This document shows, piece after piece, positions 1 to 64,000 of a stretch of DNA of 64,000 nucleotides (position 1 is its first letter; the number at the start of each line of letters is the position of its first letter). This DNA is from Archaeoglobus veneficus SNP6 (GTDB taxonomy: Archaea; Halobacteriota; Archaeoglobi; Archaeoglobales; Archaeoglobaceae). The notes under the pieces were generated by a model. It saw nothing but the letters and a program-made list of their open reading frames with translations, did no database searches and had not been told where the DNA came from. The stretch is taken from the NCBI RefSeq assembly GCF_000194625.1, contig NC_015320.1, forward strand, positions 186,001 through 250,000, given 5' to 3'. The position numbers and the translations under genes are program-made.

Positions 1-525
1 AGGGTTACGAAATCTGAGTTTATAGAAGGGGCGGGAGTAGAATTTTACAGAAAGGCAATTGAAATGGGACTCGAAGGCGTGATGGCCAAGCGTAAAAACA
101 GCACGTACCAGCCGGGAAAGAGGAGCGCCGCATGGGTCAAGATGAAGAAGCGAAAGACCCTCGACTGTATAATCGTCGGCTGGCTGGAGGGCGAGGGGGT
201 TAGAGAAGGGAAGTTCGGTTCCCTTGTTTTAGCCCTGAAATCAGGGGATAAACTCGTCCACGTTGGTCAGGTTGGCACAGGCTTCGAGTCCGACTTCATA
301 GACTGGTTCTACGAGAAGCTGAAGGAGATTGAAATTAGCAAGCCATGGTTCGAAGCAGAATTCAAGCGAAGAGTGCACTGGGTTAAGCCTGTGTATGTCT
401 GTGAGGTCGAGTTTCTCGAAGTTACTGAAGACGGAAAGTTAAGGGCTCCTGTCTTTCTGAGACTCAGGGATGATAAGGGGCCGGATGAGTGTACCGTTGA
501 GGGGCTTTATGGCTTGGTTGACTGA
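1..525 (+). CDS. ATP-dependent DNA ligase, C-terminal part
   Basis: The reading frame is open from base 1, so only the last 174 residues are visible. They cover the end of the adenylation domain and the OB-fold domain of a ligase that seals nicks through an enzyme-AMP intermediate. EGVMAK (visible residues 25-30) is nucleotidyltransferase motif IV and W45-V-K-M-K49 is motif V. The following GKFGSLVLAL and VGTGF segments are typical of short LigD-type ligases rather than the long archaeal replicative ligase. Whether further domains lie upstream cannot be seen. The next gene begins about 90 bases downstream with its own promoter. Confidence 0.85.
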   Translation, partial: RVTKSEFIEGAGVEFYRKAIEMGLEGVMAKRKNSTYQPGKRSAAWVKMKKRKTLDCIIVGWLEGEGVREGKFGSLVLALKSGDKLVHVGQVGTGFESDFIDWFYEKLKEIEISKPWFEAEFKRRVHWVKPVYVCEVEFLEVTEDGKLRAPVFLRLRDDKGPDECTVEGLYGLVD

Positions 526-616
526 TTTTATCGAAGAGTTGGCTTGGGAATAAGGGAGGAGGGATTGACAAGATTCCGGTAAACTTTATGTATTACATCA
601 TACTAAGTTGCATTAC

Positions 617-922
617 ATGAGAATGGTGACAACCTCCGTAAGGCTGCCCAAGGAACTGCTCGATGAGCTGGAGAAAATCAGCAGGGAAGAAGGAATTGAC
701 AAGGGAGCAATCATCAGGAAACTCCTAACGGAATCACTGAGAGAATACAGGGTAAAGAAGGCAATGGAGATGTACAGAGAAGGTAAGGTGTCTCTCTGGA
801 AAGCAGCGGAAATAGCTGGTATAACCTACAGAGAGGCTCTTGAACAGCTAAGGCTGAGGAACATTCCTTTCCGATACGACATTGAAGACCTCGAAGCTGA
901 CGTTCGCTGGGCGATGAAATGA
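617..922 (+). CDS. UPF0175-type antitoxin, ribbon-helix-helix N-terminus
   Basis: Small DNA-binding protein, probably the antitoxin of the PIN-like gene that follows. Residues 1-45 look like a ribbon-helix-helix (TTSVRLPKELLDELEKIS) and residues 50-80 (GKVSLWKAAEIAGI) are the helix-turn-helix characteristic of UPF0175. The first in-frame possibility is TTG at 608. ATG 617 is preferred because a TATA-like element (CTTTATGTA, 584-592) lies about 28 bases upstream, as for a leaderless archaeal transcript. It overlaps the next gene by four bases (ATGA), so the two are cotranscribed and probably coupled. UPF0175 with DUF3368 is a known archaeal toxin-antitoxin pairing; autoregulation is inferred. 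Confidence 0.8.
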   Translation: MRMVTTSVRLPKELLDELEKISREEGIDKGAIIRKLLTESLREYRVKKAMEMYREGKVSLWKAAEIAGITYREALEQLRLRNIPFRYDIEDLEADVRWAMK

Positions 923-1419
923 CCGCCGTTAGCAATGCTGGTCCACTTATTCACTTCGCTCAAATTGGCAGACTTTTTCTACTAAAGGATATCTTTGGTA
1001 GAATCATACTCCCCTCGCTTGTTAAGGTTGAAGTGGTTGATGCGGGTAAAAAGCTGGGTAAGCCGGATGCTTTTCTCATCGAAGGTGAAATCGGTAGGTG
1101 GATTGAGGTTTGCGATAACCCTGGGGGAGTGGAAGAGATTGCAAGCAGAGCGGGCATACATGCTGGAGAGGCTGCAGCAATCCTTGTTGCAAGAGAGAAG
1201 GGCCTGCCCGTCCTGCTCGACGACATCGCAGCTAGGAGGTTTGCTGCTGGCCTGAGATTGGAAATCGCTGGTAGCGTTGGTGTGCTGATTAAGGCTGTGA
1301 AGATGGGGCTGATAGCGAAGAATGAGGCAGTAGAGTCTCTTGAAAGTCTGTCTGAGGTTATGTGGATGAATGCCGTCGTTTTTGAGAGGGCCAGAAGGGT
1401 TATCGAGTCTATGGAGTGA
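919..1419 (+). CDS. DUF3368 PIN-like toxin
   Basis: A 166-residue PIN-like protein, the presumed ribonuclease toxin of the pair with the upstream antitoxin. The N-terminus SNAGPLIHF corresponds to the first acidic block of PIN domains, where DUF3368 proteins often carry SN in place of the acidic residue. Further acidic blocks are AGEAAAILVA and LLDDIAARR. The gene begins inside the antitoxin stop codon. RNA cleavage is inferred from the family; the asparagine at the first position leaves open whether this copy is catalytically active. Confidence 0.8.
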   Translation: MTAVSNAGPLIHFAQIGRLFLLKDIFGRIILPSLVKVEVVDAGKKLGKPDAFLIEGEIGRWIEVCDNPGGVEEIASRAGIHAGEAAAILVAREKGLPVLLDDIAARRFAAGLRLEIAGSVGVLIKAVKMGLIAKNEAVESLESLSEVMWMNAVVFERARRVIESME

Positions 1420-1477
1420 GCTGCGAGCATCCTAAAAACCACAAAAAGCTATAAACCAGGCTGTGCTAAAGTGATGC

Positions 1478-2575
1478 ATGGTTGGAAACACCTTCGGCCA
1501 CATCTTTCGCGTAACAACGTGGGGCGAAAGCCATGGGAAAGCTGTAGGCTGTGTCGTTGATGGCTGTCCTGCTGGCCTCGACATCAGCAGTGAGGTAATT
1601 CAGCGGGAGCTCGACAGGAGAAAACCGGGTGGGAGGCTTGCAACAAAGAGAAAAGAAGAAGACAAAGTCGAAATTCTATCTGGAGTTTTTGAAGGTAAAA
1701 CACTCGGCACACCAATATCCATGCTCATCTGGAATAAAGATGTGGATTCGAGGCCGTACGAAGAGATTAAGGACCTGCTCCGCCCGGGACACGCAGATTA
1801 CACGTATCTTGCGAAGTTCGGCATCAGAGACTGGCGTGGTGGTGGAAGAGCCTCAGCAAGAGAGACTGCTGCGAGAGTGGCAGCGGGAGCTATAGCGAAG
1901 CACCTCCTCGCAAGGTTTGGTGTGAAGGTTGGAGGATACGCGAAGGAAATCGCCGGCGTAAGCTGTAACGTTGATGGCATGAGTTTTGAGGAGATAGTCG
2001 AGAAGGCTGAGAAAAGCGATGTCAGATGTCCAGACAGCGAGGCTGCGAAGCTGATGGAGGAGCGCATCATCGAAGCGAGGAGGGAAGGCGACAGCGTTGG
2101 GGGTGTGGTGGAGGTAATCGTGAAAAATCCACCCGCTGGCTTGGGTGAACCCGTTTTCATGAAGCTCGACGCCTACATAGCCTATGCGGTCATGGGGATT
2201 CCTGCAGTGAAGGGTGTTGAGATAGGCGCCGGATTCGAAGCAGCGAGGATGAAAGGCAGCGAACACAACGACCCGATTGTGATAAAAAATGGTAGAATCG
2301 GATTTGCCACGAACAACGCCGGCGGAATCCTTGGTGGGGTATCAAACGGGGACGACATTATCGTCAGGGCTGCAATAAAGCCCACACCGTCCATTTCAAA
2401 GCCCCAGCGAACTGTAAATTTCAGGACGATGAAGGAAGAAGAGATAGTCGTTAAGGGCAGGCACGACCCGTGCATAGTGCCGAGAGCCGTGCCGGTGGTT
2501 GAGGCTATGGTCAGCCTTGCTATTGCTGACGCGATGATGCTTCAGGGTCTGATTCCGCGCTGCCTTCAGGGCTGA
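1478..2575 (+). CDS. aroC: Chorismate synthase
   Basis: Seventh enzyme of the shikimate pathway: it makes chorismate from 5-enolpyruvylshikimate-3-phosphate using reduced FMN. The 365-residue length is normal for the family. Signatures are WGESHGKAVG (residues 15-24), the RPGHADY motif near residue 103, GGGRASARET near 120, and the C-terminal RHDPCIVPRAVPVVEAM block. ATG 1478 is 26 bases downstream of a TATA-like box (AAGCTATAAACC, 1446-1457), fitting a leaderless message. Its 3' end runs 56 bases into the convergent HEAT-repeat gene. Confidence 0.96.
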   Translation: MVGNTFGHIFRVTTWGESHGKAVGCVVDGCPAGLDISSEVIQRELDRRKPGGRLATKRKEEDKVEILSGVFEGKTLGTPISMLIWNKDVDSRPYEEIKDLLRPGHADYTYLAKFGIRDWRGGGRASARETAARVAAGAIAKHLLARFGVKVGGYAKEIAGVSCNVDGMSFEEIVEKAEKSDVRCPDSEAAKLMEERIIEARREGDSVGGVVEVIVKNPPAGLGEPVFMKLDAYIAYAVMGIPAVKGVEIGAGFEAARMKGSEHNDPIVIKNGRIGFATNNAGGILGGVSNGDDIIVRAAIKPTPSISKPQRTVNFRTMKEEEIVVKGRHDPCIVPRAVPVVEAMVSLAIADAMMLQGLIPRCLQG

Positions 2576-3092
2576 ACGAGCTTAACGCAGCTTCGACCTC
2601 TCTTCTCTCACTTTCATCGAGAACCTTCATGCACCTCCTTAGAGCCTCGATGGCAACGTACTGTACGTAGGAACTCCTGTCTTTGAGCTTCTCGATCAGA
2701 GCCTTGTAGGTCTTCTTCGCAAACTCCGGGTTAACCTCTGCTATTCTCCCAGCAGCCTCTGCAGCTCTGTGTCTCACCCACGGACAGCCGTCTTTAAGCA
2801 ATTCGGTTATTCTCTCATCGGCAATGCCGAGCCTGCCGAGAGCTTCGGCTGCATGACCTCTAACCCACTCACATTCATCGTCGAGGGCGGATTGCAGCAG
2901 GGCTGAGAAGTCTGCGTAACCTTCTTCTGTCAGCTTTCCCATTGCATACACGGCCTTCTTTCTGACATTGCAATCCTCGCTCTCCATCAGTCGAGGAAGC
3001 TCACTTGCATAGCTTACGACTTTTCTCCACTCCTCCCTGTACCTTCTGCTTTCGATGTATTCTTGGAGATCTTTGCAAATTTTTGTGTGCAC
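2520..3092 (-). CDS. HEAT-repeat (PBS-lyase type) protein
   Basis: A 190-residue all-helical protein made of about five HEAT/PBS-lyase repeats. Recurrent units such as RGHAAEALGRLG, RHRAAEAAGRIA and QYVAIEALRRC are visible between residues 35 and 165. No catalytic motif is seen; such repeats usually act as protein-binding scaffolds, so no specific job is assigned. The start is GTG at 3092. The last 19 codons overlap the 3' end of aroC on the other strand, and the Ser/Glu-rich tail (SPEGSAESDPEASSRQQ) is encoded in that overlap, so it may be a late C-terminal extension. Confidence 0.75.
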   Translation of the reverse strand: MHTKICKDLQEYIESRRYREEWRKVVSYASELPRLMESEDCNVRKKAVYAMGKLTEEGYADFSALLQSALDDECEWVRGHAAEALGRLGIADERITELLKDGCPWVRHRAAEAAGRIAEVNPEFAKKTYKALIEKLKDRSSYVQYVAIEALRRCMKVLDESERREVEAALSSFSPEGSAESDPEASSRQQ

Positions 3093-3130
3093 GTGTTTTC
3101 AACGCTGGAACTGCATTAAAGTTCACCGAA

Positions 3131-3165
3131 AAACTTAAATATTATTGTAGCTAACAATTAGTTAG
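3131..3165 (+). promoter_or_regulatory. hsp20 promoter with HSR1-type operator
   Basis: A TATA-like element (AACTTAAATATT, about 3132-3143) is followed by the perfect inverted repeat CTAAC-AATTA-GTTAG at 3151-3165. This is an exact match to the CTAAC-N5-GTTAG operator described for the heat-shock repressor HSR1 of Archaeoglobus fulgidus (knowledge recalled, not searched). Its place between TATA box and gene is where bound protein would block initiation. Confidence 0.8.
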
Positions 3166-3206
3166 GATTTGTAGGTAAATGTACAAAAGTTAAGGAGGTG
3201 ATGGGG

Positions 3207-3647
3207 ATGAGACACTTTCTCGACCCGTTTGAGGAGCTGAGGAGAATGCATGACAGGCTGAACAGGATGTTTGAGGAGTTTGAGAGATTTAGCAGGCAGT
3301 TTGCTCCAGAGGAACTTGCGGTTCCTGCTGCGATGCCCGTGGACGTAATCGATGAGGGTGATAAGATCAAGGTTGTCGCAGACCTGCCAGGTTTCAACAA
3401 GGAGGACATCCAGATTTACGTTGAAGACGGAGACCTTGTAATCAGAGCTGAAAGGAAAGAGGAGAAGGAAGAGAGGGGCAAGGACTTCATAAGACAGGAG
3501 CGCAGGTACGGCGAGGTTTACAGGCGTGTGTCGCTACCTGCTGAAGTGAAGATCGAAGAAGCAAAGGCCAGCTACAACAACGGAGTGCTCGAAATAGTAC
3601 TGCCAAAGACCGAAAAGGCACAGAAGAAGGAGATTAAGATTGAGTAA
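3207..3647 (+). CDS. Small heat-shock protein, Hsp20/alpha-crystallin family
   Basis: ATP-independent chaperone that holds unfolding proteins in large oligomers. A roughly 45-residue helical N-terminal arm (FDPFEELRRMHDRL-like start) precedes an alpha-crystallin domain. VDVIDEGDKIKVVADLPGF begins the domain and YNNGVLEIVLPK is its conserved last strand. The protein ends in IKIE, which may serve as the C-terminal anchoring motif. GTG 3198, ATG 3201 and ATG 3207 are in frame. The Shine-Dalgarno AAGGAGGTG (3192-3200) includes the GTG and sits six bases before ATG 3207, which is therefore chosen. The HSR1-type operator upstream predicts heat induction. Unlike the HSR1 operon, no regulator or Cdc48 gene follows. 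Confidence 0.93.
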   Translation: MRHFLDPFEELRRMHDRLNRMFEEFERFSRQFAPEELAVPAAMPVDVIDEGDKIKVVADLPGFNKEDIQIYVEDGDLVIRAERKEEKEERGKDFIRQERRYGEVYRRVSLPAEVKIEEAKASYNNGVLEIVLPKTEKAQKKEIKIE

Positions 3648-3652
3648 CCCCA

Positions 3653-3669
3653 ATTTTTTGATTTTTTGT
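3653..3669 (+). terminator. T-rich terminator after hsp20
   Basis: Two runs of six T residues, 3654-3659 and 3662-3667, begin a few bases after the hsp20 stop codon. Archaeal RNA polymerase commonly terminates at such U-runs without a hairpin. The gene reads alone, so a terminator is expected here. Confidence 0.55.
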
Positions 3670-3854
3670 TCCGAAGTTTGTAACGATGGGAAAGTACCTC
3701 ATCACAACTCTTGTTTTCACACTCTTGAAAATAGCAAAGAAATCGGGAGGTGAGTTTACTAGGGCATGATGCCAGCAAGTTATTTTTCATCAACAATCGC
3801 CTCAAACCCAGTAAACCGAAACTTTGAAGTATCTGCCAGCTTTCCCCTTCATTC

Positions 3855-4721
3855 ATGCCTGATGCAAGATCATTCCTTGAAGTCATAAAACCCAAGCAAA
3901 CAACTCTTCTCATGGTCACGTGTGTCGTAGCATACACTATTGCCCTCAAACTATATCAGAAGCCTTTTTTACCCTCTCACTTCGCTGCGACCTTCACCGC
4001 GACGATTTTGGCGGTTGCTGGAACAACAGCACTCAACATGTGGCTTGACAGCGACATAGATGCGCTGATGTGCAGAACGAGGCACCGCCCCGTACCATCG
4101 GGTAGGCTCAGCCCCGTAGGCTGTGCTCTTTACGGCCTCGTCCTGTTCGTAGCAGGCTTCGGCCTTGGGCTTCTCGTAAATGCGTATCTTGCCTTGGTTT
4201 TGCTCCTTGGCCTCTTTTTCGACATAATCGTTTACACAATCATGCTAAAAAGGAAAAGTCCGTACTCCATCGTCCTCGGTGGTCTTGCAGGAGCGATGCC
4301 CTGTTTAGCAGGCTGGACGGCTGCTGCTGGCAGAATTGAGCTTGCAGGAATTCTTGCAGCGGCGATAATTCTTCTGTGGATTCCCGCCCACATCTGGTAC
4401 CTTTCAATGTACTTTGAGGAAGACTACCGCAACGCCCGCATCCCAATGCTACCCCTCGTAGTCGGTATGGAGCGCGCTTCATGGGCAATAGTGCTCAGCG
4501 TTGCGTTCATGCTTGTAACCGTTGCTGTTCTTTTCTTTGTCGCGCCCCTCAGCGTGCTTTACTTTGTGACTTCCACTGCCGTAGTTTCCTACTTCCTTTA
4601 CAGAGCCGTGAAATTTGCCCTCTCTCCAAGCAGGGAGAAGGCAAAACAGATGTACAAGCTCGCAAGCATAACACTCGGGGTCGTTTACCTCTCTATGCTC
4701 ATCGGGACAATATCGGGCTGA
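3855..4721 (+). CDS. ctaB: UbiA-family prenyltransferase, protoheme IX farnesyltransferase-like
   Basis: An integral membrane prenyltransferase of 288 residues with about eight or nine hydrophobic segments. The Mg/diphosphate-binding motif N61-x3-D65-x3-D69 is followed by RTRHRPVPSGRL, the pattern of heme O synthase (CtaB/CyoE) rather than of lipid-type UbiA enzymes. A second aspartate-rich segment, YFEEDYRNARIPMLP, also matches CtaB. It would add a farnesyl group to heme B in the membrane. No terminal oxidase or heme A synthase gene is next to it, so the physiological product is unknown. A different UbiA specificity is the main alternative. Confidence 0.82.
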   Translation: MPDARSFLEVIKPKQTTLLMVTCVVAYTIALKLYQKPFLPSHFAATFTATILAVAGTTALNMWLDSDIDALMCRTRHRPVPSGRLSPVGCALYGLVLFVAGFGLGLLVNAYLALVLLLGLFFDIIVYTIMLKRKSPYSIVLGGLAGAMPCLAGWTAAAGRIELAGILAAAIILLWIPAHIWYLSMYFEEDYRNARIPMLPLVVGMERASWAIVLSVAFMLVTVAVLFFVAPLSVLYFVTSTAVVSYFLYRAVKFALSPSREKAKQMYKLASITLGVVYLSMLIGTISG

Positions 4722-4780
4722 ATTACCATCAATCGATCTTATAAGGTTGAAGTAAGTTCTGCATAGGTTGTGAGAGGTGC

Positions 4781-5062
4781 ATGACTGCCGCAAGGGAGAG
4801 ACTTGGCAACTTTGAGAAGTTTGACAAGGTCGAACTGATTGGAATTGTTAGCTGTGGCGGCTGTCCAGGATACATTGTTCCAAAGCTGAAGCTCTTCAAC
4901 AAGTGGATAGACGGGTTCGATGAATATGACGTTGTCTTTATAGGAAACTGTATAAAAACCGCCATAAACCTCGGAGGATGCTCGCTTGACCTCGATAAGG
5001 TGGTTGAAACAGTCAAGAACCTTACAGGCAAAGAGGTCGTGGTGGGTACCCACCCTTGGTAA
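4781..5062 (+). CDS. CGGC-domain protein, short at the N-terminus
   Basis: A 93-residue protein with the VSCGGCPG block that defines the CGGC domain, a putative metal-binding domain of unknown function, followed by the family's VFIGNCIKTA and VVVGTHPW segments. ATG 4781 is the only start codon in the open frame. The frame is open back to 4751 and encodes three more cysteines in the CxxCxxC arrangement seen at this point in longer relatives, but it has no start codon there and a stop at 4748-4750. The usual first beta strand is missing. A TATA-like CTTATAAG lies at 4736-4743. The gene may be trimmed or slightly decayed. Confidence 0.65.
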   Translation: MTAARERLGNFEKFDKVELIGIVSCGGCPGYIVPKLKLFNKWIDGFDEYDVVFIGNCIKTAINLGGCSLDLDKVVETVKNLTGKEVVVGTHPW

Positions 5063-5131
5063 TTTTCTCCTTCCCTCATTTTTTACTTATCGAGGAAAGA
5101 AGTTATAATCGGAACGCATCAATGGTAACTC

Positions 5132-5617
5132 ATGATAAAGTTCAGTGAAGAAAAGAGGAAAAAGATTCTTGAAGACTGGCAGAAGCTTCTACTGGCAAAC
5201 TATCCAGTAGAGCCAGTAATTGAGATAACGGATTACATAGAGGAATGCACAAAAGCACTCCTCGGCTTCGTCGAAGCATACTATGAAGGTAGAGAGGTGG
5301 ATGTGGACGAGGCGGTGGACGATTTAATGAGGTTTCTCGCGACGGATAAAAATCTGACGCCGGGTGAGAGCATCGCCCAACTCCTGCACCTTAAAAAGCT
5401 ACTCCTCAAGACCTTTCCCGACATGACTATAGACGACTTTGTAAAGATAAGTAACGCAATTGATTCACTCGCATGCAAGGCCTTCAACAAATACATGGAG
5501 GCCAGAGAACACATATACAGCCTGAGGGTGAAGGAGAAGGATAAAACGATAGAGATGATGAGAAAGGCCATGGATCTTTACGAACAGTACTACGGACACC
5601 TGTCACTCGAGCCATGA
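5132..5617 (+). CDS. RsbRD N-terminal-like helical protein
   Basis: A 161-residue, almost entirely helical soluble protein. Its pattern (LTPGESIAQLLHLKKLLL, then IDSLACKAFNKYMEAREHIY) resembles the globin-like RsbRD_N sensor domain that recurs in sulfate-reducing prokaryotes. No output domain follows, so it would be a stand-alone sensor or partner protein. A TATA-like GTTATAAT (5102-5109) 23 bases before ATG 5132 suggests a leaderless transcript. Its end overlaps the phosphoesterase start by four bases (ATGA), making the two translationally linked. The family assignment is moderate and the ligand unknown. Confidence 0.6.
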   Translation: MIKFSEEKRKKILEDWQKLLLANYPVEPVIEITDYIEECTKALLGFVEAYYEGREVDVDEAVDDLMRFLATDKNLTPGESIAQLLHLKKLLLKTFPDMTIDDFVKISNAIDSLACKAFNKYMEAREHIYSLRVKEKDKTIEMMRKAMDLYEQYYGHLSLEP

Positions 5618-6051
5618 AGGTCGTTGCGGTTTCCGACACTCATATGGTTGAGCCTGAGTCAGTCCTGCGAAAGCTCGACGCAGACTTGATTATCCACGCC
5701 GGAGATTTCGTGTCCTACGACGTCTATTCTTTTCTTTCGCAGGAGTATGATGTTAGGGCCGTTCACGGAAACTGCGATGATGCGAAGCTCAAAAAAGAGC
5801 TTCCGGAAGTAACAGTTTTCGAAGTCGAAGGCGTCAGATTTGGCGTCAAGCACATGCCTGAAATGCCTGACTTCATGGACATCTATTACCTCGCGAGGGA
5901 ACTGGAAGTTGAGGTGATGGTATTTGGTCACATCCACGCATTCTACTTAAAGAGAGGAAAACCTACAATACTCTGTCCGGGAACTCTGAAAAGCGGTGTT
6001 TATGCTGAGATAGAACTACCATCACTTGACATCAGGAGGGTTGAGTTCTGA
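5614..6051 (+). CDS. YfcE/MJ0936-type metallophosphoesterase
   Basis: A 145-residue calcineurin-like phosphodiesterase. All metal-binding blocks are present: D8-x-H10, GD (30-31), GNCD (52-55), the KHMP histidine and the C-terminal GHIHAFY. The family hydrolyses phosphodiesters in vitro with Mn or Ni; the natural substrate is usually unknown. It starts inside the preceding gene's stop codon, and the MoaE gene follows after two bases, so all three are likely one operon. Confidence 0.88.
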   Translation: MKVVAVSDTHMVEPESVLRKLDADLIIHAGDFVSYDVYSFLSQEYDVRAVHGNCDDAKLKKELPEVTVFEVEGVRFGVKHMPEMPDFMDIYYLARELEVEVMVFGHIHAFYLKRGKPTILCPGTLKSGVYAEIELPSLDIRRVEF

Positions 6052-6053
6052 GG

Positions 6054-6671
6054 GTGCTCGTTTTGGGAAAGGACACTGAGAAGGGCGGAGAAGCTGAATG
6101 CATGGCTTCTGGCAGGGTAGCCATCGTCGAGAGAGATGGAGAGCTGATAAAAACAGATGTGGGTACCTTCAAGGCTGACAGAGTAAATTTGAAGAACGTC
6201 CTCGACTTTCTTGCAGACCTTGGCTACGACTGTGCCATACTCAAAGGATTCGACGATTTTGAAGCCAGCGAGTGGGAGACGCTGAAATCCCTCGTGGAGA
6301 AGGTAAAGCGGAGCGAGGGTAGCGAAAGGTGTGGGGCTATAGGAATCTTCGTCGGCTTCGTGAGGAAGATATCCGATGGTAAGGAAGTCGAAAGGCTGGA
6401 ATACGAGAAGTACGACGAACTTTACACAGAGAAGCTCATAGATATTGAGGAAAAACTCAAGAGTTATCCTGGAGTGGTGGAAGTTAAAATCCACCACAGG
6501 GATGGCATTTTAAAGCCGGGAGAGGACATTGTGTATGTTGTCATCATGGGGGGGCACAGAAAGGATGTGTGGAAACCCCTCGAGGACAGCATGGAGCTGA
6601 TAAAGAAAGAGCTGCCGATATGGAAGAAAGAGGTCTTTACCGACGGGGAGCACTGGGTTCACGACGGGTAG
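6054..6671 (+). CDS. moaE: Molybdopterin synthase catalytic subunit with partial MobB domain
   Basis: Transfers sulfur from MoaD thiocarboxylate to precursor Z to form molybdopterin. The MoaE part (about residues 92-205) is complete: GAIGIFVGFVR (94-104), HHRDG (147-151), GHRKDVW (167-173), K184-K185 and PIWKKE (188-193), which include the expected catalytic lysines. Residues 1-75 match the second half of MobB (GKDTEKGGEAE, then DCAILKGFDD), but the MobB P-loop half is absent. The GTG start at 6054 follows the phosphoesterase stop directly, and the frame is closed by a stop at 6042-6044, so the missing half is not hidden upstream. The MobB remnant cannot bind nucleotide as MobB does. Confidence 0.88.
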   Translation: MLVLGKDTEKGGEAECMASGRVAIVERDGELIKTDVGTFKADRVNLKNVLDFLADLGYDCAILKGFDDFEASEWETLKSLVEKVKRSEGSERCGAIGIFVGFVRKISDGKEVERLEYEKYDELYTEKLIDIEEKLKSYPGVVEVKIHHRDGILKPGEDIVYVVIMGGHRKDVWKPLEDSMELIKKELPIWKKEVFTDGEHWVHDG

Positions 6672-6691
6672 TACACAACAGAGATTGTAAT

Positions 6692-7420
6692 TCAGGAACG
6701 CAGGTAACCTTCGAGTATCTTTCTTACTTCTTCTCCCTCCTCTGCGTTTGAGGCAGTCGTAATTACCAGAACCTTCTGAACGCTCGCCCCATCGATTAGA
6801 ATTGCCCTTATGTTGCCCCTCTCGTCGCTCCTGTTGAGCTTCAACCTTACACCCCCTCCAGCAGCCGTGCCCTTTGCCTCTATAACTCCCGGGACAATCT
6901 TCTTTACGTACTCACATGTGGCAATCCTGTGAAGAAGCTTCGCTCCCTCTCTACCCCCTATTATTGTGGAATGTGCTCCTCCAATTTTATCCTCTGGCCT
7001 TGCGTCTATTCTCCGCAGAACGGTTTTCGCCCTCAAATGCCTTGAAATAGCGTCGCAGAACTCTTCAGGAGAGTTGAAGGTGTCTGTTGTTATTACCGAA
7101 ACCGGATGAATCGCTGTTCTCCTCACCCACTCGGCTGCATCGAGTATGGCTTTTCTGTCTGTTCCTGAAACGAAAACATCCTCAACTCTTTTCTCGTGCA
7201 TGCGTTCTGCAGCAAGCTCGAAGGCGTTTCTCCTCGAAATCTCAAACTCGTCCTCATACAGAGCTATTTTAAACGACTCATGCCCTCTTGCGGCTATGAA
7301 GAAAAGGTAAATATTACTACCATCGCAAAAAAGGCCGCATCCAAGGGCATTCCTCGTGTTGCAGACGAGACAGAACGCAGCAGGCGACACAAGTTCTGTC
7401 CCACAATTTCTGCATATCAT
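6692..7420 (-). CDS. DUF2103-like zinc-ribbon protein
   Basis: A 242-residue archaeal protein. The N-terminus carries a zinc ribbon (C3-x2-C6 and C17-x2-C20). The C-terminal 100 residues (GGAHSTIIGGREGAKLL and later GVRLKLNRSDERGN) match DUF2103, a domain of unknown function. An in-frame start further upstream would put the N-terminus inside the initiator tRNA gene, so ATG at 7420, which begins exactly at the zinc ribbon, is preferred. It is convergent with moaE and shares the upstream region with the tRNA. Function unknown. Confidence 0.72.
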   Translation of the reverse strand: MICRNCGTELVSPAAFCLVCNTRNALGCGLFCDGSNIYLFFIAARGHESFKIALYEDEFEISRRNAFELAAERMHEKRVEDVFVSGTDRKAILDAAEWVRRTAIHPVSVITTDTFNSPEEFCDAISRHLRAKTVLRRIDARPEDKIGGAHSTIIGGREGAKLLHRIATCEYVKKIVPGVIEAKGTAAGGGVRLKLNRSDERGNIRAILIDGASVQKVLVITTASNAEEGEEVRKILEGYLRS

Positions 7421-7447
7421 AGGGGAGGGTAGCGAAGGAAGGGCATA

Positions 7448-7522
7448 TAGCGGGGCGTGGATTTGAACCACGGATCTGCGGGTTATGAGCCCGCCGGGAT
7501 TACCTGGCTACCCCACCCCGCT
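7448..7522 (-). tRNA. Initiator tRNA-Met (CAT)
   Basis: A 75-base cloverleaf on the minus strand. The acceptor stem AGCGGGG pairs with CCCCGCT, the T arm is CGTGG-TTCAAAT-CCACG, and the anticodon stem-loop is GCGGG-CTCATAA-CCCGC with anticodon CAT. Three consecutive G-C pairs at the base of the anticodon stem mark it as the initiator rather than the elongator. No 3' CCA is encoded and no intron is visible. Confidence 0.95.
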
Positions 7523-7594
7523 TCAATTCATCATAATTCCACACGGTATTTAAACTTAATCCCCTGAAGGTTTGGGTGCAAAAAGTTTTTCAGC

Positions 7595-8008
7595 TTATTC
7601 CTTCAGCGCCGTAATCAGTTTTACGTTGTTTACACCCTTTATCGTCGTTATTTTATCAACGAGCCTCTTTATTTTTGCCATATCTCCTTTTACAATGACC
7701 ATCTCGAGGCAGCTATCCTCGTTGAGGTGTATGTGGAGGGTGGTTGTTATAACGTCGCCGAAGTCATGCTGGAGCGAGATTATTGCATCGCTTGTCCCCT
7801 TGTAGTGGTGGTTATAGAGGATTGTGACCACACCAACGATTTCCCCTTCTTCTTTCTCGAGCCACTTGTATTCGGCGATGTAGTTTCTGATTGCATCTCT
7901 TATAGCTTCACTTCTTGAGGAATAGCCCCTCGTCCTGATAATGCTGTCAAACTCGTCAAGCAGGTTTTTTGGAAGGCTAACACCGATCCTCGTTACCCCT
8001 TCTTCCAT
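7595..8008 (-). CDS. nikR: Nickel-responsive regulator NikR
   Basis: A 137-residue repressor of nickel uptake genes. Residues 1-48 form a ribbon-helix-helix DNA-binding domain ([19 protein letters not shown]) and residues 55-137 an ACT-like tetramerisation domain. The square-planar Ni ligands of NikR are all present: H81, H92, H94 and C100. A TATA-like element (minus strand TTTTTATAAAG, near 8028-8038) lies about 25 bases before ATG 8008, suggesting a leaderless transcript. No nickel transporter gene is nearby, so its targets lie outside the window. Confidence 0.95.
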
Positions 8009-8102
8009 ACCTGAATCTGTGCATGAACTTTATAAAAAACTTGTTATCGACTTTAAAATAATGGAGAAGAAGTATTAATGAATGAATATAAGGTTGAACT
8101 CT

Positions 8103-8360
8103 TTAAACCTGCTCCCTATAGGCTTCAAGAACAGCGTTAACTATCTTCTCCCTCGCCTCTTTACTTGCGGGGTGGAATATATCCTGGAAGGTACCGTCCT
8201 TTGCCCTTCTGCTGGGCATGCTTACCCAGAGGCCGTTCTCCCCTTCCAGCACCTTTATTCCCTTCACAACAAATTCGTTGTCCAGAGATACAGACGCATA
8301 GGCCTTAACGGCCCCATCTCCTCTCGCCTTATATATTCTAACTTCCGTTATCTCGGCCAA
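8103..8360 (-). CDS. SpoVG-like protein
   Basis: An 85-residue protein with the SpoVG fold signature: ITEVRIYKA at the start, ASVSLDNEFVVKGIKVLEG, then VSMPSRRAKDGTFQDIFHP. In bacteria SpoVG binds DNA or RNA and affects division and gene expression; the archaeal role is unknown. The start is TTG at 8360, supported by a strong Shine-Dalgarno (GGAGGAG, plus-strand 8367-8373) six bases upstream. It has no operon partner. The match rests on motif reading; the PSRR block is the strongest evidence. Confidence 0.78.
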   Translation of the reverse strand: MAEITEVRIYKARGDGAVKAYASVSLDNEFVVKGIKVLEGENGLWVSMPSRRAKDGTFQDIFHPASKEAREKIVNAVLEAYREQV

Positions 8361-8467
8361 TTCTAACTCCTCCTACTGCGTATTTCATCCCCCTCTCCCC
8401 CATCCTTATTTAAACTTTGTTCTTGAAGATGTGTAATTAAGCCTTCGTCAAAAGAACAAAAAAGAAA

Positions 8468-9760
8468 TCAGGGGACAAGCCTGTGCCTGTCCCTCGGGAA
8501 CATTATCGCCTCTCTTATGTTCTTAAGGCCAAGCATCGACATCAGCAGCCTCTCTGCTCCAAGCCCCCATCCAGCGTGCGGTGGCATGCCGTAGCGGAAA
8601 GCTTCGAGGTAGAAGCCAAAACTTTCGGGACTCATTCCGCACTCTTCTATGCGTTTCACGAGGAGATCGTAGAGGTGGATACGCTGTGCACCGCTCGCCA
8701 GTTCGAGCCAGCCATGCATCAGGTCGAAGCTCTTGCAAACTTCCGGCTTATCGTCGTAAGGCATCGCGTAGAATGGCTTTGATTCGGTGGGCCAATCAAC
8801 TATGAAGTAGTGGCTGTCCATGTGTTCTGCGATGATCTTCAGCGCAGCCGTGCTAAGATCTTCGCCCCACGGTATGTCCTCTCCACCTTCGTGTGCAATC
8901 TCTATGGCTTCATCGTACTTCAACCTCTCGAAGGGGACTTCGGGCACATCAAGCTTGATGTCGAGCCACGAGAGGAATTTCTCGCACTCAACGCTTACAT
9001 CCTCGTAAATTCTTGCCACAAGTCGCTCGAGCACATCCATGACCCCCTCGTGATCCATAAAGCTCGCCTCGATGTCGATGGATATCGCCTCGTTGAGATG
9101 CCTTACGGTGTTGTGCTCTTCAGCTCTGAAAATGGGGCCTATTTCGAAGACCTTTTCAAGGCCGGCACCCATCAAAACCTGCTTGTAGAGCTGAGGACTC
9201 TGGTTCAGGAAAGCCTCTTTTTCGAAGTAGCTTATTGGGAACAGCTCTGTTCCACCTTCTGTGGCGGTCGACACGATTTTTGGCGTATTAACTTCAATGA
9301 ACCCCTCTTCGCACAGGAACCTGCGAACACTTTGAAGCATGCAGTGCCTAATCCTGAATATTGCCTGGATCTTCGGCTTTCTCAGGTCGAGGTAGCGGTG
9401 GTCGAGCCTTGTATCGAGCTCCGCCGGAACCTTCTCGGCAACATCAAGCGGGAGAGGCGCATCGGCTTCATTGAGCACGTCGAAGGCGGTTGGAATAACC
9501 TCGTACCCTCCGGGAGCCTTTGGTTCAGCCTTTACAATGCCTTTAACCATGACAACGCTTTCCCTTCGAACCTTTTTTGCCCTGTTGAAGATTTCTCTGT
9601 CAACCTTCTTTTTAGGCAGCGTAATCTGGATGAACCCCTCTCTATCTCTCAAAATTACGAATACCAGCCCACCGTGGTCTCTAACCTCGTGAATCCATCC
9701 GTAGAGCGTTACCTCCTTGCCTACGTCCTCTTCTCCAATCTCGCTTGTGTACTTCCTCAT
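8468..9760 (-). CDS. aspS: Aspartyl-tRNA synthetase, probably non-discriminating
   Basis: Class IIb synthetase of archaeal length (430 residues). The N-terminal OB fold binds the anticodon; the catalytic core shows motif 2 (FRAEEHNT) and motif 3 ([11 protein letters not shown]). In archaeal enzymes specificity for tRNA-Asp over tRNA-Asn depends on Trp26 and Lys85 (Thermococcus numbering); here the matching positions appear to be H24 (GWIHEVRD) and P83 (KAPGG), the combination associated with non-discriminating enzymes. It would then also make Asp-tRNA-Asn for amidation. Its start overlaps the hisD stop by four bases, so it is the second gene of that operon. Confidence 0.95.
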
Positions 9761-10998
9761 TCTTTCAACCTCTCTTCGACGGATTTTGCGTGAAACGGCA
9801 AACCTTCTTTATTTGCAAGCGTGATTATTGCCTGGCCTATTCTCTTCAGTCCGTCCTTGCTGAGCTTCTGGAAGGTTATGTGCTTTAAAAATGTTTCAAC
9901 GCTCAGGCCAGAGTAACGCCTTCCATATCCTGCAGTGGGAAGGATGTGGTTCGTCCCGGATGCATAATCGCCAGCAGCAACAGGGCTGTATTCTCCGACG
10001 AAAACACTTCCAGCGTGCTTTATTCTGTCCATGCAGTTTTCGGCCCCTTCAAACATCATTTCGAGGTGCTCTGGAGCGAACTTGTTTGAGATCTCAATTG
10101 CCTCGTCTATGCTGTCTACAACGGCAATCCTTAGATTTTCGAGATTCAGACCTTTTCCAAGCTCTTCTGCCAGCGATTGCACCTCTTTCGCAAGTTTTTC
10201 CGATGTTGTGAGAACGACGGCAATGGCCATAGGATCGTGCTCGAGCTGAGCTAAAGCATCGAGAGCTACAAATCTTGCATTTGCGGTCTCATCTGCAATA
10301 ATAAGGACTTCAGAAGGGCCGGCCGGCATGTCGATGGGCACATCCTTCGAAACGAGAATCTTTGCTGCCGTAACGTAGATGTTTCCCGGCCCGACTATCT
10401 TATCAACAGGCTTCACACTTTCGGTTCCATAGGCGAGAGCTGCAATTGCCTGGGCTCCACCAACGGCGTAAATCTCGTTTATTCCTGCTATATCGCAGGC
10501 GACGAGGGTGAGCGGCTTAACTTTCCCCCTTTCGTCCGGCGGTGTGCATGCAGCGATTCTTTCTACTCCTGCAATTGACGCTGGAATGCCGGCCATGAGG
10601 GCTGTTGAGGGGTAGCTCGCTCTCCCGCCGGGAACGTATATTCCCGCACTGTCCAGGGGTACGTACCTCTTCCCCAGTACAACATCGCCGAAATCTATGA
10701 ACATGTCCCTTTCAACGCACGTTATGGAGTGAAAACGCTCTATGTTCTGCTTTGCAACTTCAAGTGCGTCTATAATCTCGTCGTCGACTTCTTCATATGC
10801 AGCATCGATTTCCTCAGATGGGACCCTGATATACTGAAGTTCAACGCCGTCAAACTGCTTTGTCAGCTCTATCAGCGCCTCATCTCCTCCTTCCCTTACT
10901 TTTTCGACGATAGGCCTTACTTTCTCTATGTACTCGTCAATGGACTTGCTTCTCTCAACCAGCAGGTCATCTGGTGTTACGATCATCGTAATCCCCAT
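9757..10998 (-). CDS. hisD: Histidinol dehydrogenase
   Basis: Last two oxidation steps of histidine synthesis, histidinol to histidine, with zinc and NAD. The 413-residue length is normal. Recognised blocks are VPGGRASYPSTALM near residue 130, VGPGNIYV near 210, PAGPSEVLI near 230, LEHDPMA, and APEHLEMM near 325, which supply zinc ligands and the catalytic acid/base residues. ATG 10998 is used; ATG 10986 is also possible. It heads a two-gene operon with aspS. The other his genes seen in the window (hisC, hisG) are far away. Confidence 0.96.
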   Translation of the reverse strand: MGITMIVTPDDLLVERSKSIDEYIEKVRPIVEKVREGGDEALIELTKQFDGVELQYIRVPSEEIDAAYEEVDDEIIDALEVAKQNIERFHSITCVERDMFIDFGDVVLGKRYVPLDSAGIYVPGGRASYPSTALMAGIPASIAGVERIAACTPPDERGKVKPLTLVACDIAGINEIYAVGGAQAIAALAYGTESVKPVDKIVGPGNIYVTAAKILVSKDVPIDMPAGPSEVLIIADETANARFVALDALAQLEHDPMAIAVVLTTSEKLAKEVQSLAEELGKGLNLENLRIAVVDSIDEAIEISNKFAPEHLEMMFEGAENCMDRIKHAGSVFVGEYSPVAAGDYASGTNHILPTAGYGRRYSGLSVETFLKHITFQKLSKDGLKRIGQAIITLANKEGLPFHAKSVEERLKE

Positions 10999-11210
10999 GG
11001 CATGGCATGCGGGGAAGCTATAACGTTTTCTGTTGATGCCGGGTTATTCTGCCTTTGCCGGAGGTAGTGTTTGGGGGTTAAATTTAGGTTAATACGTGTT
11101 CGTCTTATCTCGTACCCGTGTTTGGGAATGAGTACCTATTGTTCTGTTTGATTCAGACAATATTGCTATCAATCTGAAAGAAGTGGAGATGTTGGTAGGT
11201 GCTTTATTTA

Positions 11211-11236
11211 AATAAAAGAAAAACAAAAAATAAAAT
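11211..11236 (-). terminator. T-rich terminator of small cysteine protein
   Basis: On the minus strand this stretch reads as a nearly continuous T-rich run (TTTTATTTTTT then TTTTTCTTTTATT) directly after the stop codon of the small cysteine protein gene. The 210 bases between it and hisD hold no gene that can be supported. Confidence 0.5.
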
Positions 11237-11247
11237 CTCAGAAGAAT

Positions 11248-11430
11248 TTAGCCAGTTTTTCCATCAGGCCAGAGGTTCTCAGGAACCTCTTTTCCAGCCT
11301 TTCTCAACTGGTACCTTGCACAGTTTTTGAAGTCTCCCTTACAGTACCTCTTTTTCAAGATTTCTGCTGTCGCAGGCAACGCAATGTTGTTAAAAAATGG
11401 GCATTTTGCCAGAAATTCACAGTCTGCCAT
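11248..11430 (-). CDS. Small four-cysteine protein
   Basis: A 60-residue protein with four cysteines (C4, C10, C30, C37) in the pattern C-x5-CPFF, then YC-x6-CARY. This motif also occurs as a tail on archaeal and bacterial sensor proteins and may bind an Fe-S cluster or metal; no role is established. A GTG at 11439 is in frame, but the Shine-Dalgarno GAGGAGG (plus-strand 11441-11447) is one base from it and well spaced for ATG 11430, which is chosen. It is monocistronic. Confidence 0.72.
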   Translation of the reverse strand: MADCEFLAKCPFFNNIALPATAEILKKRYCKGDFKNCARYQLRKAGKEVPENLWPDGKTG

Positions 11431-11635
11431 TATCAACACACCTCCTCTTTATCATTATAACTATCATCATAGTAACGAATACAAATAAATTTCGGCCACT
11501 TAGGTTTGTTTTGCGAAACCATAGGGTGCGCGTTCTCAACATGTAAATTCTATTTTAGGAGATTGGATGGGTTGCTGCCAACTAAAAACAACCATAAATT
11601 TCATATAGCTATCCACCTCAATCTTTCCAGCCTGA

Positions 11636-11708
11636 AGCCCCGTGGGGTAGTGGTCAATCCTGGGGGACTCTGGATCCCCTGACCCCGGTTCGAATCCGGG
11701 CGGGGCTA
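11636..11708 (+). tRNA. tRNA-Gln (CTG)
   Basis: A 73-base cloverleaf. The acceptor stem AGCCCCG pairs with CGGGGCT, discriminator A at 11708. The T arm is CCCGG-TTCGAAT-CCGGG. The anticodon stem-loop is GGGGA-CTCTGGA-TCCCC with anticodon CTG. No CCA is encoded. In archaea this tRNA is charged with Glu and amidated by GatDE; gatD is present in this window. Confidence 0.95.
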
Positions 11709-11771
11709 TATATGCCCCATCTCTGCCGGGTTTCGACACATTTTTCAATCACCCGGCTTTTAATCTCTGAA

Positions 11772-12086
11772 GTGATTGAACTAAATGAGCAATCTCTCAG
11801 AGAGTTCGTAAGAGAGAAGTTCGCTGTTGTAGAATTTTACAACGACTTTTGTCCTTACTGCAGAATGCTTACGGCTATTCTCAGCTCAATATGCCGGGAA
11901 ATGGGCATTAAGGTGGGGAAGATAAATGTGGGGAATTATCCGGACATCGGAAGAGAGTACGAGATCGAACTCGTACCCACAGTAATTGTCTTCAGCAGGG
12001 GCGAAGCGGTGGGAGGTTTTATGGGATTCACAACGAGAAACGTCGTTAAAGCTGAACTTGAAAGGCTTGTAAGAGAATACTGTTAG
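11772..12086 (+). CDS. Thioredoxin-like protein
   Basis: A 104-residue thioredoxin fold with redox motif CPYC (27-30) preceded by FYNDF, and the cis-proline segment VPTVIVF near residue 70. CPYC is the glutaredoxin-type dipeptide in an otherwise thioredoxin-like sequence. An in-frame ATG at 11712 would begin four bases after the tRNA gene; GTG 11772 gives the family's normal N-terminus (VIELNEQSLREF) and is preferred. It probably reduces disulfides in the cytoplasm; the partner reductase is not in the window. Confidence 0.85.
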   Translation: MIELNEQSLREFVREKFAVVEFYNDFCPYCRMLTAILSSICREMGIKVGKINVGNYPDIGREYEIELVPTVIVFSRGEAVGGFMGFTTRNVVKAELERLVREYC

Positions 12087-12179
12087 CATCTAATAGTGCA
12101 AGCTGGCTGTTGTGGGCTGGGTTGGGGAGTAAATTTCTCCTTCAAGCATCTTGGCAAATGAGAGGTTTGTATAGTGTAA

Positions 12180-12809
12180 TTACTCCTGCTCTTCAGGAGG
12201 CACGATGTAGTACGTTTTTATCTTCTTAAATCTCTTTCCTATGAAGTATATCTCCGCGCTTCTCTTCCTCGAAGCAGGGGGACTGTGAAGCTTCTTGAAG
12301 CGGAAGTACGGCTTGAATTCATTGAAGACCTTCTGTATTTCTTCTCCCTGAAACATTTTGACAACGAAGTTCCCTCCTGGCTTCAGCACCTGCCTTGCTA
12401 TGTTGAATGCCGCCCTCGCCAAATCCATTGAAATCAGGTGGTCTATCGACCAGTGCCCCGTAATCTTTGGTGATGCATCGCAAATTACTGCATCGTATTC
12501 CCTGCTTACAGCCTTTATCTTTTCAAGCGTTTCTTCTTTAGTTATGTCCCCCTGGATGAATGTAACGCCTTCTATGGGCGGCATCGGGTTAATATCGACG
12601 GCAACGACTTCTGCTCCAAGCTCTACAGCAACCTGACTCCATCCACCAGGCGATGCGCCCAGATCGAGAACCTTGCTGCCTTTTTTAATCAGCTTGAAAG
12701 TTTTGTTCATCTGGAGCAGCTTGAATGCTGCCCTGCTTCGGTACCCTTTCTTTTTGGCCTCCCAGTAGTAGTAATCCTGTCTGTCCTGAGTCCTTCGAGG
12801 CTTTGCCAT
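12180..12809 (-). CDS. rlmE: rRNA 2'-O-ribose methyltransferase RlmE (FtsJ)
   Basis: A 209-residue SAM-dependent enzyme that methylates the ribose of a uridine in the large-subunit rRNA A loop. The SAM site is VLDLGASPGGWSQ (48-60). The catalytic tetrad can be read as K30 (RAAFK), the Asp in ICDASP, the Lys in FVVKMF and the Glu in SAEIYF. It lies one base after the stop of the YjbQ-like gene upstream and is cotranscribed with it. Confidence 0.93.
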   Translation of the reverse strand: MAKPRRTQDRQDYYYWEAKKKGYRSRAAFKLLQMNKTFKLIKKGSKVLDLGASPGGWSQVAVELGAEVVAVDINPMPPIEGVTFIQGDITKEETLEKIKAVSREYDAVICDASPKITGHWSIDHLISMDLARAAFNIARQVLKPGGNFVVKMFQGEEIQKVFNEFKPYFRFKKLHSPPASRKRSAEIYFIGKRFKKIKTYYIVPPEEQE

Positions 12810-12810
12810 G

Positions 12811-13203
12811 TTAATCTACCAGCTTTACAATTACTCTTCTCGTTCTCGGGCCATCAAGTTCGACGAAGAGTATGCGCTGCCACGTTCCAAGCTGAAGTTT
12901 TCCGTTCTCAACTGGCACAACCACACTATTGCCTAAAAGAACTGCGCGAATGTGCGCATCTGCATTATCGTCTATGCGATCATGTTTATATCCCGCTCCC
13001 GTGGGCACAATCTTTGAAAGGGCTGAGACTATGTCTTCGAGCAGCCCCGGTTCCGCTTCATTTATAATCACGGCCGTGGTTGTATGCAGCGTGTAAACTA
13101 CGGCTATGCCGCCCCCTCCACTTTCCTCAACTACCTTCCGAACGTCTGCCGTTATGTCGATTATTTCAGTCCTCTTTCCCGTTCTAATTTCGATTGCGGG
13201 CAT
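12811..13203 (-). CDS. YjbQ family protein (UPF0047)
   Basis: A 130-residue protein of the YjbQ/UPF0047 family. Conserved blocks are VVYTLHTTTAVIINEAEPG, the KHDRIDDNADAHI histidine/aspartate cluster and LGTWQRILFVELDGPR. Some members show thiamin-phosphate synthase activity in vitro; the true role is unsettled. It is separated by one base from rlmE downstream and follows the kinase gene after about 40 bases. Confidence 0.9.
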   Translation of the reverse strand: MPAIEIRTGKRTEIIDITADVRKVVEESGGGGIAVVYTLHTTTAVIINEAEPGLLEDIVSALSKIVPTGAGYKHDRIDDNADAHIRAVLLGNSVVVPVENGKLQLGTWQRILFVELDGPRTRRVIVKLVD

Positions 13204-13244
13204 ACACTTACCTCTTACATTTTATTTGGCCGGAGTCTGGTTTA

Positions 13245-14420
13245 TCATGGAACTCTGGCCAGTACTTCTCTACCCTTTTCGAGTCTGAATTCTCCAAATT
13301 CTATTGCTCTTATGCTTTTTGCGCGGGTAAGAATATCAATCTTTCCGGAGTCGAAATCTATTCTTTTCAGCAGTCCCAGACCTTCGTATTTATTGTCAGA
13401 GTAAACACCTACAACAAGGTCTTCAAAGCTTTTGGGTGTGAATATGCTGACATCCTCAACACCGTAGACTTCCCTGAGGGCCTTTAACGCCTCCACTCCC
13501 AGCTCTCCTTCTTCCAGAACGCAGACGTTCAGAAAGTCCGGGCCGGTTTCGGCGAAGAGAACAGTGTCAAGAATTTCCCTTATAAAGTCGTCCGACACCC
13601 TTCGCCCCTTGAAAAGCGTGGTGTTGCGAAGCTTTACGTCTTTCACACTTAGACTTACGACATTTGCTCCCTCAAGCCACCTCGCATAGCGCTCGCTCCT
13701 TATAGCGCCTCTTAGCTCTCTGCTCCTCTTTTTTGGTACGAAAGTCTCGACGGTGATTGTGTTGAACTCTTCAAGGTAGTATGGAATTTCTCCAAGGCAA
13801 ACGATGACGTCTGGCCTGAATATCTCAATCTTCGCGAGCTTGTAATTCCTCGCTTTCCTGCCACGCGTCCAGCCGGTTGTATCTACAATAATCCAGTCTG
13901 CATTGATCTCCTTTGCAACGGCTGCAAGCTTTGCAAATCCCCGCAAGCACCTCGCTTCTCTCCCCATCGGTGACGTCGATCCCACAAAGAAGCCGTCGAG
14001 CATCGGTATTTCTGATAGGCTTGCGCATTTCTCTGCGATACCGATCCCCATCGCTGCCGGATGGCCTATGTCTGCCTGGCCTATGTCTGCATCTATCACG
14101 CACGTCTTTCCATCGAGTTTATTGACGAGCCACACAGCAAAACTGCTCTTACCCGTATCCGTCTCGCCAAAAAGAAGGATTTTTCTCCATCCGCTGGATT
14201 TTATCTCTTCAACTACTTTTTCCCAGCTTTCCGGAATCGTTGAGCCCTTTACGGGTATATACTTTCCTTCTATCTTCACTGCACCCTCTCTCAGATACAG
14301 GGGGGTGAGGTTTTTTGCCTCAATCTCCTTCACGGGGCAGCCGAAGACCTCTGCGTAACCCTCAACGACCTCTGCTTTCCCCTCGAGCAGCAGTGTTACA
14401 TCGGAATCTCTTACGAGCAT
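13245..14420 (-). CDS. Grc3/Clp1-like polynucleotide 5'-hydroxyl kinase
   Basis: A 391-residue P-loop protein that would phosphorylate 5'-OH ends of RNA or DNA, as in tRNA splicing or RNA repair. The P-loop is GETDTGKSS (85-93), preceded by an N-terminal beta domain, and followed by CVIDADIGQADIG, the Clp1/Grc3-type Walker B/lid region with the DxDxGQ signature. IIVDTTGWTRGRKARNYKL also fits the family. Beyond residue 250 conservation is weak. It shares a strand with rlmE and yjbQ, consistent with RNA metabolism. Confidence 0.85.
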   Translation of the reverse strand: MLVRDSDVTLLLEGKAEVVEGYAEVFGCPVKEIEAKNLTPLYLREGAVKIEGKYIPVKGSTIPESWEKVVEEIKSSGWRKILLFGETDTGKSSFAVWLVNKLDGKTCVIDADIGQADIGHPAAMGIGIAEKCASLSEIPMLDGFFVGSTSPMGREARCLRGFAKLAAVAKEINADWIIVDTTGWTRGRKARNYKLAKIEIFRPDVIVCLGEIPYYLEEFNTITVETFVPKKRSRELRGAIRSERYARWLEGANVVSLSVKDVKLRNTTLFKGRRVSDDFIREILDTVLFAETGPDFLNVCVLEEGELGVEALKALREVYGVEDVSIFTPKSFEDLVVGVYSDNKYEGLGLLKRIDFDSGKIDILTRAKSIRAIEFGEFRLEKGREVLARVP

Positions 14421-14424
14421 AGCT

Positions 14425-15297
14425 CTAATTTGCGAGCCTTATTTCCAGAACTCTCAGCTCCGGCTGGGCCGTCCTTATCTTCGTGAAGTTTGTGTCACGC
14501 ATCACTGCAACGCTGAGGCCGTCATCGTAGTTGGTGTAGTTGTAGTACTCTGTGACGTTGGAGTCAACGAACGCTCCGTTCTTGATGAAGTGCACGCCGA
14601 CAACCTTCTCGTACATGCTACCGTTCATTCTCAGTCCGGTAAAGTAGAAGTCCATGTAGTCTGTAACGTTACTGTCGCCCTCAGTTAGGGCTTTGGCAGC
14701 ATCGCCGTAGAACATCAGAATCACGTTAAAGCTGCCCGGAATTCTGGATGTGTAGTTTGCGATCAGTTCGTCCATGCTCCCGTTTCCGGAAACAATCGTG
14801 TCGATTGCCCTTGCGACGTGGGGAGCAGTGCCTATCAGAAACGGAGAAACTTCGGGAGCTACCATTATTCCGTTTGCTACTTTCACTTTAAATCCTCTGT
14901 ATTCGTCTTTCTCTCCTGCGAAGTAAATTTTAGTCTTGTTAACGTCAACGAGGTAGAGCAAACCATCGCCGTAGCTTGCCACGAGCATTCTTTCAACGGG
15001 ATGCGCGAGCCGCAAATTTGAGAAGACGTAAGGATCGTAATTTATCTTTATGATGTGATCCACGTACTCGAGCAAAATCTCATTGCTGCAATTTTTCGTA
15101 GATGCGTAGATTATCTGTCCAGCCCCTGCAGGCAGACATTTGAGCAAATCGTCAAAACTCTGGAAGTCGTACTTTGTTTCTCTTTCTGGAGCAACGTAAC
15201 TACCTTTAAGGGCGTAAACGAGAACGCTACCCAGCATGATGAGCGCGAGGAAGAATGCGAGAAATCTTGCGGATCTCGTCTCCATTCTGCGTGCCAT
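14425..15297 (-). CDS. Unknown membrane-anchored protein
   Basis: Not recognised. The 290 residues begin with a short basic segment and one hydrophobic helix (about 12-31), a signal anchor, then a hydrophilic domain predicted to be outside the cell. It contains several N-x-S/T sites and no catalytic motif. It ends four bases before the kinase gene on the same strand and could share its transcript. Probably a lineage-specific surface protein. Confidence 0.65.
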   Translation of the reverse strand: MARRMETRSARFLAFFLALIMLGSVLVYALKGSYVAPERETKYDFQSFDDLLKCLPAGAGQIIYASTKNCSNEILLEYVDHIIKINYDPYVFSNLRLAHPVERMLVASYGDGLLYLVDVNKTKIYFAGEKDEYRGFKVKVANGIMVAPEVSPFLIGTAPHVARAIDTIVSGNGSMDELIANYTSRIPGSFNVILMFYGDAAKALTEGDSNVTDYMDFYFTGLRMNGSMYEKVVGVHFIKNGAFVDSNVTEYYNYTNYDDGLSVAVMRDTNFTKIRTAQPELRVLEIRLAN

Positions 15298-15380
15298 GCC
15301 TCAGCGTGCTTGACGAAAACACATAAAAGTTTTGGTGTCACTCTGCAAAACCCCAGCCAGTGGGTTTTGATTTAGAGGTG

Positions 15381-16049
15381 TCACGAGTATCTTATGAAAT
15401 TCCTTGTAAGCTCTTTGAGAAGTACAACGTATGTAACGAAAAATGCAGATATGGAAACAAACAGCCCGCCAAGCCCAATTTCAGGATGTATATCCATGAG
15501 CACACCTGAGGCAGATATTAACAGGCATCCAAACGCGAACACCTTGGCAGGCGTGCTAAGTGTTACTGGCTCCACGAGAATGTCCATCGCTCTGTAGTAT
15601 CTCCAAAGGTGGAAGGAGACAACTATAAGGAGAATCGTGAGACACGCGACAGCTGTAATCACCAAACCCCTCGAGAACAGAGTGTAAGTTCTATCCAGAA
15701 AGAGAAAAATAACGGTTACGTAAATACAGGCGTCGAAAGTTTCTTTTCCAAGTTTTATCGACGAGTTTTTCCACATGCTGTACAGAATGTCTGTGTTCAC
15801 GAGTATCAGGAAAGCTTCAATCAGCAAGAATCCAACAACTGCATGGTAAACAGGGTTCAGTTTCAGCAGCAATATACAGAACCCGAGCACACCTTGCATT
15901 ATCAGAAGTAGCGACGCCACAACTGTGCACAGAGCAAACCTCTTTATTCTGTAATTCAGAAAGTCTGTTCTGTCTGGGTGGAGGGAGGAATAATTTACCA
16001 GAGCTATTGCGAACAGAATCAATCCAAGTGTTGCCCTTTGCATTGGCAT
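15381..16049 (-). CDS. Unknown integral membrane protein
   Basis: Not recognised. A 222-residue protein of roughly seven hydrophobic helices with short loops; the few charges cluster near residues 24-37 and 88-104. No transporter signature is evident. Two in-frame ATGs (16049, 16043) are possible. An 83-base gap separates it from the membrane-anchored protein downstream. Seven helices without motifs could be a sensor domain, but that is speculation. Confidence 0.6.
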   Translation of the reverse strand: MPMQRATLGLILFAIALVNYSSLHPDRTDFLNYRIKRFALCTVVASLLLIMQGVLGFCILLLKLNPVYHAVVGFLLIEAFLILVNTDILYSMWKNSSIKLGKETFDACIYVTVIFLFLDRTYTLFSRGLVITAVACLTILLIVVSFHLWRYYRAMDILVEPVTLSTPAKVFAFGCLLISASGVLMDIHPEIGLGGLFVSISAFFVTYVVLLKELTRNFIRYS

Positions 16050-16183
16050 CTAATTATTAACGATCAATAAAAACAATAAAAAGTTTTTGAAAAACTATCA
16101 AATCTTAAACTATCAGACACTCCCGAGCACTTTTAAAGGAGAAGCAGCGATAGAATTATATCCCATAATACCAATGGAGAGCT

Positions 16184-16354
16184 ATGCCAGCCGTTGTTGA
16201 CGAGAGCAAGTGCGATGGGTGCGGAACGTGCGTTGACGAGTGCCCCGTAGGGGCGATAGAGCTTAACGACACAGCTCATGTCGATGTGGACATATGCACC
16301 GATTGCGGGACGTGTGTTGATGTATGTCCCAATGAGGCAATAACGCTTGAGTAG
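16184..16354 (+). CDS. 2[4Fe-4S] ferredoxin
   Basis: A complete 56-residue bacterial-type ferredoxin, an electron carrier. Two cluster motifs are present: C10-x2-C13-x2-C16-x3-C20-P and C38-x2-C41-x2-C44-x3-C48-P, giving two [4Fe-4S] clusters. ATG 16184 follows GGAGA (16176-16180) and a TATA-like GAATTATAT (about 16153-16161). It is very acidic, as usual for the family. No obvious partner oxidoreductase is adjacent. Confidence 0.95.
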   Translation: MPAVVDESKCDGCGTCVDECPVGAIELNDTAHVDVDICTDCGTCVDVCPNEAITLE

Positions 16355-16416
16355 GCAAGTTAAGTATGGCAAAGTTTTAATTATCACGTCTAAATTATGA
16401 GCATAGAGGTGTGCTC

Positions 16417-17052
16417 ATGGGATTGATATTCAGGATAAGGAAAAAATTTGGTTTCCTCTTCAAGTGGTTCTTCAAGAAGGACAGGATGAAAATAGGTATA
16501 TACGGACCGCCCAACGCCGGAAAGACGACACTTGCCAACAGAATTCTCAGGGACTGGACTGGAGACGTTATGGGTTCTGTTAGCAACGTCCCCCACGAGA
16601 CGAGGAGAGCGCGGCTCAGAGAGGGCGTGAGAATCGAAGTCGATGGCAAGTCGGTAACACTGGACATAGTCGATACTCCTGGTCTGGCGACGAAGATCGA
16701 TTTCCACGAATTTCTGAAGTACGGTCTGCCGGAGGAGGAAGCGAAGAGGAGAGCAAAAGAGGCTACCGAAGGAGTTATAGAAGCAATAAAATGGCTCGAC
16801 GACCTCGATGGAGTGCTGCTTGTGATGGATTCGACGGAAGATCCCTTCACGCAGGTTAACGTTACGATTGTGGGCAACATAGAGGCGAGGGGTTTGCCGT
16901 TGCTCATAGTTGCCAACAAGATTGACCTTCCAAACGCGTCGCCTGCGAGGATCAAGGCTGCATTCCCGCAGCACCCCGTCGTACCAATTTCAGCGCTGAA
17001 AGGGCTTAACATCGACAGCCTGTACAAGGCAATAGCCGAGAGGTTTGGCTGA
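16417..17052 (+). CDS. Era-like small GTPase, ArvA/OapA-like
   Basis: A 211-residue GTPase with G1 [10 protein letters not shown]3 DTPG, G4 NKID and G5-like PISALKG. The basic/aromatic N-terminus ([11 protein letters not shown]) may contact membrane. With the DUF2073 and zinc-ribbon genes that follow, the order matches the cluster described in haloarchaea as arvABC (oapABC), where the GTPase drives extracellular vesicle formation; this is recalled, not searched. GTG 16411 is in frame, but GAGGTG (16406-16411) spaces correctly for ATG 16417. Confidence 0.85.
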
Positions 17053-17062
17053 GGTGTTGCAG

Positions 17063-17419
17063 ATGGAGGGTGTGCAGCTCAATCTCATATCCAAGGACAG
17101 ACTCGACAAAATGGCTTCGATGGAAAAGATAAGGATGATTCTCGACGAGGTCAAGAGCGGAAAGATAGTCGTTCTCGAGTCGGGCCTGACACCGGAGGAG
17201 GAGGCAAAGCTCATAGAACTCACCATGCTCGAGATCGATCATGAAAACTTCGTTGGTATCGAGGTTGAATCCTATCCCCAGAAGTCCAAGGGCTTTTTCG
17301 ACAAGCTCTTCGGGAAATCCAAAGGAAGGTTGACAGTTATAGGGCCGGCAAACAGGCTCAAAACCCTGCAAAAGAGAGATGACCTCATTACTGCCCTTGT
17401 TCAGCTCGGCGAGGGCTGA
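17063..17419 (+). CDS. DUF2073 protein, ArvB-like
   Basis: A 118-residue archaeal protein of DUF2073, the standard partner of the Era-like GTPase. Conserved stretches are LISKDRLDKM, VLESGLTPEEEAKLIELTM and RLTVIGPANRLKTL. A TTG at 17045 inside the GTPase gene is in frame, but GAGGTG (17051-17056) six bases before ATG 17063 selects the latter. In the haloarchaeal cluster the equivalent gene is arvB. Its molecular role is unknown. Confidence 0.82.
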   Translation: MEGVQLNLISKDRLDKMASMEKIRMILDEVKSGKIVVLESGLTPEEEAKLIELTMLEIDHENFVGIEVESYPQKSKGFFDKLFGKSKGRLTVIGPANRLKTLQKRDDLITALVQLGEG

Positions 17420-17436
17420 CGTGAAGGTGAAGGCTG

Positions 17437-17757
17437 ATGCCCCACCGCTGCACAAAGTGCGGAAAGGAATACCCTGATGGTGACATGCGTATACTGCAGG
17501 GCTGTGAATGTGGGAACAACAAGTTTCTCTACGTGCCGAAGGAAGAAAGAGGGCGCGAAAAGGAGGTAAGTGAAGAAGAAGTTAGAGAAGCACTGCCGGA
17601 GGGCATAGAGAGCGTTAAGATAATCAGCCCTGGAATGTACGAGATAAACCTGGAGAAAGTCTTTTCAAGAGATGAAATTGTGATAGCTCTTCAGGAGGAC
17701 GGGAGGTATGTCATACACCTCCCATCTCTTTTGAAGAGGAGGAAGGACAAACAGTAA
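17437..17757 (+). CDS. OapC/ArvC-type zinc-ribbon protein
   Basis: A 106-residue protein with an N-terminal zinc ribbon (HRCTKCGKEY, then CECGNN) followed by a charged linker and a small C-terminal domain (SVKIISPGMYEINLEKVF). It fits the OapC/ArvC family, third gene of the GTPase cluster. It follows the DUF2073 gene after 17 bases. The next gene has its own TATA-like box, so this probably ends the operon. Confidence 0.82.
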   Translation: MPHRCTKCGKEYPDGDMRILQGCECGNNKFLYVPKEERGREKEVSEEEVREALPEGIESVKIISPGMYEINLEKVFSRDEIVIALQEDGRYVIHLPSLLKRRKDKQ

Positions 17758-17789
17758 TGCATATATGTTGTGTCTCCGATGTGTCTTTA

Positions 17790-17969
17790 ATGAGTGAAGA
17801 CGTCAAAAGGGTTCAGGTCACGTTTACATCTGAACAGTGGAAAATTATTGAAGCGCTCAAAGGTGAAATGGGTTCTACGGATGCAGAAGTTGTAAGAAAT
17901 GTTGTTCTTGCCTGGCTTGCGGAGAAATCGCTGATTTCTGAAACCATAAAAAACAAAATGAGGGGTTAG
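17790..17969 (+). CDS. Ribbon-helix-helix regulator beside the methylase
   Basis: A 59-residue protein. RVQVTFTSEQWKII followed by DAEVVRNVVLAWLAEKS fits a ribbon-helix-helix (Arc/CopG) DNA-binding fold. An ATG at 17757 is in frame, but it overlaps both the preceding stop codon and a TATA-like CATATATG; ATG 17790 is about 28 bases from that box and fits a leaderless start. Its stop is one base before the methylase start, so both share a promoter. It may control the restriction-modification system, which is inference from position. Confidence 0.68.
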   Translation: MSEDVKRVQVTFTSEQWKIIEALKGEMGSTDAEVVRNVVLAWLAEKSLISETIKNKMRG

Positions 17970-17970
17970 G

Positions 17971-18921
17971 ATGCTCGAGGAAGTTGAAGCCACAACTCAC
18001 AAAATCATAATTGGCGACTCAAGGAAAATGGAAGAAGTCGATGACGAGTCTGTCCATCTCGTCGTTACATCTCCACCGTACCCCATGATCGAGATCTGGG
18101 ATGAGCAATTCAGGAAAATGGATAGCCGAATAGATGATCTGTGGGCGAAATTAGACACTATTGGAGGTACTTCGGAGAAAAACAGGATCGTGCAAAAAAT
18201 CTACGACCTGATGCACGAGAATCTTGCCGGGGTATGGAAGGAATGCTATCGAGTACTGGTTGATGGTGGTATAGCCTGTATAAATATCGGAGATGCAACG
18301 AGGAAGGTCAATGGTCTGTTTAGGCTTTTCCCAAACCACGCTAGAGTCATAGAGCATTGTGAGAGAATCGGTTTTGTTACTCTGCCATACATTCTCTGGA
18401 AAAAACCAACCACGAAACCGAAATACAAGGGAAAAGGAGCTTTTCTTGGTTCGGGAATGCTACCTCCAAACGCCTACGTAACCCTTGACTGTGAATTCAT
18501 TCTTATCTTCAGAAAAGGGGAACCAAGAAAGTTCCCGCCCCATGACCCCATGAGGTACGCGAGTAAATATACCAAGGAAGAGCGGGACAGGTGGTTTACG
18601 CAGATATGGGACATCGTTGGAACAAGACAGACTTTGCCGGAAGTTGAGCGAAGGGTTGCAGCGTTTCCAGAGGAGATACCATACAGATTGATAAGGATGT
18701 TTTCGATAATTGGAGATACTGTTCTTGATCCTTTTGTAGGTACTGGAACAACAATGAAGGTGGCTATGCAGCTTAATAGAAATTCTATCGGCTACGAGAT
18801 TGATAAAAATCTCCTACCGGTTATAAAGGATAAAATAGGTGTCAGCCAGAGCAGACTTGATATGGATTTCAGGGTGGAGATAATAGAGAGGCCTACAGTT
18901 CAAGAGTTTCGAGCAGTTTAA
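17971..18921 (+). CDS. Type II DNA methyltransferase (SPPY, m4C-type)
   Basis: A 316-residue SAM-dependent DNA methylase in beta order: catalytic motif TSPPYP (33-38) near the start and SAM-binding DPFVGTGTT near residue 250. SPPY is usual for N4-cytosine methylases, whereas m6A enzymes usually have DPPY. The SPPYPMIEIWDE context resembles CTAG-specific m4C methylases such as the MjaI and MthZI types (recalled). It would protect host DNA from the convergent nuclease, whose 3' end it overlaps by 29 bases. Confidence 0.9.
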   Translation: MLEEVEATTHKIIIGDSRKMEEVDDESVHLVVTSPPYPMIEIWDEQFRKMDSRIDDLWAKLDTIGGTSEKNRIVQKIYDLMHENLAGVWKECYRVLVDGGIACINIGDATRKVNGLFRLFPNHARVIEHCERIGFVTLPYILWKKPTTKPKYKGKGAFLGSGMLPPNAYVTLDCEFILIFRKGEPRKFPPHDPMRYASKYTKEERDRWFTQIWDIVGTRQTLPEVERRVAAFPEEIPYRLIRMFSIIGDTVLDPFVGTGTTMKVAMQLNRNSIGYEIDKNLLPVIKDKIGVSQSRLDMDFRVEIIERPTVQEFRAV

Positions 18922-19549
18922 TGAATTTCTTTCCTTTCTCAGTTAGAGCTTCTACTTCTGAAATGGTAATGTTATTCTCTCTGTCTTTTTCGTAGTAAAT
19001 AACGACATCGCCCCTTGGAAGTTCTCCGGCGAGTCTCTCTTTTTCCCTGTATGTCACTGGCTTTACCGAAACTGCGAAGTCTCCAATAAATCCATCTATG
19101 CCTGCCGATTCCTCTTCTGGCGTAGACAACCTGTATGTTAACTTTGTTTTCGAGGCCAAGAAGCTGAGTATGGGTTCCTGAACATTTAGACCAATGAAGG
19201 TTTTTACGAGGACAAGGTCTTCCACCCACTTTCTCACGGTATCTCTATCTATGTTATCCAGGACTTCTTTGAAGCTGTCTATCATTTTCATTATTTTATC
19301 TGTAGCGTCTTCTATCGCCTCCGGGTATTTTTCAAGGTACCAGTGCTTCCACCCTTCGAAGTCCTTATATGGGCACTCTTTTACGAGTTCGCTTACTTTT
19401 CCGACCACTTTGGGACGCGTGGCCTGTGCAAATCTGTTTGCGAGATTGATTATTGGGCTGGTGTACTTTGGAAGCTGCAGCTCTTTGCCCAGCATCCGTC
19501 TCACATTCTCTGGTGTAAGCCTTACTGGTTCATCAGGTTCCCACTTCAT
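18893..19549 (-). CDS. Type II restriction endonuclease, MjaI-like
   Basis: A 218-residue nuclease paired with the methylase. SAGIDGFIG followed by FAVSVKP (D152 and K163) reads as a PD-(D/E)xK active site, and the overall pattern resembles the MjaI family that cuts CTAG; this assignment is moderate. It starts within the serS stop codon (ATGA), so it is translated as the last gene of the serS transcript while the methylase has another promoter on the opposite strand. Little else is conserved, as usual for restriction enzymes. Confidence 0.7.
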   Translation of the reverse strand: MKWEPDEPVRLTPENVRRMLGKELQLPKYTSPIINLANRFAQATRPKVVGKVSELVKECPYKDFEGWKHWYLEKYPEAIEDATDKIMKMIDSFKEVLDNIDRDTVRKWVEDLVLVKTFIGLNVQEPILSFLASKTKLTYRLSTPEEESAGIDGFIGDFAVSVKPVTYREKERLAGELPRGDVVIYYEKDRENNITISEVEALTEKGKKFIKLLETLEL

Positions 19550-20907
19550 ATCTTCTTCCTCGGCTCAAGGTACTCTTTCGGAGCAGCTTCGATGGGCTCC
19601 AGATACTTTCTGAGCACCTTCGGAATCTCAACCCTGCCGTCTTCGAGCTGGAAGTTTTCGATAATTGCGGTGATAGCCCTCGTCGTCGCTATTGCCGTCG
19701 AGTTGAGGGTGTGGACGAACCCCTTTGACGGCTTCCCCTTTTCTTCGGCGTATCTGATGTTGAGTCTGTAGCTCTGCCAGTCCGTGCAGTTAGAGCATGA
19801 GACCATTTCTCTGTATTTACCCTGAGCGGGCATCCACGCCTCTAAATCGTACTTCTTCGCTGCGACAATACCTATGTCGCCTGTGCATATGTTCACGATT
19901 CTGTATGGAATCTCCAATCCCTGCCAGAGCTTTTCGGCATTCTCAATCAGCTTTTCATGCCACTCCCAGCTTTCCTCAGGCAGGCAGTAAACGAACTGCT
20001 CGACCTTGTTGAATTGATGAACGCGGAATATGCCCTTTGTATCCTTGCCGTGCGCTCCGGCTTCCTTCCTGAAGCACGGGCTTACGCCTGCGTAGAGCAG
20101 AGGCAGATCATCCTCAGCAATAACTTCATTCATGTGCATCGCAGCGAGGGGGTGTTCTGATGTGGCTATCAAAAACAGGTCTTCCCCCTCAACCTTGTAG
20201 ATGACTTCTTCAAAATCTCCGAGGGCGGTAACGCCCTCGTAGGCCTGCCTTCTCATCATGTACGGCGGGCTGACAATTCTGAAACCCTGTTTCGCAAGGA
20301 AATCGAGGGCGTAGCTTATCAGCGCGAAGTCGAGCCATACAAGGTCATTCAGCAAATAGTAAAAGCGAGAACCGGCAACCTTCGCTGCCCTTTCAATATC
20401 TGCCCATCCCCAAGTTTCCACAGCATCCGCATGCCCTACTGGAAGCCTGTCGATGACATCGTAATCGATATTTCCACCGGTCTGCTTTATGAATTCCTCG
20501 ACGTGCTCCCTGTAAACCTTTGGCTTCCCCCAGAACCTGATAGGGACATTCTCGGTATCATCCTTACCTATGGGTACGCTTTCGTGCAGTATGTTTGGTA
20601 TGGAGAGCAGAACTCTGTTAAGTTCCTCTTCGAGCTTCTTGAGTTCCTCCTCGCCAGCCTTCACTTTCTCTGCTATCTTCTTTGCTTCCTCGATGAGTTT
20701 CGCTCTCTCGTCCTTCGATGCCTTTTTTATCGCTGCAGAAAGCTTGTTTCTTTCATGCCTGAGATTGTTGAGTTCGTGCAGCTTCTGTCTCCATAGTTTG
20801 TCGAGTTCAATAGCTCTTTCAACGATTTCAGTGCTTTCACCCCTTCTTCGCTGAGATTCCATGAGAATCTCCGGGTTCTCTCGCAAAGCCTTGAGGATGC
20901 TCCACAT
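19546..20907 (-). CDS. serS: Seryl-tRNA synthetase
   Basis: Common-type class IIa SerRS of 453 residues, not the rare methanogen type. Residues 1-110 form the tRNA-binding coiled coil (HERNKLSAAIKKASKDER...). The core shows TSEHPLAA, motif 2 FRKEAGAHGKDTKGIFRVHQF and motif 3 LNSTAIATTRAITAI. A TATA-like element (minus-strand CTTTTTAAAC near 20929-20938) lies about 25 bases before ATG 20907. Its stop overlaps the start of the restriction endonuclease gene. Confidence 0.96.
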   Translation of the reverse strand: MWSILKALRENPEILMESQRRRGESTEIVERAIELDKLWRQKLHELNNLRHERNKLSAAIKKASKDERAKLIEEAKKIAEKVKAGEEELKKLEEELNRVLLSIPNILHESVPIGKDDTENVPIRFWGKPKVYREHVEEFIKQTGGNIDYDVIDRLPVGHADAVETWGWADIERAAKVAGSRFYYLLNDLVWLDFALISYALDFLAKQGFRIVSPPYMMRRQAYEGVTALGDFEEVIYKVEGEDLFLIATSEHPLAAMHMNEVIAEDDLPLLYAGVSPCFRKEAGAHGKDTKGIFRVHQFNKVEQFVYCLPEESWEWHEKLIENAEKLWQGLEIPYRIVNICTGDIGIVAAKKYDLEAWMPAQGKYREMVSCSNCTDWQSYRLNIRYAEEKGKPSKGFVHTLNSTAIATTRAITAIIENFQLEDGRVEIPKVLRKYLEPIEAAPKEYLEPRKKI

Positions 20908-21041
20908 GCCTCGAACTCTGGCCTTTAGTTTAAAAAGCTTTCATGAAGGAAGGAAGCATGAGACCACTCCACCAGTATGGCTCCTAAATATAATGTCTTT
21001 TTACCAAAAAACTTAGGAATTTTGATAATTAAATTAATTGT

Positions 21042-22562
21042 ATGAAACTGAAGGTGAAAATAATTCCGATAAAGCTCGAGCACTCTTCGATAATAATGAA
21101 TCCGGATGATGCTGCTGAACTCGGCCTCATAGTCGGAGACAGGCTCAAGGTAACCTATGGCAGGAGGTACTGTATTGCAGACGTACAGATCGCTACTGGG
21201 CTGATAGAGAAGGGTGAACTTGGTGTTTGCACGACCGTCGGTCCGTGTGAGGTGGAGCTGCCTGAAGGCGCTGAGGTTGAAGTAACTCCTGTTGCTAAGC
21301 CAAGCTCGGTCGATTACATACGGAAAAAGCTGGAGGGGGAGAAACTCAGCAAAGAGGAACTTTATGCGATTATCCGGGACATAGTTGTGAACATGCTCAA
21401 CGAAGTGGAACTTTCAGCCTTCGTCATGGCAAACTACCTGCGGGACGTCGATTTAGACGAAGTGGAGTGGATGACGAGGGCGATGATAGACACTGGCGAG
21501 ACGCTAACGTTTGAGAAGGGTATAGTCGTTGATAAACATAGCGTTGGTGGTGTGCCGGGAGACAAGACTTCTCTGCTCGTGGTTCCGATAATAGCAGCAG
21601 GCGGATTATTAATTCCCAAGACTGCAAGCAGAGCAATCACTTCTGCGAGCGGTACTGCCGACACAATGGAGGTGCTTGCAAACGTCAGCCTCAGCGTTGA
21701 CGAGATAAAGGAGATCACCGAGAGAGTTGGCGGAGTGATCGCGTGGGGTGGTGCAACAAATATAGCCCCTGCGGACGACAAGATAATCAGGGTTGAATAT
21801 CCCCTCGCCATAATTCCAAAGCCCCATCTTCTTTCGAGTGTTATGGCGAAGAAAGGGGCCCTCGGTGCAAAACATGTGGTAATCGACATACCTGTGGGAG
21901 AAGGCTCGAGAATCGCAACATCAGAGGATGGCAGGGGGCTCGCCAACGATTTTTCAGAGCTTGGAAGAAGACTCGGCCTAAACGTTTCGTGCGTCTTAAC
22001 CTACGGCAGCCAGCCAGTTGGAAGAGCTATTGGCCCCGCTCTGGAAGCCAGAGAAGCTTTATCAGCCCTTGAAAGTGCAAAAGGGCCAAAAACTTTAATC
22101 GAAAAATCCATAGGAATTGCTGGAGTGCTTTTTGAAATGGCTGGGAAGGCTACAAGGGGCGCAGACTACGCTAGGCAGATTCTCGAATCTGGAAAAGCTC
22201 TTGAGAAGTTCAGGGAAATAATTGAGGCGCAAGGCGGAAATCCTGACGTGAAGTCTGACGACATCGCTGTTGGAGACAGAACGTACACAGTTACATCGAA
22301 TATCGATGGGGCAATATCCAGACTGGACAACGTTATGATCAAAAAAGTTGCAAGGGCTGCTGGAGCTCCGAAGGATAAGGGGGCAGGTATTATGCTGCAC
22401 AAGAAGGGTGGCCAGCACGTGAAGGTTGGAGACCCCCTGTTTACAATTTACGCTGAGAAGGAGTGGAAGCTCGACAGGGCAGTAGAGCTTGCGATGCGCG
22501 AACCTCCCGTGGTTGTATCGGGGATGATTCTTGAAAGGTGGCCATCCTATAAGATTATATAA
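21042..22562 (+). CDS. deoA: AMP phosphorylase
   Basis: Phosphorolyses AMP (and CMP, UMP) to the base and ribose-1,5-bisphosphate, which R15P isomerase and form III RuBisCO convert to 3-phosphoglycerate. The 506-residue length with an extra N-terminal domain of about 85 residues separates it from bacterial thymidine phosphorylase. Signatures are VDKHSVGGVPGDKTSLL near residue 170, the TASRAITSASGTADTMEV phosphate/nucleoside region, and the late GAGIMLHKKGGQHVKVGD. ATG 21042 is used. No pathway partner is in the window. Confidence 0.93.
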   Translation: MKLKVKIIPIKLEHSSIIMNPDDAAELGLIVGDRLKVTYGRRYCIADVQIATGLIEKGELGVCTTVGPCEVELPEGAEVEVTPVAKPSSVDYIRKKLEGEKLSKEELYAIIRDIVVNMLNEVELSAFVMANYLRDVDLDEVEWMTRAMIDTGETLTFEKGIVVDKHSVGGVPGDKTSLLVVPIIAAGGLLIPKTASRAITSASGTADTMEVLANVSLSVDEIKEITERVGGVIAWGGATNIAPADDKIIRVEYPLAIIPKPHLLSSVMAKKGALGAKHVVIDIPVGEGSRIATSEDGRGLANDFSELGRRLGLNVSCVLTYGSQPVGRAIGPALEAREALSALESAKGPKTLIEKSIGIAGVLFEMAGKATRGADYARQILESGKALEKFREIIEAQGGNPDVKSDDIAVGDRTYTVTSNIDGAISRLDNVMIKKVARAAGAPKDKGAGIMLHKKGGQHVKVGDPLFTIYAEKEWKLDRAVELAMREPPVVVSGMILERWPSYKII

Positions 22563-22621
22563 CCTAATTTATATATAAATATGTATGCAAAGATTTTTGA
22601 GACAACTCACAACTGCGGACT

Positions 22622-23212
22622 ATGGAACTCGTATACTTTCTACCTCCAATTCTTGGGGCGTTCATAGGCTATATAACGAACGTCATCGCAGTAGAGTTGC
22701 TCTTCCATCCAAAAAAGCCTGTCAGCATTTTTGGATTTAAAATTCAGGGCCTTGTTCCTGCGAGGAGCAGAGAGATAGTGGAGAGGATGATGGACTCCCT
22801 CTCCGAAATCCTCACTCAGGACGACTTTGAGTTCATGATCGACAGGGCAATCGTAAGAGCGTACATCGAGAGCGACCTCGCAAAGAGGATTGATGAGATT
22901 TTTGACAAGTATCCGCTCTCTTTCATCAGAGATATTGCAGAACGCTCAGGACTTGTGGCAAGGATGTCTTTAGCAATCTCCGACTCTATTGCGGGAGTGC
23001 TGAAGGATGCTGTTGCAAAGAATATTGCAAAGAATATTGATTTGCGTGAGTTCGTGATCAAAAAGGCACAGGAGGTAAGCGACGAGGAGATAGAGAAAAT
23101 ATTCAAGAAATTTGCGAAAAAGGAGCTCAGATTTATAGAGCTCTCTGGAGCGGTGCTCGGCTTTGTAATAGGATGCATGCAGTCTCTGGTTATTTACCCA
23201 TACCTCACGTAA
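22622..23212 (+). CDS. DUF445 membrane protein
   Basis: A 196-residue DUF445 protein. The N-terminal helix contains the family signature PILGAFIGYITNVIAVELLFHP, followed by FGFKIQGLVPARSREI, a long helical soluble part and a second membrane helix near residues 175-192. Function unknown. A strong TATA-like run (TTTATATATAAATA, 22568-22581) lies upstream. The last eight bases overlap the convergent moeA fusion. Confidence 0.88.
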   Translation: MELVYFLPPILGAFIGYITNVIAVELLFHPKKPVSIFGFKIQGLVPARSREIVERMMDSLSEILTQDDFEFMIDRAIVRAYIESDLAKRIDEIFDKYPLSFIRDIAERSGLVARMSLAISDSIAGVLKDAVAKNIAKNIDLREFVIKKAQEVSDEEIEKIFKKFAKKELRFIELSGAVLGFVIGCMQSLVIYPYLT

Positions 23213-25163
23213 ACTCTATAATTTCCCCAGTCTTCTCGTACGCTCTTATTCCCGGCAATCTTTTCTCTAATTCTTTTTTGAACTCCTCTGACCTGAGAGT
23301 ATCGAGAAATCGTTTGACGACATCCTTCTCGAATCTCTCCTTCCTTATCACGAAATCGTACTCCTCCCCTCTCACAGGAATAAAATCAAGGCCATATCGC
23401 TCCGCTACGCTTCTTATCCCCAGGCCAACGTCAGCTTTCCCCATCAAAACCGCTACAGCAACGGCGGTATGAGACTTCGCTTCGATTGTGTAACCATCTA
23501 TCTTCGCAGTTACATCTTCGAGTTTGACTCCCCTCTGTTCAGCAATCTTCTTGAGATGCATGTCGAGGAGTATCCTTGTCCCCGAACCCTGATTTCTGTT
23601 TATGAACGTTACATCATCCCGTAACAGATCATCAAAGCCTTTGATGTCTTTGGGGTTCCCCCTCGCAACTATGAAACCCTGATCCCTCATGTATCCCTTC
23701 ACGAGAACGACGCCTCTGAGTCCGTATCTCTTTATGTAGGGGGCGTTGTACTCTCCCGTTTCTGCATCAAGCAGATGAACTCCGGCGATGTCAGCCTCTC
23801 CCCTTCTTATCGCCGCTAAACCGCCGGAAGAACCAACATTTATGACCTTCGAAGTGAACGGTTTGCCCTTTCGCATGAGCTCCAGCAGGACATCGATTCC
23901 AACGCAGTGGCTGCCTATAATAATGAGGTCTGCCGGCTTCAGCGTGGAGAACAGCTTAACTTCAACCTCTTCACCCTCTTCAACAAATGCTCTGCTTTCG
24001 GGGATTTCTATGAAGCCGTCTGCTTCACCAAGCTTTGAAATCGCAGCGGAGTAGTTGCCAGTGACTGGATAAGCGGTATAGCCTTCGCCTTTGACTATGT
24101 TTACAGGCAGGAACTCCCTCCTACCTAAAGCGGAGAAAACCCTGCTGCTGAGCTTTGCTTTCAGCCTGCTATCCTCTTTGCTTACTCCAGCCATTCTTCT
24201 TATCAGAGGGGCGACGAATATTTCGAAAATCATGAAGGCTGATGTTGGATAGCCCGGCAAACCAAATACGGGCTTGTTGTTGGCTATGGCTATAACTGTG
24301 GGCTTCCCCGGCTTCACAGCAACGCCATGGACGAGTACTTCACCAAGATTGTCGAGGATGCGGTAAATCATGTCCCCTATGCCTGTTGACGTTCCGCCCG
24401 AGGTTAAAACAATGTCCGCAGTTTTGAGCCCATCCTCTATCATTTTTCTGATTTCCTCTTCGTTATCCCTTGCGATGCCCAGATAAACAGCTTTCCCACC
24501 ATTTTCCTCTATGGCAGCGCACAGCATTGCGGAATTTATGTCGTATATCTTCCCGTATTCGAGCTCTCCGCCATCAATGAGCTCGTTTCCTGTAGAGATA
24601 ACTGCAACGACGGGCTTTGAGTAAACTTTAACGCTGGTAATTCCGACGGCGGCAAGCGTTCCGATCTCTCTTGCAGTGAGCCTTGTATCCTTTCTGACAA
24701 GCAATTCTCCAGCCATTATGTCGCTTCCCGCAGCAATGACGTTCTCTCCCGGGGCTACCGGCCTGAATACGAGAACATCTCCGTTTTCTGCAGAAGTGTA
24801 CTCAACCATCACGACTGCATTGCTTCCTTTGGGCATCGCCGCCCCAGTGGAGATCTCTACTGCTTCGCCTTTGTTAACTTCAACTTCTGGTTTGTCTCCT
24901 GCCTCTATTCTGCCCACAACCTTCAGCCTTATGGGTTTATCCTCTTCAGCTCCAAAGGTATCCTCAGCTCTAACCGCATAGCCATCCATCGCAGCCCTGT
25001 CGAATGGAGGAATGTCGATGGGAGCATAAACGTCTTCGGCTATAATTCTGCCATACGAGCTTCTCAGGGAAACTTCTTCGACCTTCCTCTCTATTTTAAG
25101 GCTTTCTTCAAGCTTTTGTTTCGCCTCTTCAATTGAGACGAGGCTTCTAAATATTCTGCGCAT
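23205..25163 (-). CDS. moeA: MoeA fused to a periplasmic-binding-like domain
   Basis: A 652-residue fusion for molybdenum or tungsten cofactor synthesis. Residues 1-405 are MoeA, which inserts metal into adenylated molybdopterin (PPFDRAAMDGYAVRAEDTFG near 55, LTSGGTSTGIGDM near 255, KPGKPTVIA and GLPGYPTSAF). Residues 410-652 are a PBP-like domain (VGSSGGLAAIRRGEADIAG, RNQGSGTRILLD) resembling molybdate-binding proteins, which may bind metal or cofactor. It overlaps the second moeA by 17 bases. Confidence 0.92.
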   Translation of the reverse strand: MRRIFRSLVSIEEAKQKLEESLKIERKVEEVSLRSSYGRIIAEDVYAPIDIPPFDRAAMDGYAVRAEDTFGAEEDKPIRLKVVGRIEAGDKPEVEVNKGEAVEISTGAAMPKGSNAVVMVEYTSAENGDVLVFRPVAPGENVIAAGSDIMAGELLVRKDTRLTAREIGTLAAVGITSVKVYSKPVVAVISTGNELIDGGELEYGKIYDINSAMLCAAIEENGGKAVYLGIARDNEEEIRKMIEDGLKTADIVLTSGGTSTGIGDMIYRILDNLGEVLVHGVAVKPGKPTVIAIANNKPVFGLPGYPTSAFMIFEIFVAPLIRRMAGVSKEDSRLKAKLSSRVFSALGRREFLPVNIVKGEGYTAYPVTGNYSAAISKLGEADGFIEIPESRAFVEEGEEVEVKLFSTLKPADLIIIGSHCVGIDVLLELMRKGKPFTSKVINVGSSGGLAAIRRGEADIAGVHLLDAETGEYNAPYIKRYGLRGVVLVKGYMRDQGFIVARGNPKDIKGFDDLLRDDVTFINRNQGSGTRILLDMHLKKIAEQRGVKLEDVTAKIDGYTIEAKSHTAVAVAVLMGKADVGLGIRSVAERYGLDFIPVRGEEYDFVIRKERFEKDVVKRFLDTLRSEEFKKELEKRLPGIRAYEKTGEIIEFT

Positions 25164-26406
25164 TTAGACACCTCGTGAGCGGGCGGATAAGCAGGACTTC
25201 AACTTCTTCACCTTCCTCAACACCCTCTTTCTCTTCTGGAATGATAACAAAACCGTGGGCTCTTACGAGGGACGACAAAATGCCGGAGCCAGATGTTCTC
25301 ACCGGCTCCGCAATATAACCGTCTTTGCTTTCCCTCAGGATTACCCTCGTGAAGGTTCTCATGCCAGAGCTTGAGGGGATGCGCTTTGCCGTGATCGCCC
25401 TTGCTTTCTCCCATTTCCGCCTTATTGTCTCGAATCCCATCATGTGTTCGAGAATACGGGGAACGAATGTGTAGAAGGCTATCAGGGTTGCGACAGGGAA
25501 GCCTGGAAGCATAATGACCGGCTTGCCATCTGCTATGGCAAGGGCTGTTGGCATCCCTGGCTTTATCGCAACGCCGTGCACAACAACTTTCCCAAGCTTT
25601 TCAACGACAGCTGGAAGCAAGTCTTTTTTGCCTACAGAAGTTGCACCGCTGGCTATTACCATGTCCGCTTTATTAAGTGCAGTTTTAATTGTTCTCTCAA
25701 GCTCTTCTTCGTTGTCCCTGGATATTCCCATGTCAACAACTTCACATCCAAGCTCTTTCAAAGCAGCAATCAGTGCGTATCTGTTGGAATCGATGGTTTT
25801 TCCTGCTTCCTCATCCCCATCACCTGGCTCAACAAGCTCGTTTCCCGTCGACATTACAGCAACGACGGGTTTGTAAACCTCAACGCTTTTCATACCGAGG
25901 GCTGCAAGCATGCCGATGTCTTGCGGTTGTAGAACAGTTTTTTTCCTTAAGACGACCTCTCCAGCTTTTACGTCTTCCCCTCTCAGCGATACGTTCTCTC
26001 CGGGGGTCACAGCTTTGTATATCTCCACTGAATCGCCCACTCTGTTTGTGTATTCTATCATGACGACTGCATTGCTGCCTTCGGGCATCATTGCTCCGGT
26101 AGCGATTCTCACAGCCTGTCCCTTTTGCACCTCAACACCCGGTTTTTCTCCTATCTCTATCTCTCCCACGATATCGAGGAGGATGGGATTTTCAGGCGAT
26201 GCGCCGAAGGTATCTTCGGCTCTAACAGCATATCCATCCATCGCAGCCCTGTCGAATGGGGGGATGTCTCTGCTCGCGATAATGTCTCGGGTGAGAACTC
26301 TGTTAATGGCTCCTGATAGCGGCACTTCTTCACATCTCGTAACTGGCTTTACGTGTGGCAGGAACAGCTTTAGTGCTGTTTCAGCATCAATACGCTCTTT
26401 GAGCAT
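25147..26406 (-). CDS. moeA: MoeA, second copy
   Basis: A 419-residue MoeA without extra domains; promotes metal insertion into molybdopterin. It shares PPFDRAAMDGYAVRAEDTFG with its neighbour and has the ASGATSVGKKDLLP and KPGMPTALAIADGKPVIMLPGFP motifs. Two moeA genes are common in archaea that use both molybdenum and tungsten; which does what is unknown. A TATA-like box lies near 26424-26436, about 25 bases before ATG 26406, so it heads the operon and the fused copy follows by overlap. Confidence 0.93.
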   Translation of the reverse strand: MLKERIDAETALKLFLPHVKPVTRCEEVPLSGAINRVLTRDIIASRDIPPFDRAAMDGYAVRAEDTFGASPENPILLDIVGEIEIGEKPGVEVQKGQAVRIATGAMMPEGSNAVVMIEYTNRVGDSVEIYKAVTPGENVSLRGEDVKAGEVVLRKKTVLQPQDIGMLAALGMKSVEVYKPVVAVMSTGNELVEPGDGDEEAGKTIDSNRYALIAALKELGCEVVDMGISRDNEEELERTIKTALNKADMVIASGATSVGKKDLLPAVVEKLGKVVVHGVAIKPGMPTALAIADGKPVIMLPGFPVATLIAFYTFVPRILEHMMGFETIRRKWEKARAITAKRIPSSSGMRTFTRVILRESKDGYIAEPVRTSGSGILSSLVRAHGFVIIPEEKEGVEEGEEVEVLLIRPLTRCLNAQNI

Positions 26407-26501
26407 TATGAATGCCTGTATATAACGGGATATAAGTTTTTGTCTTGGTGTTTTCTGGTCTTTTTGCCGCCTGTGCTATTGATGAAATTCTTGCGTTACG
26501 G

Positions 26502-27248
26502 CTAATATATGCCGTCTCCTGCAACGATGTATCCCGAAGCAGAAATCCAGCAATGATGTTCACCTGACAGGGAAACGTAGATGTAATCTCTGTATTCGTT
26601 GAAGCTCCAGCCGTAAGCCCACCAGGAATTGGTACCCTCCAGCCTGATGGTAATTTCTACGGTTGTGCTCGGAGTGGCGTTGTAGTTCGCATAGATAACT
26701 GTTTCATAGCTGTAGCATTTATCGCAGTTGCTGCACGAGGGAATACACTCAACTTCCACCAACCCGTATTTCGGAAGCAAAAGAGGCTCGTTGCCAATGG
26801 GGTCTTTTGTATTGATTTCTCTGCTTGATTTAGCTGAAATCTTAAGCATGTTTTCGTGGTATGGTACATTTTCAACCTTTGGCGACTCTTTGCCCGGTTC
26901 TACAGGTATAGGTCTGAACTCGGGCGGATAGCGGGGATGAATTTCATCAGCCCTTATTTTGAGCATTTTTCCGTATTCGGTGTCAACGATCTCAAATGAC
27001 CAGTTTTCTGGATTGTAAACGTTTCCGGCGGATAGTTCGTCGGCGATTTCTCCTGCTGGAAGTGGCAGGAATAGTGTAACGTTGAATAGTGTTTTATTTG
27101 TGCCTATGTGTATTTCATAGGTGTACCCGCTTCTAAAAGTTTCCTCCTTAAGCTGGTAGGTTTGATATACGAAATATGCTGTTAAAGCCAAAAACAAGAT
27201 CAGGACTGCTGCAAGACCAAATCCGATGAACTTCAGCACCTTTCCCAT
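26502..27248 (-). CDS. Unknown secreted/anchored protein
   Basis: Not recognised. The 248 residues start with a signal anchor (hydrophobic residues about 8-30) followed by an extracellular beta-rich region. Four cysteines sit close together in CIPSCSNCDKC (about 168-178), a possible metal-binding or disulfide loop. The C-terminal third is aromatic and glycine-rich. ATG 27248 follows AGGTGAG. The nearest homologues are probably in related archaea; no function is assigned. Confidence 0.6.
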   Translation of the reverse strand: MGKVLKFIGFGLAAVLILFLALTAYFVYQTYQLKEETFRSGYTYEIHIGTNKTLFNVTLFLPLPAGEIADELSAGNVYNPENWSFEIVDTEYGKMLKIRADEIHPRYPPEFRPIPVEPGKESPKVENVPYHENMLKISAKSSREINTKDPIGNEPLLLPKYGLVEVECIPSCSNCDKCYSYETVIYANYNATPSTTVEITIRLEGTNSWWAYGWSFNEYRDYIYVSLSGEHHCWISASGYIVAGDGIY

Positions 27249-27434
27249 TATTTGCTCACCTTTTTATGACCTATGGATTGGACTGAATAGAATTCTCGAT
27301 TTTCTACGTGACTTTGCACAATATAAGAGTAATAAGTAATCGGTCTCTCGTTCATATACTAACCTCTTCTGAAGCCTCGTTCAGGACAACATAAAACGAA
27401 TAGTATATGAATTATTTTAATGTAGCCTATAGCA

Positions 27435-28016
27435 ATGGTCAACCTGAAAACAGGCATAGCCGTGCTAATAATTTCGTCGGTTGTAGCAGCAACAATTGCT
27501 GCTCTGGTTGTATTCTTCAGCAGAGTTTCGCCAAACAAAATTCTGCCCGCTGCAGTGATCCTGATTTTGTTCAGCGTAGCCGTGTTTGGAGCAGAAATTT
27601 ACAGGCAGAAGAGAAAACTCGAAAGGCTGGACAAGGGAAGAAAGCTCGCTGAAGTTAGGTACAGGTTAATAAGGGATGCCAGCCGGGATTTGAGGTACGC
27701 GGAATACTTTTTCATAGGAACTTTTGCCTTTGCATTTCTGCTGTACCTCATAGCGAAACTTAACCCGGTCATGTATGCCAGTTTGTTCTTTATCTTCGCC
27801 CTTAACCTGATCACATTCTTCAAAGAGCGCAAGTACGGGATATACGAGAGGGGAATAGTGTATGGATTGAGGTTTATCGAGTGGAGAGATGTTGCGGGCT
27901 ACGAAGTAGAGGATGACTACATTGAGATTGAGGTTAGGGGAACTCCTGCGATAAAAATAAGAATAAGGGACGAGGGTGGCGTGATACGGAACGTTCTGAA
28001 AAAATTTAGCTGTTAA
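27435..28016 (+). CDS. Unknown membrane protein with C-terminal PH-like domain
   Basis: A 193-residue protein with two N-terminal hydrophobic helices (about 8-28 and 35-52), two more near 92-128, and a soluble C-terminal part (YERGIVYGLRFIEWRDVAGYEVEDDYIEI) that reads like the PH-like strands of DUF5673-type proteins. No catalytic residues. It is convergent with the zinc-ribbon membrane gene and the two overlap by four bases. Confidence 0.6.
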   Translation: MVNLKTGIAVLIISSVVAATIAALVVFFSRVSPNKILPAAVILILFSVAVFGAEIYRQKRKLERLDKGRKLAEVRYRLIRDASRDLRYAEYFFIGTFAFAFLLYLIAKLNPVMYASLFFIFALNLITFFKERKYGIYERGIVYGLRFIEWRDVAGYEVEDDYIEIEVRGTPAIKIRIRDEGGVIRNVLKKFSC

Positions 28017-28582
28017 ATTCTGATCATCTGCCCCCTTTCCAGTCTTTTCAGCTTTTCACGTTCTTTCCTTGCGAATACGACTACTGCAACGTCCACAGCA
28101 AGGGCTAAGGCAAGCAAACGCCATTCTCCGAGCATATAGATGTACAGACCCATGAGGGTGACGAACAACGCCATACTACAAACCACGGCGATGGCGAGGT
28201 AGTTGAACGTTGTGTACCTCTTAATGTTACTCTCAAGTTCTACAGTAAATTCTCCGGAACGGGCGAAGTGTATGGTGTGGCCGACTACTAGCAGAAGGAG
28301 CAGGAGGTACGGATACTTCCAGTCCACACACCTGAGAATACCAGCGGAATCGATATGTCCGAGTATGAGTTCTCCCTTGGACACATCCCTCCAGAGTATA
28401 GCCGTAATGAAAAATGCTGTAAGTAGGAAAATCCTGACGTACTCATTTCTTCCCAATTTGGCTCTGATTTTCACCGCTGCGTTGCAGTTCGGACACACGA
28501 ATAGGGCTCCGTATTTGTGCTGGCCACGTATTTTCCACCACCACGGCAATCTCATCCCACATCTCGGACATCTTATCTCCAT
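28013..28582 (-). CDS. Zinc-ribbon membrane protein, unknown
   Basis: A 189-residue protein with an N-terminal zinc ribbon (C4-x2-C7 and C29-x2-C32) and about four membrane helices after residue 48. Function unknown; zinc ribbons on small membrane proteins often mediate assembly. A TATA-like AAATTTATATAC (minus strand, near 28621-28633) lies about 40 bases before ATG 28582, so it is transcribed independently of the upstream transporter operon. Confidence 0.62.
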   Translation of the reverse strand: MEIRCPRCGMRLPWWWKIRGQHKYGALFVCPNCNAAVKIRAKLGRNEYVRIFLLTAFFITAILWRDVSKGELILGHIDSAGILRCVDWKYPYLLLLLLVVGHTIHFARSGEFTVELESNIKRYTTFNYLAIAVVCSMALFVTLMGLYIYMLGEWRLLALALAVDVAVVVFARKEREKLKRLERGQMIRI

Positions 28583-28586
28583 TGTG

Positions 28587-28850
28587 TCACCTGATGATTG
28601 TTACACTCTGACAACGTGTAAAGTATATAAATTTTATTTTTTTTAGATTATATACTCTGCCACGCATTTTCTCTGGAATGTGTGCATAATTGCTCGAACA
28701 GATAAAAATCAAACTTCCTGTCATTGTAATGCTCTCAATCTTTCGTACGTGCATTTTCAGGTGCTCCTCAGCTTCTGGTGGCAGAGTAATGATGCTGTTG
28801 TCCATTATAAGGTAAATTCTATTCTCATCGCTAATGTATCCTTTGAGCAA
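28587..28850 (-). CDS. Hypothetical 87-residue protein
   Basis: Open frame starting at TTG 28850, 24 bases after the ecfT stop. The middle (NSIITLPPEAEEHLKMHVRK) has the look of a real soluble protein. The last third overlaps the presumed promoter of the next gene, and no strong Shine-Dalgarno is seen, so both existence and start are uncertain. It could be a later addition to the biotin transporter operon or non-coding. Confidence 0.4.
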   Translation of the reverse strand: MLKGYISDENRIYLIMDNSIITLPPEAEEHLKMHVRKIESITMTGSLIFICSSNYAHIPEKMRGRVYNLKKIKFIYFTRCQSVTIIR

Positions 28851-28874
28851 CTTCCATCTGTTAATATTCCGGCA

Positions 28875-29543
28875 TCAGTACAGACAGGCATATGTGAGAA
28901 CCACAATAGCAAACAAAAGAACAAGACAGTCAGATCTGGACAGCCTCCTGCTAAAACACTCCGCCTTACCGCTGAAACCCCTCGAGTAAAGCGTTTCCGC
29001 GATGGCAACACTCCTCAGAACAGCAATGGATGCCATGGTCTTCAGCAGCTTTGCATAAATTGTGATTTTTCTCTCCCCACTCAACTTCATCGCCTCCATT
29101 GCTTGCTTCAAATCTCTGACGTACACACGAAACATCCTAACTGCCAGCGAGATAAGAAAGGCGAACCTGTAAGGCACCCTGAAGTAAACAAGGGCGCAGC
29201 TCAGCTCAGCAGGAGGAATGGCAGCAAGCACACTGCCAAGGGCCACGAGGGATGCAAAACCAAAAGTCGTGGTTGCTGCATGCGTGGCATCACCCCTCAG
29301 AAGAAAGCTCGAGAGTGCGAAGAAGGCCAGAAAAGGTGAGGCGACGATTACTGCCCTCAGAGCCCTTAATCCTGCATACATGCAGGCGATGGCTATTATG
29401 AGCAGCGAAACCTCTATCCTGAAGGACGAGATGTAGAGAGCAAGGGTTAAAGCGAGTGTACACGCTATTGCAATCCTTGCATCCCCTACTCTCAACCCTT
29501 CAGGAGAGAGAATCCTCTCCGTCTCTTGCAACATCTTCAGCAA
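28875..29543 (-). CDS. ecfT: Energy-coupling factor transmembrane protein EcfT
   Basis: Scaffold membrane subunit of an ECF vitamin importer; 222 residues with about five helices. The cytoplasmic coupling region includes IYAKLLKTMASIAVLRSVAIAE followed by LYSRGF, the x-RG motif that docks in the ATPase grooves. It overlaps the ATPase gene by seven bases and follows bioY, so it belongs to a biotin uptake system. Confidence 0.88.
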   Translation of the reverse strand: MLKMLQETERILSPEGLRVGDARIAIACTLALTLALYISSFRIEVSLLIIAIACMYAGLRALRAVIVASPFLAFFALSSFLLRGDATHAATTTFGFASLVALGSVLAAIPPAELSCALVYFRVPYRFAFLISLAVRMFRVYVRDLKQAMEAMKLSGERKITIYAKLLKTMASIAVLRSVAIAETLYSRGFSGKAECFSRRLSRSDCLVLLFAIVVLTYACLY

Positions 29544-30736
29544 AGCTCAATCACCCCGTCGCACATCGACGCAAGCTTCAAGTCGTGGGTGGCTATAATC
29601 ACCGTTTTGTCTGTTTTTCTTGCAATCCTCAAAAGCCTGCTACGAAACTCGTAATCCTGGCCTGCTGTAGGCTCATCCAGCAGCACAACATCGCCAGCGA
29701 AAGCTTTAGCTATGGAAACCCTCTTCGCCTCCCCACCACTAAGGGCGTGCGGATGTCTGTTTGAAAGGTGGGTAAGGCCGAAGAGTCTCAACATCTCTGG
29801 ACTGACCTCTCTCTCCACACTCTTCGCTGAAAAGTGGTAGTTGGGGTACTGGAAGGCCATCGAAACTTTCCCTTTTACTTTTACCTTACCCTCGATGGGT
29901 TTCAGGATTCCGGCGATTGTTTTTAGCAACGTAGTTTTTCCAGAGCCGTTAGGACCGACTATGGCATGGATTTCCCCTCTTGCAACTTCAAGGGATACGC
30001 TGGTCAATGGCTCGTCGTATCCTATCGTCAGCTCTGCCTCAATGGCAACATCATCACTTGTGCTTCTTTCTTCTCCCTTGCTTCCATTGCCATCCGACAC
30101 CTTTACGTCCGTCTCCAGCGTTTCATCTCCAAGCCAGAAGACTCTGTCAAACTGTTCACTCATTTCGAGCCGGTGCTCCGACGCTATTACCGTCCTGTCC
30201 GTCTTGGTAATCTTTCTGAGAAGTTTGAGTGCAGTTTCTGGATAAAGGTGGCTGAAGGGCTCATCCAGCACGATGCATTCAGCATCGCTTGCTATGGCGG
30301 TCGATATTACAACGAGCTGCTTCTCTCCTTCTGAAAGTTCTGAAGTGCACCTTTCGAGCAGGTGCTCTATGCCACAACGCTTTGCAGCCCATTCTGCAGC
30401 ATTAACTGCATCTTTCCAGCTCCATCCCCTCTGAAGGAGCGGAAAGACTATTTCATCGATTACTCTGTCGCAAAGTATCTGCTCTTCCGGATGCTGGGAC
30501 ACGAAGAAAACCCGCTTAACTCCCGGCTTTTCCCCGTAAACTCGCACATCTCCATCGAGCCTACCACCGTAAAAGTTGGGTATCAGGCCGTTTAAAATTC
30601 TCAGCATTGTGGATTTCCCGCTGCCGGTTTTGCCTGCAACAAATACCTTTTCTCCATGCAAAGCATGGAAACTAACTTTATCGAGGGCTTTTCTACCGTT
30701 TGGGTACGTGTAGCTCACATTTTTGAGCTCTATCAT
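29537..30736 (-). CDS. ecfA: Fused ECF ATPase (two ABC domains)
   Basis: A 399-residue fusion of the two ECF ATPases into one chain. First domain (about 1-200): Walker A GKTGSGKST, signature LSEGEKQ, Walker B VLDEPF, switch EHR. Second domain (about 215-399): GPNGSGKTT, LSGGEAKR, VLLDEPTAG, ATHD. The linker contains an acidic, serine-rich stretch near residue 215. It powers substrate release from BioY through EcfT. Start overlaps the bioY stop by four bases. Confidence 0.92.
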   Translation of the reverse strand: MIELKNVSYTYPNGRKALDKVSFHALHGEKVFVAGKTGSGKSTMLRILNGLIPNFYGGRLDGDVRVYGEKPGVKRVFFVSQHPEEQILCDRVIDEIVFPLLQRGWSWKDAVNAAEWAAKRCGIEHLLERCTSELSEGEKQLVVISTAIASDAECIVLDEPFSHLYPETALKLLRKITKTDRTVIASEHRLEMSEQFDRVFWLGDETLETDVKVSDGNGSKGEERSTSDDVAIEAELTIGYDEPLTSVSLEVARGEIHAIVGPNGSGKTTLLKTIAGILKPIEGKVKVKGKVSMAFQYPNYHFSAKSVEREVSPEMLRLFGLTHLSNRHPHALSGGEAKRVSIAKAFAGDVVLLDEPTAGQDYEFRSRLLRIARKTDKTVIIATHDLKLASMCDGVIELC

Positions 30737-31359
30737 ATCTCGATACCCTTCTGCCTCATCAGGTCGAACACGTATGCAAACGCAAGAACAGCAAGCACGT
30801 GGTCAACGAAGAAATCCTGCGGGATGAATATAGCTACGGAGGCGAAGAATACAGTCCAGTATGGGCTTAGAGACAGGCCGAAGTATTCCACGACCGACTG
30901 ACACCACTCACCAAGCACTCCGCCTGTAGCAAAGCTGTAGAACACGTAGAATCCCGCCAGATAGACGGGGATTGTTGCTATGCAGCTTCCGAGCCACAGG
31001 ATGGAGAGTTCCGCCTTGCTGCCCTTCTTCCATACAGCTCTCCTTACAAGTCCGGTTATGAAGGCAGCAACAGGGAACATCCAGAGGTAACCTGCTGTGT
31101 ATCCAAACAGAACTTCAAGCCCACTCCTGAAACCGCTGGCAACAGGCAGGCCGATGGCTATCATCGCCAAATATATGAGCTGAGCGAGCGCACCATAAAC
31201 TGGGCCAAGGAGAAGCCCTGAAAGCACAATTCCGAAGTTCTGCATGGTATAGGGCACAGGTCCCAAGTTGAACTTGAGCTGGGCTGTGATTGCCGTTATT
31301 ACAGCCATTGATGCAGCCAATACGAGCTTCAACGTTGAATTCTGACTTGTGTTAACCAT
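30733..31359 (-). CDS. bioY: Biotin transporter BioY (ECF S-component)
   Basis: A 208-residue, six-helix membrane protein that binds biotin. Family blocks: AQLKFNLGPVPYTMQNFGIVLSG near residues 26-48 and GLPVASGFRSGLEVLFGYTAGY near 70-90. It heads the bioY-ecfA-ecfT operon. A TATA-like CTTTAAAT (minus strand, 31384-31391) and an inverted repeat overlapping ATG 31359 indicate repression at initiation, as by a BirA-type regulator; no birA is in the window. Confidence 0.93.
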   Translation of the reverse strand: MVNTSQNSTLKLVLAASMAVITAITAQLKFNLGPVPYTMQNFGIVLSGLLLGPVYGALAQLIYLAMIAIGLPVASGFRSGLEVLFGYTAGYLWMFPVAAFITGLVRRAVWKKGSKAELSILWLGSCIATIPVYLAGFYVFYSFATGGVLGEWCQSVVEYFGLSLSPYWTVFFASVAIFIPQDFFVDHVLAVLAFAYVFDLMRQKGIEI

Positions 31360-31376
31360 GTTTTTATCGGGTTAAC
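31351..31376. promoter_or_regulatory. BirA-like operator over the bioY start
   Basis: Perfect 7-base inverted repeat GTTAACC (31351-31357) and GGTTAAC (31370-31376) separated by 12 bases. It spans the expected transcription start and the start codon of bioY. The arms resemble the GTTAAC-type biotin operators described for BirA in bacteria and archaea (recalled). Confidence 0.6.
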
Positions 31377-31426
31377 TATGGGGATTTAAAGTTGGCGGTT
31401 TGATAAGTTAATGCAGGCCTTGTAAT

Positions 31427-31882
31427 TTAGGCTTTTTTCTTTAAAATTTTTCTCTTTAAAATATCCTCAACGCTCCAGGTGGTTACTGGAATATTTGTGT
31501 TTACTACTGGCAGTACTTCTCTAATGTCCATATTCTCTCCCATTCCACGTATTACGCTATTGTATAATTCTTGGTATTCATCCAAGAGTATGACTATGCA
31601 CTCGCTGCTGCCCACAGTATTGAAACACAGTCCTTGGTGGGATTGACCACTGCCTATGACTATCGCCATATGGAGGCCGAGGGCGTACGGATCAATTATC
31701 GCCGAGTAGCCCTTTATCACACCGATGTTCTCCATTCGTTCTATGCGATATCGTACCGTGCTTTCTGGAAGACCGGTTTTAATGCTTATGTCTGTATACC
31801 CTGGCATCTTTTTACCATGGAGGTTTTGAAGTATTAGCAAGTCTTTCTTTGTTAGTTTTGTATTCTCCACGAGGGCCCGCAT
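31427..31882 (-). CDS. Lrp/AsnC-type transcriptional regulator
   Basis: A 151-residue regulator with an N-terminal winged helix (LTKKDLLILQNLHG, then GLPESTVRYRIERMENIGVIKGYSAIID), the standard AsnC-type domain. The C-terminal half should be an effector-binding RAM domain but is divergent. A TATA-like ATATTATATATC (31895-31908 region) precedes ATG 31882. It sits between the biotin operon and the A+T-rich island and could regulate either; the sequence does not decide. Confidence 0.72.
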   Translation of the reverse strand: MRALVENTKLTKKDLLILQNLHGKKMPGYTDISIKTGLPESTVRYRIERMENIGVIKGYSAIIDPYALGLHMAIVIGSGQSHQGLCFNTVGSSECIVILLDEYQELYNSVIRGMGENMDIREVLPVVNTNIPVTTWSVEDILKRKILKKKA

Positions 31883-32051
31883 TCTTACTGTGATATATAA
31901 TATTTTCGATTCTTTTTGATATTTGTTAATCTCTATCTTATTTTTTTGTTAAATTATTCAGTGGTGCTACTGAGCAAGCAAATAAAACTGAATTATTTTA
32001 ATGATATGGCAAAATGTGAAGTGTTAAAAAATATTGCCGCAATGCGGTGCC

Positions 32052-32564
32052 ATGGGGAAAAGTTGCGCTATCGAGGTTTTGGTATGTTTACTGCTGGCGG
32101 TTTTAGCATTGACACCTGCTGCAGGGTTAAGCATAGTGCCAGACAAACAGATAGTCACCCCTGGGGAAAAGTACAGTTTTACTGTAGAGGGAGCAGAAGG
32201 GGCAATTAAAGCGATAATAGTAAACAACGTCACAAAGACTAAAGTCGACTGGGAAGTTAATGTTGAGGGGAGCACAGTTACAGTCAGTGTGCCTGAGGAT
32301 GCTAAGTTTGCCGAGTACATACTCAGAGTTGAGACATCGGGAAAGGTTGCTGAAGCGCACATCATCATCAAGCCACCCGTGGGTATAATGCTGGCAACTT
32401 TTGCGGTGCCAATATTTTTGAGCATCGGAATGCTGGGAGGAGGAATGTACGCATTTGTTAAGAAAAGAGGAATTGTGCGCTATGTTGGTGTTGGTGTAGC
32501 AGTATTTGGGATGTTGATCCTCTTCGGGGTGATAATGGCTATAGTTGCAGTCCAGATGGTGTAG
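32052..32564 (+). CDS. Exported Ig-like membrane protein, first gene of export cluster A
   Basis: Not recognised by family. From ATG 32052 the protein is 170 residues: signal peptide (about 5-25), a beta-rich extracellular domain of about 85 residues (VTPGEKYSFTVEG, STVTVSVPEDAKFAEYILRV), then two membrane helices with a short basic loop (KKRGIVRY). An earlier in-frame ATG (32034) is possible. Its stop lies three bases before the ABC ATPase, so it is the first gene of that operon and may be an accessory subunit of the exporter. Confidence 0.65.
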   Translation: MGKSCAIEVLVCLLLAVLALTPAAGLSIVPDKQIVTPGEKYSFTVEGAEGAIKAIIVNNVTKTKVDWEVNVEGSTVTVSVPEDAKFAEYILRVETSGKVAEAHIIIKPPVGIMLATFAVPIFLSIGMLGGGMYAFVKKRGIVRYVGVGVAVFGMLILFGVIMAIVAVQMV

Positions 32565-32567
32565 TCG

Positions 32568-33440
32568 ATGAAGCCGGTAACAGTATCAGGTGTGTCAAAG
32601 GCGTACGGGAAAAAGAAACTCATCTTAAAAAACATAGATTTTGATGTGGTTGAAGGCACGTGTGCCGGACTAATCGGTCCAAATGGTGCTGGTAAGACGA
32701 CCCTGATTAAAATCGTTGCTGGACTCATACAACCAACATCTGGGGAGGTAAAAGTATTTGGCAAAAACCCGTTTGAAGATTCTGTCAAGTCCCGGATAGG
32801 CTATATGCCAGAGCGACCAGAGTTTTTCGAAGAAAAGACTGTAAAGTACCACTTGGAGTTCTTTGCCAGACTACGGGGAATTGAAGTCGATTGTGATGAA
32901 ATTCTCTCTAAACTTGACCTCGATAGCTCTAAAAAAGCCCGAGAATTATCTAAGGGCATGCGTAAAAAGTTGTCTCTGGCTTTAGCTGTTCTCCACGATC
33001 CTGATTTGCTTATACTCGATGAACCCACCGCTGGATTGGATCCGCAGGCGACGGTTACTTTACATGAAATCGTCAGGGAGGCAGTAGAAAATGGTAAAAC
33101 TGTTTTGCTGTCCACGCATAACTTGTACGAGGTTGATGATTTATGTGATCGGGTTATATTCATCAATAGAGGCAAACTGTACTTTAATGGGCCAATTCAC
33201 GAACTTGCGACTTCTGCCGTTCTGCGACTTCAAACAAGCAATAATACAGCGGCAATAGAACTGCTAAGAAAGGCTGGAGTTGATGCACAGGTTACCGGTA
33301 AGTGGGTGGCAGTCAATAACAAGAGCGACATAGCTACAATTCTTGACATCCTTACAAGAAATGGCGTTGACGTGTTAAAAATGGAATCTCGCAAAAATCT
33401 TTACGAGGTTTTTGGGGACTTGAAGGAGGAGACGGGGTGA
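32568..33440 (+). CDS. ABC transporter ATPase (cluster A)
   Basis: A 290-residue ABC-2-type ATPase. Walker A GPNGAGKTT (about 38-46), signature LSKGMRKKLSL near 124, Walker B LLILDEPTAGLDP, H-loop STHN. The C-terminal 70 residues form an extra domain common in drug and peptide exporters. It overlaps the permease gene by four bases. Together with the SpoIIM-like gene it resembles the transport module of circular-bacteriocin loci. Substrate unknown. Confidence 0.9.
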   Translation: MKPVTVSGVSKAYGKKKLILKNIDFDVVEGTCAGLIGPNGAGKTTLIKIVAGLIQPTSGEVKVFGKNPFEDSVKSRIGYMPERPEFFEEKTVKYHLEFFARLRGIEVDCDEILSKLDLDSSKKARELSKGMRKKLSLALAVLHDPDLLILDEPTAGLDPQATVTLHEIVREAVENGKTVLLSTHNLYEVDDLCDRVIFINRGKLYFNGPIHELATSAVLRLQTSNNTAAIELLRKAGVDAQVTGKWVAVNNKSDIATILDILTRNGVDVLKMESRKNLYEVFGDLKEETG

Positions 33441-34165
33441 ACATCGTAAATACGCTTATTACGATGGAAAAGCTGAAGGATGATGTGTTTAGTTTCAAAT
33501 TGTTCTTTCTAATATGTTTAATTGGAACTTCGAGTTTGATTTCGTGGGGAATTTCAGAAACAGTTTTTATCCTTGCAAAAGATTCAACAGTTTTCGCCCT
33601 GATTTCAGCCCTTACATCAATTGTACTCTTCGCACCAATGGCTGGCATATTGCTTGGATCGGACACGTTTACGGGAAGTAGTAGAGAAATACTTCTTAGC
33701 TGCGTTTCAAGAAAAACTTACTTGTTGAGCAGGTGGGTGGCAGCTTATCTGTTGCTGGCAACTGGAATTGTTTTATCAATTGCGATTCCTGTGTTTATTT
33801 CATATATGCGATTTCATGGTGTTGAGTTTAATATAAATTTTCTGTTTGCAGTAGTATGTTTTCTCTTATTTTCACTCGTATTCGTCTCTGCATCTACTTG
33901 TTTTTCCGTACTGACAAACTCGACAATGGCATCCCTCATTCTCACTGGCATCTATACGACCATAGAAGCCGGAGTCGGGGTAATCGGGTATGTGTACCAG
34001 AATAAGCTCTTATACTACTTTTCCCCACATGCACTGGTTATAAAGGGTGTCCTTCCTGAACACGGTCAAATCGCAATGCAGTTAACTTCGATTGCAGTTC
34101 TGCTTTTTTATTCCATAGTATTTCTCTGGTTCGCCACGCACTATGGTGGGAGGAGGGACGTGTGA
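33437..34165 (+). CDS. ABC-2 type permease (cluster A)
   Basis: A 242-residue membrane protein with six hydrophobic helices. GSDTFTGSSREILLSCVSRKTYLLSRWVA after the second helix is the usual ABC-2 coupling region (E/D-G-x-R-E-x-L... then R-x-x-Y-L). It overlaps the ATPase and SpoIIM-like genes by four bases on each side, so the stoichiometry is probably coordinated. Expected to export a peptide, lipid or small molecule; substrate not visible. Confidence 0.82.
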   Translation: MNIVNTLITMEKLKDDVFSFKLFFLICLIGTSSLISWGISETVFILAKDSTVFALISALTSIVLFAPMAGILLGSDTFTGSSREILLSCVSRKTYLLSRWVAAYLLLATGIVLSIAIPVFISYMRFHGVEFNINFLFAVVCFLLFSLVFVSASTCFSVLTNSTMASLILTGIYTTIEAGVGVIGYVYQNKLLYYFSPHALVIKGVLPEHGQIAMQLTSIAVLLFYSIVFLWFATHYGGRRDV

Positions 34166-34686
34166 TGCTTCATGGTGTGTCCCATGTGATATCTCGTACA
34201 GCAGTGGAAGGTATCGCTCTCTCAGCAGCACTTTTTCTCGTATCTTTTGTTATCGGGGCAGTGTCTGGAAATGCCAGAATATCTCCAACCAATATTCAAC
34301 CCCCGCTGTATTACATCCTTGCCGTCAATTTGGGTCTGTGCCTTATAATGCTTCTTTCTGGGCTGCTTTTTGGCATACCGTCTTCCGCATTGCTTCTGTA
34401 CAATGGCTACATGCTTGGAGCGAAGTTTAAATCTGCTTTAATCTTTTTGGGGTTGAATGAGACAGTTATGAGGATGTTTCCACACCTATTTACCGAAGTA
34501 ATTGCGATTGTACTTGCTGCTTCAGTTGGAACTACCGTTATTATCGGTTTTGTGAAGAAGAAAGAGGTAAATAGTAAAGATTTAGTACCTATTGCTGTGC
34601 TGGCAGTTATTATGACGGTAACTTCGAGCTACATTGAAGTTTATGTGACTCATAATGCTGTAATTTTGAGTGAGGTGGTGCGATGA
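34162..34686 (+). CDS. SpoIIM/DUF95 family membrane protein
   Basis: A 174-residue protein with about five helices. LLFGIPSSALLLYNGYMLGAKF followed by PHLFTEVIAIVLAASVGT matches the SpoIIM/DUF95 pattern (small-residue helix, NG..lG, then PH...E). In Firmicutes, DUF95 proteins are essential parts of circular-bacteriocin gene clusters, acting in secretion or immunity; others act in sporulation or have unknown roles. Overlaps on both sides by four bases tie it to the ABC genes and the next membrane protein. Confidence 0.78.
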   Translation: MMLHGVSHVISRTAVEGIALSAALFLVSFVIGAVSGNARISPTNIQPPLYYILAVNLGLCLIMLLSGLLFGIPSSALLLYNGYMLGAKFKSALIFLGLNETVMRMFPHLFTEVIAIVLAASVGTTVIIGFVKKKEVNSKDLVPIAVLAVIMTVTSSYIEVYVTHNAVILSEVVR

Positions 34687-35108
34687 CCGAGGATAAAATT
34701 AAGCTTGATCGGACTACTATAGTGGGGTTGTTGATTTTTGCTGTTGGTTTGCACATGTATGGGTGGTACGTTGTCCAGTTTGAACTTCTTTTATTACCTT
34801 TGAAGAGTGGAGTCGTGCTTGCTCATCTTTTAACGATTTGCGGAATTATCGCCATCATAACTTCACTAAAGCGGGCAGAAAGGAAAAAAGTATTGGCTGT
34901 GTTAGAATATACTGCTACCATTCTGTTTTGTTCATTTTTGGTTGTATCGCTATTGTTTCATATGAAATATGGAATTGTAAGTCCGGGAAGAGGAAATGCA
35001 CTGACTATATTCGAGTATGATACTCCAATAAGGTTCTATGCAGCGGGGCTACTTATGCTTACCTTGTCACTGATGGTACTAACTAGACTAAATAAAATTA
35101 TAGAATGA
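34683..35108 (+). CDS. Small membrane protein closing export cluster A
   Basis: Not recognised. A 141-residue protein with about four hydrophobic helices and a basic KRAERKKVL loop between helices two and three. Its overlap with the SpoIIM-like gene makes it the last gene of the operon. In circular-bacteriocin loci this position often carries a small membrane immunity protein, but those are normally shorter, so the comparison is only positional. Confidence 0.62.
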   Translation: MTEDKIKLDRTTIVGLLIFAVGLHMYGWYVVQFELLLLPLKSGVVLAHLLTICGIIAIITSLKRAERKKVLAVLEYTATILFCSFLVVSLLFHMKYGIVSPGRGNALTIFEYDTPIRFYAAGLLMLTLSLMVLTRLNKIIE

Positions 35109-35145
35109 GAAATAACAAAAAATTAAAAATAATTCATGATATTAT

Positions 35146-35526
35146 TCACAGCCACCAAATAAATTGAGCTGCGTACCAAAATGCTCTCCATTGCCAACTT
35201 AATCCAAGACCCACCAGTTTAAAAGCCTCCAATAAGACGTCCGCAGTTGCTGCAATAACATCTCCTCCTGCTTGGGCAATTTCCCCCTCACTAAGATCCC
35301 AGATAAAGTCTACTAATGCTGCTGCTATGGTCCATGCTGTCCCATATTCTCCGATAATTGTAAAAGACACCCACTTAAAAACATCCCAGAAACTAGGGAG
35401 CGTCCCATGGTCGCACCAGTAAGTAAATTCCATCATCGGCGCACCAATAGCTCCAAGCAACAACGCAACACACAGAATTGCTGTTGTAGTCGTCATCATT
35501 CTTTTATCGACGACAACGTACTCCAC
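35146..35526 (-). CDS. Candidate secreted Trp-rich peptide precursor
   Basis: Not recognised. From GTG 35526, eight bases or fewer after the Shine-Dalgarno GGAGGTGA, the product is 126 residues: a basic start (VDKR), a hydrophobic signal-like segment (TTTTAILCVALLLGAIGAP), then about 95 residues with three hydrophobic, helix-prone stretches and at least nine tryptophans, ending FWYAAQFIWWL. An in-frame start at 35562 is less likely. It is encoded opposite to and between two ABC export operons. Size, leader and composition fit a membrane-active peptide, but no known bacteriocin motif was found, so a plain membrane protein is possible. Confidence 0.55.
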   Translation of the reverse strand: MEYVVVDKRMMTTTTAILCVALLLGAIGAPMMEFTYWCDHGTLPSFWDVFKWVSFTIIGEYGTAWTIAAALVDFIWDLSEGEIAQAGGDVIAATADVLLEAFKLVGLGLSWQWRAFWYAAQFIWWL

Positions 35527-35602
35527 ACCCTCACCTCCTTTTTTATCAGATAAAATCAACAAAAATTACAAAAGGAGTTTGAACCTGCATGTTTTGCCGG
35601 AT

Positions 35603-35619
35603 GCAACGTTTTGAGTTGC
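35603..35619. promoter_or_regulatory. Inverted repeat between divergent peptide and ABC genes
   Basis: Perfect repeat GCAAC-N7-GTTGC in the intergenic space shared by the Trp-rich peptide gene (minus) and the ABC permease of cluster B (plus). It lies upstream of a TATA-like GTTTTATATC (about 35638-35647) that is 25-30 bases from ATG 35672. Operator function is inferred from position. Confidence 0.4.
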
Positions 35620-35671
35620 GATTTCCGCAAATTAGAATGTTTTATATCGCAAATACAGGCGGGTAACTAAT

Positions 35672-36337
35672 ATGAATATAAACGAACGCATAAGGCCAAT
35701 CGTTAAAAAGGAGTGGCTACTGTTCAGGAGGGAGGGAGCGGTTAAGTGGATTCTAATTGGACTCCTATTAACTTTGGGGCTTCAGGTTATTTATATCCTG
35801 AACGATGTGGAGACGAGTAAAGTCGTAGGAGCTTTTATGAGCATGCTTTTGGCATTTGGCTTCATCACTACCGCATCGCCGTTAATAGTAGCTGGAGAAA
35901 AAGAATCTGGAACCTTGGAAGTACTCCTGACTGAAGCAACCTCCAGAGAGGTTTTCTGGAGCAAGGTTCTCTTTGTTTCCATCATACCTCTGCTGATTAC
36001 CACCATAAGCTTCATTATCGCACTGCTGACAATGGTATTTACCGGCATCTGGTTGGAGGCAATTGTCTTTTACGCATCTGTGTGCCTCACCATACTGACA
36101 TTGGCTATTACAGGCGTTATTGCTTCGGCAAAGAGCAAGAGCATTATGGAAGCTTACCAGCTCTCACGTCAGACGTTTATTTTGCCAGCAATCCCTATGA
36201 CCGCTGTAATGCTGGCAATGCTTAATGCTCCGAATCTGATAGCTATACCTTTCATCCTCCAAATCGCTTTGTTCGTGGGGATATACAAAATCGGTGTCAG
36301 GAAGTTTGAAGACGTAGAGAGGCTGGTGTATTCGTGA
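35672..36337 (+). CDS. ABC-2 type permease (cluster B)
   Basis: A 221-residue membrane protein with six helices. EKESGTLEVLLTEATSREVFWSK after helix two is a classic ABC-2 coupling motif (E-x-x-G-T-L-E-x-L-L). The gene precedes its ATPase, the reverse of clusters A and C, and overlaps it by four bases. The start ATG 35672 is likely leaderless. Substrate unknown; the divergent Trp-rich peptide is the nearest candidate. Confidence 0.85.
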   Translation: MNINERIRPIVKKEWLLFRREGAVKWILIGLLLTLGLQVIYILNDVETSKVVGAFMSMLLAFGFITTASPLIVAGEKESGTLEVLLTEATSREVFWSKVLFVSIIPLLITTISFIIALLTMVFTGIWLEAIVFYASVCLTILTLAITGVIASAKSKSIMEAYQLSRQTFILPAIPMTAVMLAMLNAPNLIAIPFILQIALFVGIYKIGVRKFEDVERLVYS

Positions 36338-37215
36338 TTGAGTTCGTTAACGTATGCAAGAAGTTCGGCAGAATAATGGCCCTGAACGAAGTTTCTCTGG
36401 ATATTGGTAGAGGTATTACGGCAATCATAGGGCCAAACGGAGCTGGAAAAACGACTCTAATTCGCTTAATCCTTGGCCTCCTTAAGCCCACATCTGGCGA
36501 GCTATCGGTTATGGGCGTAAATCCAGCTACTGAAAGGGATAGGCTGATAGGTAGCATTGCTTATGTGCCTGAGAAAACAGCGGTGTACGAAAAAATGACT
36601 GCTCACGAATATCTCAGCTTTTTCGCAGCACTCAAAGGCTTGGATGTTGACGTGGAAGGAATTCTTGCAAGATATGGATTGATTGAAAGAGCTGACGACA
36701 GCATATCCACATTCTCTAAGGGCATGAAACGCCGATTGGAACTAGCCAGAGTACTTATGAGTGAGCCAGAAATACTTGTTCTCGATGAACCCTTCTCCGG
36801 AATAGACCCGGAGTCAAGGATTGAGATCCGGAAAATCATTCAAACTTCACGCAGCAAAATCGTTGTTATGTGTAGTCACGACCTGCATGAGGTTGAACAG
36901 ATTGCTGATACTGTGGTGGTGTTGAGAAACGGAAACGTAGTCCTTCATGATAACATTGAAAGACTTCTAACCAGAATCGACAACATAAAGCTCACAATCC
37001 GCGGTGTTTTTGATGATGAGACTGGAAGAATACTTGGCAAATTTGGAGCTGAAATAATAGAGCTAAGAAAAGACCGCGTAACACTAATAGTTAACGACCG
37101 AACTCTCATGCCAGCATTGATTCGAGAATTATCAAGCAACTATGAACTATTCGAGATCGCCTCCGACACAAATCTTGAGAAAATTTTTATAGATATGATC
37201 AAGTTAGATTGTTGA
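36334..37215 (+). CDS. ABC transporter ATPase (cluster B)
   Basis: A 293-residue ATPase: Walker A GPNGAGKTT (about 34-42), signature FSKGMKRRLELA near 129, Walker B ILVLDEPFSGIDP, H-loop CSHD, and a C-terminal accessory domain of about 80 residues. The start is GTG inside the permease stop region. It is similar in plan to the other two ATPases of the island, suggesting duplication or co-selection of ABC-2 exporters. Confidence 0.9.
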   Translation: MIEFVNVCKKFGRIMALNEVSLDIGRGITAIIGPNGAGKTTLIRLILGLLKPTSGELSVMGVNPATERDRLIGSIAYVPEKTAVYEKMTAHEYLSFFAALKGLDVDVEGILARYGLIERADDSISTFSKGMKRRLELARVLMSEPEILVLDEPFSGIDPESRIEIRKIIQTSRSKIVVMCSHDLHEVEQIADTVVVLRNGNVVLHDNIERLLTRIDNIKLTIRGVFDDETGRILGKFGAEIIELRKDRVTLIVNDRTLMPALIRELSSNYELFEIASDTNLEKIFIDMIKLDC

Positions 37216-37314
37216 ACTTTAAGTAGCATTCGCTTTTTCTTCAAAAATATGGTGAGCATTTTGCTAATTTCGTGAAATAGAAACACTCACATTGTAAAAG
37301 TTATTCGCACCGCT

Positions 37315-37908
37315 ATGAGGTACATGGCTACGGCCTTGATAATATTAACAGGTGCTGTGATATTAGTGGGTTGCTCTGATAGTCGCGAAGTTCAGGAGGA
37401 TACTGGTATAAACGTTTCTCAAGTCACGCTACCCCCGACAATTTCCTACAATCAAGCAATTCAGGTGTGTAACTTAACGAATTTAACCCACATCACTCTT
37501 AAAAACTACGATGGCAGGTGGGAATGGAGTTTAACTTTTGCCGAAAATGGGTTAATATATCACTGTAGAATTGATGCAAAAAGCGGTAAGGTTATAAGTA
37601 CTGAAGGTATGAATCTGCCAAACCTGCCGAACATACAGCCCCCCACCCCGATTCCACTCAAAAAAATCAAGATTGACGAACATGCTGCCTTTAAAGCCGC
37701 TATTAAAAACGAAGAAGTTGTAAAATGGCTTACCCTCCATAAGAATGCAAGCATAGATAGAATATCTCTGGAAAGCTCTCCTAAGGTAACGTTGTGGAGA
37801 ATTGCTTGGGCTGATGAAAGCAGTTTTGCCGTTTTGATGGTAGCCGTTAACGCAACAAGTGGAGAGCTAATAAGCGTTCGTGGGGCGTCTTTTGGGGGAT
37901 TGAAATGA
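37315..37908 (+). CDS. Exported lipoprotein, PepSY-like
   Basis: A 197-residue protein with signal peptide and lipobox-like LVGC (C20), so probably lipid-anchored outside the cell. Two repeated units each end in DAKSGKVISTEG or NATSGELISVRG, the pattern of PepSY-type domains. Its last four bases overlap the ABC ATPase of cluster C, making it the first gene of that operon and a likely ligand-binding or sensor part of it. The specific ligand is unknown. Confidence 0.7.
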   Translation: MRYMATALIILTGAVILVGCSDSREVQEDTGINVSQVTLPPTISYNQAIQVCNLTNLTHITLKNYDGRWEWSLTFAENGLIYHCRIDAKSGKVISTEGMNLPNLPNIQPPTPIPLKKIKIDEHAAFKAAIKNEEVVKWLTLHKNASIDRISLESSPKVTLWRIAWADESSFAVLMVAVNATSGELISVRGASFGGLK

Positions 37909-38804
37909 TAGAAACAGAAAATCTGACAAAACTATATGGTAATTTCAGGGCTCTTGATAACCTAAATCTTTACATTGAAGAAAATGAAATATTTGGATTT
38001 CTCGGGCCGAATGGTGCTGGAAAGACGACTACAATCAATCTGTTAATGGGTATGTTGCAACCGACATCGGGAAAAATCAGAATCAGTGGAATTGATGTAC
38101 TTAGAAACCCCCTTGAGGTGAAGAAAATATGTGGATATCTGCCAGAGAACGTTGGCTTTTACGATAATCTCACTGCAAAGCAAAATCTTCTGTACTTCTC
38201 AGAATTTTATAAAATAGCGAAGGGTGAAGCCGTGAAGAGAGTTGACGAATTACTTGAGCGTGTTGGCTTAAACTATGCAGCCGACAAAAAAGTGGGTGAG
38301 TTTTCGAAGGGCATGAAGCAGCGTTTGGGTATGGCTCAGGCGTTGTTGAACGATCCCGATGTTATTTTTCTCGACGAACCAACTTCTGGCTTAGATCCGA
38401 AAGGCGCTGCGGATTTTAGAAAACTAATAAGAGAGCTTGCAGGAGAAGGGAAGACGATTTTCTTTTCCTCCCACATACTATCGGAAGTAAAGGAGATATG
38501 CGATACGATTGGCATCATATTGAGGGGTAAACTCATTGTCAGGGGGAAATTGAAAGAGTTGGTAAAAGGGAAGGTGAAGGTTCTTATTGAAACGCAACCG
38601 GCTTTAAATGAATCTCTCGTTAAACATCTTGCCTCGAAAATTGAATTGAATGGTTCAAAAGTAATTCTTGAAACTGAGGAAGACTGCAGGGCTGAACTCT
38701 CTAAAATTCTATGCGAAAATGGCTATTTGATAAAGGAATTACGCCTCATGGAACCGGGTCTCGAAGAAATTTATCTCAAGGTGATAGAGGAGGGCGAATT
38801 ATGA
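37905..38804 (+). CDS. ABC transporter ATPase (cluster C)
   Basis: A 299-residue ATPase: Walker A GPNGAGKTT (about 36-44), signature FSKGMKQRLGMA near 130, Walker B VIFLDEPTSGLDP, H-loop SSHI. It is in an operon lipoprotein-ATPase-permease-NEW3 protein, all overlapping by four bases. Of the three ATPases this one most resembles the NatA/CcmA type in its SSHILSEVKEICD region. Confidence 0.91.
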   Translation: MIETENLTKLYGNFRALDNLNLYIEENEIFGFLGPNGAGKTTTINLLMGMLQPTSGKIRISGIDVLRNPLEVKKICGYLPENVGFYDNLTAKQNLLYFSEFYKIAKGEAVKRVDELLERVGLNYAADKKVGEFSKGMKQRLGMAQALLNDPDVIFLDEPTSGLDPKGAADFRKLIRELAGEGKTIFFSSHILSEVKEICDTIGIILRGKLIVRGKLKELVKGKVKVLIETQPALNESLVKHLASKIELNGSKVILETEEDCRAELSKILCENGYLIKELRLMEPGLEEIYLKVIEEGEL

Positions 38805-39712
38805 ATGTGCTGGTTGTAGCAAAAAAGGAATTTATTGACCAAATAACAAGCAAGCGATTCTTGACATTACTCCTTGCCATCGTTCTTATTACAGGTTTCT
38901 CGATGTATAGTGGAGCCAAGAGTTTTAAGGAGAGAGCTGAGGCGTTTTACGCTGGACAAATTGAGGAGAAACCTTCGGTAATTTCGATTTTCAGTATGAT
39001 GGGGTCACTGGGTATATCCTCGTTCGGAGGTTTTCTTGGCCTAATTATGGGCTTTGATTTAATAACAAAAGAAAAAGAGAAAAACACTCTTAAAACTTTG
39101 CTTTCACATCCGATTTACAGGGATTCGATAATAAATGGTAAGGCGCTGGGAGCTTTTGCAGCCTTGAGCCTTGCAGTAGCTTTAACACTTGGTATGGCTC
39201 TTGGAATCATTGTCATGTTTGGTATACTGCCTTCATTTAACGATTTGATTAATATAGCAAAATTTGGATGTGTGACACTGGCGTATCTTTTCACATTTTT
39301 CTCGATAGCGCTCTTCACATCCACAATAGCAAAGGATTCCGGATCGTCACTGCTCATGGCATTTGGGATATTTATACTACTTACGGCTATAGTTCCTCTT
39401 CTGGGCCTCTTTCTTTCTGAGGCACTTGCTGGGGAAGCTCCTCCGATGCCAGTCTCTGACGGGAAAATAGATCAGAGCATCATGGAAGAGTACCAGCAGA
39501 AATTCCAGGAATACTGGGAAAGGAGAATGGCTATAATGGACTTCTTTACAGTTCTTTCCCCCTCTGCCAATTACCAGAAGCTCGTTTCGTCACTCGATGA
39601 AAGAGATCTCTTTGGAAGCAGAGATGTAACCAAAAATGTTATCAGTTTCGTTGCCCTTCCGGTTATACTCTTTGTTTTGAGCTATTTAAGGTTTCTGAGG
39701 ATGGAAATATGA
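38801..39712 (+). CDS. ABC-2 type permease (cluster C)
   Basis: A 303-residue membrane protein with six helices and a large extracellular loop (about residues 205-265, charged, QQKFQEYWERR). TKEKEKNTLKTLLSHPIYRDSIINGK is the coupling motif. ATG 38801 overlaps the ATPase stop by four bases; an earlier in-frame ATG lies deep inside the ATPase gene and is rejected. NosY-like architecture. Confidence 0.86.
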   Translation: MNVLVVAKKEFIDQITSKRFLTLLLAIVLITGFSMYSGAKSFKERAEAFYAGQIEEKPSVISIFSMMGSLGISSFGGFLGLIMGFDLITKEKEKNTLKTLLSHPIYRDSIINGKALGAFAALSLAVALTLGMALGIIVMFGILPSFNDLINIAKFGCVTLAYLFTFFSIALFTSTIAKDSGSSLLMAFGIFILLTAIVPLLGLFLSEALAGEAPPMPVSDGKIDQSIMEEYQQKFQEYWERRMAIMDFFTVLSPSANYQKLVSSLDERDLFGSRDVTKNVISFVALPVILFVLSYLRFLRMEI

Positions 39713-41397
39713 GGTTTATCGTATTTGCTGTTGTCATTGCATTTATACTTACAGGTTCAGTTGAAAGCGGTGTAAAAGGAGTTTCTGCAGTCCCGGGAGA
39801 GACCTTAACTTTTACAATAACTGTGACCAACGACTTCGGCAGCCCTGTAACATATTCTCTATCGTATTCAGCTCCTGATGGCTTTGCTGGCAGCTTCATT
39901 TTTGATGGTGAGGAAGTCACATACCTCAGACTGAATGCAAATGAAAGCAAGACTATCCAATTTCAGCTTGAAGTACCGAAAACAGCAAAGGAGGGAACGT
40001 ATCTGGTCTGGATAAATGCGGGGGGCAGTTTTTCTTTTAGAATTGATATTAAGATGCCAGAAGACCCTCTGGAAATAATTCCCTCGATTACTGGTATCAG
40101 AGTTGAGGCGGGGGACAAGGTGTCCTTACCAATAACTCTTAAAAATAAAATTAATGCTCAGCTTGAAGTAGATCTTTTATGCGTATCTCCGAAAAACTGG
40201 AGTTACAGATTTTTAGATGGAAAAAACGAAGTGTATCGGATAATTATGGAGCCAAATGAGAAAAAGGACATAGTACTTGAGATTGAAACAGATAGTGAAG
40301 CCGCGGTTGGTGAATACACTGTTAAACCTTGTTTTAATAAGCAATTTGTTAAAATCTCAGTCTATATAACTAAGACACACCGGGGAGAACTCGGTAAGAT
40401 AAAGTTAAAACTACTGGGAAAGGACGGAAGAGCTGTTGATTTCGCCAGAATAAGAGCGGCGGGAGAAGTTGAGGAAACGGTATTCTCTTCTTCAGAGGGA
40501 GAGGGACTTATAGAACTTCCTCAAGGTAAGTACAATATCGAAATTGTAAAGGATGGTTTTTACAAAAAAGAGATAAAAGACGTTGAAGTCAGAGCAGGTA
40601 AAACAACAGATATAGGAATTATTCTCCTTGAAAAGAAACCATATTATGCCGACATCATAGTAACAAACCCTAAAGTGAGTTTTACACTTGGTAAAGGGAA
40701 TCCTCTCTTTAAGTTCAGAATAGAAAACAAAGGTTACAGGGATGATAGTTATAAGCTCAGCGTCTTGGGATTGCCTGAGAGATTCTATTATAGATTTAAA
40801 GAAACGCCAGATTCTACAGAGGGTATATCTGAAGTGTTTATTAGAAGTGGCGAATCAAGGGACGTGTACTTGGAAATAGTTGTCCCGTACAATGCGAAGG
40901 TTGGCAGTTACAATATAACGTTGTACGTAAATGGTTTTTGTGGAACTATAAGCAGAAATCTGACTTTAAGCCTGAAAGGAGAGTATGTACTGAAGGTAGA
41001 ACCGTTTGGTGGCAGGTATTTAATAACCACCGAACCTGGAAAGGTATCTGAATTCAAGCTGATCATCACAAATTCTGGCAAAGGGGCAGCAATAACGAAC
41101 GTCAAGATAGATGTGAGAGCTCCAGCTGGCTGGGATGTTTTCATTGAGCCCAAGGAAATACCTGCCATACAACCAGGAGAAAGTATGGTTACGATGTTGA
41201 GGGTAGTGGTTCCAGCAGACACAATACCAAGCGAATATAAACTTGAAGTACACGTTAAAAGCGACCAGAGTGCCGTACAGGAAGATTTAAGAGTTGTTGT
41301 AAAGGAAAAAAGCTATTCGCTAATTTTAGGGGGTATGATTATTCTCGTCTCTATCGTCAGTTTGGTCCTGATTTTTAGAAAGTTTGGGAGAAAATAG
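39709..41397 (+). CDS. NEW3-domain surface protein (cluster C)
   Basis: A 562-residue exported protein: signal peptide (1-20), then tandem beta-sandwich domains. NEW3-type repeats begin near residues 28, 325 and 430 (PGETLTFTITVTNDFG; PGKVSEFKLIITNSGKG), and a carboxypeptidase-regulatory-like domain sits near 230-305 (GKYNIEIVKDGFYKKEI). A membrane helix at about 536-556 with a basic tail anchors it. Proteins of this kind are coupled to ABC-2 exporters in archaea and Firmicutes. It may be a cell-surface adaptor of the cluster C exporter. Confidence 0.8.
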   Translation: MRFIVFAVVIAFILTGSVESGVKGVSAVPGETLTFTITVTNDFGSPVTYSLSYSAPDGFAGSFIFDGEEVTYLRLNANESKTIQFQLEVPKTAKEGTYLVWINAGGSFSFRIDIKMPEDPLEIIPSITGIRVEAGDKVSLPITLKNKINAQLEVDLLCVSPKNWSYRFLDGKNEVYRIIMEPNEKKDIVLEIETDSEAAVGEYTVKPCFNKQFVKISVYITKTHRGELGKIKLKLLGKDGRAVDFARIRAAGEVEETVFSSSEGEGLIELPQGKYNIEIVKDGFYKKEIKDVEVRAGKTTDIGIILLEKKPYYADIIVTNPKVSFTLGKGNPLFKFRIENKGYRDDSYKLSVLGLPERFYYRFKETPDSTEGISEVFIRSGESRDVYLEIVVPYNAKVGSYNITLYVNGFCGTISRNLTLSLKGEYVLKVEPFGGRYLITTEPGKVSEFKLIITNSGKGAAITNVKIDVRAPAGWDVFIEPKEIPAIQPGESMVTMLRVVVPADTIPSEYKLEVHVKSDQSAVQEDLRVVVKEKSYSLILGGMIILVSIVSLVLIFRKFGRK

Positions 41398-41557
41398 GGT
41401 TTACCACAAGTATGTTGCGATAGCATGTATTTGTCTTTAATCTGACTGACTTACCGTCATAATAGCATAGCAAGCAGTGGCTATTAGTTGTGTATTTCAA
41501 AAAAGAGTGGGAAAAAACTGAAAAAGGGATAAGTACGCCACACCTTCCCGAGATAGT

Positions 41558-41944
41558 ATGAAGAAAGTCCTGTTCGTCTGCGTCCAGAACACGTGCAGAA
41601 GCGTGATGGCCGAGAGCATATTCAACAGCCTGGCGAAGGAATGGAAAGCCGAATCTGCAGGAGTTGAAAAGGCAGACCGGCTTGATGATACTGCTATTGA
41701 AGTTATATGGAAGTTCGGCTATAGTGTCGATAAGGAAAGGCCAAGGGGGCTGGACGAAGTCAATATTGAGGAATACGACTTTGTTGTTACGGTTTGCAGT
41801 GAGAGCTGCGCTGCAATTCCGCATAAGAACGTTGAAAGGTGGAATATTGAGGATCCGAAAGGGAAGGATATTGTGATTTACGAGAGGGTTTTTTCAGAGA
41901 TTGAAAAGAGGGTAAAGGAGTTGCTGGATAGGATTGAGGATTGA
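41558..41944 (+). CDS. Arsenate reductase/low-molecular-weight phosphatase family
   Basis: A 128-residue protein with P-loop CVQNTCRS (8-15), the active site of LMW tyrosine phosphatases and thioredoxin-type ArsC. The extra cysteines in VTVCSESCAAIP (about 75-86) fit the redox relay of ArsC arsenate reductases; the Asp in NIEDPKG is the general acid. It would reduce arsenate or dephosphorylate proteins. No other ars gene is nearby. A decayed partial copy lies downstream. Confidence 0.82.
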   Translation: MKKVLFVCVQNTCRSVMAESIFNSLAKEWKAESAGVEKADRLDDTAIEVIWKFGYSVDKERPRGLDEVNIEEYDFVVTVCSESCAAIPHKNVERWNIEDPKGKDIVIYERVFSEIEKRVKELLDRIED

Positions 41945-41957
41945 AAATCAATCGCTA

Positions 41958-42014
41958 ACATCCGAATCACTCAAAACCACTATCCCGGCTCTTCTCAGCA
42001 TTGCAGCGGTAACT
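41958..42014 (-). pseudogene. Relic of the DUF523 gene 3' end
   Basis: A 57-base segment almost identical to 43541-43597, the C-terminal coding end of the DUF523 gene. Both share CACTCAAAACCACTATCCC and differ at about ten scattered bases. It is on the same strand as the intact gene but is cut off at both sides, so it is a duplicated fragment. Confidence 0.8.
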
Positions 42015-42037
42015 ATTGTGATTTAAAAAATTTTGGG

Positions 42038-42120
42038 ATATTTTCAACGGCTTGGTAAGGAATGGAGAACTAGATCTAGGGTTGGAAGGGATAGACAGAC
42101 TTAATGATATTGAGAAGGAG
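42038..42120 (+). pseudogene. Relic of the ArsC-like gene
   Basis: About 80 bases resembling the part of the upstream ArsC-like gene that encodes IFNSLAKEWKAESAGV to RLDDTAIE (near 41618-41700). The relic shares TTGGTAAGGAATGGA-like and ACAGACTTAATGATA-like blocks but has insertions and substitutions and lacks the active-site loop. It is a decayed second copy. Confidence 0.75.
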
Positions 42121-42142
42121 CAAGATTGTTAAGAATTCAACT

Positions 42143-42161
42143 CGTTCCATCAAATGGAACG
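42143..42161. promoter_or_regulatory. 19-bp palindrome upstream of secreted-protein promoter
   Basis: Perfect palindrome CGTTCCAT-CAA-ATGGAACG just before a TATA-like TCATTTATAAG (42163-42173), with another copy of the half-site CGTTCCA at 42185-42191 just after the box. Sites flanking a TATA box on both sides are typical of an archaeal repressor or activator operator. The nearby winged-helix gene is an obvious candidate regulator. Confidence 0.6.
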
Positions 42162-42249
42162 CTCATTTATAAGCTGTTCTGGATCGTTCCACTTTACTTA
42201 CTTATGTTGTTTCAGCATAAAAATAATACAAAAACACAGGAGGTGAAAA

Positions 42250-43038
42250 ATGAAGAAGGCATGGATAGTGGGCCTATTTTTGATAGCCATCTTGCTAGTG
42301 GCGGGAGTGGCTATGGCCTCAACTATGGCGAACTCCGACAACTCCGTTGCAGAAATACAAACGCTCAGTGGTTCAATGATATACCAGAACAATGAACATA
42401 GAGACGAAGTGATAAAAAAATCGCTTGAAATTGCTGGAGATGGTTGGAAGTGTATTGGGATGTACACAGTAGACACAAACACTATGGATATGCTAGTTAT
42501 TCTCAAAAAGGATGATAAAATAAAGTACGTTGAAGTCTACAAACAGGAGAAAGGGCTTGTTGCAAGGGAGGTTATACCGAGGGTAATTGAGAAGAAAGTT
42601 AGTAAAGATGTAATATATAACAAAGATAAAGTATCAAAAGAGGAGCCAGCTAAGATATTTAAAGAATATGGAAAAGTTGTAGCCGAAGTTCAGCTTTTGG
42701 CAGCATCTCCTGTAGTAGTCGAAGCTTGGTCAAGTATTGAAGCAAAGAATGCCTTAGGCATAACACTTTGGAACCTAACAGCTAAGGGCTACTTCCACGT
42801 GTATCCCGGTGATAGCGTTTTCTATGTGGCAGACGATTCCAGTGCGTATGCAAATGGGTATTTGGGCTGGTATATAGAGTACTTTGACAGCGACGCTACG
42901 TGGACATCTACTGCTGGAAGGGTAGATGCAAGAGCAGGCTTTGATAACAGCCTACCTTGGGTAGATGGTGTAGATGCTTGGGCTTGGGTACAGGTTGATA
43001 AGTACCTGCAAATGACAAAAGATGCAGGTTACACTTAA
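42250..43038 (+). CDS. Secreted protein in inserted segment
   Basis: Not recognised. 262 residues with a clear signal peptide (KKAWIVGLFLIAILLVAGVAMA, 2-23) and a predicted extracellular chain. The middle is lysine/glutamate-rich; the C-terminal 110 residues are aromatic and beta-like (YPGDSVFYVADDSSAY, VDGVDAWAWVQVD). ATG 42250 follows the near-perfect Shine-Dalgarno AGGAGGTG (42239-42246), implying strong translation. It lies within the segment between the duplicated relics. A surface or toxin-like role is possible, but no motif supports one. Confidence 0.75.
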   Translation: MKKAWIVGLFLIAILLVAGVAMASTMANSDNSVAEIQTLSGSMIYQNNEHRDEVIKKSLEIAGDGWKCIGMYTVDTNTMDMLVILKKDDKIKYVEVYKQEKGLVAREVIPRVIEKKVSKDVIYNKDKVSKEEPAKIFKEYGKVVAEVQLLAASPVVVEAWSSIEAKNALGITLWNLTAKGYFHVYPGDSVFYVADDSSAYANGYLGWYIEYFDSDATWTSTAGRVDARAGFDNSLPWVDGVDAWAWVQVDKYLQMTKDAGYT

Positions 43039-43103
43039 CAGTTACACTTAAGTCAGAAAATTTTTTATAATTTTTTATGTTGTAGCTAACTTGGGGGAGA
43101 GTA

Positions 43104-43525
43104 ATGAGAATAGAGATTACAAAAGAGTGTGTTCTCATCGCAATTGCAGCTTATCTTCTGGGTTTAATGATGGATAACTCATTTAAAGGTTTAATGGACT
43201 TTTATTCTTTCTTTTGGTTTTTGGAGTTGTAAAAGACTTTGTAGACGGATTGTTTGATAAACAGAGCAAAAATAAACCCAATCCAACCTCGGGACAAACA
43301 GACAAATCGCAAGCTTCGGTACTCCTCAAAACCTTAAAAGAAAATGAAAGAAAGATAGTTGAGGCTCTGATAAACTATGGCGAGATGACGCAAGCAGAAC
43401 TTGCAGTAAGGACAGGTATACCCAAATCAACTCTTTCGAGAATATTACAGGATTTGGAGACACGGGGGATAATTATTAGATATAATAGCGGTATGACAAA
43501 GACTGTGAAATTACGCGGATACTGA
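43104..43525 (+). pseudogene. Membrane winged-helix protein, reading frame broken
   Basis: ATG 43104, after GGGGGAG, opens a frame with a membrane helix (CVLIAIAAYLLGLMMD) that stops at 43230-43232. The next frame, open from 43187 to 43525, continues with a second hydrophobic segment (LLFFLLVFGVVKDFVDGLF), a polar linker and a winged helix (MTQAELAVRTGIPKSTLSRILQDLETRGIIIRY). Together they form the usual two-helix membrane-anchored wHTH regulator, so one base seems lost or gained near 43187-43213, a T-rich stretch. The C-terminal part could still be translated from TTG 43214. Confidence 0.6.
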
Positions 43526-43537
43526 GATTAAACGTCT

Positions 43538-43978
43538 TTAAACATCCAGATCACTCAAAACCACTATCCCAGCCCTTCTCAACATCGCTGCAGTCACACC
43601 CCATCCTTCCTTTGTTCTGCCGGAAAAACTACCGTCGTAAATTCTGCCAGCTCCACAGGATGGACTGAAGGACTTCAGAACGGCAACCTTCGCCTTAACA
43701 ATTCTGGCAATCCTGAATGTTTCTTCGGCTCCTCGAATAAAAAGCTCCGTTACGTCCTCTCCGTCCTCCGTAAAAACCCTCGCTCTTCCATCAACTACGT
43801 CGAAACCATCCCCATCTTTTATCTCGCACTTCTTTCTCGGAGTTGGAAAACCTGCCAATTGTTCGGGGCACACGGGGATGAGATTAAGTTTATTTCCTTC
43901 CAAAAACCTGAAAACTCGCTCGTTTAAAGCAGAATTGCCATCGTATCTGCAGTTTAAGCCGAGAAGGCACGCGCTCAC
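43538..43978 (-). CDS. DUF523 protein
   Basis: A 146-residue DUF523 protein of unknown function. From GTG 43978 it begins with the family hallmark VSACLLGLNCRYDG. Other blocks are VCPEQLAGFPTPRKKCEI and the C-terminal LKSFSPSCGAGRIYDGSF, all with conserved cysteines. Starts further upstream in the frame would overlap the methyltransferase gene. It follows that gene after seven bases. Its 3' end has a duplicated fragment at 41958-42014. Confidence 0.88.
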   Translation of the reverse strand: MSACLLGLNCRYDGNSALNERVFRFLEGNKLNLIPVCPEQLAGFPTPRKKCEIKDGDGFDVVDGRARVFTEDGEDVTELFIRGAEETFRIARIVKAKVAVLKSFSPSCGAGRIYDGSFSGRTKEGWGVTAAMLRRAGIVVLSDLDV

Positions 43979-43985
43979 GATTGCG

Positions 43986-44528
43986 TTACTTCTCTGCTCG
44001 TCTCCCGAGCAGGAAGTAGTGGTATCTGTAGACATCTTTTCGCTCGACATCGAACCACTTCCCGAGCATTTCAACCATCTTCTCTTCGTTAATCCTTTCG
44101 CTGACAGGAGGGCCGAAGGGAGCATCTTCTTTCCAGTCTATAACCGCTACGACGCTACTTATCTTCGACGCCCACTCCAAGTACTCTTCTATCTTTTCCA
44201 TTTCGTGGAGGACGTTTGCAAACAGAACGAAGTCCGCTTTAAGTTCTGGAGGCCTTTCCGTAACTATAACACCGATGTTCGTTACTCCCATATCATGGGC
44301 CTTTTTATGCAGATATTCTGCCATCTCCATGCTTATCTCGATTGCGTAAACTTTCCTGAAAATTCCGGCGAGAGGGATTGTGAAGTGTCCCGTTCCTGCC
44401 CCGACGTCAACGGCAACGTCTCTCCTTATTTCAATCCCGGAAATAACCTCGATAAATGGCTCAACAGGCAGGATCTTTCTATATTCCTCAGATTCGAGGA
44501 GATGCTTCTTCGCTGGGTCGAAGGGCAC
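43986..44528 (-). CDS. SAM-dependent methyltransferase
   Basis: A 180-residue class I methyltransferase. Motif I VAVDVGAGTGHFTIPLA (about 38-54), acidic motif II YAIEIS, and FVLFANVLHEME (motif IV region) are present. It belongs to the UbiE/Methyltransf_11-like small enzymes whose substrate cannot be read from sequence. GTG 44528 is the start. Probably cotranscribed with DUF523. Confidence 0.8.
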   Translation of the reverse strand: MPFDPAKKHLLESEEYRKILPVEPFIEVISGIEIRRDVAVDVGAGTGHFTIPLAGIFRKVYAIEISMEMAEYLHKKAHDMGVTNIGVIVTERPPELKADFVLFANVLHEMEKIEEYLEWASKISSVVAVIDWKEDAPFGPPVSERINEEKMVEMLGKWFDVERKDVYRYHYFLLGRRAEK

Positions 44529-44621
44529 GATTACACCTCGTTTTGGCCGGAAGGGAGATTGTCAGTCTATAGCCTATGAAGCTCACTTTGGTGCAACCCT
44601 CTAAAAATGGAGAAAGCGAGG

Positions 44622-45242
44622 CTAAATACTGACGAATCTAACGATTACAGGGTCAAATCCCTCTCCAATCTCTATGAGGGCTGCACTGCCCTTCATTGCA
44701 GTGCCAAGCTTTACGATCAGCGTCTCGTTGTGCTTCGCAACGCCCTGGTGCTCGTGGATGTGGGCACATATGAGCATCTTTGGTTTCTTTTCGTCCATCC
44801 ACTTCCTTACCGCCATGCTGCCAACGGAGTTCTCGCCGATCCAGTCAAAGAAACCGTTTGGCGGAGGATGGAAGATTGCAATGTCTCCGCTGAGCTTAGA
44901 GAGCTCTTTTTCTATCTCATCGTCGGTCATCTCGAATGGTGTGCCGAAGGGAGTCGGATTGCTGCCGCCAAGTCCAACAAATGTGAATCCTCCAACATCT
45001 ACAGTCTTCAGGTGTATTGAAACACCTCTATTTTCGAGTATCTCAAGAACTCCTTTCTTGTCCATGTTGCCTGGAACTGCAAATATCTTTGCCCCCGTTG
45101 TGCTTAAAGCGTCGAGAACACCCTCAACAAAACTCGGATCGTCGGCGTTTGTAAAATCTCCCGCCACGAAGACTACATCCACATCGTAATCGGGCTTTTC
45201 TATCTTCCTGCCGTGTATGTCTGCAAGGGCAAGAATCCTCAT
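44622..45242 (-). CDS. Metallophosphoesterase
   Basis: A 206-residue calcineurin-like phosphoesterase: D-x-H (ADIHG, 7-11), VAGDFTN, VPGNMD, the IFHPPPN histidine, and C-terminal CAHIHEHQG. It starts inside the gatD stop codon (four-base overlap), so it ends the argH-gatD operon. The substrate is unknown; the family includes phosphodiesterases and nucleases. Confidence 0.87.
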   Translation of the reverse strand: MRILALADIHGRKIEKPDYDVDVVFVAGDFTNADDPSFVEGVLDALSTTGAKIFAVPGNMDKKGVLEILENRGVSIHLKTVDVGGFTFVGLGGSNPTPFGTPFEMTDDEIEKELSKLSGDIAIFHPPPNGFFDWIGENSVGSMAVRKWMDEKKPKMLICAHIHEHQGVAKHNETLIVKLGTAMKGSAALIEIGEGFDPVIVRFVSI

Positions 45243-46489
45243 TTTTCCACCTCCTCGTCCCAGTACCTCGTTGTTGGGTTTATCTCACCAACGAGGTTAA
45301 CCTTTACGAGGCGCTTCGCCTCTTCGACATCGTAGTTTCCGAGCAGCCACATAAGCTTTATGAGGGCAACCTCCGGCAGCATATCTTCGCCTTCTATGAC
45401 TCCTGCTTGGAGCAGGTATCTGCCGGTATCGTAAACTCTGTCACAAACCCTCCCCCAGAGGCACTGGGACGTCATGACAACAACGCTGTCTTCAGCAATC
45501 CTCGATATCGTATCCACCCAGTCTGTGGAGACATGCCCCAGTCCAGTTCCCTCGAGAACGAAGCCTCTGTAACCCTTATCGTAGTAGTAGTCGAGAACGT
45601 CGGGCTTAAGGCCGGGGAAGAACTTTACGAGCACAACTTTCTCTTCCAGCCTGTCTTTAAGCCTCAGTTCTCTTTCACCCCTCCTGATTCTGCTTGAGAG
45701 CCAGCGAATGTCTCCGGATGGGTAGCTCACAACGCCGAGGGGTGGGTTGTTTATTGAGCGGAAAGCGTCTCTCCTCGACGTATGACACTTTCTGACTTTA
45801 ACACCGCGGTGGATGTGACAGAAATCGTCACTGGTTGACGCGTGCATGACCACAACTACTTCTCCTAAATCCGAGATTGCAGTCTTTGCGGCGCAGACAA
45901 GGTTCATTGCCGCATCGCTCGACGGCCTGTCGCTGCTTCTCTGTGCTCCAACGAATACTACCGGCGAGGGTGTGGAGAGCATGAACGCGAGGGCGCTTGC
46001 CGTGTATGCCATCGTATCCGTTCCATGGGTGATAATCACACCCTCATATCCATCCTTTATGGCCTTGTAAACTTCCCTTGCAAGCTCAATCCAGTGCTTT
46101 GCCTTCATGTTCTCGCTGAGGATGTTGTAGAGCAGCATCGCATCGACGTTGCAGATTTCGGCAATTTCGGGAACGTCGCTAACGATCTCTTCAGCAGAGA
46201 ACTGGCTTGTAACAGCCCCGGTTCTGTAATCGACCTTGCTCGCTATTGTACCGCCTGTGGAGATGATCTTGACATTGGGCAACTCTTCTTTTTTCGCGAG
46301 TTCAGCAATCTCTTCCTTCGGTCTGCCCTCCTCAATTACTTCAATAAGCTCGTATTCTGAAAATCCCAAATTGTAACCGTTATCGAGCTTGAGAACGAAG
46401 GAGCCTGTTGATGAGGGCATCGCTATTCCCTCAAAAATCCTTCCCTTTGCCTTTATCCTGACCCTTTTACCCTCAACACCTTCGACCAT
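45239..46489 (-). CDS. gatD: Glutamyl-tRNA(Gln) amidotransferase subunit D
   Basis: Asparaginase-like subunit that releases ammonia from glutamine or asparagine for GatE, which converts Glu-tRNA-Gln to Gln-tRNA-Gln in archaea. Residues 1-75 are the GatD-specific N-terminal domain; the catalytic core shows IISTGGTIAS, ITHGTDTMAYTASAL and the GAQRSSDRPSSDA block. An in-frame GTG at 46504 overlaps argH, but AAGGTGG four bases before ATG 46489 selects the latter, giving 416 residues. gatE is not in this window. Confidence 0.94.
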   Translation of the reverse strand: MVEGVEGKRVRIKAKGRIFEGIAMPSSTGSFVLKLDNGYNLGFSEYELIEVIEEGRPKEEIAELAKKEELPNVKIISTGGTIASKVDYRTGAVTSQFSAEEIVSDVPEIAEICNVDAMLLYNILSENMKAKHWIELAREVYKAIKDGYEGVIITHGTDTMAYTASALAFMLSTPSPVVFVGAQRSSDRPSSDAAMNLVCAAKTAISDLGEVVVVMHASTSDDFCHIHRGVKVRKCHTSRRDAFRSINNPPLGVVSYPSGDIRWLSSRIRRGERELRLKDRLEEKVVLVKFFPGLKPDVLDYYYDKGYRGFVLEGTGLGHVSTDWVDTISRIAEDSVVVMTSQCLWGRVCDRVYDTGRYLLQAGVIEGEDMLPEVALIKLMWLLGNYDVEEAKRLVKVNLVGEINPTTRYWDEEVEK

Positions 46490-46500
46490 TTTACCACCTT

Positions 46501-47961
46501 TCACTCACTCTTTACCTTTCCACTCTTTTCTACCGTCCCGCCCAGTATCATCTCAACCTCTCTGTAAAGCTCTTCGAGGGCTCGAGATATTCTCTCGGCA
46601 AGCCCCGCAACCATGTCTGCATCCTTCTCGAGGGCTGAAAGCCTGTCTTCGAGCATCTGCCTGATCTCCTCCTTCGATGTCCCGCCGATGTTCTTTCTTG
46701 CTTCAACAACTTCTTTTACGTCCATGCATCGCTTAAAGTTCTCTTCGTCCATTGGTTCGAGCCCCTCTTCTTCCATAATCTTTTTGAGGTTTTCGTAGCT
46801 CGGATTGAGGCTGAGCCTTCCAACAATGCGATGGGCCTTCCTGAACGGCACGCCGAGTTTAACAAGCTCATCGGCAATGTGCGTTGCAACGCTGAAGCCT
46901 CTGCCAGCCTTCTCCTCCATGACATCCGTTCTGAACTTTACCTTTTCAAGCATTCCTGCCATAACGTCGCAGGAGAGATTCACACATTGCAGCGAATCGT
47001 AAAGCAGCGGGTTCATCTCCTGAAAATCGCGGTTATAGGATAGGGGCATCGCCTTGTAGATTGCCATAGCGGCCATCAGATTTCCCGTAAGCTTGCCAGC
47101 CTTAGCCCTCACGATTTCCGCGACATCGGGGTTCTTCTTCTGGGGCATTATGCTTGAAGACGAAGCGTATTCGTCTGGCAGTTCAACAAATCCGAATTCA
47201 GAGGCCCAGAGGATTATCTCTTCAGCTATCCTGCTCAGCGTAAGCATAACCGATGTGGAGACGAAGATCGATTCGATGAGGAAATCTCTCGATGCTGTTG
47301 CATCTTCAGAGTTTTCGACGATTCCATCGAAGCCCAGAAGTTTTGCCGTGTAGTGTCTGTCAAGCTGGAAAGGGGTTGAGGCAAAGGCTGCTGAACCAAG
47401 AGGACAGAGGTTGATGCGTTTAAAAGCATCCATGCACCGCTGAAAGTCCCTTGTAATCATGTCGTGGTACGCAATTAAGTGATGGCTGAGTTTTGTGGGC
47501 TGTGCGTACTGCAGATGCGTAAAACCAGGCATCACAGCATCGATGTACTCTTCGGCTCTATTGAGCAGGACTTCTCTGAGGTTGAGAAGGGAGTAGGCAA
47601 GGTGGAGAAGGGAGTCTCTTGCGAAGAGACGTAAGCAAGTGGCAATTTCATCGTTTCTCGACCTTGCAGTGTGCATCTTCATTCCTGCACTTCCTGCTTT
47701 CTCTATGATTCTCGCTTCTATCGCTTCGTGGACGTCTTCTCCGCCTTCGGGCATACCTTCATCTCTCACTTCTAAAATTGCCTTCAGGATGGGAATCGCA
47801 TCTTCGCTGCTTATGTGGCCTGCTTTGAGAAGAGTCAGGACATGTGCGAGATCAACGAGGATATCGTAGAAAAAGATATTCCTGTCGTGCTCAAGCGACG
47901 AGGTGAGCGTTAGCGCCAGTCTGTCCATCTCTCCTTTAAGCCTGCTTCTTACCACACTCAT
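46501..47961 (-). CDS. argH: Argininosuccinate lyase
   Basis: Splits argininosuccinate into arginine and fumarate. 486 residues, normal for the family. Signatures: HTARSRNDEIATCLRLF near residue 100, GFTHLQYAQPTKLSHHL near 155, and the catalytic loop SSSIMPQKKNPDVAEIVRAKAG near 270. It overlaps the MJ1316-like gene by 26 bases upstream and is followed closely by gatD. Confidence 0.96.
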   Translation of the reverse strand: MSVVRSRLKGEMDRLALTLTSSLEHDRNIFFYDILVDLAHVLTLLKAGHISSEDAIPILKAILEVRDEGMPEGGEDVHEAIEARIIEKAGSAGMKMHTARSRNDEIATCLRLFARDSLLHLAYSLLNLREVLLNRAEEYIDAVMPGFTHLQYAQPTKLSHHLIAYHDMITRDFQRCMDAFKRINLCPLGSAAFASTPFQLDRHYTAKLLGFDGIVENSEDATASRDFLIESIFVSTSVMLTLSRIAEEIILWASEFGFVELPDEYASSSSIMPQKKNPDVAEIVRAKAGKLTGNLMAAMAIYKAMPLSYNRDFQEMNPLLYDSLQCVNLSCDVMAGMLEKVKFRTDVMEEKAGRGFSVATHIADELVKLGVPFRKAHRIVGRLSLNPSYENLKKIMEEEGLEPMDEENFKRCMDVKEVVEARKNIGGTSKEEIRQMLEDRLSALEKDADMVAGLAERISRALEELYREVEMILGGTVEKSGKVKSE

Positions 47962-48208
47962 GACCTTTCCTCCAGACAGTCATGCCATCGTACCTTATCT
48001 CCACAACGCGGTGAACTGGTATTGCTGCATCTTGCAGGTAGATAAACTTGTATCCTATTTCTTCGATTTCACTTCCGGATAAACTTGAAATTCCCTTTGG
48101 TCTGTCTATGTAAAAAACCTCAACGAGGTTAAAATCGAAGGCAGGATCCCATCTGAACCTGTTCAGGATACTTCTTACGTCCTTCTCTTTGATCTCAAAT
48201 TTCTTCAT
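47936..48208 (-). CDS. MJ1316/DUF504 (UPF0248) protein
   Basis: A 90-residue protein of the UPF0248/DUF504 family. SILNRFRWDPAFDFNLVEVFYIDRP and VPVHRVVEIRYDG-like blocks match the MJ1316 domain thought to recognise RNA 2',3'-cyclic phosphate ends. It overlaps argH by 26 bases and the regulator gene by 14, so the three are one transcript. Confidence 0.85.
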   Translation of the reverse strand: MKKFEIKEKDVRSILNRFRWDPAFDFNLVEVFYIDRPKGISSLSGSEIEEIGYKFIYLQDAAIPVHRVVEIRYDGMTVWRKGHECGKKQA

Positions 48209-48710
48209 TCTTTGCGAGCTCCACGAGCTGACCCTTTATGTTTAGCTTTAGCGAGCGCTTTGCAACTGCCCTTATAACCAGAGGTTCGAGACCGAGGCTT
48301 CTGCTTATGTGTGGCACAGACATCCTGCCGGCCTTTACTTCCTTTATTATTTTCGAAACTATCTCCTCAAATTCGTCGTCTGGCATGAAAACGATCTCGA
48401 GGATACGGTTCAAGTCTCTCAGCGACGCGTAAAAGTTTGCACTTAAATGGGTGTAGCTGACGTGATACTCCTTTTCGGGCTTTCCCGAGGGCTCGGATGG
48501 CATTCTCCATTTCATCTCGAGCATTCCCGCATGCTTGAGAATTCGCAACGCCTCCTCGACACCATCTCCAAATCTCTCAAAGAGCTCATCCAGTGTGAGC
48601 CACTCGGTGAGTAAAGTCTCGTAAACATTTCTGTAGAGATTCGTTGAGAATATATGAAGAATTGGGACGAGTTCCACTATGTCGTTTACAAGCTTTGCTC
48701 TCTTTACCAT
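48195..48710 (-). CDS. Winged-helix transcriptional regulator
   Basis: A 171-residue archaeal regulator. Residues 20-95 resemble an ArsR-like winged helix (NVYETLLTEWLTLDELFERFG, then EYHVSYTHLSANFY as the wing). The C-terminal part (VPHISRSLGLEPLVIRAVAKRSLKLNIKGQ) may contain a second helix-turn-helix. First gene of the operon leading to argH and gatD; whether it controls it is not known. ATG 48710 follows GGTGGGAG. Confidence 0.66.
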   Translation of the reverse strand: MVKRAKLVNDIVELVPILHIFSTNLYRNVYETLLTEWLTLDELFERFGDGVEEALRILKHAGMLEMKWRMPSEPSGKPEKEYHVSYTHLSANFYASLRDLNRILEIVFMPDDEFEEIVSKIIKEVKAGRMSVPHISRSLGLEPLVIRAVAKRSLKLNIKGQLVELAKNEEI

Positions 48711-48870
48711 GCTCCCACCTGCTTAGAAGAATTATGTACTTTTCTCCCCTAAGATATTTTTAGTTTTCTATACTATTGGACCCCACATTAGGCTCCGTAG
48801 TTCTGCATGTCCACTTTCCGCCCGTCTGGTCTTTGCAGCTCTATACGCTCCGTGTATGTCTGGAAATTAG

Positions 48871-49020
48871 CACGGAATTGTTCAGAAAGTCGTTAATGCG
48901 GTGTTGGAAGAAAGGCAGCAATTTGCTGAAGATGGTAGAATTCGTAAACGGGACAGGAGATTAATTATATGCGAACCAAAACCTGAAGAAAACTGGAATT
49001 ACTGTGTTCAAAATCCATAA
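48871..49020 (+). pseudogene. Possible gene remnant in 366-bp gap
   Basis: The gap 48711-49076 holds no intact gene. An open stretch here reads VVNAVLEERQQFAEDG, then RLIICEPKPEENWNY, a protein-like composition, but it follows a stop codon and has no plausible start at its N-terminus. It may be the tail of a decayed gene or chance. Otherwise the gap contains only the regulator's promoter region and an A+T-rich terminator-like end next to dnaG. Confidence 0.25.
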
Positions 49021-49076
49021 CTTAATTTCGGGAATGTTAAGAATTTAAATTTTAATATTAAAAAATAAAAAGAAAG

Positions 49077-50264
49077 TTAAAGCTCATCAAACGTGATGAT
49101 TCTCACGTTTGTAGGAACCTTAACGACGCTACCAAGCCTGACGCCTACAAGGTAAGCGATATTCTTCTTAGCCGCGAGGTCGATGACTCTCTGGGTTATA
49201 ACTCCGTCGAAGACAATGCTTGCTGCCCGTGTGTTGTTCGTTTTGAGCACTTTAACGAGGTCTCTGACAGGGACTTCCCTGATAATGTTGAGATTTCTGT
49301 CGAGAAGCCTTGCTATTAATCTCCCCTCGACTTCCTCCTTGTGCCTCTTGAGTACGTTTACGGCGTTCTCATCGGGTTTTTCAACACTCTCTTTCTCTAC
49401 CTTCTCTTCTTCCCTCGTCTCTCTCCTCTCTTCCTTGGCCCTTATTACGTGAATCTGCTCTACGGGAACCTTGTTTCTCAGCGCCTTTACTATCTCCTTC
49501 TGAGTGAGATCTTCGACTCCCTTGCCCTCTGGAGCCCTTGCAACGTAGTCTATGTCTGCAACCTGCAGCAGTTCCTTCAGAATAAGGTCTCCACCCCTGT
49601 CTCCGTCGAGGAATGCTGTAACTGTCTTCTTCTTGCTCAGCTCAACGATGGTCTTTGGTATGTTCGTTCCTTCCACTGCAATCACGTTCTTTATTCCATG
49701 CCTCAAAAGATTCAGAACGTCTGCTCTACCCTCTACAACTATAATAGCGTCGCTTTCATCAACCGCAGGGCCGGCTGGAAGCCGCTCCTCACCATATTCA
49801 ATTACCTCTTCAGCCCTAACTGCCTGTCTGACGAGGTCTGCAATCTTCTCTGACTCTATCTCTGGCTCTTCAAAGAGGTCTCTCAGTATATCCTTCGCCC
49901 TTTCGACTATCTTTCTCCTCTTGCTCGCTCTAACGTCCTCTATCTTGATAACTTTGATTCTCGCAGAGCATGGGCCAACTCTCTCAATAGTCTCGAGAGC
50001 AGCGGCGAGGATTGCAGTTTCAACCTTGTCAAGGCTTGAAGGTACCTTAATTTCGCCAAAACTCTTACCACTTTTACTTTCGACTTTGACTTCAATTCGC
50101 CCTATTCTACCTGTTTTCTGGAGCTCTCTCAAGTCGAGGTCTTCTCCCAGCAGACCCTCGGTCTGTCCGAATATCGCACCAACAACGTCTGGCCTTTCAA
50201 CAACACCTTCTGCAATTATCTCTGCGTGTATCAAGTACTTCGTTGTGTCGCTTGGAGCCTTCAT
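49077..50264 (-). CDS. dnaG: Archaeal DnaG-like primase/exosome subunit
   Basis: Archaeal DnaG, mainly known as a subunit of the RNA exosome that recruits poly(A)-rich RNA, with possible primase activity. The TOPRIM domain is clear: [24 protein letters not shown], then [11 protein letters not shown] with the metal-binding D-x-D. A Lys/Glu-rich linker near residues 285-315 joins a C-terminal domain. ATG 50294 is in frame, but the Shine-Dalgarno GGAGGAGTGA favours ATG 50264, which also matches the usual start [10 protein letters not shown]. Confidence 0.93.
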
Positions 50265-50472
50265 TGCTATCACTCCTCCATTATTCTCCATCATGTCTAT
50301 CCCTTGTCTGCGTTAATAAAGGGTGTAAATGCATTATAAATAGTTATTTGTCACCGGGAGGTTCTGTAGAACTGCTATGTAATTTCGCAGATTGTATGAA
50401 TACTGGTTATAATTTCTATGTGCTTCAACTGCGGAACAAAAAACTTTAGCCAACTTTCATCAATGCTGATAC

Positions 50473-50814
50473 ATGAGGTTTGAAGGCGGGATATGGGAAG
50501 ACAGAGGGACATACAGAGTTATGAGAGTTTTCGACATAGCAGACGATTCTTACGTTCAAATTGCCGAAATCAAGCCCTGTTCGAGCGTTGGGAAGCACTA
50601 TCACGAGAAGCAGACAGAAGTCTTCGTAGTTCTGAACGGGGAGGCAAGACTCGGGATTGGCAGCGAGGAGTATGTGGCTAAGGCTGGCGATATCTTTCTA
50701 TGCAAGCCTTTCAGCGTTCACTGGGTTGTTAATGAGCGCGACGAGCCTTTCAAGCTCCTTGTTTTCAAGTACGGGTGGGTTAAGGGCGATATTGTATGGG
50801 TTGACGGGGGTTGA
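50473..50814 (+). CDS. Cupin-domain protein
   Basis: A 113-residue single-cupin protein. Motif 1 is GKHYHEKQTEVFVVLNGEARL (metal ligands H42, H44 and a Glu) and motif 2 is GDIFLCKPFSVHWVVN. Such proteins are isomerases, dioxygenases or binding proteins; the substrate is not indicated. It is convergent with the secreted protein gene after eight bases. Confidence 0.85.
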   Translation: MRFEGGIWEDRGTYRVMRVFDIADDSYVQIAEIKPCSSVGKHYHEKQTEVFVVLNGEARLGIGSEEYVAKAGDIFLCKPFSVHWVVNERDEPFKLLVFKYGWVKGDIVWVDGG

Positions 50815-50821
50815 TGCATAT

Positions 50822-51352
50822 TCATTCGACTACCACTTTCAGCTCGTTGGAGTAAATTCTCTGCCAGCACTGTTTGTCATTTTGGCAGTATATCGGATCT
50901 TCGAAGGCAAGTTCAGCGTAGGCAACGGCTTTGTAAATACCTCTCTCCTCAAAGTTGAAGCATAAATCGCTGGATTCTAAACTCTCAGATGGCTGTATAA
51001 CTCTGGTGTTCAGGACGGTGAGTATAATTTCTGGAATTTTTGCAACCGCTTCTCCATCGCTGTAGACTTCAATTCGAAACGGATGAAGATGTCCGTAGTA
51101 AATAATCCTTGGTGATGTGCCATTATAGCTAAGCTTTACATGGAAACAGACTTTTTCACCAGCTTTTACGTGGTTGGTACCATTCAGTAGGGAAAGCTGC
51201 ACTTTGAAGTCCCCAATTGCCTTTGCCTTTTCCTCTTCGCTGAGAACCCGGTCTTTTTGCTCGTAGATAGTTGGTGTAAGAGCGATAGCTGTAATTGCAA
51301 CAAGAGAGGCTAATATGACCAGGAATAAGGTTTTCCTATGCATGGACACCAC
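50822..51352 (-). CDS. Unknown exported protein with Ig-like fold
   Basis: Not recognised. 176 residues with signal peptide (about 6-26) and a single beta-rich domain with three cysteines near the C-terminus (LCFNFEERG, PIYCQNDKQCW) and one earlier (KVCFHVKLSY). The strand pattern VKAGEKVCFHVKLSYNG resembles an Ig-like or BsuPI-type domain. A second in-frame ATG at 51343 is possible. The 136-base gap to mfnA holds no gene. Confidence 0.6.
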   Translation of the reverse strand: MVSMHRKTLFLVILASLVAITAIALTPTIYEQKDRVLSEEEKAKAIGDFKVQLSLLNGTNHVKAGEKVCFHVKLSYNGTSPRIIYYGHLHPFRIEVYSDGEAVAKIPEIILTVLNTRVIQPSESLESSDLCFNFEERGIYKAVAYAELAFEDPIYCQNDKQCWQRIYSNELKVVVE

Positions 51353-51489
51353 AACGTTTCTTGTTTAGTTTGCCAGTCTCTAACGAACTTAACGTTTTCC
51401 TCATATTTTTTGAAAAATGATGAAAAGGGCCATATCTCGGCCTTCACACCCCTACTTTCGGGCTTTTTAGTTTCAAACTTTAGCTTCAA

Positions 51490-52611
51490 CTAAACGCTCC
51501 TCAAAACACTCTTCAGTTCAGAAATAAATCCTTTGACAACCTCCTCAGTTACGTGCGGCATCACAACGAGTCTTATTGCTCTGGGATTCTTTATCGTTGA
51601 GATGACCCATCTCCTTCTGTACAGTTCCTCTTTGATTTTCTCGGCTTTTTCCGTCTTGAAGCATACAACGTTCATTACCGGCTCGATGACCGGTTCGAAA
51701 CCAAGTGACGTCATCTCTTCAACGAGCAACGCAGTCATCCGCATACACTCATCGACAATCTGCTTCATACCTTTGTAGCCGAGGTGTTTCAGAACAGCGT
51801 AGGCTGAAGCTACGCCCGTCCCGGGCCTCGTCCCTGTAAGCGTGTACTGATACCTCGACGTCAGGTACGGAGTTTCGACGATGAGCGCGTTAAGGAACTT
51901 TTCATCTCTGAAAAGGATGCCTCCAGCGGGAATTGTGGCCATTCCCATCTTGTGGGGGTCTATGGTTATCGATGTAACTCCCTCAAGCTCAAAATCGAAT
52001 GGATAGGGCTTATTCATGAATGGTATTACAAAACCGCCAAAAGCAGCATCGACGTGCAGCGGGACGCCAAGCTGTAGAGCGAGCTTGGAGAGTTCATCGA
52101 TGGGGTCTATCTGGCCAAGTTCTGTGGTGCCTGCTATGCCAGCAATTCCGACTGTGTTCTCATCCACGAGCGATTCAACACTGGCAACATCAACCTTAAA
52201 CTCTTCATCCAGCTTGGCTCTCCTAACTTCAACACCAAGGATGTCTCCTATCTTCTCGAAGGAGAAGTGGGCAGATTCTGGAACAACGATGTTCGGTCTG
52301 TCGATTTTTCTTTCCCTTCGTATCACGTTCCTTGCAGCCCTTATGGCCTGTATGTTTGCTTCTGTTCCTCCTGAACATATGTAGCCCTTAGCATTGGGGT
52401 TGTGCAGCAGTTCTCCGAGCATTTTTATCAGCTTTTGTTCAAGCTTCCATGTGCCGGCGAATATCCCAGGGTCACCGAGATTTGTTTCGATGAAGAGTTC
52501 GTGAGCTTTGAGGGCGATGGGGAGTGGAGTTGTGCACATTGAGCTTAAGACTCTCGAATACGGGATATCTTCCGCTCTGAACTTCTCAAGTTCGCTGAGT
52601 ACGTTGAACAT
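51490..52611 (-). CDS. mfnA: L-tyrosine/L-aspartate decarboxylase MfnA
   Basis: PLP-dependent decarboxylase, 373 residues. In archaea without bacterial PanD it makes beta-alanine for coenzyme A or tyramine for methanofuran; the sequence does not decide which. Signatures: SGGTEANIQAIRAARN near residue 82, HVDAAFGGFV, and the PLP lysine in TIDPHKMG near 228. It diverges from mobA; the two starts lie about 50 bases apart. Confidence 0.93.
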   Translation of the reverse strand: MFNVLSELEKFRAEDIPYSRVLSSMCTTPLPIALKAHELFIETNLGDPGIFAGTWKLEQKLIKMLGELLHNPNAKGYICSGGTEANIQAIRAARNVIRRERKIDRPNIVVPESAHFSFEKIGDILGVEVRRAKLDEEFKVDVASVESLVDENTVGIAGIAGTTELGQIDPIDELSKLALQLGVPLHVDAAFGGFVIPFMNKPYPFDFELEGVTSITIDPHKMGMATIPAGGILFRDEKFLNALIVETPYLTSRYQYTLTGTRPGTGVASAYAVLKHLGYKGMKQIVDECMRMTALLVEEMTSLGFEPVIEPVMNVVCFKTEKAEKIKEELYRRRWVISTIKNPRAIRLVVMPHVTEEVVKGFISELKSVLRSV

Positions 52612-52664
52612 TGGTACTAAGGCTATTGCAGTGGTCTTATATATGTATTCGTAGTAGCCAGTCC

Positions 52665-53276
52665 GTGAACGTGGCCATCCTCGCTGGCGGAAAAGCCTCG
52701 AGACTCGGCGGGATAGAGAAGGGAATGCTTGATGTGTGCGGAAAAAGGGTTATTGAGAGGTTACTCTTCACCTTTCACGATTGCTCCACAGTTATCGTTT
52801 GCAGAGATGAAGAACAGGCGGAGCTATATTCTGAATTCGCATCTGTGACAATCGACCACTACAGAAACGCCGGGCCGCTGGCAGGTATTCATGCTGCATT
52901 GAAGCACTTCAGAGCGAGAATCCTCGTCGTTGCTGCGGATATGCCCTTTGTAAAGCGGGCCGTGGCAGAGGCAATATACGATGCAGGAGAAAAAAGTGGT
53001 GCAGATGCCGTAATCCCTGCATGGAGCGATGGCAAAACCGAACCTTTACTTGCGTGCTATTCTTTTTCCGCTGTAGAGGAGATAGAGAAAAGTCTGAGTA
53101 GCGGGGAGAGAAAAATCATGGTGCCTGTTCAAAGGCTGGAAAGGGTTATTTTCTACCCTGTTGAGAAATTGAAAAGCTTGGATGAACGGCTTGTGTCATT
53201 CCTCAACATCAACACGCCTGAAGACCTCAGGAGGGCCGAGGAACTATGCTCGTCGATAGATTTGGACGGAGAATAA
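52665..53276 (+). CDS. mobA: Molybdenum cofactor guanylyltransferase
   Basis: Attaches GMP to molybdopterin to form the dinucleotide cofactor. From GTG 52665 the 203-residue protein begins with VNVAILAGGKASRLGGIEKGML, the nucleotide-binding loop; AGPLAGIHAAL and VAADMPFV are the other family blocks. A TATA-like CTTATATATG (52634-52643) about 25 bases upstream supports this leaderless start over an in-frame codon at 52611. It overlaps moaA by 31 bases. Confidence 0.9.
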   Translation: MNVAILAGGKASRLGGIEKGMLDVCGKRVIERLLFTFHDCSTVIVCRDEEQAELYSEFASVTIDHYRNAGPLAGIHAALKHFRARILVVAADMPFVKRAVAEAIYDAGEKSGADAVIPAWSDGKTEPLLACYSFSAVEEIEKSLSSGERKIMVPVQRLERVIFYPVEKLKSLDERLVSFLNINTPEDLRRAEELCSSIDLDGE

Positions 53277-54145
53277 CGAATTTACGAATCGCCGTAACGA
53301 ACAGATGCAACCTTAGCTGCATCTACTGCCACAGAGAAGGTGAGGTAAATCCGGGCGAAGAAATGCATGTAGAGGAGATTAGCAGGATCAGCAAAGCCTT
53401 TTACGAACTTGGAATAAGGAAGGTCAAGATAACGGGTGGAGAACCTCTCCTGCGGGAGGATATTGTGGAAATCGTCCAGTCTTTTCCTCCATTTGACGAA
53501 ATCTCCATAACGACCAATGGAACTCTTCTCGCAAGAATGGCCGATGAGCTGAAAGATGCGGGACTGAGCAGAGTAAATGTCAGCCTCGACACGCTGAAAG
53601 AGGATACGTACGGATTTATTACCGGAGGGGGAAACGTGCAGAAGGTAATCGACGGAATCGAAGCAGCCTGCAACGCTGGCCTGACACCGGTGAAGGTGAA
53701 CATGGTGGTCATGAAGGGGCTGAACGAGAACGAAGTGGAGAACATGCTTGAGTTCACGAGCAAGTTCAACAGAGGCAGAATAGACGTCATCCTTCAGGTT
53801 ATAGAACTTCTCAAGCTTCCAGGACTCGAGGAGTACTACTACGATATCTCGCCTATAGAGGAGAGATACGCTGGCAAAGCAAAGGCGGTTATCGTGAGGA
53901 GCATGCACATGAGGAGGCAGTACGTCCTGGATAATGCTGCCATAGAGTTCGTAAAACCCCTCGACAACTCCGAGTTCTGCATGCACTGCAACCGCATAAG
54001 GGTTACGTCGGATGGGAAAATCAAACCATGCCTGCTGAGGAACGATAACCTGGTCGACGTACGGGGGCTTGATGGCAGGGAGTTGAAAGAGGCGATAATG
54101 AGGGCCGTGACTTTGAGGGAACCCTATTTTTGTGATAGGGATTGA
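53246..54145 (+). CDS. moaA: GTP 3',8-cyclase MoaA
   Basis: Radical SAM enzyme, first step of molybdopterin synthesis. Two Fe-S sites: C21-x3-C25-x2-C28 for SAM cleavage, and C-x2-C-x13-C (FCMHCNRIRV...PCLL) near the C-terminus for substrate. ITGGEPLLRED is the SAM-binding GGE motif. Length 299 is typical of archaea. The usual C-terminal GG tail is absent; the protein ends with REPYFCDRD, as in some archaeal forms. Confidence 0.95.
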   Translation: MLVDRFGRRITNLRIAVTNRCNLSCIYCHREGEVNPGEEMHVEEISRISKAFYELGIRKVKITGGEPLLREDIVEIVQSFPPFDEISITTNGTLLARMADELKDAGLSRVNVSLDTLKEDTYGFITGGGNVQKVIDGIEAACNAGLTPVKVNMVVMKGLNENEVENMLEFTSKFNRGRIDVILQVIELLKLPGLEEYYYDISPIEERYAGKAKAVIVRSMHMRRQYVLDNAAIEFVKPLDNSEFCMHCNRIRVTSDGKIKPCLLRNDNLVDVRGLDGRELKEAIMRAVTLREPYFCDRD

Positions 54146-54247
54146 GGAGAGGATTAATTAGTTAAGCCGTCAGAACTCAGGGGTGTAGGTAAGCTCGAAA
54201 ACGTATACTCAGAGAACTTTATATGTCCGTGCGGGTAGCAGGAGAGC

Positions 54248-54421
54248 ATGGAGGAGAATAACGACAGAAAGGCTAAGGTAACGCTCGTCGTTGATGGTAA
54301 GAAAGTCCCCCTAAATTCCTACGTCAGGAGCGTTTTCTCAAGTGTCATTGTAGCATTAATTTCTACACTCAAGGGCGTGGATGAGAACTGGAAGACCGCT
54401 GAAATAAAGGTGGAGAGATGA
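54248..54421 (+). CDS. Small conserved archaeal protein before hisC
   Basis: A 57-residue protein. KVTLVVDGKKVPLNSYVRSVF followed by IVALISTLKGVDENWKTAEI resembles a short archaeal family of unknown function (a beta hairpin and one helix). A TATA-like ACTTTATATG (54214-54223) and an AGGAGAG Shine-Dalgarno (54240-54246) next to ATG 54248 support expression. Its stop overlaps the hisC start (ATGA), so the two are coupled. Easily missed because of its size. Confidence 0.75.
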   Translation: MEENNDRKAKVTLVVDGKKVPLNSYVRSVFSSVIVALISTLKGVDENWKTAEIKVER

Positions 54422-55482
54422 AGTTCAGAGAAGTGCTGAAGCGGGTTTCACCATACGTTCCGGGAAAGAGCATCGAGGAAGTGAAAAAGAAGTACGGGCT
54501 GGAAAAAGTCGTAAAGCTTGCGTCAAACGAGAACCCATATGGGCCGAGCCCGAAAGCAGTGAAAGCGTTCAAGAGTTTCGATAACCTGCACATCTACCCT
54601 GATCCCGACCCTGAAGACCTCAGGCAGAAAATTGGAGAGTACGTTGGCTTTGATGCGGAGAGGATAGTGCTCGGAGCAGGCATCGACGGCGTGATGGAGA
54701 ACATTTTCAAGCTCTTTGTTGATCCCGGAGACGAGGTCGTAATTCCAGTCCCTTCATTCCCGTACTATCACATACTGACGAGGGTTTGCGGAGCAAGAGA
54801 CGTGGCTGTAAAGAGACGGGAAGACTTCACAATCGATGTTGAGGCAGTTCTTAACTCTGTGACGGAGAGGACGAAAATCGTGCTGATTTGCTCCCCGAAC
54901 AACCCAACAGGTAACGTTGAAAGCGAGGAGGCTGTGAGAGAGATTGCAGAAAGCTGCGAGGCCCTAATCTTTGTTGATGAAGCCTACGGTGAGTTTTCGT
55001 CTAAGAACCTATTGAGGCTGGCGGAATATGAGAACGTTGTCGTTGCGAGGACTTTTTCCAAGGCTTTCGGTCTTGCAAACCTCCGTATCGGCTACGCAGT
55101 GGTGTCAGAAGAGGTGAGAAGAGAGTACCTCAAAGTTTCAACGCCATTCCCACTCTCAACTCCTGCAAAGCTCGCAGCCATGGCTGCACTCGATGACAGA
55201 GATCACTTGAGGTTTGTCGTAGAGAAAACGAGGGAGGAAAGAGAGCGCGTGACGAAGGAGTTGTTGGAGATGGGCGTTAAGGTATATCCATCAGAGGCGA
55301 ACTTCATCCTAATTGAAACCTCCTTAAAGGCTGCAGTTCTTGCAGAGGAGCTCATGAAGCGAGGAGTCATTATCAGGGACTGTTCAAAATTCATTGGATG
55401 CAATGAGCATCACGTTCGTGTGAGTATTGGCAGGAAGGAGGAGAACAACGTATTTCTTGAAGCAATGAGGGATGTCCTGTGA
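54418..55482 (+). CDS. hisC: Histidinol-phosphate aminotransferase
   Basis: PLP enzyme of histidine synthesis, 354 residues. LASNENPYGPSPKAVKAF near residue 38, CSPNNPTGN, FVDEAYGEFS, and the PLP lysine in TFSKAFGLANLRIGY near 220 match HisC rather than general aspartate aminotransferases. Overlaps by four bases with the small gene upstream and with the kinase downstream. Confidence 0.93.
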   Translation: MKFREVLKRVSPYVPGKSIEEVKKKYGLEKVVKLASNENPYGPSPKAVKAFKSFDNLHIYPDPDPEDLRQKIGEYVGFDAERIVLGAGIDGVMENIFKLFVDPGDEVVIPVPSFPYYHILTRVCGARDVAVKRREDFTIDVEAVLNSVTERTKIVLICSPNNPTGNVESEEAVREIAESCEALIFVDEAYGEFSSKNLLRLAEYENVVVARTFSKAFGLANLRIGYAVVSEEVRREYLKVSTPFPLSTPAKLAAMAALDDRDHLRFVVEKTREERERVTKELLEMGVKVYPSEANFILIETSLKAAVLAEELMKRGVIIRDCSKFIGCNEHHVRVSIGRKEENNVFLEAMRDVL

Positions 55483-56015
55483 TCGTAGCTTTAACCGGAA
55501 CGCCAGGCGTTGGCAAGACGACGGTTGCGGATATTTTAAGGGCGAGGGGCTACAGGATAGAATCTGTAAATGAGCTTGCTGAAAAGTACGACTGCGTAAT
55601 CGGCGAGGAAGATGATTCGAAAATAGTTGACATCGAGGAGCTTGCTGAAAAACTGGAGTTTCCTGATAATGAGCTGGTGATTCTGGAAGGGCATCTTGCT
55701 CACCTTCTCAATCCAGACGTGGCAATAGTACTGCGTTGCAACCCCCTCATTTTAAAGGACAGACTACAATCGAAAGGTTGGAGCGAGGAGAAGGTTCTTG
55801 AGAACGTTGAAGCGGAACTCATAGATGCCATTCTCGTGGAAGCGATGGATGAATGCAGCGAAGTTTATGAAATCGATACGACAGACCTTAATCCGGAAGA
55901 GGTAGCCAGAGTTGTAGAGATGATTTTGAAGGGAGAAGGCGATAGATACAGGCCTGGCAAAATAGACTGGATTTCTGTTGTTGGGGACAGAATCGAGGAG
56001 CTAATGCGGAAGTAA
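55479..56015 (+). CDS. Fap7/hCINAP-type adenylate kinase
   Basis: A 178-residue P-loop protein, putative adenylate kinase of the Fap7 type, which in archaea and eukaryotes acts as an ATPase in small-subunit rRNA maturation. P-loop GTPGVGKTT (7-15), VILEGHLAHLL near 68, and RLQSKGWSEEKVLENVEAE match the family. GTG 55479 is inside the hisC stop. The C-terminal PGKIDWISVVGDRIEEL extension is typical of archaeal members. Confidence 0.88.
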   Translation: MIVALTGTPGVGKTTVADILRARGYRIESVNELAEKYDCVIGEEDDSKIVDIEELAEKLEFPDNELVILEGHLAHLLNPDVAIVLRCNPLILKDRLQSKGWSEEKVLENVEAELIDAILVEAMDECSEVYEIDTTDLNPEEVARVVEMILKGEGDRYRPGKIDWISVVGDRIEELMRK

Positions 56016-56083
56016 CGTTGCACTTGCGGCACTCATGGGAATTTAGCAAATATTTTAAATGGCAACCCTAATGCCATGAGCCG

Positions 56084-57118
56084 ATGTTCAAGCCTCCAGA
56101 ATTGAAGGATGTGCGCAGGGAAAACAGGACAGAGGACATAGTGGTAAGGCGGGGAGTAATAACGGCAGACCGCGTACACCTCAAAAAATACCCCGTGGAC
56201 AACCCGGTTACTATTTTCAACGCTTCGCTGTTCGTGGAGCACGACGACATTGTGATTTATGGAAGGATCGTTTTGGGATACTTCACCTACGCAAGTGCTG
56301 TGGCAGAGTTCATGTTTCCTGTTAAGGAGCTGTACAACAACCTGTTTTCGGGACACTACACCGCCGAAATAACTGTTTTTCCTGACAACAGGTTCGACCT
56401 GTGGGGCGTTGAAGATCCGAGGGTTTACGAAATCGACGGCAGAAGGCTGATGACGTACTGTGGAAGGACTGTCAACTACTTTGACCCGAGTGTAAGGGTT
56501 GAGAGGACGCTGCCCGTAACGGCCATCTATGATGGAGGCAAGTGGAGGAAACTGTGTGTTTTCAGAATGCCCGAGGAGTACAGAGGTTTCGTCATAAGCG
56601 ACAAGGACGCGTTTCTCGTTAAGATGGGAAATGAACTCAAGCTTTTCCACAGAATTCACATGAAGGATGAGAACTTCTACCTTGTTATGAGCAATGTTAA
56701 CGAAGATGTTCTGAACTTCGATAAGTTCACTGAGGTGAGCGTTCAGGATACTACTTTAGTTCTCGAACCAGCGAAGTTCGAGGACAAGCTCGGGTGGAGT
56801 ACGCCCCCTGTTAAGGTGGATGGAGAACATGTTCTGCTGCTTCATGCAGTGGATGCAGAAACGAAGAGCTACAGGGTGCTTGCAATCCTCATGGACGACA
56901 GTGGGAAAGTTACAGCAATCACACCCTGCTACATAATGGGGCCGAAGGAGAGCTACGAGGTTTATGGCGACAGACCTTTTACAGTGTTCCCGTGCGGCGC
57001 TCAGCTAATCGACGATAAGCTGATAATATCCTACGGTGCTGCCGATTCGGCAATAGGGATCGGGGAAATTGATGTGTCTGAGCTGATGTCGATCCTCGAC
57101 TCGAACAGAATTGGCTGA
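56084..57118 (+). CDS. GH130-like glycosidase/phosphorylase
   Basis: A 344-residue beta-propeller protein. LWGVEDPRVYEIDGRRLMTY near residue 105 matches the conserved WGxEDPR block of family GH130 (mannoside phosphorylases), with a late SYGAADSAIG segment also typical. Such enzymes act on beta-mannosides. Many archaeal members are uncharacterised, so activity and substrate are inferred only. Confidence 0.75.
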   Translation: MFKPPELKDVRRENRTEDIVVRRGVITADRVHLKKYPVDNPVTIFNASLFVEHDDIVIYGRIVLGYFTYASAVAEFMFPVKELYNNLFSGHYTAEITVFPDNRFDLWGVEDPRVYEIDGRRLMTYCGRTVNYFDPSVRVERTLPVTAIYDGGKWRKLCVFRMPEEYRGFVISDKDAFLVKMGNELKLFHRIHMKDENFYLVMSNVNEDVLNFDKFTEVSVQDTTLVLEPAKFEDKLGWSTPPVKVDGEHVLLLHAVDAETKSYRVLAILMDDSGKVTAITPCYIMGPKESYEVYGDRPFTVFPCGAQLIDDKLIISYGAADSAIGIGEIDVSELMSILDSNRIG

Positions 57119-57177
57119 CTGGTTGAGCATTGGGTTTCTTTTTATGATTTTGCGAATTCTATGGGATTATAAGCATG

Positions 57178-57205
57178 AGGCGCTAAAATCTTAGCATGCC
57201 TTTTT
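57178..57205 (+). terminator. Hairpin plus T-run after GH130-like gene
   Basis: AGGC-GCTAA-AATC-TTAGC-(AT)-GCCT forms a nine-pair stem with a two-base bulge, followed directly by TTTTT. It lies about 60 bases after the stop codon. It looks like an intrinsic terminator, although archaea mostly need only the T-run. Confidence 0.45.
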
Positions 57206-57298
57206 CAATGAATTGACAGTGAGTCGGTAATTGCAGAAAAACGTGAACAAATACATAACATCAAAACAGTTATAACCTCAATGTGAAGGCTGCCAACC

Positions 57299-58204
57299 AT
57301 GATCAAGGTTTACTTTCCTGACGGTCATCTGGAGAAGCCTGTCTGGGATGCGTTAATAGAGGCTGGTTACAAGCTGAAGAAGAGTAAGAGAGGCTACCTT
57401 ATAGGGGTTGATCACCCTGAGATAGTCTTCAAGCAGGTAAGGCCGCAAATAATGCCCTTCTACGTCATGATGGGAAGGGGTGATGCGGGCTTTACAGGGG
57501 AAGACATTCTCGAGAACGCAAAGCTCAGACACGGCCTCGATAATGTCGTGGTTGTTGAAAAGCTCCCGTTCAGACCTACAAAGCTCGTTGTTGCTGTTTC
57601 GGAGGAGATATACCCCGATGTGAAAACGATAGAAGACTTCAAGCAGGTGGTTGGCGACAACCCTGTGATGTTCGCCTCGGAGTTTCCCGAGTTGGCGAGG
57701 CAGTATGCTGAAAAGGTTGGGCTGAATGCAGTGGTTTTTGATCCCATAGGGAAAACCGAGGCTTCTCTGCTCCCGCCCCAGCCTGAGGCTGATCTGATCC
57801 TCGAGGTTACGGAGTTTGGAACGACTCTGAGGGAGAACGGATGCAGAATAATTGACGTGGTTAAAGATCCTGTCCACTCGGTTTTCATAGCCAACAAGGA
57901 CTCCTACGAGGATGCGAAGAAAAGAAGGCTGATGGACAACCTGATTACCGACGTGAGAGAGGTTCTCGCGTCAAAGAACCTCGTTAGTCTGCTTTTCAAC
58001 GTGCCAGAAGAGGAAAACGTCCAGCCAGTTATAGACTTCCTGACCAAGGAGGGCTTCGATCCAACGGTTTCAAAGCTTGCAAAAGGCGGCGTTGCGATGC
58101 ACATAATCCTCGACAGGGCAAAGGTGAAGTTTTTAAAGCCAGCACTGAGGGATTTGGGGGCAAAACGCATCGCCACGGCTCCGGTTATAACCTTTGGAGA
58201 TTGA
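57299..58204 (+). CDS. hisG: ATP phosphoribosyltransferase, long form
   Basis: First enzyme of histidine synthesis, condensing ATP and PRPP. The 301-residue length with a C-terminal ACT-like regulatory domain (last 75 residues) is the long, HisZ-independent type inhibited by histidine. GRGDAGFTGEDIL near residue 58 and the diverged EADLILEVTEFGTTLRENGC PRPP-binding region identify it. A TATA-like AGTTATAACC (57268-57277) lies upstream of ATG 57299. Confidence 0.94.
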   Translation: MIKVYFPDGHLEKPVWDALIEAGYKLKKSKRGYLIGVDHPEIVFKQVRPQIMPFYVMMGRGDAGFTGEDILENAKLRHGLDNVVVVEKLPFRPTKLVVAVSEEIYPDVKTIEDFKQVVGDNPVMFASEFPELARQYAEKVGLNAVVFDPIGKTEASLLPPQPEADLILEVTEFGTTLRENGCRIIDVVKDPVHSVFIANKDSYEDAKKRRLMDNLITDVREVLASKNLVSLLFNVPEEENVQPVIDFLTKEGFDPTVSKLAKGGVAMHIILDRAKVKFLKPALRDLGAKRIATAPVITFGD

Positions 58205-58235
58205 CTGGTTTTTCTTACTTTATTTATTGTAAAAC

Positions 58236-59378
58236 TTACACGTTGCAGACATTCTGGACTTTTAAAATCATGCGGGAGAACACGGCTATTATCGTGAAGC
58301 TTACGAGGGCTGCAACGTAAAAGACGGCCTTTACGTTGAGAACGTCTTTAACGAAGCCTGACACGATTGGCGAGGTGATCATTCCGACGCTCATTGCAGT
58401 GTTAAATGCTCCCATTGCAGAGCCCTGCCCGACTTCTCTTCCCGCAACTGTAGCTATTGCCGTAGCGGCGGGAAGGGCTATGGCAGTCCCCAGTCCAGAG
58501 AGGAGAGAGAGGAGCAGGAGCTGGAGGAAGGAAGATGCGAGAGGTATGAGGAGGGGAGAGGTGGTTCCAACAATGCTGCCGATAATTACGAGCAAAGCTC
58601 TGTTATGTCTGTCCGCTACATTTCCAAAAAACCGCTGCAGCATGGCAGAAAGCAGGACGTTTGAAGTGATTACAAATCCTATCTGTGTGCTTGAAAGCCC
58701 CAAAGAGTGGGCGAGCAGAGGAAGGAAGGCCATGATAGCTCCAACGCAGAAGGCGTTCTGAAATCTGAAGAGCATCATAGCCTTAATAAGTCTGTTTTTA
58801 ACTGCAGCTTTGAGTGATGCGTTCCTTGTTCCCTTAGCCTTTGATTCTGGCAGTGACACGATGCATATGAGCAGGGATACTGCCGAAAGGGCAGCCATCG
58901 ATAGAAATACGTAGGGCATTCCGAGGGTGTCCTTGATGACTCCTCCTATGAGGGGGCCGAGGCCCATGCCGAGGAAAAGAGAGACGGTAAAGGATCCCAT
59001 GTACTTCCCTTCCTGCCCCTTTGGCGACAGTTCTGCTGTGTAAGCCATTGCAACGGGAACGATCATCGCCGAAGCCACACCATGCAGAACCCTGACAGCA
59101 GTAAGCGTGTAAACACTGTCTGCAAAGAGGTATGTCACGGAAATGATGGTGTAGAACAGCAATCCGAGGATTATGAAGGGTCTTCTCCCGAGTTTGTCGG
59201 AAGCGCTGCCAACAAAGGGTGTAAAAACTGCCCTTGAGAACGCAAATCCTGCAAAAACTGCACCTATCCAGAATCCACTTGCTCCGAGGCTTTCAGCGTA
59301 TTCGGGCAACAGTGGCACGACTATGCCAAGCCCAAGCATTGCGGCGAAGACTGCTGTAAACAGCACTGATAGGCTCAT
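58236..59378 (-). CDS. Major facilitator superfamily transporter
   Basis: A 380-residue MFS carrier with about twelve helices. GSASDKLGRRPFIILGLL near residues 60-77 is the A motif of the loop between helices 2 and 3; GNVADRHNRALLVI is its second-half counterpart. It resembles drug/sugar efflux members; substrate unknown. The open frame extends upstream to 59546, but those residues are hydrophilic and unlike MFS proteins, so ATG 59378 is chosen. The 296-base gap to the RPA gene holds no supported gene. Confidence 0.86.
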   Translation of the reverse strand: MSLSVLFTAVFAAMLGLGIVVPLLPEYAESLGASGFWIGAVFAGFAFSRAVFTPFVGSASDKLGRRPFIILGLLFYTIISVTYLFADSVYTLTAVRVLHGVASAMIVPVAMAYTAELSPKGQEGKYMGSFTVSLFLGMGLGPLIGGVIKDTLGMPYVFLSMAALSAVSLLICIVSLPESKAKGTRNASLKAAVKNRLIKAMMLFRFQNAFCVGAIMAFLPLLAHSLGLSSTQIGFVITSNVLLSAMLQRFFGNVADRHNRALLVIIGSIVGTTSPLLIPLASSFLQLLLLSLLSGLGTAIALPAATAIATVAGREVGQGSAMGAFNTAMSVGMITSPIVSGFVKDVLNVKAVFYVAALVSFTIIAVFSRMILKVQNVCNV

Positions 59379-59674
59379 CGACCCGCCTACAATTCGGGTG
59401 ATATATCTCTTTTGTTTGCCTCGTATCGCGTTGACATCCGGCGCTTGATTGCAGCGTTTCCTGGCTAATGGCTCGCGTTCAACATTAGAATAAACGGCCG
59501 GGGCACGAAGTGTGGCCAAGCGAAATGTACCACGTCTGCCGAGCACGGGTAGATGAAAAGGAGAAGTGATGATAGTGTAATGGCGAGTCGATCAGCGAGC
59601 TTCAAGTTTTCACTGAGCAACACTATAACAAAAACTTCATTAATGTTCTATCTCAACAGGACGTGGTGGTTTGC

Positions 59675-60589
59675 ATGGAGGATAGAATTAATGAGCTCAC
59701 CGAGCAGATTGTCAAACGCTTTAAGGATTCAGGTTTTGACGTAGATGCTAAAGAAGTGTCCAAACGTTTGAAACTCCTGATTTTCGAGTTCAAAGTTCCC
59801 GAGAGCGAGGCAGTAAGAACTGTAACGAATTACCTGATGAAAGAGCTGGATATAAGCAGGGAACAGCTCGTCGCAGAAAGTCCCCTCGTCAAGATAGCTG
59901 ACATAACTACGCCTGGCAAATGGGTGAGCCTGAAGGCGAAGGTAGTCCAGTTGTGGGATGCCACAAGCCCGAACGTGTCGCAGGTAGGGCTTATAGGCGA
60001 CGAAACAGGAATAATAAAGTTCGTTATATGGGCCAAAGCCGGTAAGGGCGAGGTTGAGGAAGGAAAGAGTTACCTCTTCAAAAACGTCGTAACGGACAGT
60101 TTTGGCGGCAGAATGCAGGTAAACGTCAACAGGAGCAGCCAGATTGTGGAGATAGACGAGGACGTGCAGCTTCCGCCGAGAGAACTCGAAGTCGTTGGAG
60201 CTTTGATAGCCATCCAGCAGAATAGCGGCCTGATAAAGCGCTGCAAGCTGTGCAACAGGACCATGACGAAGGATATATGCCCCGTCCACGGTAAGGTTGA
60301 GGGTTACGACGATCTGAGAATTAAGGGCGTTGTTGATGACGGCGAGAATTACTACGAGGTCATACTGAACGAAGACAACATAAGGGCTCTAACGGGCATA
60401 GGACTTAACGAAGCGAGGAAGATTGCGGAAGAGAAGCTCGATAGAAATGCTGTGCTTACAGAGCTCAAAACGAGACTTCTCGGCAGGTACTTCCGCGTTG
60501 TTGGAACGAGGGGCGAGCGCTACCTGATAGTTCGGGAAGTGGAGTTTCTGAAACCTGACATTAAAACGATTGCAGGTGAGATCCTATGA
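59675..60589 (+). CDS. Replication protein A with zinc finger
   Basis: Single-stranded DNA-binding protein of euryarchaeal type, 304 residues. After a helical N-terminus (residues 1-60) comes an OB fold (TTPGKWVSLKAKVVQLWDATS, GLIGDETGIIKFVIWAKAG) and a zinc finger (CKLCNRTMTKDICPVHG, residues near 190). ATG 59675 gives MEDRINELT; an in-frame start at 59663 is less likely. The partner gene overlaps by four bases. Acts in replication and repair. Confidence 0.92.
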   Translation: MEDRINELTEQIVKRFKDSGFDVDAKEVSKRLKLLIFEFKVPESEAVRTVTNYLMKELDISREQLVAESPLVKIADITTPGKWVSLKAKVVQLWDATSPNVSQVGLIGDETGIIKFVIWAKAGKGEVEEGKSYLFKNVVTDSFGGRMQVNVNRSSQIVEIDEDVQLPPRELEVVGALIAIQQNSGLIKRCKLCNRTMTKDICPVHGKVEGYDDLRIKGVVDDGENYYEVILNEDNIRALTGIGLNEARKIAEEKLDRNAVLTELKTRLLGRYFRVVGTRGERYLIVREVEFLKPDIKTIAGEIL

Positions 60590-61290
60590 ATGGAAGGAAG
60601 AGGGAAGTCGCAAGAAGACTTTTTGCCTACGAGTTCAATCGTTCAACCCACAAAATTGGAGGAGAGGATGAGAGATCTCCCGTTTACGTTCTCACGCCTA
60701 CAGGCATGCGCTGCAACAGGGTGTTCGTTGTGGGAGTTCTTCTCGACAAGGAAGAAACCCGTCCTGATACCAACTTCTGGAGGATAAGGGTTAGCGACCC
60801 GACAGGCGTTTTCATCGGCTACGTTGGCAGGTTCCAGCCGGACGCCCTCGAAACGATTCTCGAAGTCGAACCTCCAGAACTCGTTGCGATAGTTGCGAAG
60901 GTCAGACTCTTCGAGGGCGAGACAAGAAACTTTGCCTCTCTTCGTCCGGAGAGCATAGCAGTCGTTGACAGTGATGTGAGGGATTACTGGGTTTGTGAAA
61001 CTGCAAGGCTCACACTCGAGAGAATAAAACAGATGGAGGAGCGCAGCAGCGAGGATGCGGAGCTTGCATGGCAGATCTACAACCCTGACCTCGAGGAGTA
61101 CAGAACCATTGTCAGGCAGGCGGTTCAGAGCGTGGTTGCGGAATACGGCGTGGTTGAGGAGGCAAAGGAGAAAGCCGCCAGAGAGGAAGAGAAGGAGGAA
61201 ATTGAGGAGATAGAAGACATAGATGAGTTTGAGGAGGAGTTCGATTTCGAAGAGGAGGAGTGGGATCTTTCGGACATTCTTGGGGAGTAA
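60586..61290 (+). CDS. RPA-associated OB-fold protein (COG3390)
   Basis: A 234-residue partner of the RPA above. One OB fold (NRVFVVGVLLDKEE, FWRIRVSDPTGVFIGYVGRF) is followed by a helical region and an extremely acidic C-terminal tail (about 195-230, mostly Glu), ending WDLSDILGE. Such a tail could bind basic proteins or mimic DNA. The RPA plus COG3390 pair is standard in euryarchaea. Confidence 0.9.
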   Translation: MNGRKREVARRLFAYEFNRSTHKIGGEDERSPVYVLTPTGMRCNRVFVVGVLLDKEETRPDTNFWRIRVSDPTGVFIGYVGRFQPDALETILEVEPPELVAIVAKVRLFEGETRNFASLRPESIAVVDSDVRDYWVCETARLTLERIKQMEERSSEDAELAWQIYNPDLEEYRTIVRQAVQSVVAEYGVVEEAKEKAAREEEKEEIEEIEDIDEFEEEFDFEEEEWDLSDILGE

Positions 61291-61321
61291 TGCCTGACTG
61301 GGCTTGAAGAAGGTGGAGGAG

Positions 61322-62437
61322 ATGGAAGCAAGACGTCTTTCCCAAATTTCAACCTCCATGATAAGGAGGATGTTTGAAGTAGTGCAGGAGGCGAGGAAAA
61401 AAGGTATAGATGTTGTAAACCTCTCCATTGGTGAGCCCGACTTCGACACGCATCCAGAAATAGTTGAAAAGGCCTGTGAAGCGATGAGGAAAAGCTTCAC
61501 CCACTATACCTCAAACTTTGGTATAGATGAGCTACGGGCTGCCATAGCTGAAAGATACGGAGTTGAACCAAAAAACGTCATGGTTACCGCCGGAGCGAGC
61601 GAAGCGCTGATGAACGCAGCTCTGGCTTTCATAGAGGAAGGCAGCAAGGTCGTAATTCCGTCGCCCAACTTTCTCTCCTACTTCACTTACGCAAAGGTGT
61701 GTGGAGGCAAAATTGTTCAGCTAAAAACCCACCCTACCTTCGAAATAGATGTGGATGCTCTCAACGAGCTCATGGACAAAGATGTGTCTCTCGTGTTCAT
61801 CAACTATCCGAATAACCCCACCGGAGTAGTTGCAGACGAGAAAACCCTTAAGGCCGTCGTCGAGATAGCAAGCGATTGCAACGCCATCGTTGTGAGTGAC
61901 GAAATCTACGATGCAATTTACTATGATAAAAAGCCGACAAGCCTTGCTGGCATGGAAAATGTAGTCGTTGTCAACGGCTTTTCGAAGAGCCTTGCAATGA
62001 CGGGCTGGAGGATAGGATTCGTCATAGCCAGCGAAACCCTTCTCGACTCAATGCTCAAGGTGCATCAGGTTAACGGCGTATGCGCCCCTGCTTTTGCCCA
62101 GAAGGCCGTAGCGGACGTTTTGCTCAGCGGAAAGGCTGATGAGATAGCAAACGAGATGGTTGGGGAATTCAGAAAGCGAAGAGACTACGTTTACGACGAG
62201 CTCAAAAAGATGGGCCTTGAAGTCGTAAAGCCTGAAGGAGCCTTCTACCTGTTCCCGCGAGTGCCCATCAACTGTATCGAGTTCGCAGAGAAACTCGTGG
62301 AAAAGGGTGTTGCCGTAACTCCGGGCCTCCCCTTTGGCGACTGGAATGAGAACTACGTCAGGATCTCGTACGCAACGTCCATGGAGAATCTCAGAATTGC
62401 TATGGAGAGAATGAAGGAATTCGTTGAAGGTCTTTAA
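61322..62437 (+). CDS. PLP-dependent aminotransferase, class I/II
   Basis: A 371-residue fold-type I aminotransferase of the AspC/AlaT group. Blocks: VVNLSIGEPDFDTHPEIVEKA near residue 32, GASEALMNAAL, NYPNNPTGV, and the PLP lysine in NGFSKSLAMTGWRIGF. Likely substrates are aspartate, alanine or aromatic amino acids; which cannot be told. TTG 61304 is in frame, but AAGGTGG before ATG 61322 favours the latter. It follows the RPA pair after 31 bases. Confidence 0.88.
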   Translation: MEARRLSQISTSMIRRMFEVVQEARKKGIDVVNLSIGEPDFDTHPEIVEKACEAMRKSFTHYTSNFGIDELRAAIAERYGVEPKNVMVTAGASEALMNAALAFIEEGSKVVIPSPNFLSYFTYAKVCGGKIVQLKTHPTFEIDVDALNELMDKDVSLVFINYPNNPTGVVADEKTLKAVVEIASDCNAIVVSDEIYDAIYYDKKPTSLAGMENVVVVNGFSKSLAMTGWRIGFVIASETLLDSMLKVHQVNGVCAPAFAQKAVADVLLSGKADEIANEMVGEFRKRRDYVYDELKKMGLEVVKPEGAFYLFPRVPINCIEFAEKLVEKGVAVTPGLPFGDWNENYVRISYATSMENLRIAMERMKEFVEGL

Positions 62438-62445
62438 CCCCTTGA

Positions 62446-63957
62446 TCAGTCCTCGAGGGCCGTAAGCTGATCATTTATCTCCTCTTCAATTTTCTTTGCC
62501 ACCTCTTCGGATATCAGCCCCCTGATGGCAGCATCTCTTATTGCGCTCTTTTCAGCAAGAAGAACTTTCTTCCATGCAATTTTCAGGATATCTTTTGTTA
62601 GTTCGTCGTCGCACAGCTTTGTAAGCTCTTCCTTTGTGCTCTCAAGTAACCCGTCAATGTCGGCAAGAATCTGTCTTCCTATTCCTTCGGCAAGCTCGCC
62701 GTTTTCTATCATTCTTTCGAGTTCTTTTCTGCCGGCCATGAGGGCCATGCTCCTTGCGAGCATTTCCTCGTACTTCAGCCTCTTTTCCTCTCTCCTTGCG
62801 AGCTCTGAGCGTTTTATGAAGAACTCGAGGCTCAGCCCTTGGACAACGAGGGAGAAGAGAACAACACCGAGAGTCATTCCGGCTATGAGCTCTCTGTGCG
62901 GTATATCTTCAAGGCTGAGGGCGAGAGCTACGGGAATCGTTCCATGCAGGCCGCCCCAGAATACGACGTGCTGCCATAGCTTTGGTATCTGCATTCGGGG
63001 GAGGTTCAGGAGGGGATAAACGGCAAGGGCTCTTCCGGCAATTGAAGCGAGAATAGCGACCCCTATGGCGTATGCGAAACCCGGAAGCCTCGACGCTATA
63101 TCCATTCCAATCAGTATAAAGACGATGGAGTTGATCAGGAATACTGTAAAGCCCCAGAACGTCGCGAGGGTCAGACGTGTTGAAGGAGACATGGCAAACA
63201 GCATGCCGTAGTTTCCGATGAGCAATCCGGCGGCAACGACTGCTATGACTCCGGAAACGTGAAGCTTTTCCGCTATTAAGAATGCGGAGAAAGCGAGAAC
63301 GAGGGTTAAAGCAACTTCAATCTCGTGATCATCAATCTTTTTCATCGCTCTGTAAGCAGCATATCCGAGAACCGCTCCTACTGCAGCTCCGCCGATGCAC
63401 ACGAATATAAAGTTGAATATTCCTGCAAAGATGTTTAGCTCTCCACTCCTGATCATTTCGAGGAGGATGCTGAAAATAACAACGGCTGTTCCATCATTGA
63501 GTATGCTCTCTCCCTCTACTATTGTTGTCAGCCTTCTTGTAACACCAAGATTCTTGAACGTTGCAAGAACCGAAACGGGGTCTGTAGGAGTGATCATCGC
63601 TCCGAAGAGAAGAGCTACTGGCAGAGGGATGCCAAGGGCTTTATGGATAATGAATCCTATAAAGACCGTGGAGATAAGGACTCCAGCCGTTGAGAGAAGG
63701 CCAATTGGCCTGATGTTGTCCCTGAGGTGCTGGAGATCCATGTTGAGGGCTCCTTCGAAGAGAAGTGGCGGGAGGATAAGGAAGAATACTATCTCTTCAG
63801 TCAGGACTATCTCTGGCATCACCTTCAAATAGCCGACCGCAAGCCCGACGATGACGAGGGCGATGGTGTAGGGTAGCTTTACGTACTTCACGGCGATTCC
63901 TATTGCGCACGCTATGAGGAGAAGGGATACGAGTTCAGCGAGGATGTCGACGTGCAT
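62446..63957 (-). CDS. CPA1-type Na+/H+ antiporter
   Basis: A 503-residue membrane antiporter with about 12 helices and a 110-residue charged cytoplasmic tail rich in coiled coil (KRSELARREEKRLKYEE...). Family motifs: LPPLLFEGALNMD near 65, GAMITPTDPVSVLA near 120, and VEGESILNDGTAVVIF near 148, whose Asn-Asp pair is the ion site of CPA1 exchangers. It would exchange Na+ for H+ for pH and salt homeostasis. Confidence 0.93.
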   Translation of the reverse strand: MHVDILAELVSLLLIACAIGIAVKYVKLPYTIALVIVGLAVGYLKVMPEIVLTEEIVFFLILPPLLFEGALNMDLQHLRDNIRPIGLLSTAGVLISTVFIGFIIHKALGIPLPVALLFGAMITPTDPVSVLATFKNLGVTRRLTTIVEGESILNDGTAVVIFSILLEMIRSGELNIFAGIFNFIFVCIGGAAVGAVLGYAAYRAMKKIDDHEIEVALTLVLAFSAFLIAEKLHVSGVIAVVAAGLLIGNYGMLFAMSPSTRLTLATFWGFTVFLINSIVFILIGMDIASRLPGFAYAIGVAILASIAGRALAVYPLLNLPRMQIPKLWQHVVFWGGLHGTIPVALALSLEDIPHRELIAGMTLGVVLFSLVVQGLSLEFFIKRSELARREEKRLKYEEMLARSMALMAGRKELERMIENGELAEGIGRQILADIDGLLESTKEELTKLCDDELTKDILKIAWKKVLLAEKSAIRDAAIRGLISEEVAKKIEEEINDQLTALED

Positions 63958-64000
63958 CGTTTTTTAGTAATGTTAAATGGTAAAAATGTTTGGCAGAATC

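Follow-up and report, generated by a model that had tools for sequence, protein, structure and literature searches.

The closest described system to the locus analysed here is the HSR1 regulon of Archaeoglobus fulgidus, which reportedly comprises the operon AF1298-AF1297-AF1296 together with AF1971, and which has the same operator, the same operon genes and a second target. Rohlin et al. 2005 are said to have footprinted HSR1 both at AF1298 and at AF1971, a stand-alone hsp20 gene; control of such a copy in trans would thus already have been shown at AF1971, and the present case adds a further species to a known pattern. HSR1 is described as an autoregulatory protein which binds CTAAC-N5-GTTAG and is thought to be a repressor at normal temperature (PMC9133787), with hsp20 and an AAA+ ATPase among the members of its regulon (PMC10653856), and how it works is little known according to review (PMC9133787). 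Together with Phr of Pyrococcus furiosus it falls into one widespread family, arCOG01684 (PMC5852551); the available passages of that paper word both proteins as inducing hsp20/cdc48, whereas PMC9133787 describes repression. Like HSR1, Phr represses hsp20 and its own gene while bound over the transcription start (PMC9133787), and its regulon also includes an AAA+ ATPase (PMC10653856). The Phr consensus, however, with TTTA, TGGTAA and AAAA at -10, the start and +10 respectively, is unlike CTAAC-N5-GTTAG (PMC9133787). Very few regulators of archaeal heat shock have been characterised, and the comparison described below gives a precise operator model for one of them.

The window, by which we mean the whole stretch of 64,000 nucleotides that was analysed, covers positions 186001-250000 of the genome, a single contig of 1,901,943 bp that is 99.99% complete. 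It contains one exact match to CTAAC-N5-GTTAG, against a mean of 0.04 per window expected from 100 dinucleotide shuffles, and this match lies in promoter position, between a TATA box whose first base is 17 nt upstream and the heat-shock gene hsp20 (Table 1). The initial annotation had reported an exact HSR1-type palindrome here, in front of an hsp20 gene standing outside the hsp20-cdc48-HSR1 operon and followed by a terminator and a prenyltransferase, and it is borne out on each of these points; the operon lies 0.44 Mb off, a T-rich stretch which is probably a terminator follows hsp20, and a UbiA prenyltransferase gene is found downstream. The best-placed start codon of hsp20 is likely to be the ATG at 3207, judging from its spacing and from the leaders of relatives. 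Elsewhere in the window, at 608-1419, a small DNA-binding-like gene stands in front of a PIN-like one, whose PIN match is below the curated cut-off; the two are a possible toxin-antitoxin pair.

Table 1. Features of the stand-alone hsp20 locus (window coordinates) and of the HSR1 operon (genome coordinates).
Feature	Position	Strand	Remark
HEAT-repeat gene	2520-3092	minus	divergent, upstream of operator
BRE-like element CGAAAAA	3127-3133	+	read from sequence
TATA box CTTAAATAT	3134-3142	+	first base 17 nt before operator
HSR1-type operator CTAAC-AATTA-GTTAG (CTAACAATTAGTTAG)	3151-3165	+	over the expected transcription start, inferred from TATA spacing
Third half-site GTAAA	3175-3179	+	exactly +14 from the operator's GTTAG
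Fourth half-site GTTAA	3189-3193	+	+28, touches Shine-Dalgarno
Shine-Dalgarno GGAGGTG	3194-3200	+	from sequence
Stand-alone hsp20	3198-3647	+	PF00011, E 1.9e-22; first start GTG 3198
T-rich stretch ATTTTTTGATTTTTTG	3653-3668	+	from sequence; probable terminator
UbiA prenyltransferase gene	3855-4721		PF01040; downstream of hsp20
HSR1-cdc48-hsp20 operon (genome)	628284-624769	minus	0.44 Mb from stand-alone hsp20
HSR1, P0001, 223 aa (genome)	628284-627613	minus	operon gene 1
Operon cdc48 (genome)	627569-625350	minus	behind HSR1
Operon hsp20 (genome)	625296-624769	minus	behind cdc48
Exact operator of HSR1 operon (genome)	628317-628331		32 nt before HSR1 start

Three exact sites were found in the genome as a whole, against one for a reversed-pattern control, and these lie at the stand-alone hsp20, at the promoter of the HSR1-cdc48-hsp20 operon and at position 610679. 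Scaled up from the window value, chance alone would supply approximately 1.2 exact sites per genome. An exact match therefore proves little by itself, and the case for the site rests on its promoter position and on its conservation in relatives. Sites with up to one mismatch, the exact ones included, were not enriched in this genome (14 versus 35 in the control), and as they do not rise above the control a longer list of HSR1 targets was dropped. The genome holds two Hsp20 matches, which belong to the first and the second exact site respectively, and at both of these promoters the distance from the TATA start to the operator is 17 nt. With only two hsp20 genes, one per promoter site, the regulator would have to act in trans on the stand-alone copy, as the initial annotation had proposed; this is the natural reading of the genome, since an HSR1 homologue exists elsewhere in it with an exact operator of its own. 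The homologue, P0001, is 53% identical to the HSR1 of G001, which we take to be A. fulgidus VC-16, and in that genome too an exact site is found before the stand-alone hsp20 (1772115-1772540). The proposed assignment to the Archaeoglobaceae agrees with the named relatives that were recovered. The site is thus real and the earlier reading of it right, albeit mostly known; what is added here is an extended operator in two forms, a class-wide rule of two targets and the case of Ferroglobus placidus.

The third exact site, 610679, was rejected as an HSR1 target, having the 17-nt layout on neither strand and no half-site at +14, and it looks like an unrelated chance match. A TATA-like stretch adjoins one of its sides, and a gene encoding a 272-aa winged-helix protein and a DnaG-type primase frame are found nearby; the surrounding region (L018, G000:C1:600000-618000) is a possible integrated element.

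A survey of 59 genomes of the class for exact CTAAC-N5-GTTAG returned 109 sites, compared with 72 for the reversed-pattern control, so that the raw count is raised only modestly. Of these sites 89 lie at the same two promoters, 43 of them before a stand-alone hsp20 (a gene for which seven genomes, G006, G012, G016, G018, G034, G039 and G044, have no row) and 46 before HSR1. Of the 53 hsp20 copies, 50 depart from the operator by one mismatch or none, the misses being G046 and the two genomes of the outgroup family (G057 and G058, genus g16); the same holds for 50 of 54 HSR1 rows, the other four having two mismatches and one of these being an assembly-edge artefact. A TATA-like element starts 16-18 nt before the operator in 44/50 hsp20 promoters and 37/53 HSR1 promoters, and a GAAA starts 22-24 nt before it in 39/50 of the former; in this geometry the operator would cover the predicted start of transcription, as the binding site of a repressor would. 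Judged from these comparisons, the two-target arrangement, of own operon and stand-alone hsp20, is old and holds generally within the class as sampled here.

As to the extent of the site, the initial annotation had equated it with CTAAC-N5-GTTAG; the palindrome is indeed exact, but the operator appears to exceed these 15 bp. Offsets were counted from the operator itself, leader positions having been taken from tblastn-estimated starts. Genus g16 (G057, G058) was excluded, as were rows that exceeded two mismatches; what remained was 50 of 53 hsp20 rows, one with a leader too short for +14, and 53 of 54 HSR1 rows, one of which (G045) is a contig-edge artefact with an offset of -511. In the hsp20 leaders GTNA is found at +14 from GTTAG in 42 of 49 cases and in 14 of 15 genera, a number that none of 2000 shuffles reached (mean 1.9, maximum 8), and again at +28, where 22 of 42 leaders and 10 of 15 genera have it (shuffle maximum 7); the shuffles preserve leader composition and not kinship, hence the genus counts. 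The leaders in this 14-nt register read GTTAR-N9-GTNAR, often twice. Over offsets 5 to 33, the only other positions at which GTNA occurs in at least four hsp20 leaders are +23 (14/44), where it is read as the GTGA of the Shine-Dalgarno sequence, and +5 (7/50, one genus). The +14 element itself is not a by-product of the Shine-Dalgarno sequence, as it is still present in 25 of the 27 leaders, and in all nine genera, in which the two do not touch. Its genus-weighted conservation is 0.89 for the G at +14, 0.97 for the T at +15 and 0.98 for the A at +17, the preceding spacer being mostly weaker. In 8 of the 50 leaders GTNA at +14 is missing or the leader is too short, mainly in genera g12 and g13, and in g13 the distance from the start of GTTAG to that of the Shine-Dalgarno sequence can be 4-12 nt.

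The HSR1 promoters carry a different extension, GTTAGTAAC, instead of the 14-nt array. Positions +5 to +8 from the start of GTTAG are TAAC, with genus-weighted conservation of 0.99, 0.98, 0.98 and 0.82, while +14 is little conserved, GTNA being found there in 14/53 promoters, which is still above the shuffles (maximum 9). The one palindrome thus has a different extension at its hsp20 and at its HSR1 target, an arrangement that is possibly new; no description of the extra half-sites was found in the literature searched, in which coverage of subscription papers is partial, and both the 14-nt ladder and GTTAGTAAC are absent from the descriptions of the A. fulgidus regulon in the available text of the reviews.

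The protein that would read these sites, P0001, belongs to the HSR1/Phr family (arCOG01684), having an ArsR winged helix at its N-terminus (HTH_5, E 4.9e-17, residues 15-59) and clear homology to both A. fulgidus HSR1 and Phr, and its locus is an HSR1-type operon with cdc48 and hsp20. Residues 116-215 also match winged-helix families in Pfam, and a structural model (mean pLDDT 89) predicts two winged helices with a long helix connecting them. By sequence, the closest solved structures are Phr, 2P4W (E 5e-19), and PF0095 of P. furiosus (E 1e-9). Phr aligns with the model over residues 4-96 only (Z 13.6), HSR1 having in addition the predicted C-terminal winged helix, whereas PF0095 (2QLZ, 2QUF) aligns over its full length (Z 15.9, 207 residues, rmsd 3.4, 20% identity). 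An operator made up of more than two half-sites would go well with a chain that has two DNA-reading heads, as modelled. However, in an alignment of 41 of the 48 listed HSR1 proteins (A1) the 20 invariant columns all fall within residues 17-86; conservation is lower in the C-terminal winged helix than in the N-terminal one, an argument against the former recognising DNA in a sequence-specific way, and it is therefore equally possible that the ladder takes a second HSR1 dimer.

Ferroglobus placidus (G022) presents the reverse situation, an operator without its presumed regulator. A profile search of its complete genome did not find HSR1, nor were an operon-type cdc48 (best match 67% identity, versus 84% in G023) or a second hsp20 found there, and yet CTAACTTAAAGTTAGGATTGCAAAGTTAAGGAGG is retained at its hsp20 (C1:313944-313958), where both the operator and the half-site at +14 persist. 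G023, from the same genus, has HSR1 and a nearly identical operator, the sequence further upstream having diverged by eye. F. placidus offers a natural knockout for HSR1, and it is the only firm absence among the genomes examined. In G019, G021 and G032 the HSR1-negative result falls at contig ends (4911, 23413 and 3581 bp), shortly beyond the operon hsp20 and before the expected HSR1, and the profile search of G058, a draft genome of the outgroup family, gave no HSR1. A separate peculiarity of the operon is seen in A. profundus, where cdc48 (G015:C1:697921-701574) carries an intein, with Intein_splicing and LAGLIDADG matches in an uninterrupted frame.

Taken together, we put a probability of about 0.8 on the palindrome being the operator of the ArsR-type repressor HSR1 at a second, stand-alone hsp20, where it would act in trans and with extended half-sites; the site with its position and conservation, the array and the regulator gene are what the analysis shows, and binding, repression, heat release and the role of the extra half-sites are what we infer from it. 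HSR1 made from the distant operon would, at normal temperature, occupy CTAAC-N5-GTTAG as a dimer. Sitting there, directly behind the TATA box and across the point where transcription begins, it would keep the transcription machinery off the promoter, while heat would free it from the operator, as suggested by the work on A. fulgidus and P. furiosus. At hsp20 the GTNAR half-sites, at exact 14-nt steps, would extend the operator as far as the Shine-Dalgarno sequence, and at HSR1's own promoter it would extend as GTTAGTAAC. These extra half-sites may provide further contacts for HSR1, either through a second dimer or through the C-terminal winged helix, and may set a differing strength of repression at the two promoters. 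A wider proposal, on which we would not lean to either side, is that two extended operators are built on one palindrome, at stand-alone hsp20 with a ladder of direct half-sites in exact 14-nt steps along the 5' leader and at HSR1 with an inverted, overlapping half-site (GTTAGTAAC), which the two-winged-helix HSR1 reads differently, resulting in graded, promoter-specific heat control conserved across the Archaeoglobi, with the operon palindrome reaching the Methanosarcinaceae and Methanocellales.

The observations can also be accounted for in other ways. The palindrome could be the HSR1 operator while the ladder works in the mRNA, as GUUAG repeats which tune, for example, translation or RNA decay; the half-sites do lie beyond the point where transcription should begin, and the ladder often runs right up to GGAGG, and the +14 element is rarer at the HSR1 promoter (14/53). 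The repeated unit is, however, the palindrome's own half-site and is phased to the palindrome, and some leaders have no ladder, so that we think this unlikely. Slightly less probable still is that a different winged-helix protein recognises the hsp20 operator, alongside or in place of HSR1. It is F. placidus that raises this question, since operator and array are retained there although HSR1 was not found, and its best profile match (E 5.5e-10) spans the N-terminal winged helix alone (positions 6-69). Against this, the loss of HSR1 in F. placidus may be recent, the same palindrome is found at the HSR1 promoter, and no alternative candidate was linked to the site. Lastly, the exact palindrome could be a chance match with the stand-alone hsp20 outside HSR1 control, as the one or so exact site expected per genome, of which 610679 looks like an example, would allow; a site with no more than one mismatch, at the same promoter position in 50/53 hsp20 copies and with a TATA spacing of 16-18 nt in 44/50, makes this extremely improbable.

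The reading as an HSR1 operator is therefore preferred, and comparison carries this operator into the methanogens. One scan of named genomes, from which 80 of 81 loci were kept, found an HSR1 homologue followed by cdc48, and mostly then by hsp20, in the Methanosarcinaceae, a Methanocellales MAG and others. Exact CTAAC-N5-GTTAG is present upstream of HSR1 in 14 of the 35 loci outside the Archaeoglobi (L224, L226-L259), and a TATA-like stretch, judged by eye, directly precedes it. The remaining 21 loci lack an exact site, some having imperfect ones (L234, L235). The available text of PMC5852551 makes no mention of operator conservation in methanogens. In the Methanosarcinaceae the operator is usually far from the HSR1 start codon, implying a long leader. 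At six loci (L228, L230, L231, L239, L240 and L258) it lies about 160 nt before the estimated start, and a conserved GGTTACTAAC is found further down the leader. Some methanogens have genetic tools. One of the contigs scanned (L226) is titled Deltaproteobacteria and bears an archaeal-type HSR1-cdc48-hsp20 operon; it is probably mis-binned.

Within the class, 20 exact sites lie outside the two promoters, of which 14 were inspected (13 together with 610679). Seven of the inspected sites, all from genus g2 (L155, L156, L157, L159, L160, L161 and L162), are found before genes for DUF2178 membrane proteins, a domain confirmed by Pfam for L155, L160 and L161 and assigned by eye for the rest. These sites are mostly CTAACATWATGTTAG and lie within a more extensive inverted repeat; in several cases a Cro/C1-type regulator follows the membrane protein gene. 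They are probably the operator of another regulator, or they might represent a third HSR1 target, since in some of them the distance to a TATA-like stretch is similar. Two further sites (L163, L164) fall within RNase P RNA (Rfam RF00373) and one (L165) inside a long frame, while three (L158, L166 and L076) belong to none of these groups. Around position 3982 of L158 (G003), a TATA-like stretch and CTAAC-N5-GTTAG-TAAC precede a 72-aa hydrophobic frame by a prolyl-tRNA synthetase-like gene, a promoter which is a possible species-specific target of HSR1.

Follow-up and report, generated by a model that had tools for sequence, protein, structure and literature searches.

A Trp-rich orphan gene beside a SpoIIM/ABC operon of Archaeoglobus veneficus may encode an exported peptide

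Circular bacteriocins have a core of about 58-70 aa and a saposin-like fold with 4-5 helices, and the leaderless aureocin-like bacteriocins, which have a saposin fold, are Trp-rich and helical. Circular bacteriocins have been described from bacteria, and the enzyme responsible for cutting and joining them is unknown (PMC8659200). SpoIIM/DUF95 is regarded as class-defining for their gene clusters, in which a transporter and a small protein for immunity are also encoded, in some cases with Yip1 (PMC13289728, PMC8659200). SpoIIM loci were noticed earlier as variable membrane cassettes and taken as defence systems (PMC4158269), and they have also been interpreted in terms of membrane remodelling (PMC5898192). 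Our literature searches yielded no description of circular bacteriocins from Archaeoglobus, which is weak evidence as the literature covered was mostly open-access.

Here we consider a gene encoding a 126-residue protein (the focal gene, Table 1) in a 64,000-nucleotide stretch (the window) of the Archaeoglobus veneficus SNP6 genome, which comprises 1,901,943 bp in a single contig. The gene lies in an island, at 32-44 kb of the window, with a G+C content of ~41-43% compared with ~45-50% around it; this island was apparently acquired. We tentatively propose that the adjacent ABC/SpoIIM system acts on the focal protein as its leader-bearing substrate, in the style of a circular-bacteriocin cluster. 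Because of the size, charge and strand of the gene product and the lack of recurrence, our confidence in this reading falls somewhat short of even.

Table 1. Features of the window around the focal gene
Feature	Position	Strand	Remarks
First operon gene, predicted secreted protein with C-terminal TM anchor	32034..32564	+	weak sub-cutoff family matches
ABC exporter ATPase	32568..33440	+	PF00005 2.6e-31; DrrA/GldA-like NCBIfam profiles
Divergent ABC-2-like permease	33437..34165	+	weak PF12698
SpoIIM/DUF95 membrane protein	34162..34686	+	PF01944, 1.6e-17
Small multi-TM protein, candidate immunity/accessory subunit	34683..35108	+	match to SpoIIM-cassette protein
Focal gene	35146..35526	-	orphan, 126 aa; residues 1-30 leader/signal-like; 31-126 putative core
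Shine-Dalgarno AGGAGGTGA region 5' of GTG start	35530..35540	-
Intergenic region common to focal gene and second ABC operon	35527..35671	.
Start of second ABC operon, divergent from focal gene	35672..37215	+	permease 35672-36337, ATPase 36334-37215

The SpoIIM/ABC operon and archaeal peptide cassettes

The initial annotation placed the gene between two ABC export operons. The ATPase and permease of the first operon are confirmed, and a SpoIIM/DUF95 gene that had been missed is present in the same operon, its product scoring 64.4 bits against a curated cut-off of 26.9 for PF01944. The permease has no homologue at E≤0.001 in 99 relatives and its best match in the phylum is at 1.4e-5. No family in Pfam or NCBIfam could be assigned to the last operon gene; its best non-self match among ORFs of the retrieved loci, at E 0.002, comes from a SpoIIM cassette, of which it is the small TM protein. 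Two hallmarks of circular-bacteriocin clusters are thus found, namely the SpoIIM/DUF95 gene and an ABC ATPase with its permease, and the presence of these genes together with a small membrane protein, in an operon whose end lies 37 bp from the focal gene, supports the assignment of the focal protein as the substrate. Orthologues of the ABC ATPase were tried as a guide and set aside; the nearest relatives are located beside gatD, with neither SpoIIM nor a comparable peptide gene.

Among 72,556 plasmids, the top match to the window SpoIIM, although weak (E 0.08), is a SpoIIM annotated as part of an uberolysin/carnocyclin circular-bacteriocin cluster on Anoxybacillus pDSM15939_2, and the two proteins align over their full length with 29% identity. 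In a tree of 70 SpoIIM sequences, 41 of them housekeeping archaeal proteins, the housekeeping set is split (99/96) from the SpoIIMs of peptide cassettes, of the bacteriocin cluster and of the window. The window SpoIIM thus groups apart from housekeeping SpoIIMs, on a long branch on the side of the peptide cassettes and the bacterial circular-bacteriocin cluster. Its pairing with the bacteriocin SpoIIM as sister (80/26) was discounted as a long-branch join, and when either is omitted the remaining one is found on the stem between the cassette and housekeeping groups. Because of this long branch, only the exclusion of the window SpoIIM from the housekeeping clade is used here.

The cassettes themselves are found in archaeoglobal genomes, where a precursor gene is accompanied by those for SpoIIM and a small membrane protein and, in many cases, by a divergent Yip1 gene (PF04893, 1.2e-30). 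About 30 archaeoglobal precursors were collected (loci include L038:9384-10562, L040, L041, L044, L045, L048, L050, L053, L056 and L086), and SpoIIM is located downstream in 26 of the 32 recognised in these genomes; the first of the listed loci is carried by the host genome itself. The precursors share a near-constant 30-aa leader (MYxVxxW(N/D)EEVxKWLAVGMxLAMVGMAVMP) followed by variable, Gly/Ala-rich cores of 57-78 aa (mean 64) with net charges of -5 to +1, and on this analysis the family may be described as circular-bacteriocin-like. No Pfam or NCBIfam model, including those of circular-bacteriocin families, matched these precursors, and their AlphaFold models were uninformative (pLDDT 58). 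The SpoIIMs of these cassettes (for example L040:9794-10330 and L056:4101-4628) have a mean identity of 25% in the N-terminal part and 80% in the C-terminal part, with corresponding DNA-level values of 0.68 for the leader, 0.47 for the core, 0.47 for the N-terminal and 0.76 for the C-terminal part of SpoIIM. As conserved ends flank a variable middle, exchange of cassettes by recombination is suggested.

Leaders vary by lineage. A Methanomethylovorans plasmid (L149:2694-3492), laid out like the archaeoglobal cassettes, encodes a tandem pair of hydrophobic 66-aa peptides that are almost the same in sequence and lack the archaeoglobal leader, alongside SpoIIM, a divergent YIP1 protein and a small TM protein. 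The near-constant C-terminal half of the cassette SpoIIMs is missing in the window SpoIIM (29% versus 80%), so a different leader in its substrate would not be surprising. The locus also resembles the arCOG01996 SpoIIM/DUF95 cassettes (PMC4158269, PMC5898192) in combining SpoIIM, a small membrane protein and a fast-evolving small gene, and some of those loci likewise contain an ABC transporter; it differs in having no canonical leader and no Yip1 among the genes scanned. Taken together, the cassettes of the relatives strengthen the case for bacteriocin-like peptides as the products of archaeal SpoIIM loci.

Two further observations concern these loci. The host genome contains a degraded second cassette (L038:6831-7750), in which the SpoIIM frame is broken by two stops; before it lies a gene for a membrane protein whose start is leader-like, and transposase-like ORFs are found further upstream. 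Directly 3' of one SpoIIM cassette lies an AF2212-like and PIN-domain pair of the toxin-antitoxin type (L044:8525-8994), and other cassettes are likewise followed by similar small pairs.

The focal protein and its alternatives

As initially described, a signal-like segment precedes the bulk of the protein; the segment spans about 30 residues and the remainder 96, where about 95 had been given. The protein contains ten Trp residues, where at least nine had been counted, all ten of them in the putative core, as well as eight Phe residues, and it ends in QFIWWL, which includes the FIWWL noted before. The core carries a net charge of -8. Three hydrophobic, helix-prone stretches had been claimed after the leader; a helical structure is predicted at low confidence, but a single clear hydrophobic segment is present (residues ~10-28, KD up to 2.0), after a short charged start, and the later stretches are moderately hydrophobic (19-residue KD ≤1.55) and amphipathic, which makes the protein look unlike an ordinary multi-TM protein. 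Structure prediction had been recommended, and AlphaFold, run from the single sequence, gave an all-helical model with five helices after the leader but a pLDDT of 49, for which Foldseek retrieved no PDB match at E≤0.001.

An ordinary Sec signal peptide would account for the hydrophobic segment equally well. The focal protein might be an accessory protein of the island, exported through Sec or anchored by its N-terminus and serving, for example, as an immunity or adaptor subunit in either ABC operon, rather than an exported peptide, an alternative that we consider unlikely although stronger than those discussed below. Residues 8-28 have the make-up of a normal signal peptide (KR, then AILCVALLLGAIGA), and several small proteins of secreted or membrane type are encoded in the island. 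The upstream region is common to the focal gene and the second ABC operon, which favours the accessory role; this sharing, the strand opposite to that of the SpoIIM operon and a separate promoter argue against the substrate. An inverted repeat within this shared region (TTGCGAT/ATCGCAA at 35616-35622 and 35646-35652) is short and is possibly an operator or a chance occurrence; it overlaps TTTATAT (35641-35647), a TATA-like sequence belonging to the second ABC operon. Against an accessory role, a small membrane protein that is a candidate for immunity is already encoded in the SpoIIM operon, and the core of the focal protein lacks a strong TM segment.

Sequence searches leave the focal protein an orphan. 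It matches no family at E≤1 in Pfam, NCBIfam or PHROGs, including the Pfam and NCBIfam models of known circular bacteriocins, and no PDB sequence. A search for homologues beside ABC genes had been suggested, and none was found among 60 relatives, 394 genomes of the phylum, viral contigs and plasmids, nor did a pattern scan across 84,980 species return anything real; repeated weak matches in the phylum proved to reflect chance similarity with the P-loop region of ABC proteins. In consequence, no repeated linkage of the gene with SpoIIM/ABC can be seen. Membership of the archaeoglobal precursor family, which a resemblance of the leaders had suggested by eye, was overturned by an HMM of the cassette leader and a shuffle control, as the focal leader ranks 191 of 212 and 419 of 500 shuffles score equally or higher; the conserved cassette leader is also absent among the window ORFs at E≤10. 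The lack of homologues and the position in a low-GC, apparently acquired stretch would fit an unrelated orphan gene that happens to lie between two operons. We regard this as improbable, since bacteriocin precursors can also be orphans and the spacing to the SpoIIM operon is tight.

The frame itself is a real gene. Its translation is uninterrupted from the GTG at 35526 to the TGA at 35146, exactly as initially annotated, and the start is preceded by AAAAAAGGAGGTGAGGGT-GTG, in which nine bases (AGGAGGTGA) match the Shine-Dalgarno sequence and bear out the earlier description of a strong site. The synonymous-codon score is on a par with that of the island genes, and dinucleotide shuffling of the 563-bp gap produced an ORF of 126 aa or more in 14 of 2000 trials. 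As had been stated for the island, it is the only minus-strand gene, which holds for clearly supported genes between 32.0 and 41.4 kb; a minus-strand ORF of 149 aa at 41375-41824 is doubtful. Although there is no homologue to reveal selection on the frame, that it goes untranslated is very improbable in view of the strong Shine-Dalgarno sequence, the top codon score among the six frames and the recovery of such an ORF plus Shine-Dalgarno sequence in 0 of 2000 shuffles.

A candidate substrate of the SpoIIM/ABC system

In its proposed role as substrate, the focal protein would be a secreted precursor consisting of a leader of ~30 residues with one hydrophobic segment and a Trp-rich, amphipathic, helix-prone core of ~96 residues. 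The leader would presumably be removed, the ABC ATPase, permease, SpoIIM and small membrane protein would export and mature the peptide and protect the producer, and the product may be an antagonistic, membrane-active peptide. The SpoIIM tree split, the match to the bacteriocin cluster and the cassette match of the small TM protein appear to support this assignment. In addition, the window SpoIIM has no canonical precursor, and no other uncommitted frame of similar size with a Shine-Dalgarno sequence was found in the stretch.

The comparison with known peptides is mixed. Uberolysin/carnocyclin circular bacteriocins, such as that of Anoxybacillus pDSM15939_2, likewise combine a leader-bearing hydrophobic precursor with SpoIIM, an ABC ATPase and small hydrophobic proteins, and circular bacteriocins have an aromatic residue near the C-terminus, as does the focal protein. 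In contrast, the focal sequence is dissimilar to known precursors, its gene is on the opposite strand, and its core, at ~96 aa after the predicted leader, is acidic and exceeds the size range of this class; it is also longer and more acidic than the cores of the archaeoglobal cassettes, to the leaders of which its own is unrelated. Aureocin-like bacteriocins are similarly Trp-rich and helical, but the focal protein has a leader-like segment, a roughly twofold longer, acidic core and no match to their models. The earlier suggestion of an exported product is thus strengthened by SpoIIM/DUF95 in the operon and its full-length alignment with a circular-bacteriocin-cluster SpoIIM, and weakened by the opposite strand and the lack of homologues. 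The more specific comparison with saposin-like circular bacteriocins finds no clear support, given the absence of family or PDB sequence matches and of homologues, the low pLDDT, the size and charge of the core and the lack of kinship with local precursors. The SpoIIM/ABC context therefore supports a substrate, not a member of a known bacteriocin family.

A more far-reaching interpretation, which we consider rather unlikely, is that a peptide produced by this hyperthermophilic archaeon, large, acidic, Trp-rich, matured by SpoIIM/ABC and possibly circular, represents a bacteriocin class without known relative, and more broadly that circular-bacteriocin-like peptides are the products of archaeal SpoIIM loci. 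If this were true, SpoIIM-linked archaeal peptides would extend the circular-bacteriocin class to another domain and would offer heat-stable versions of these peptides, and archaeal SpoIIM loci, so far taken as defence or membrane-remodelling systems, would need a new interpretation.
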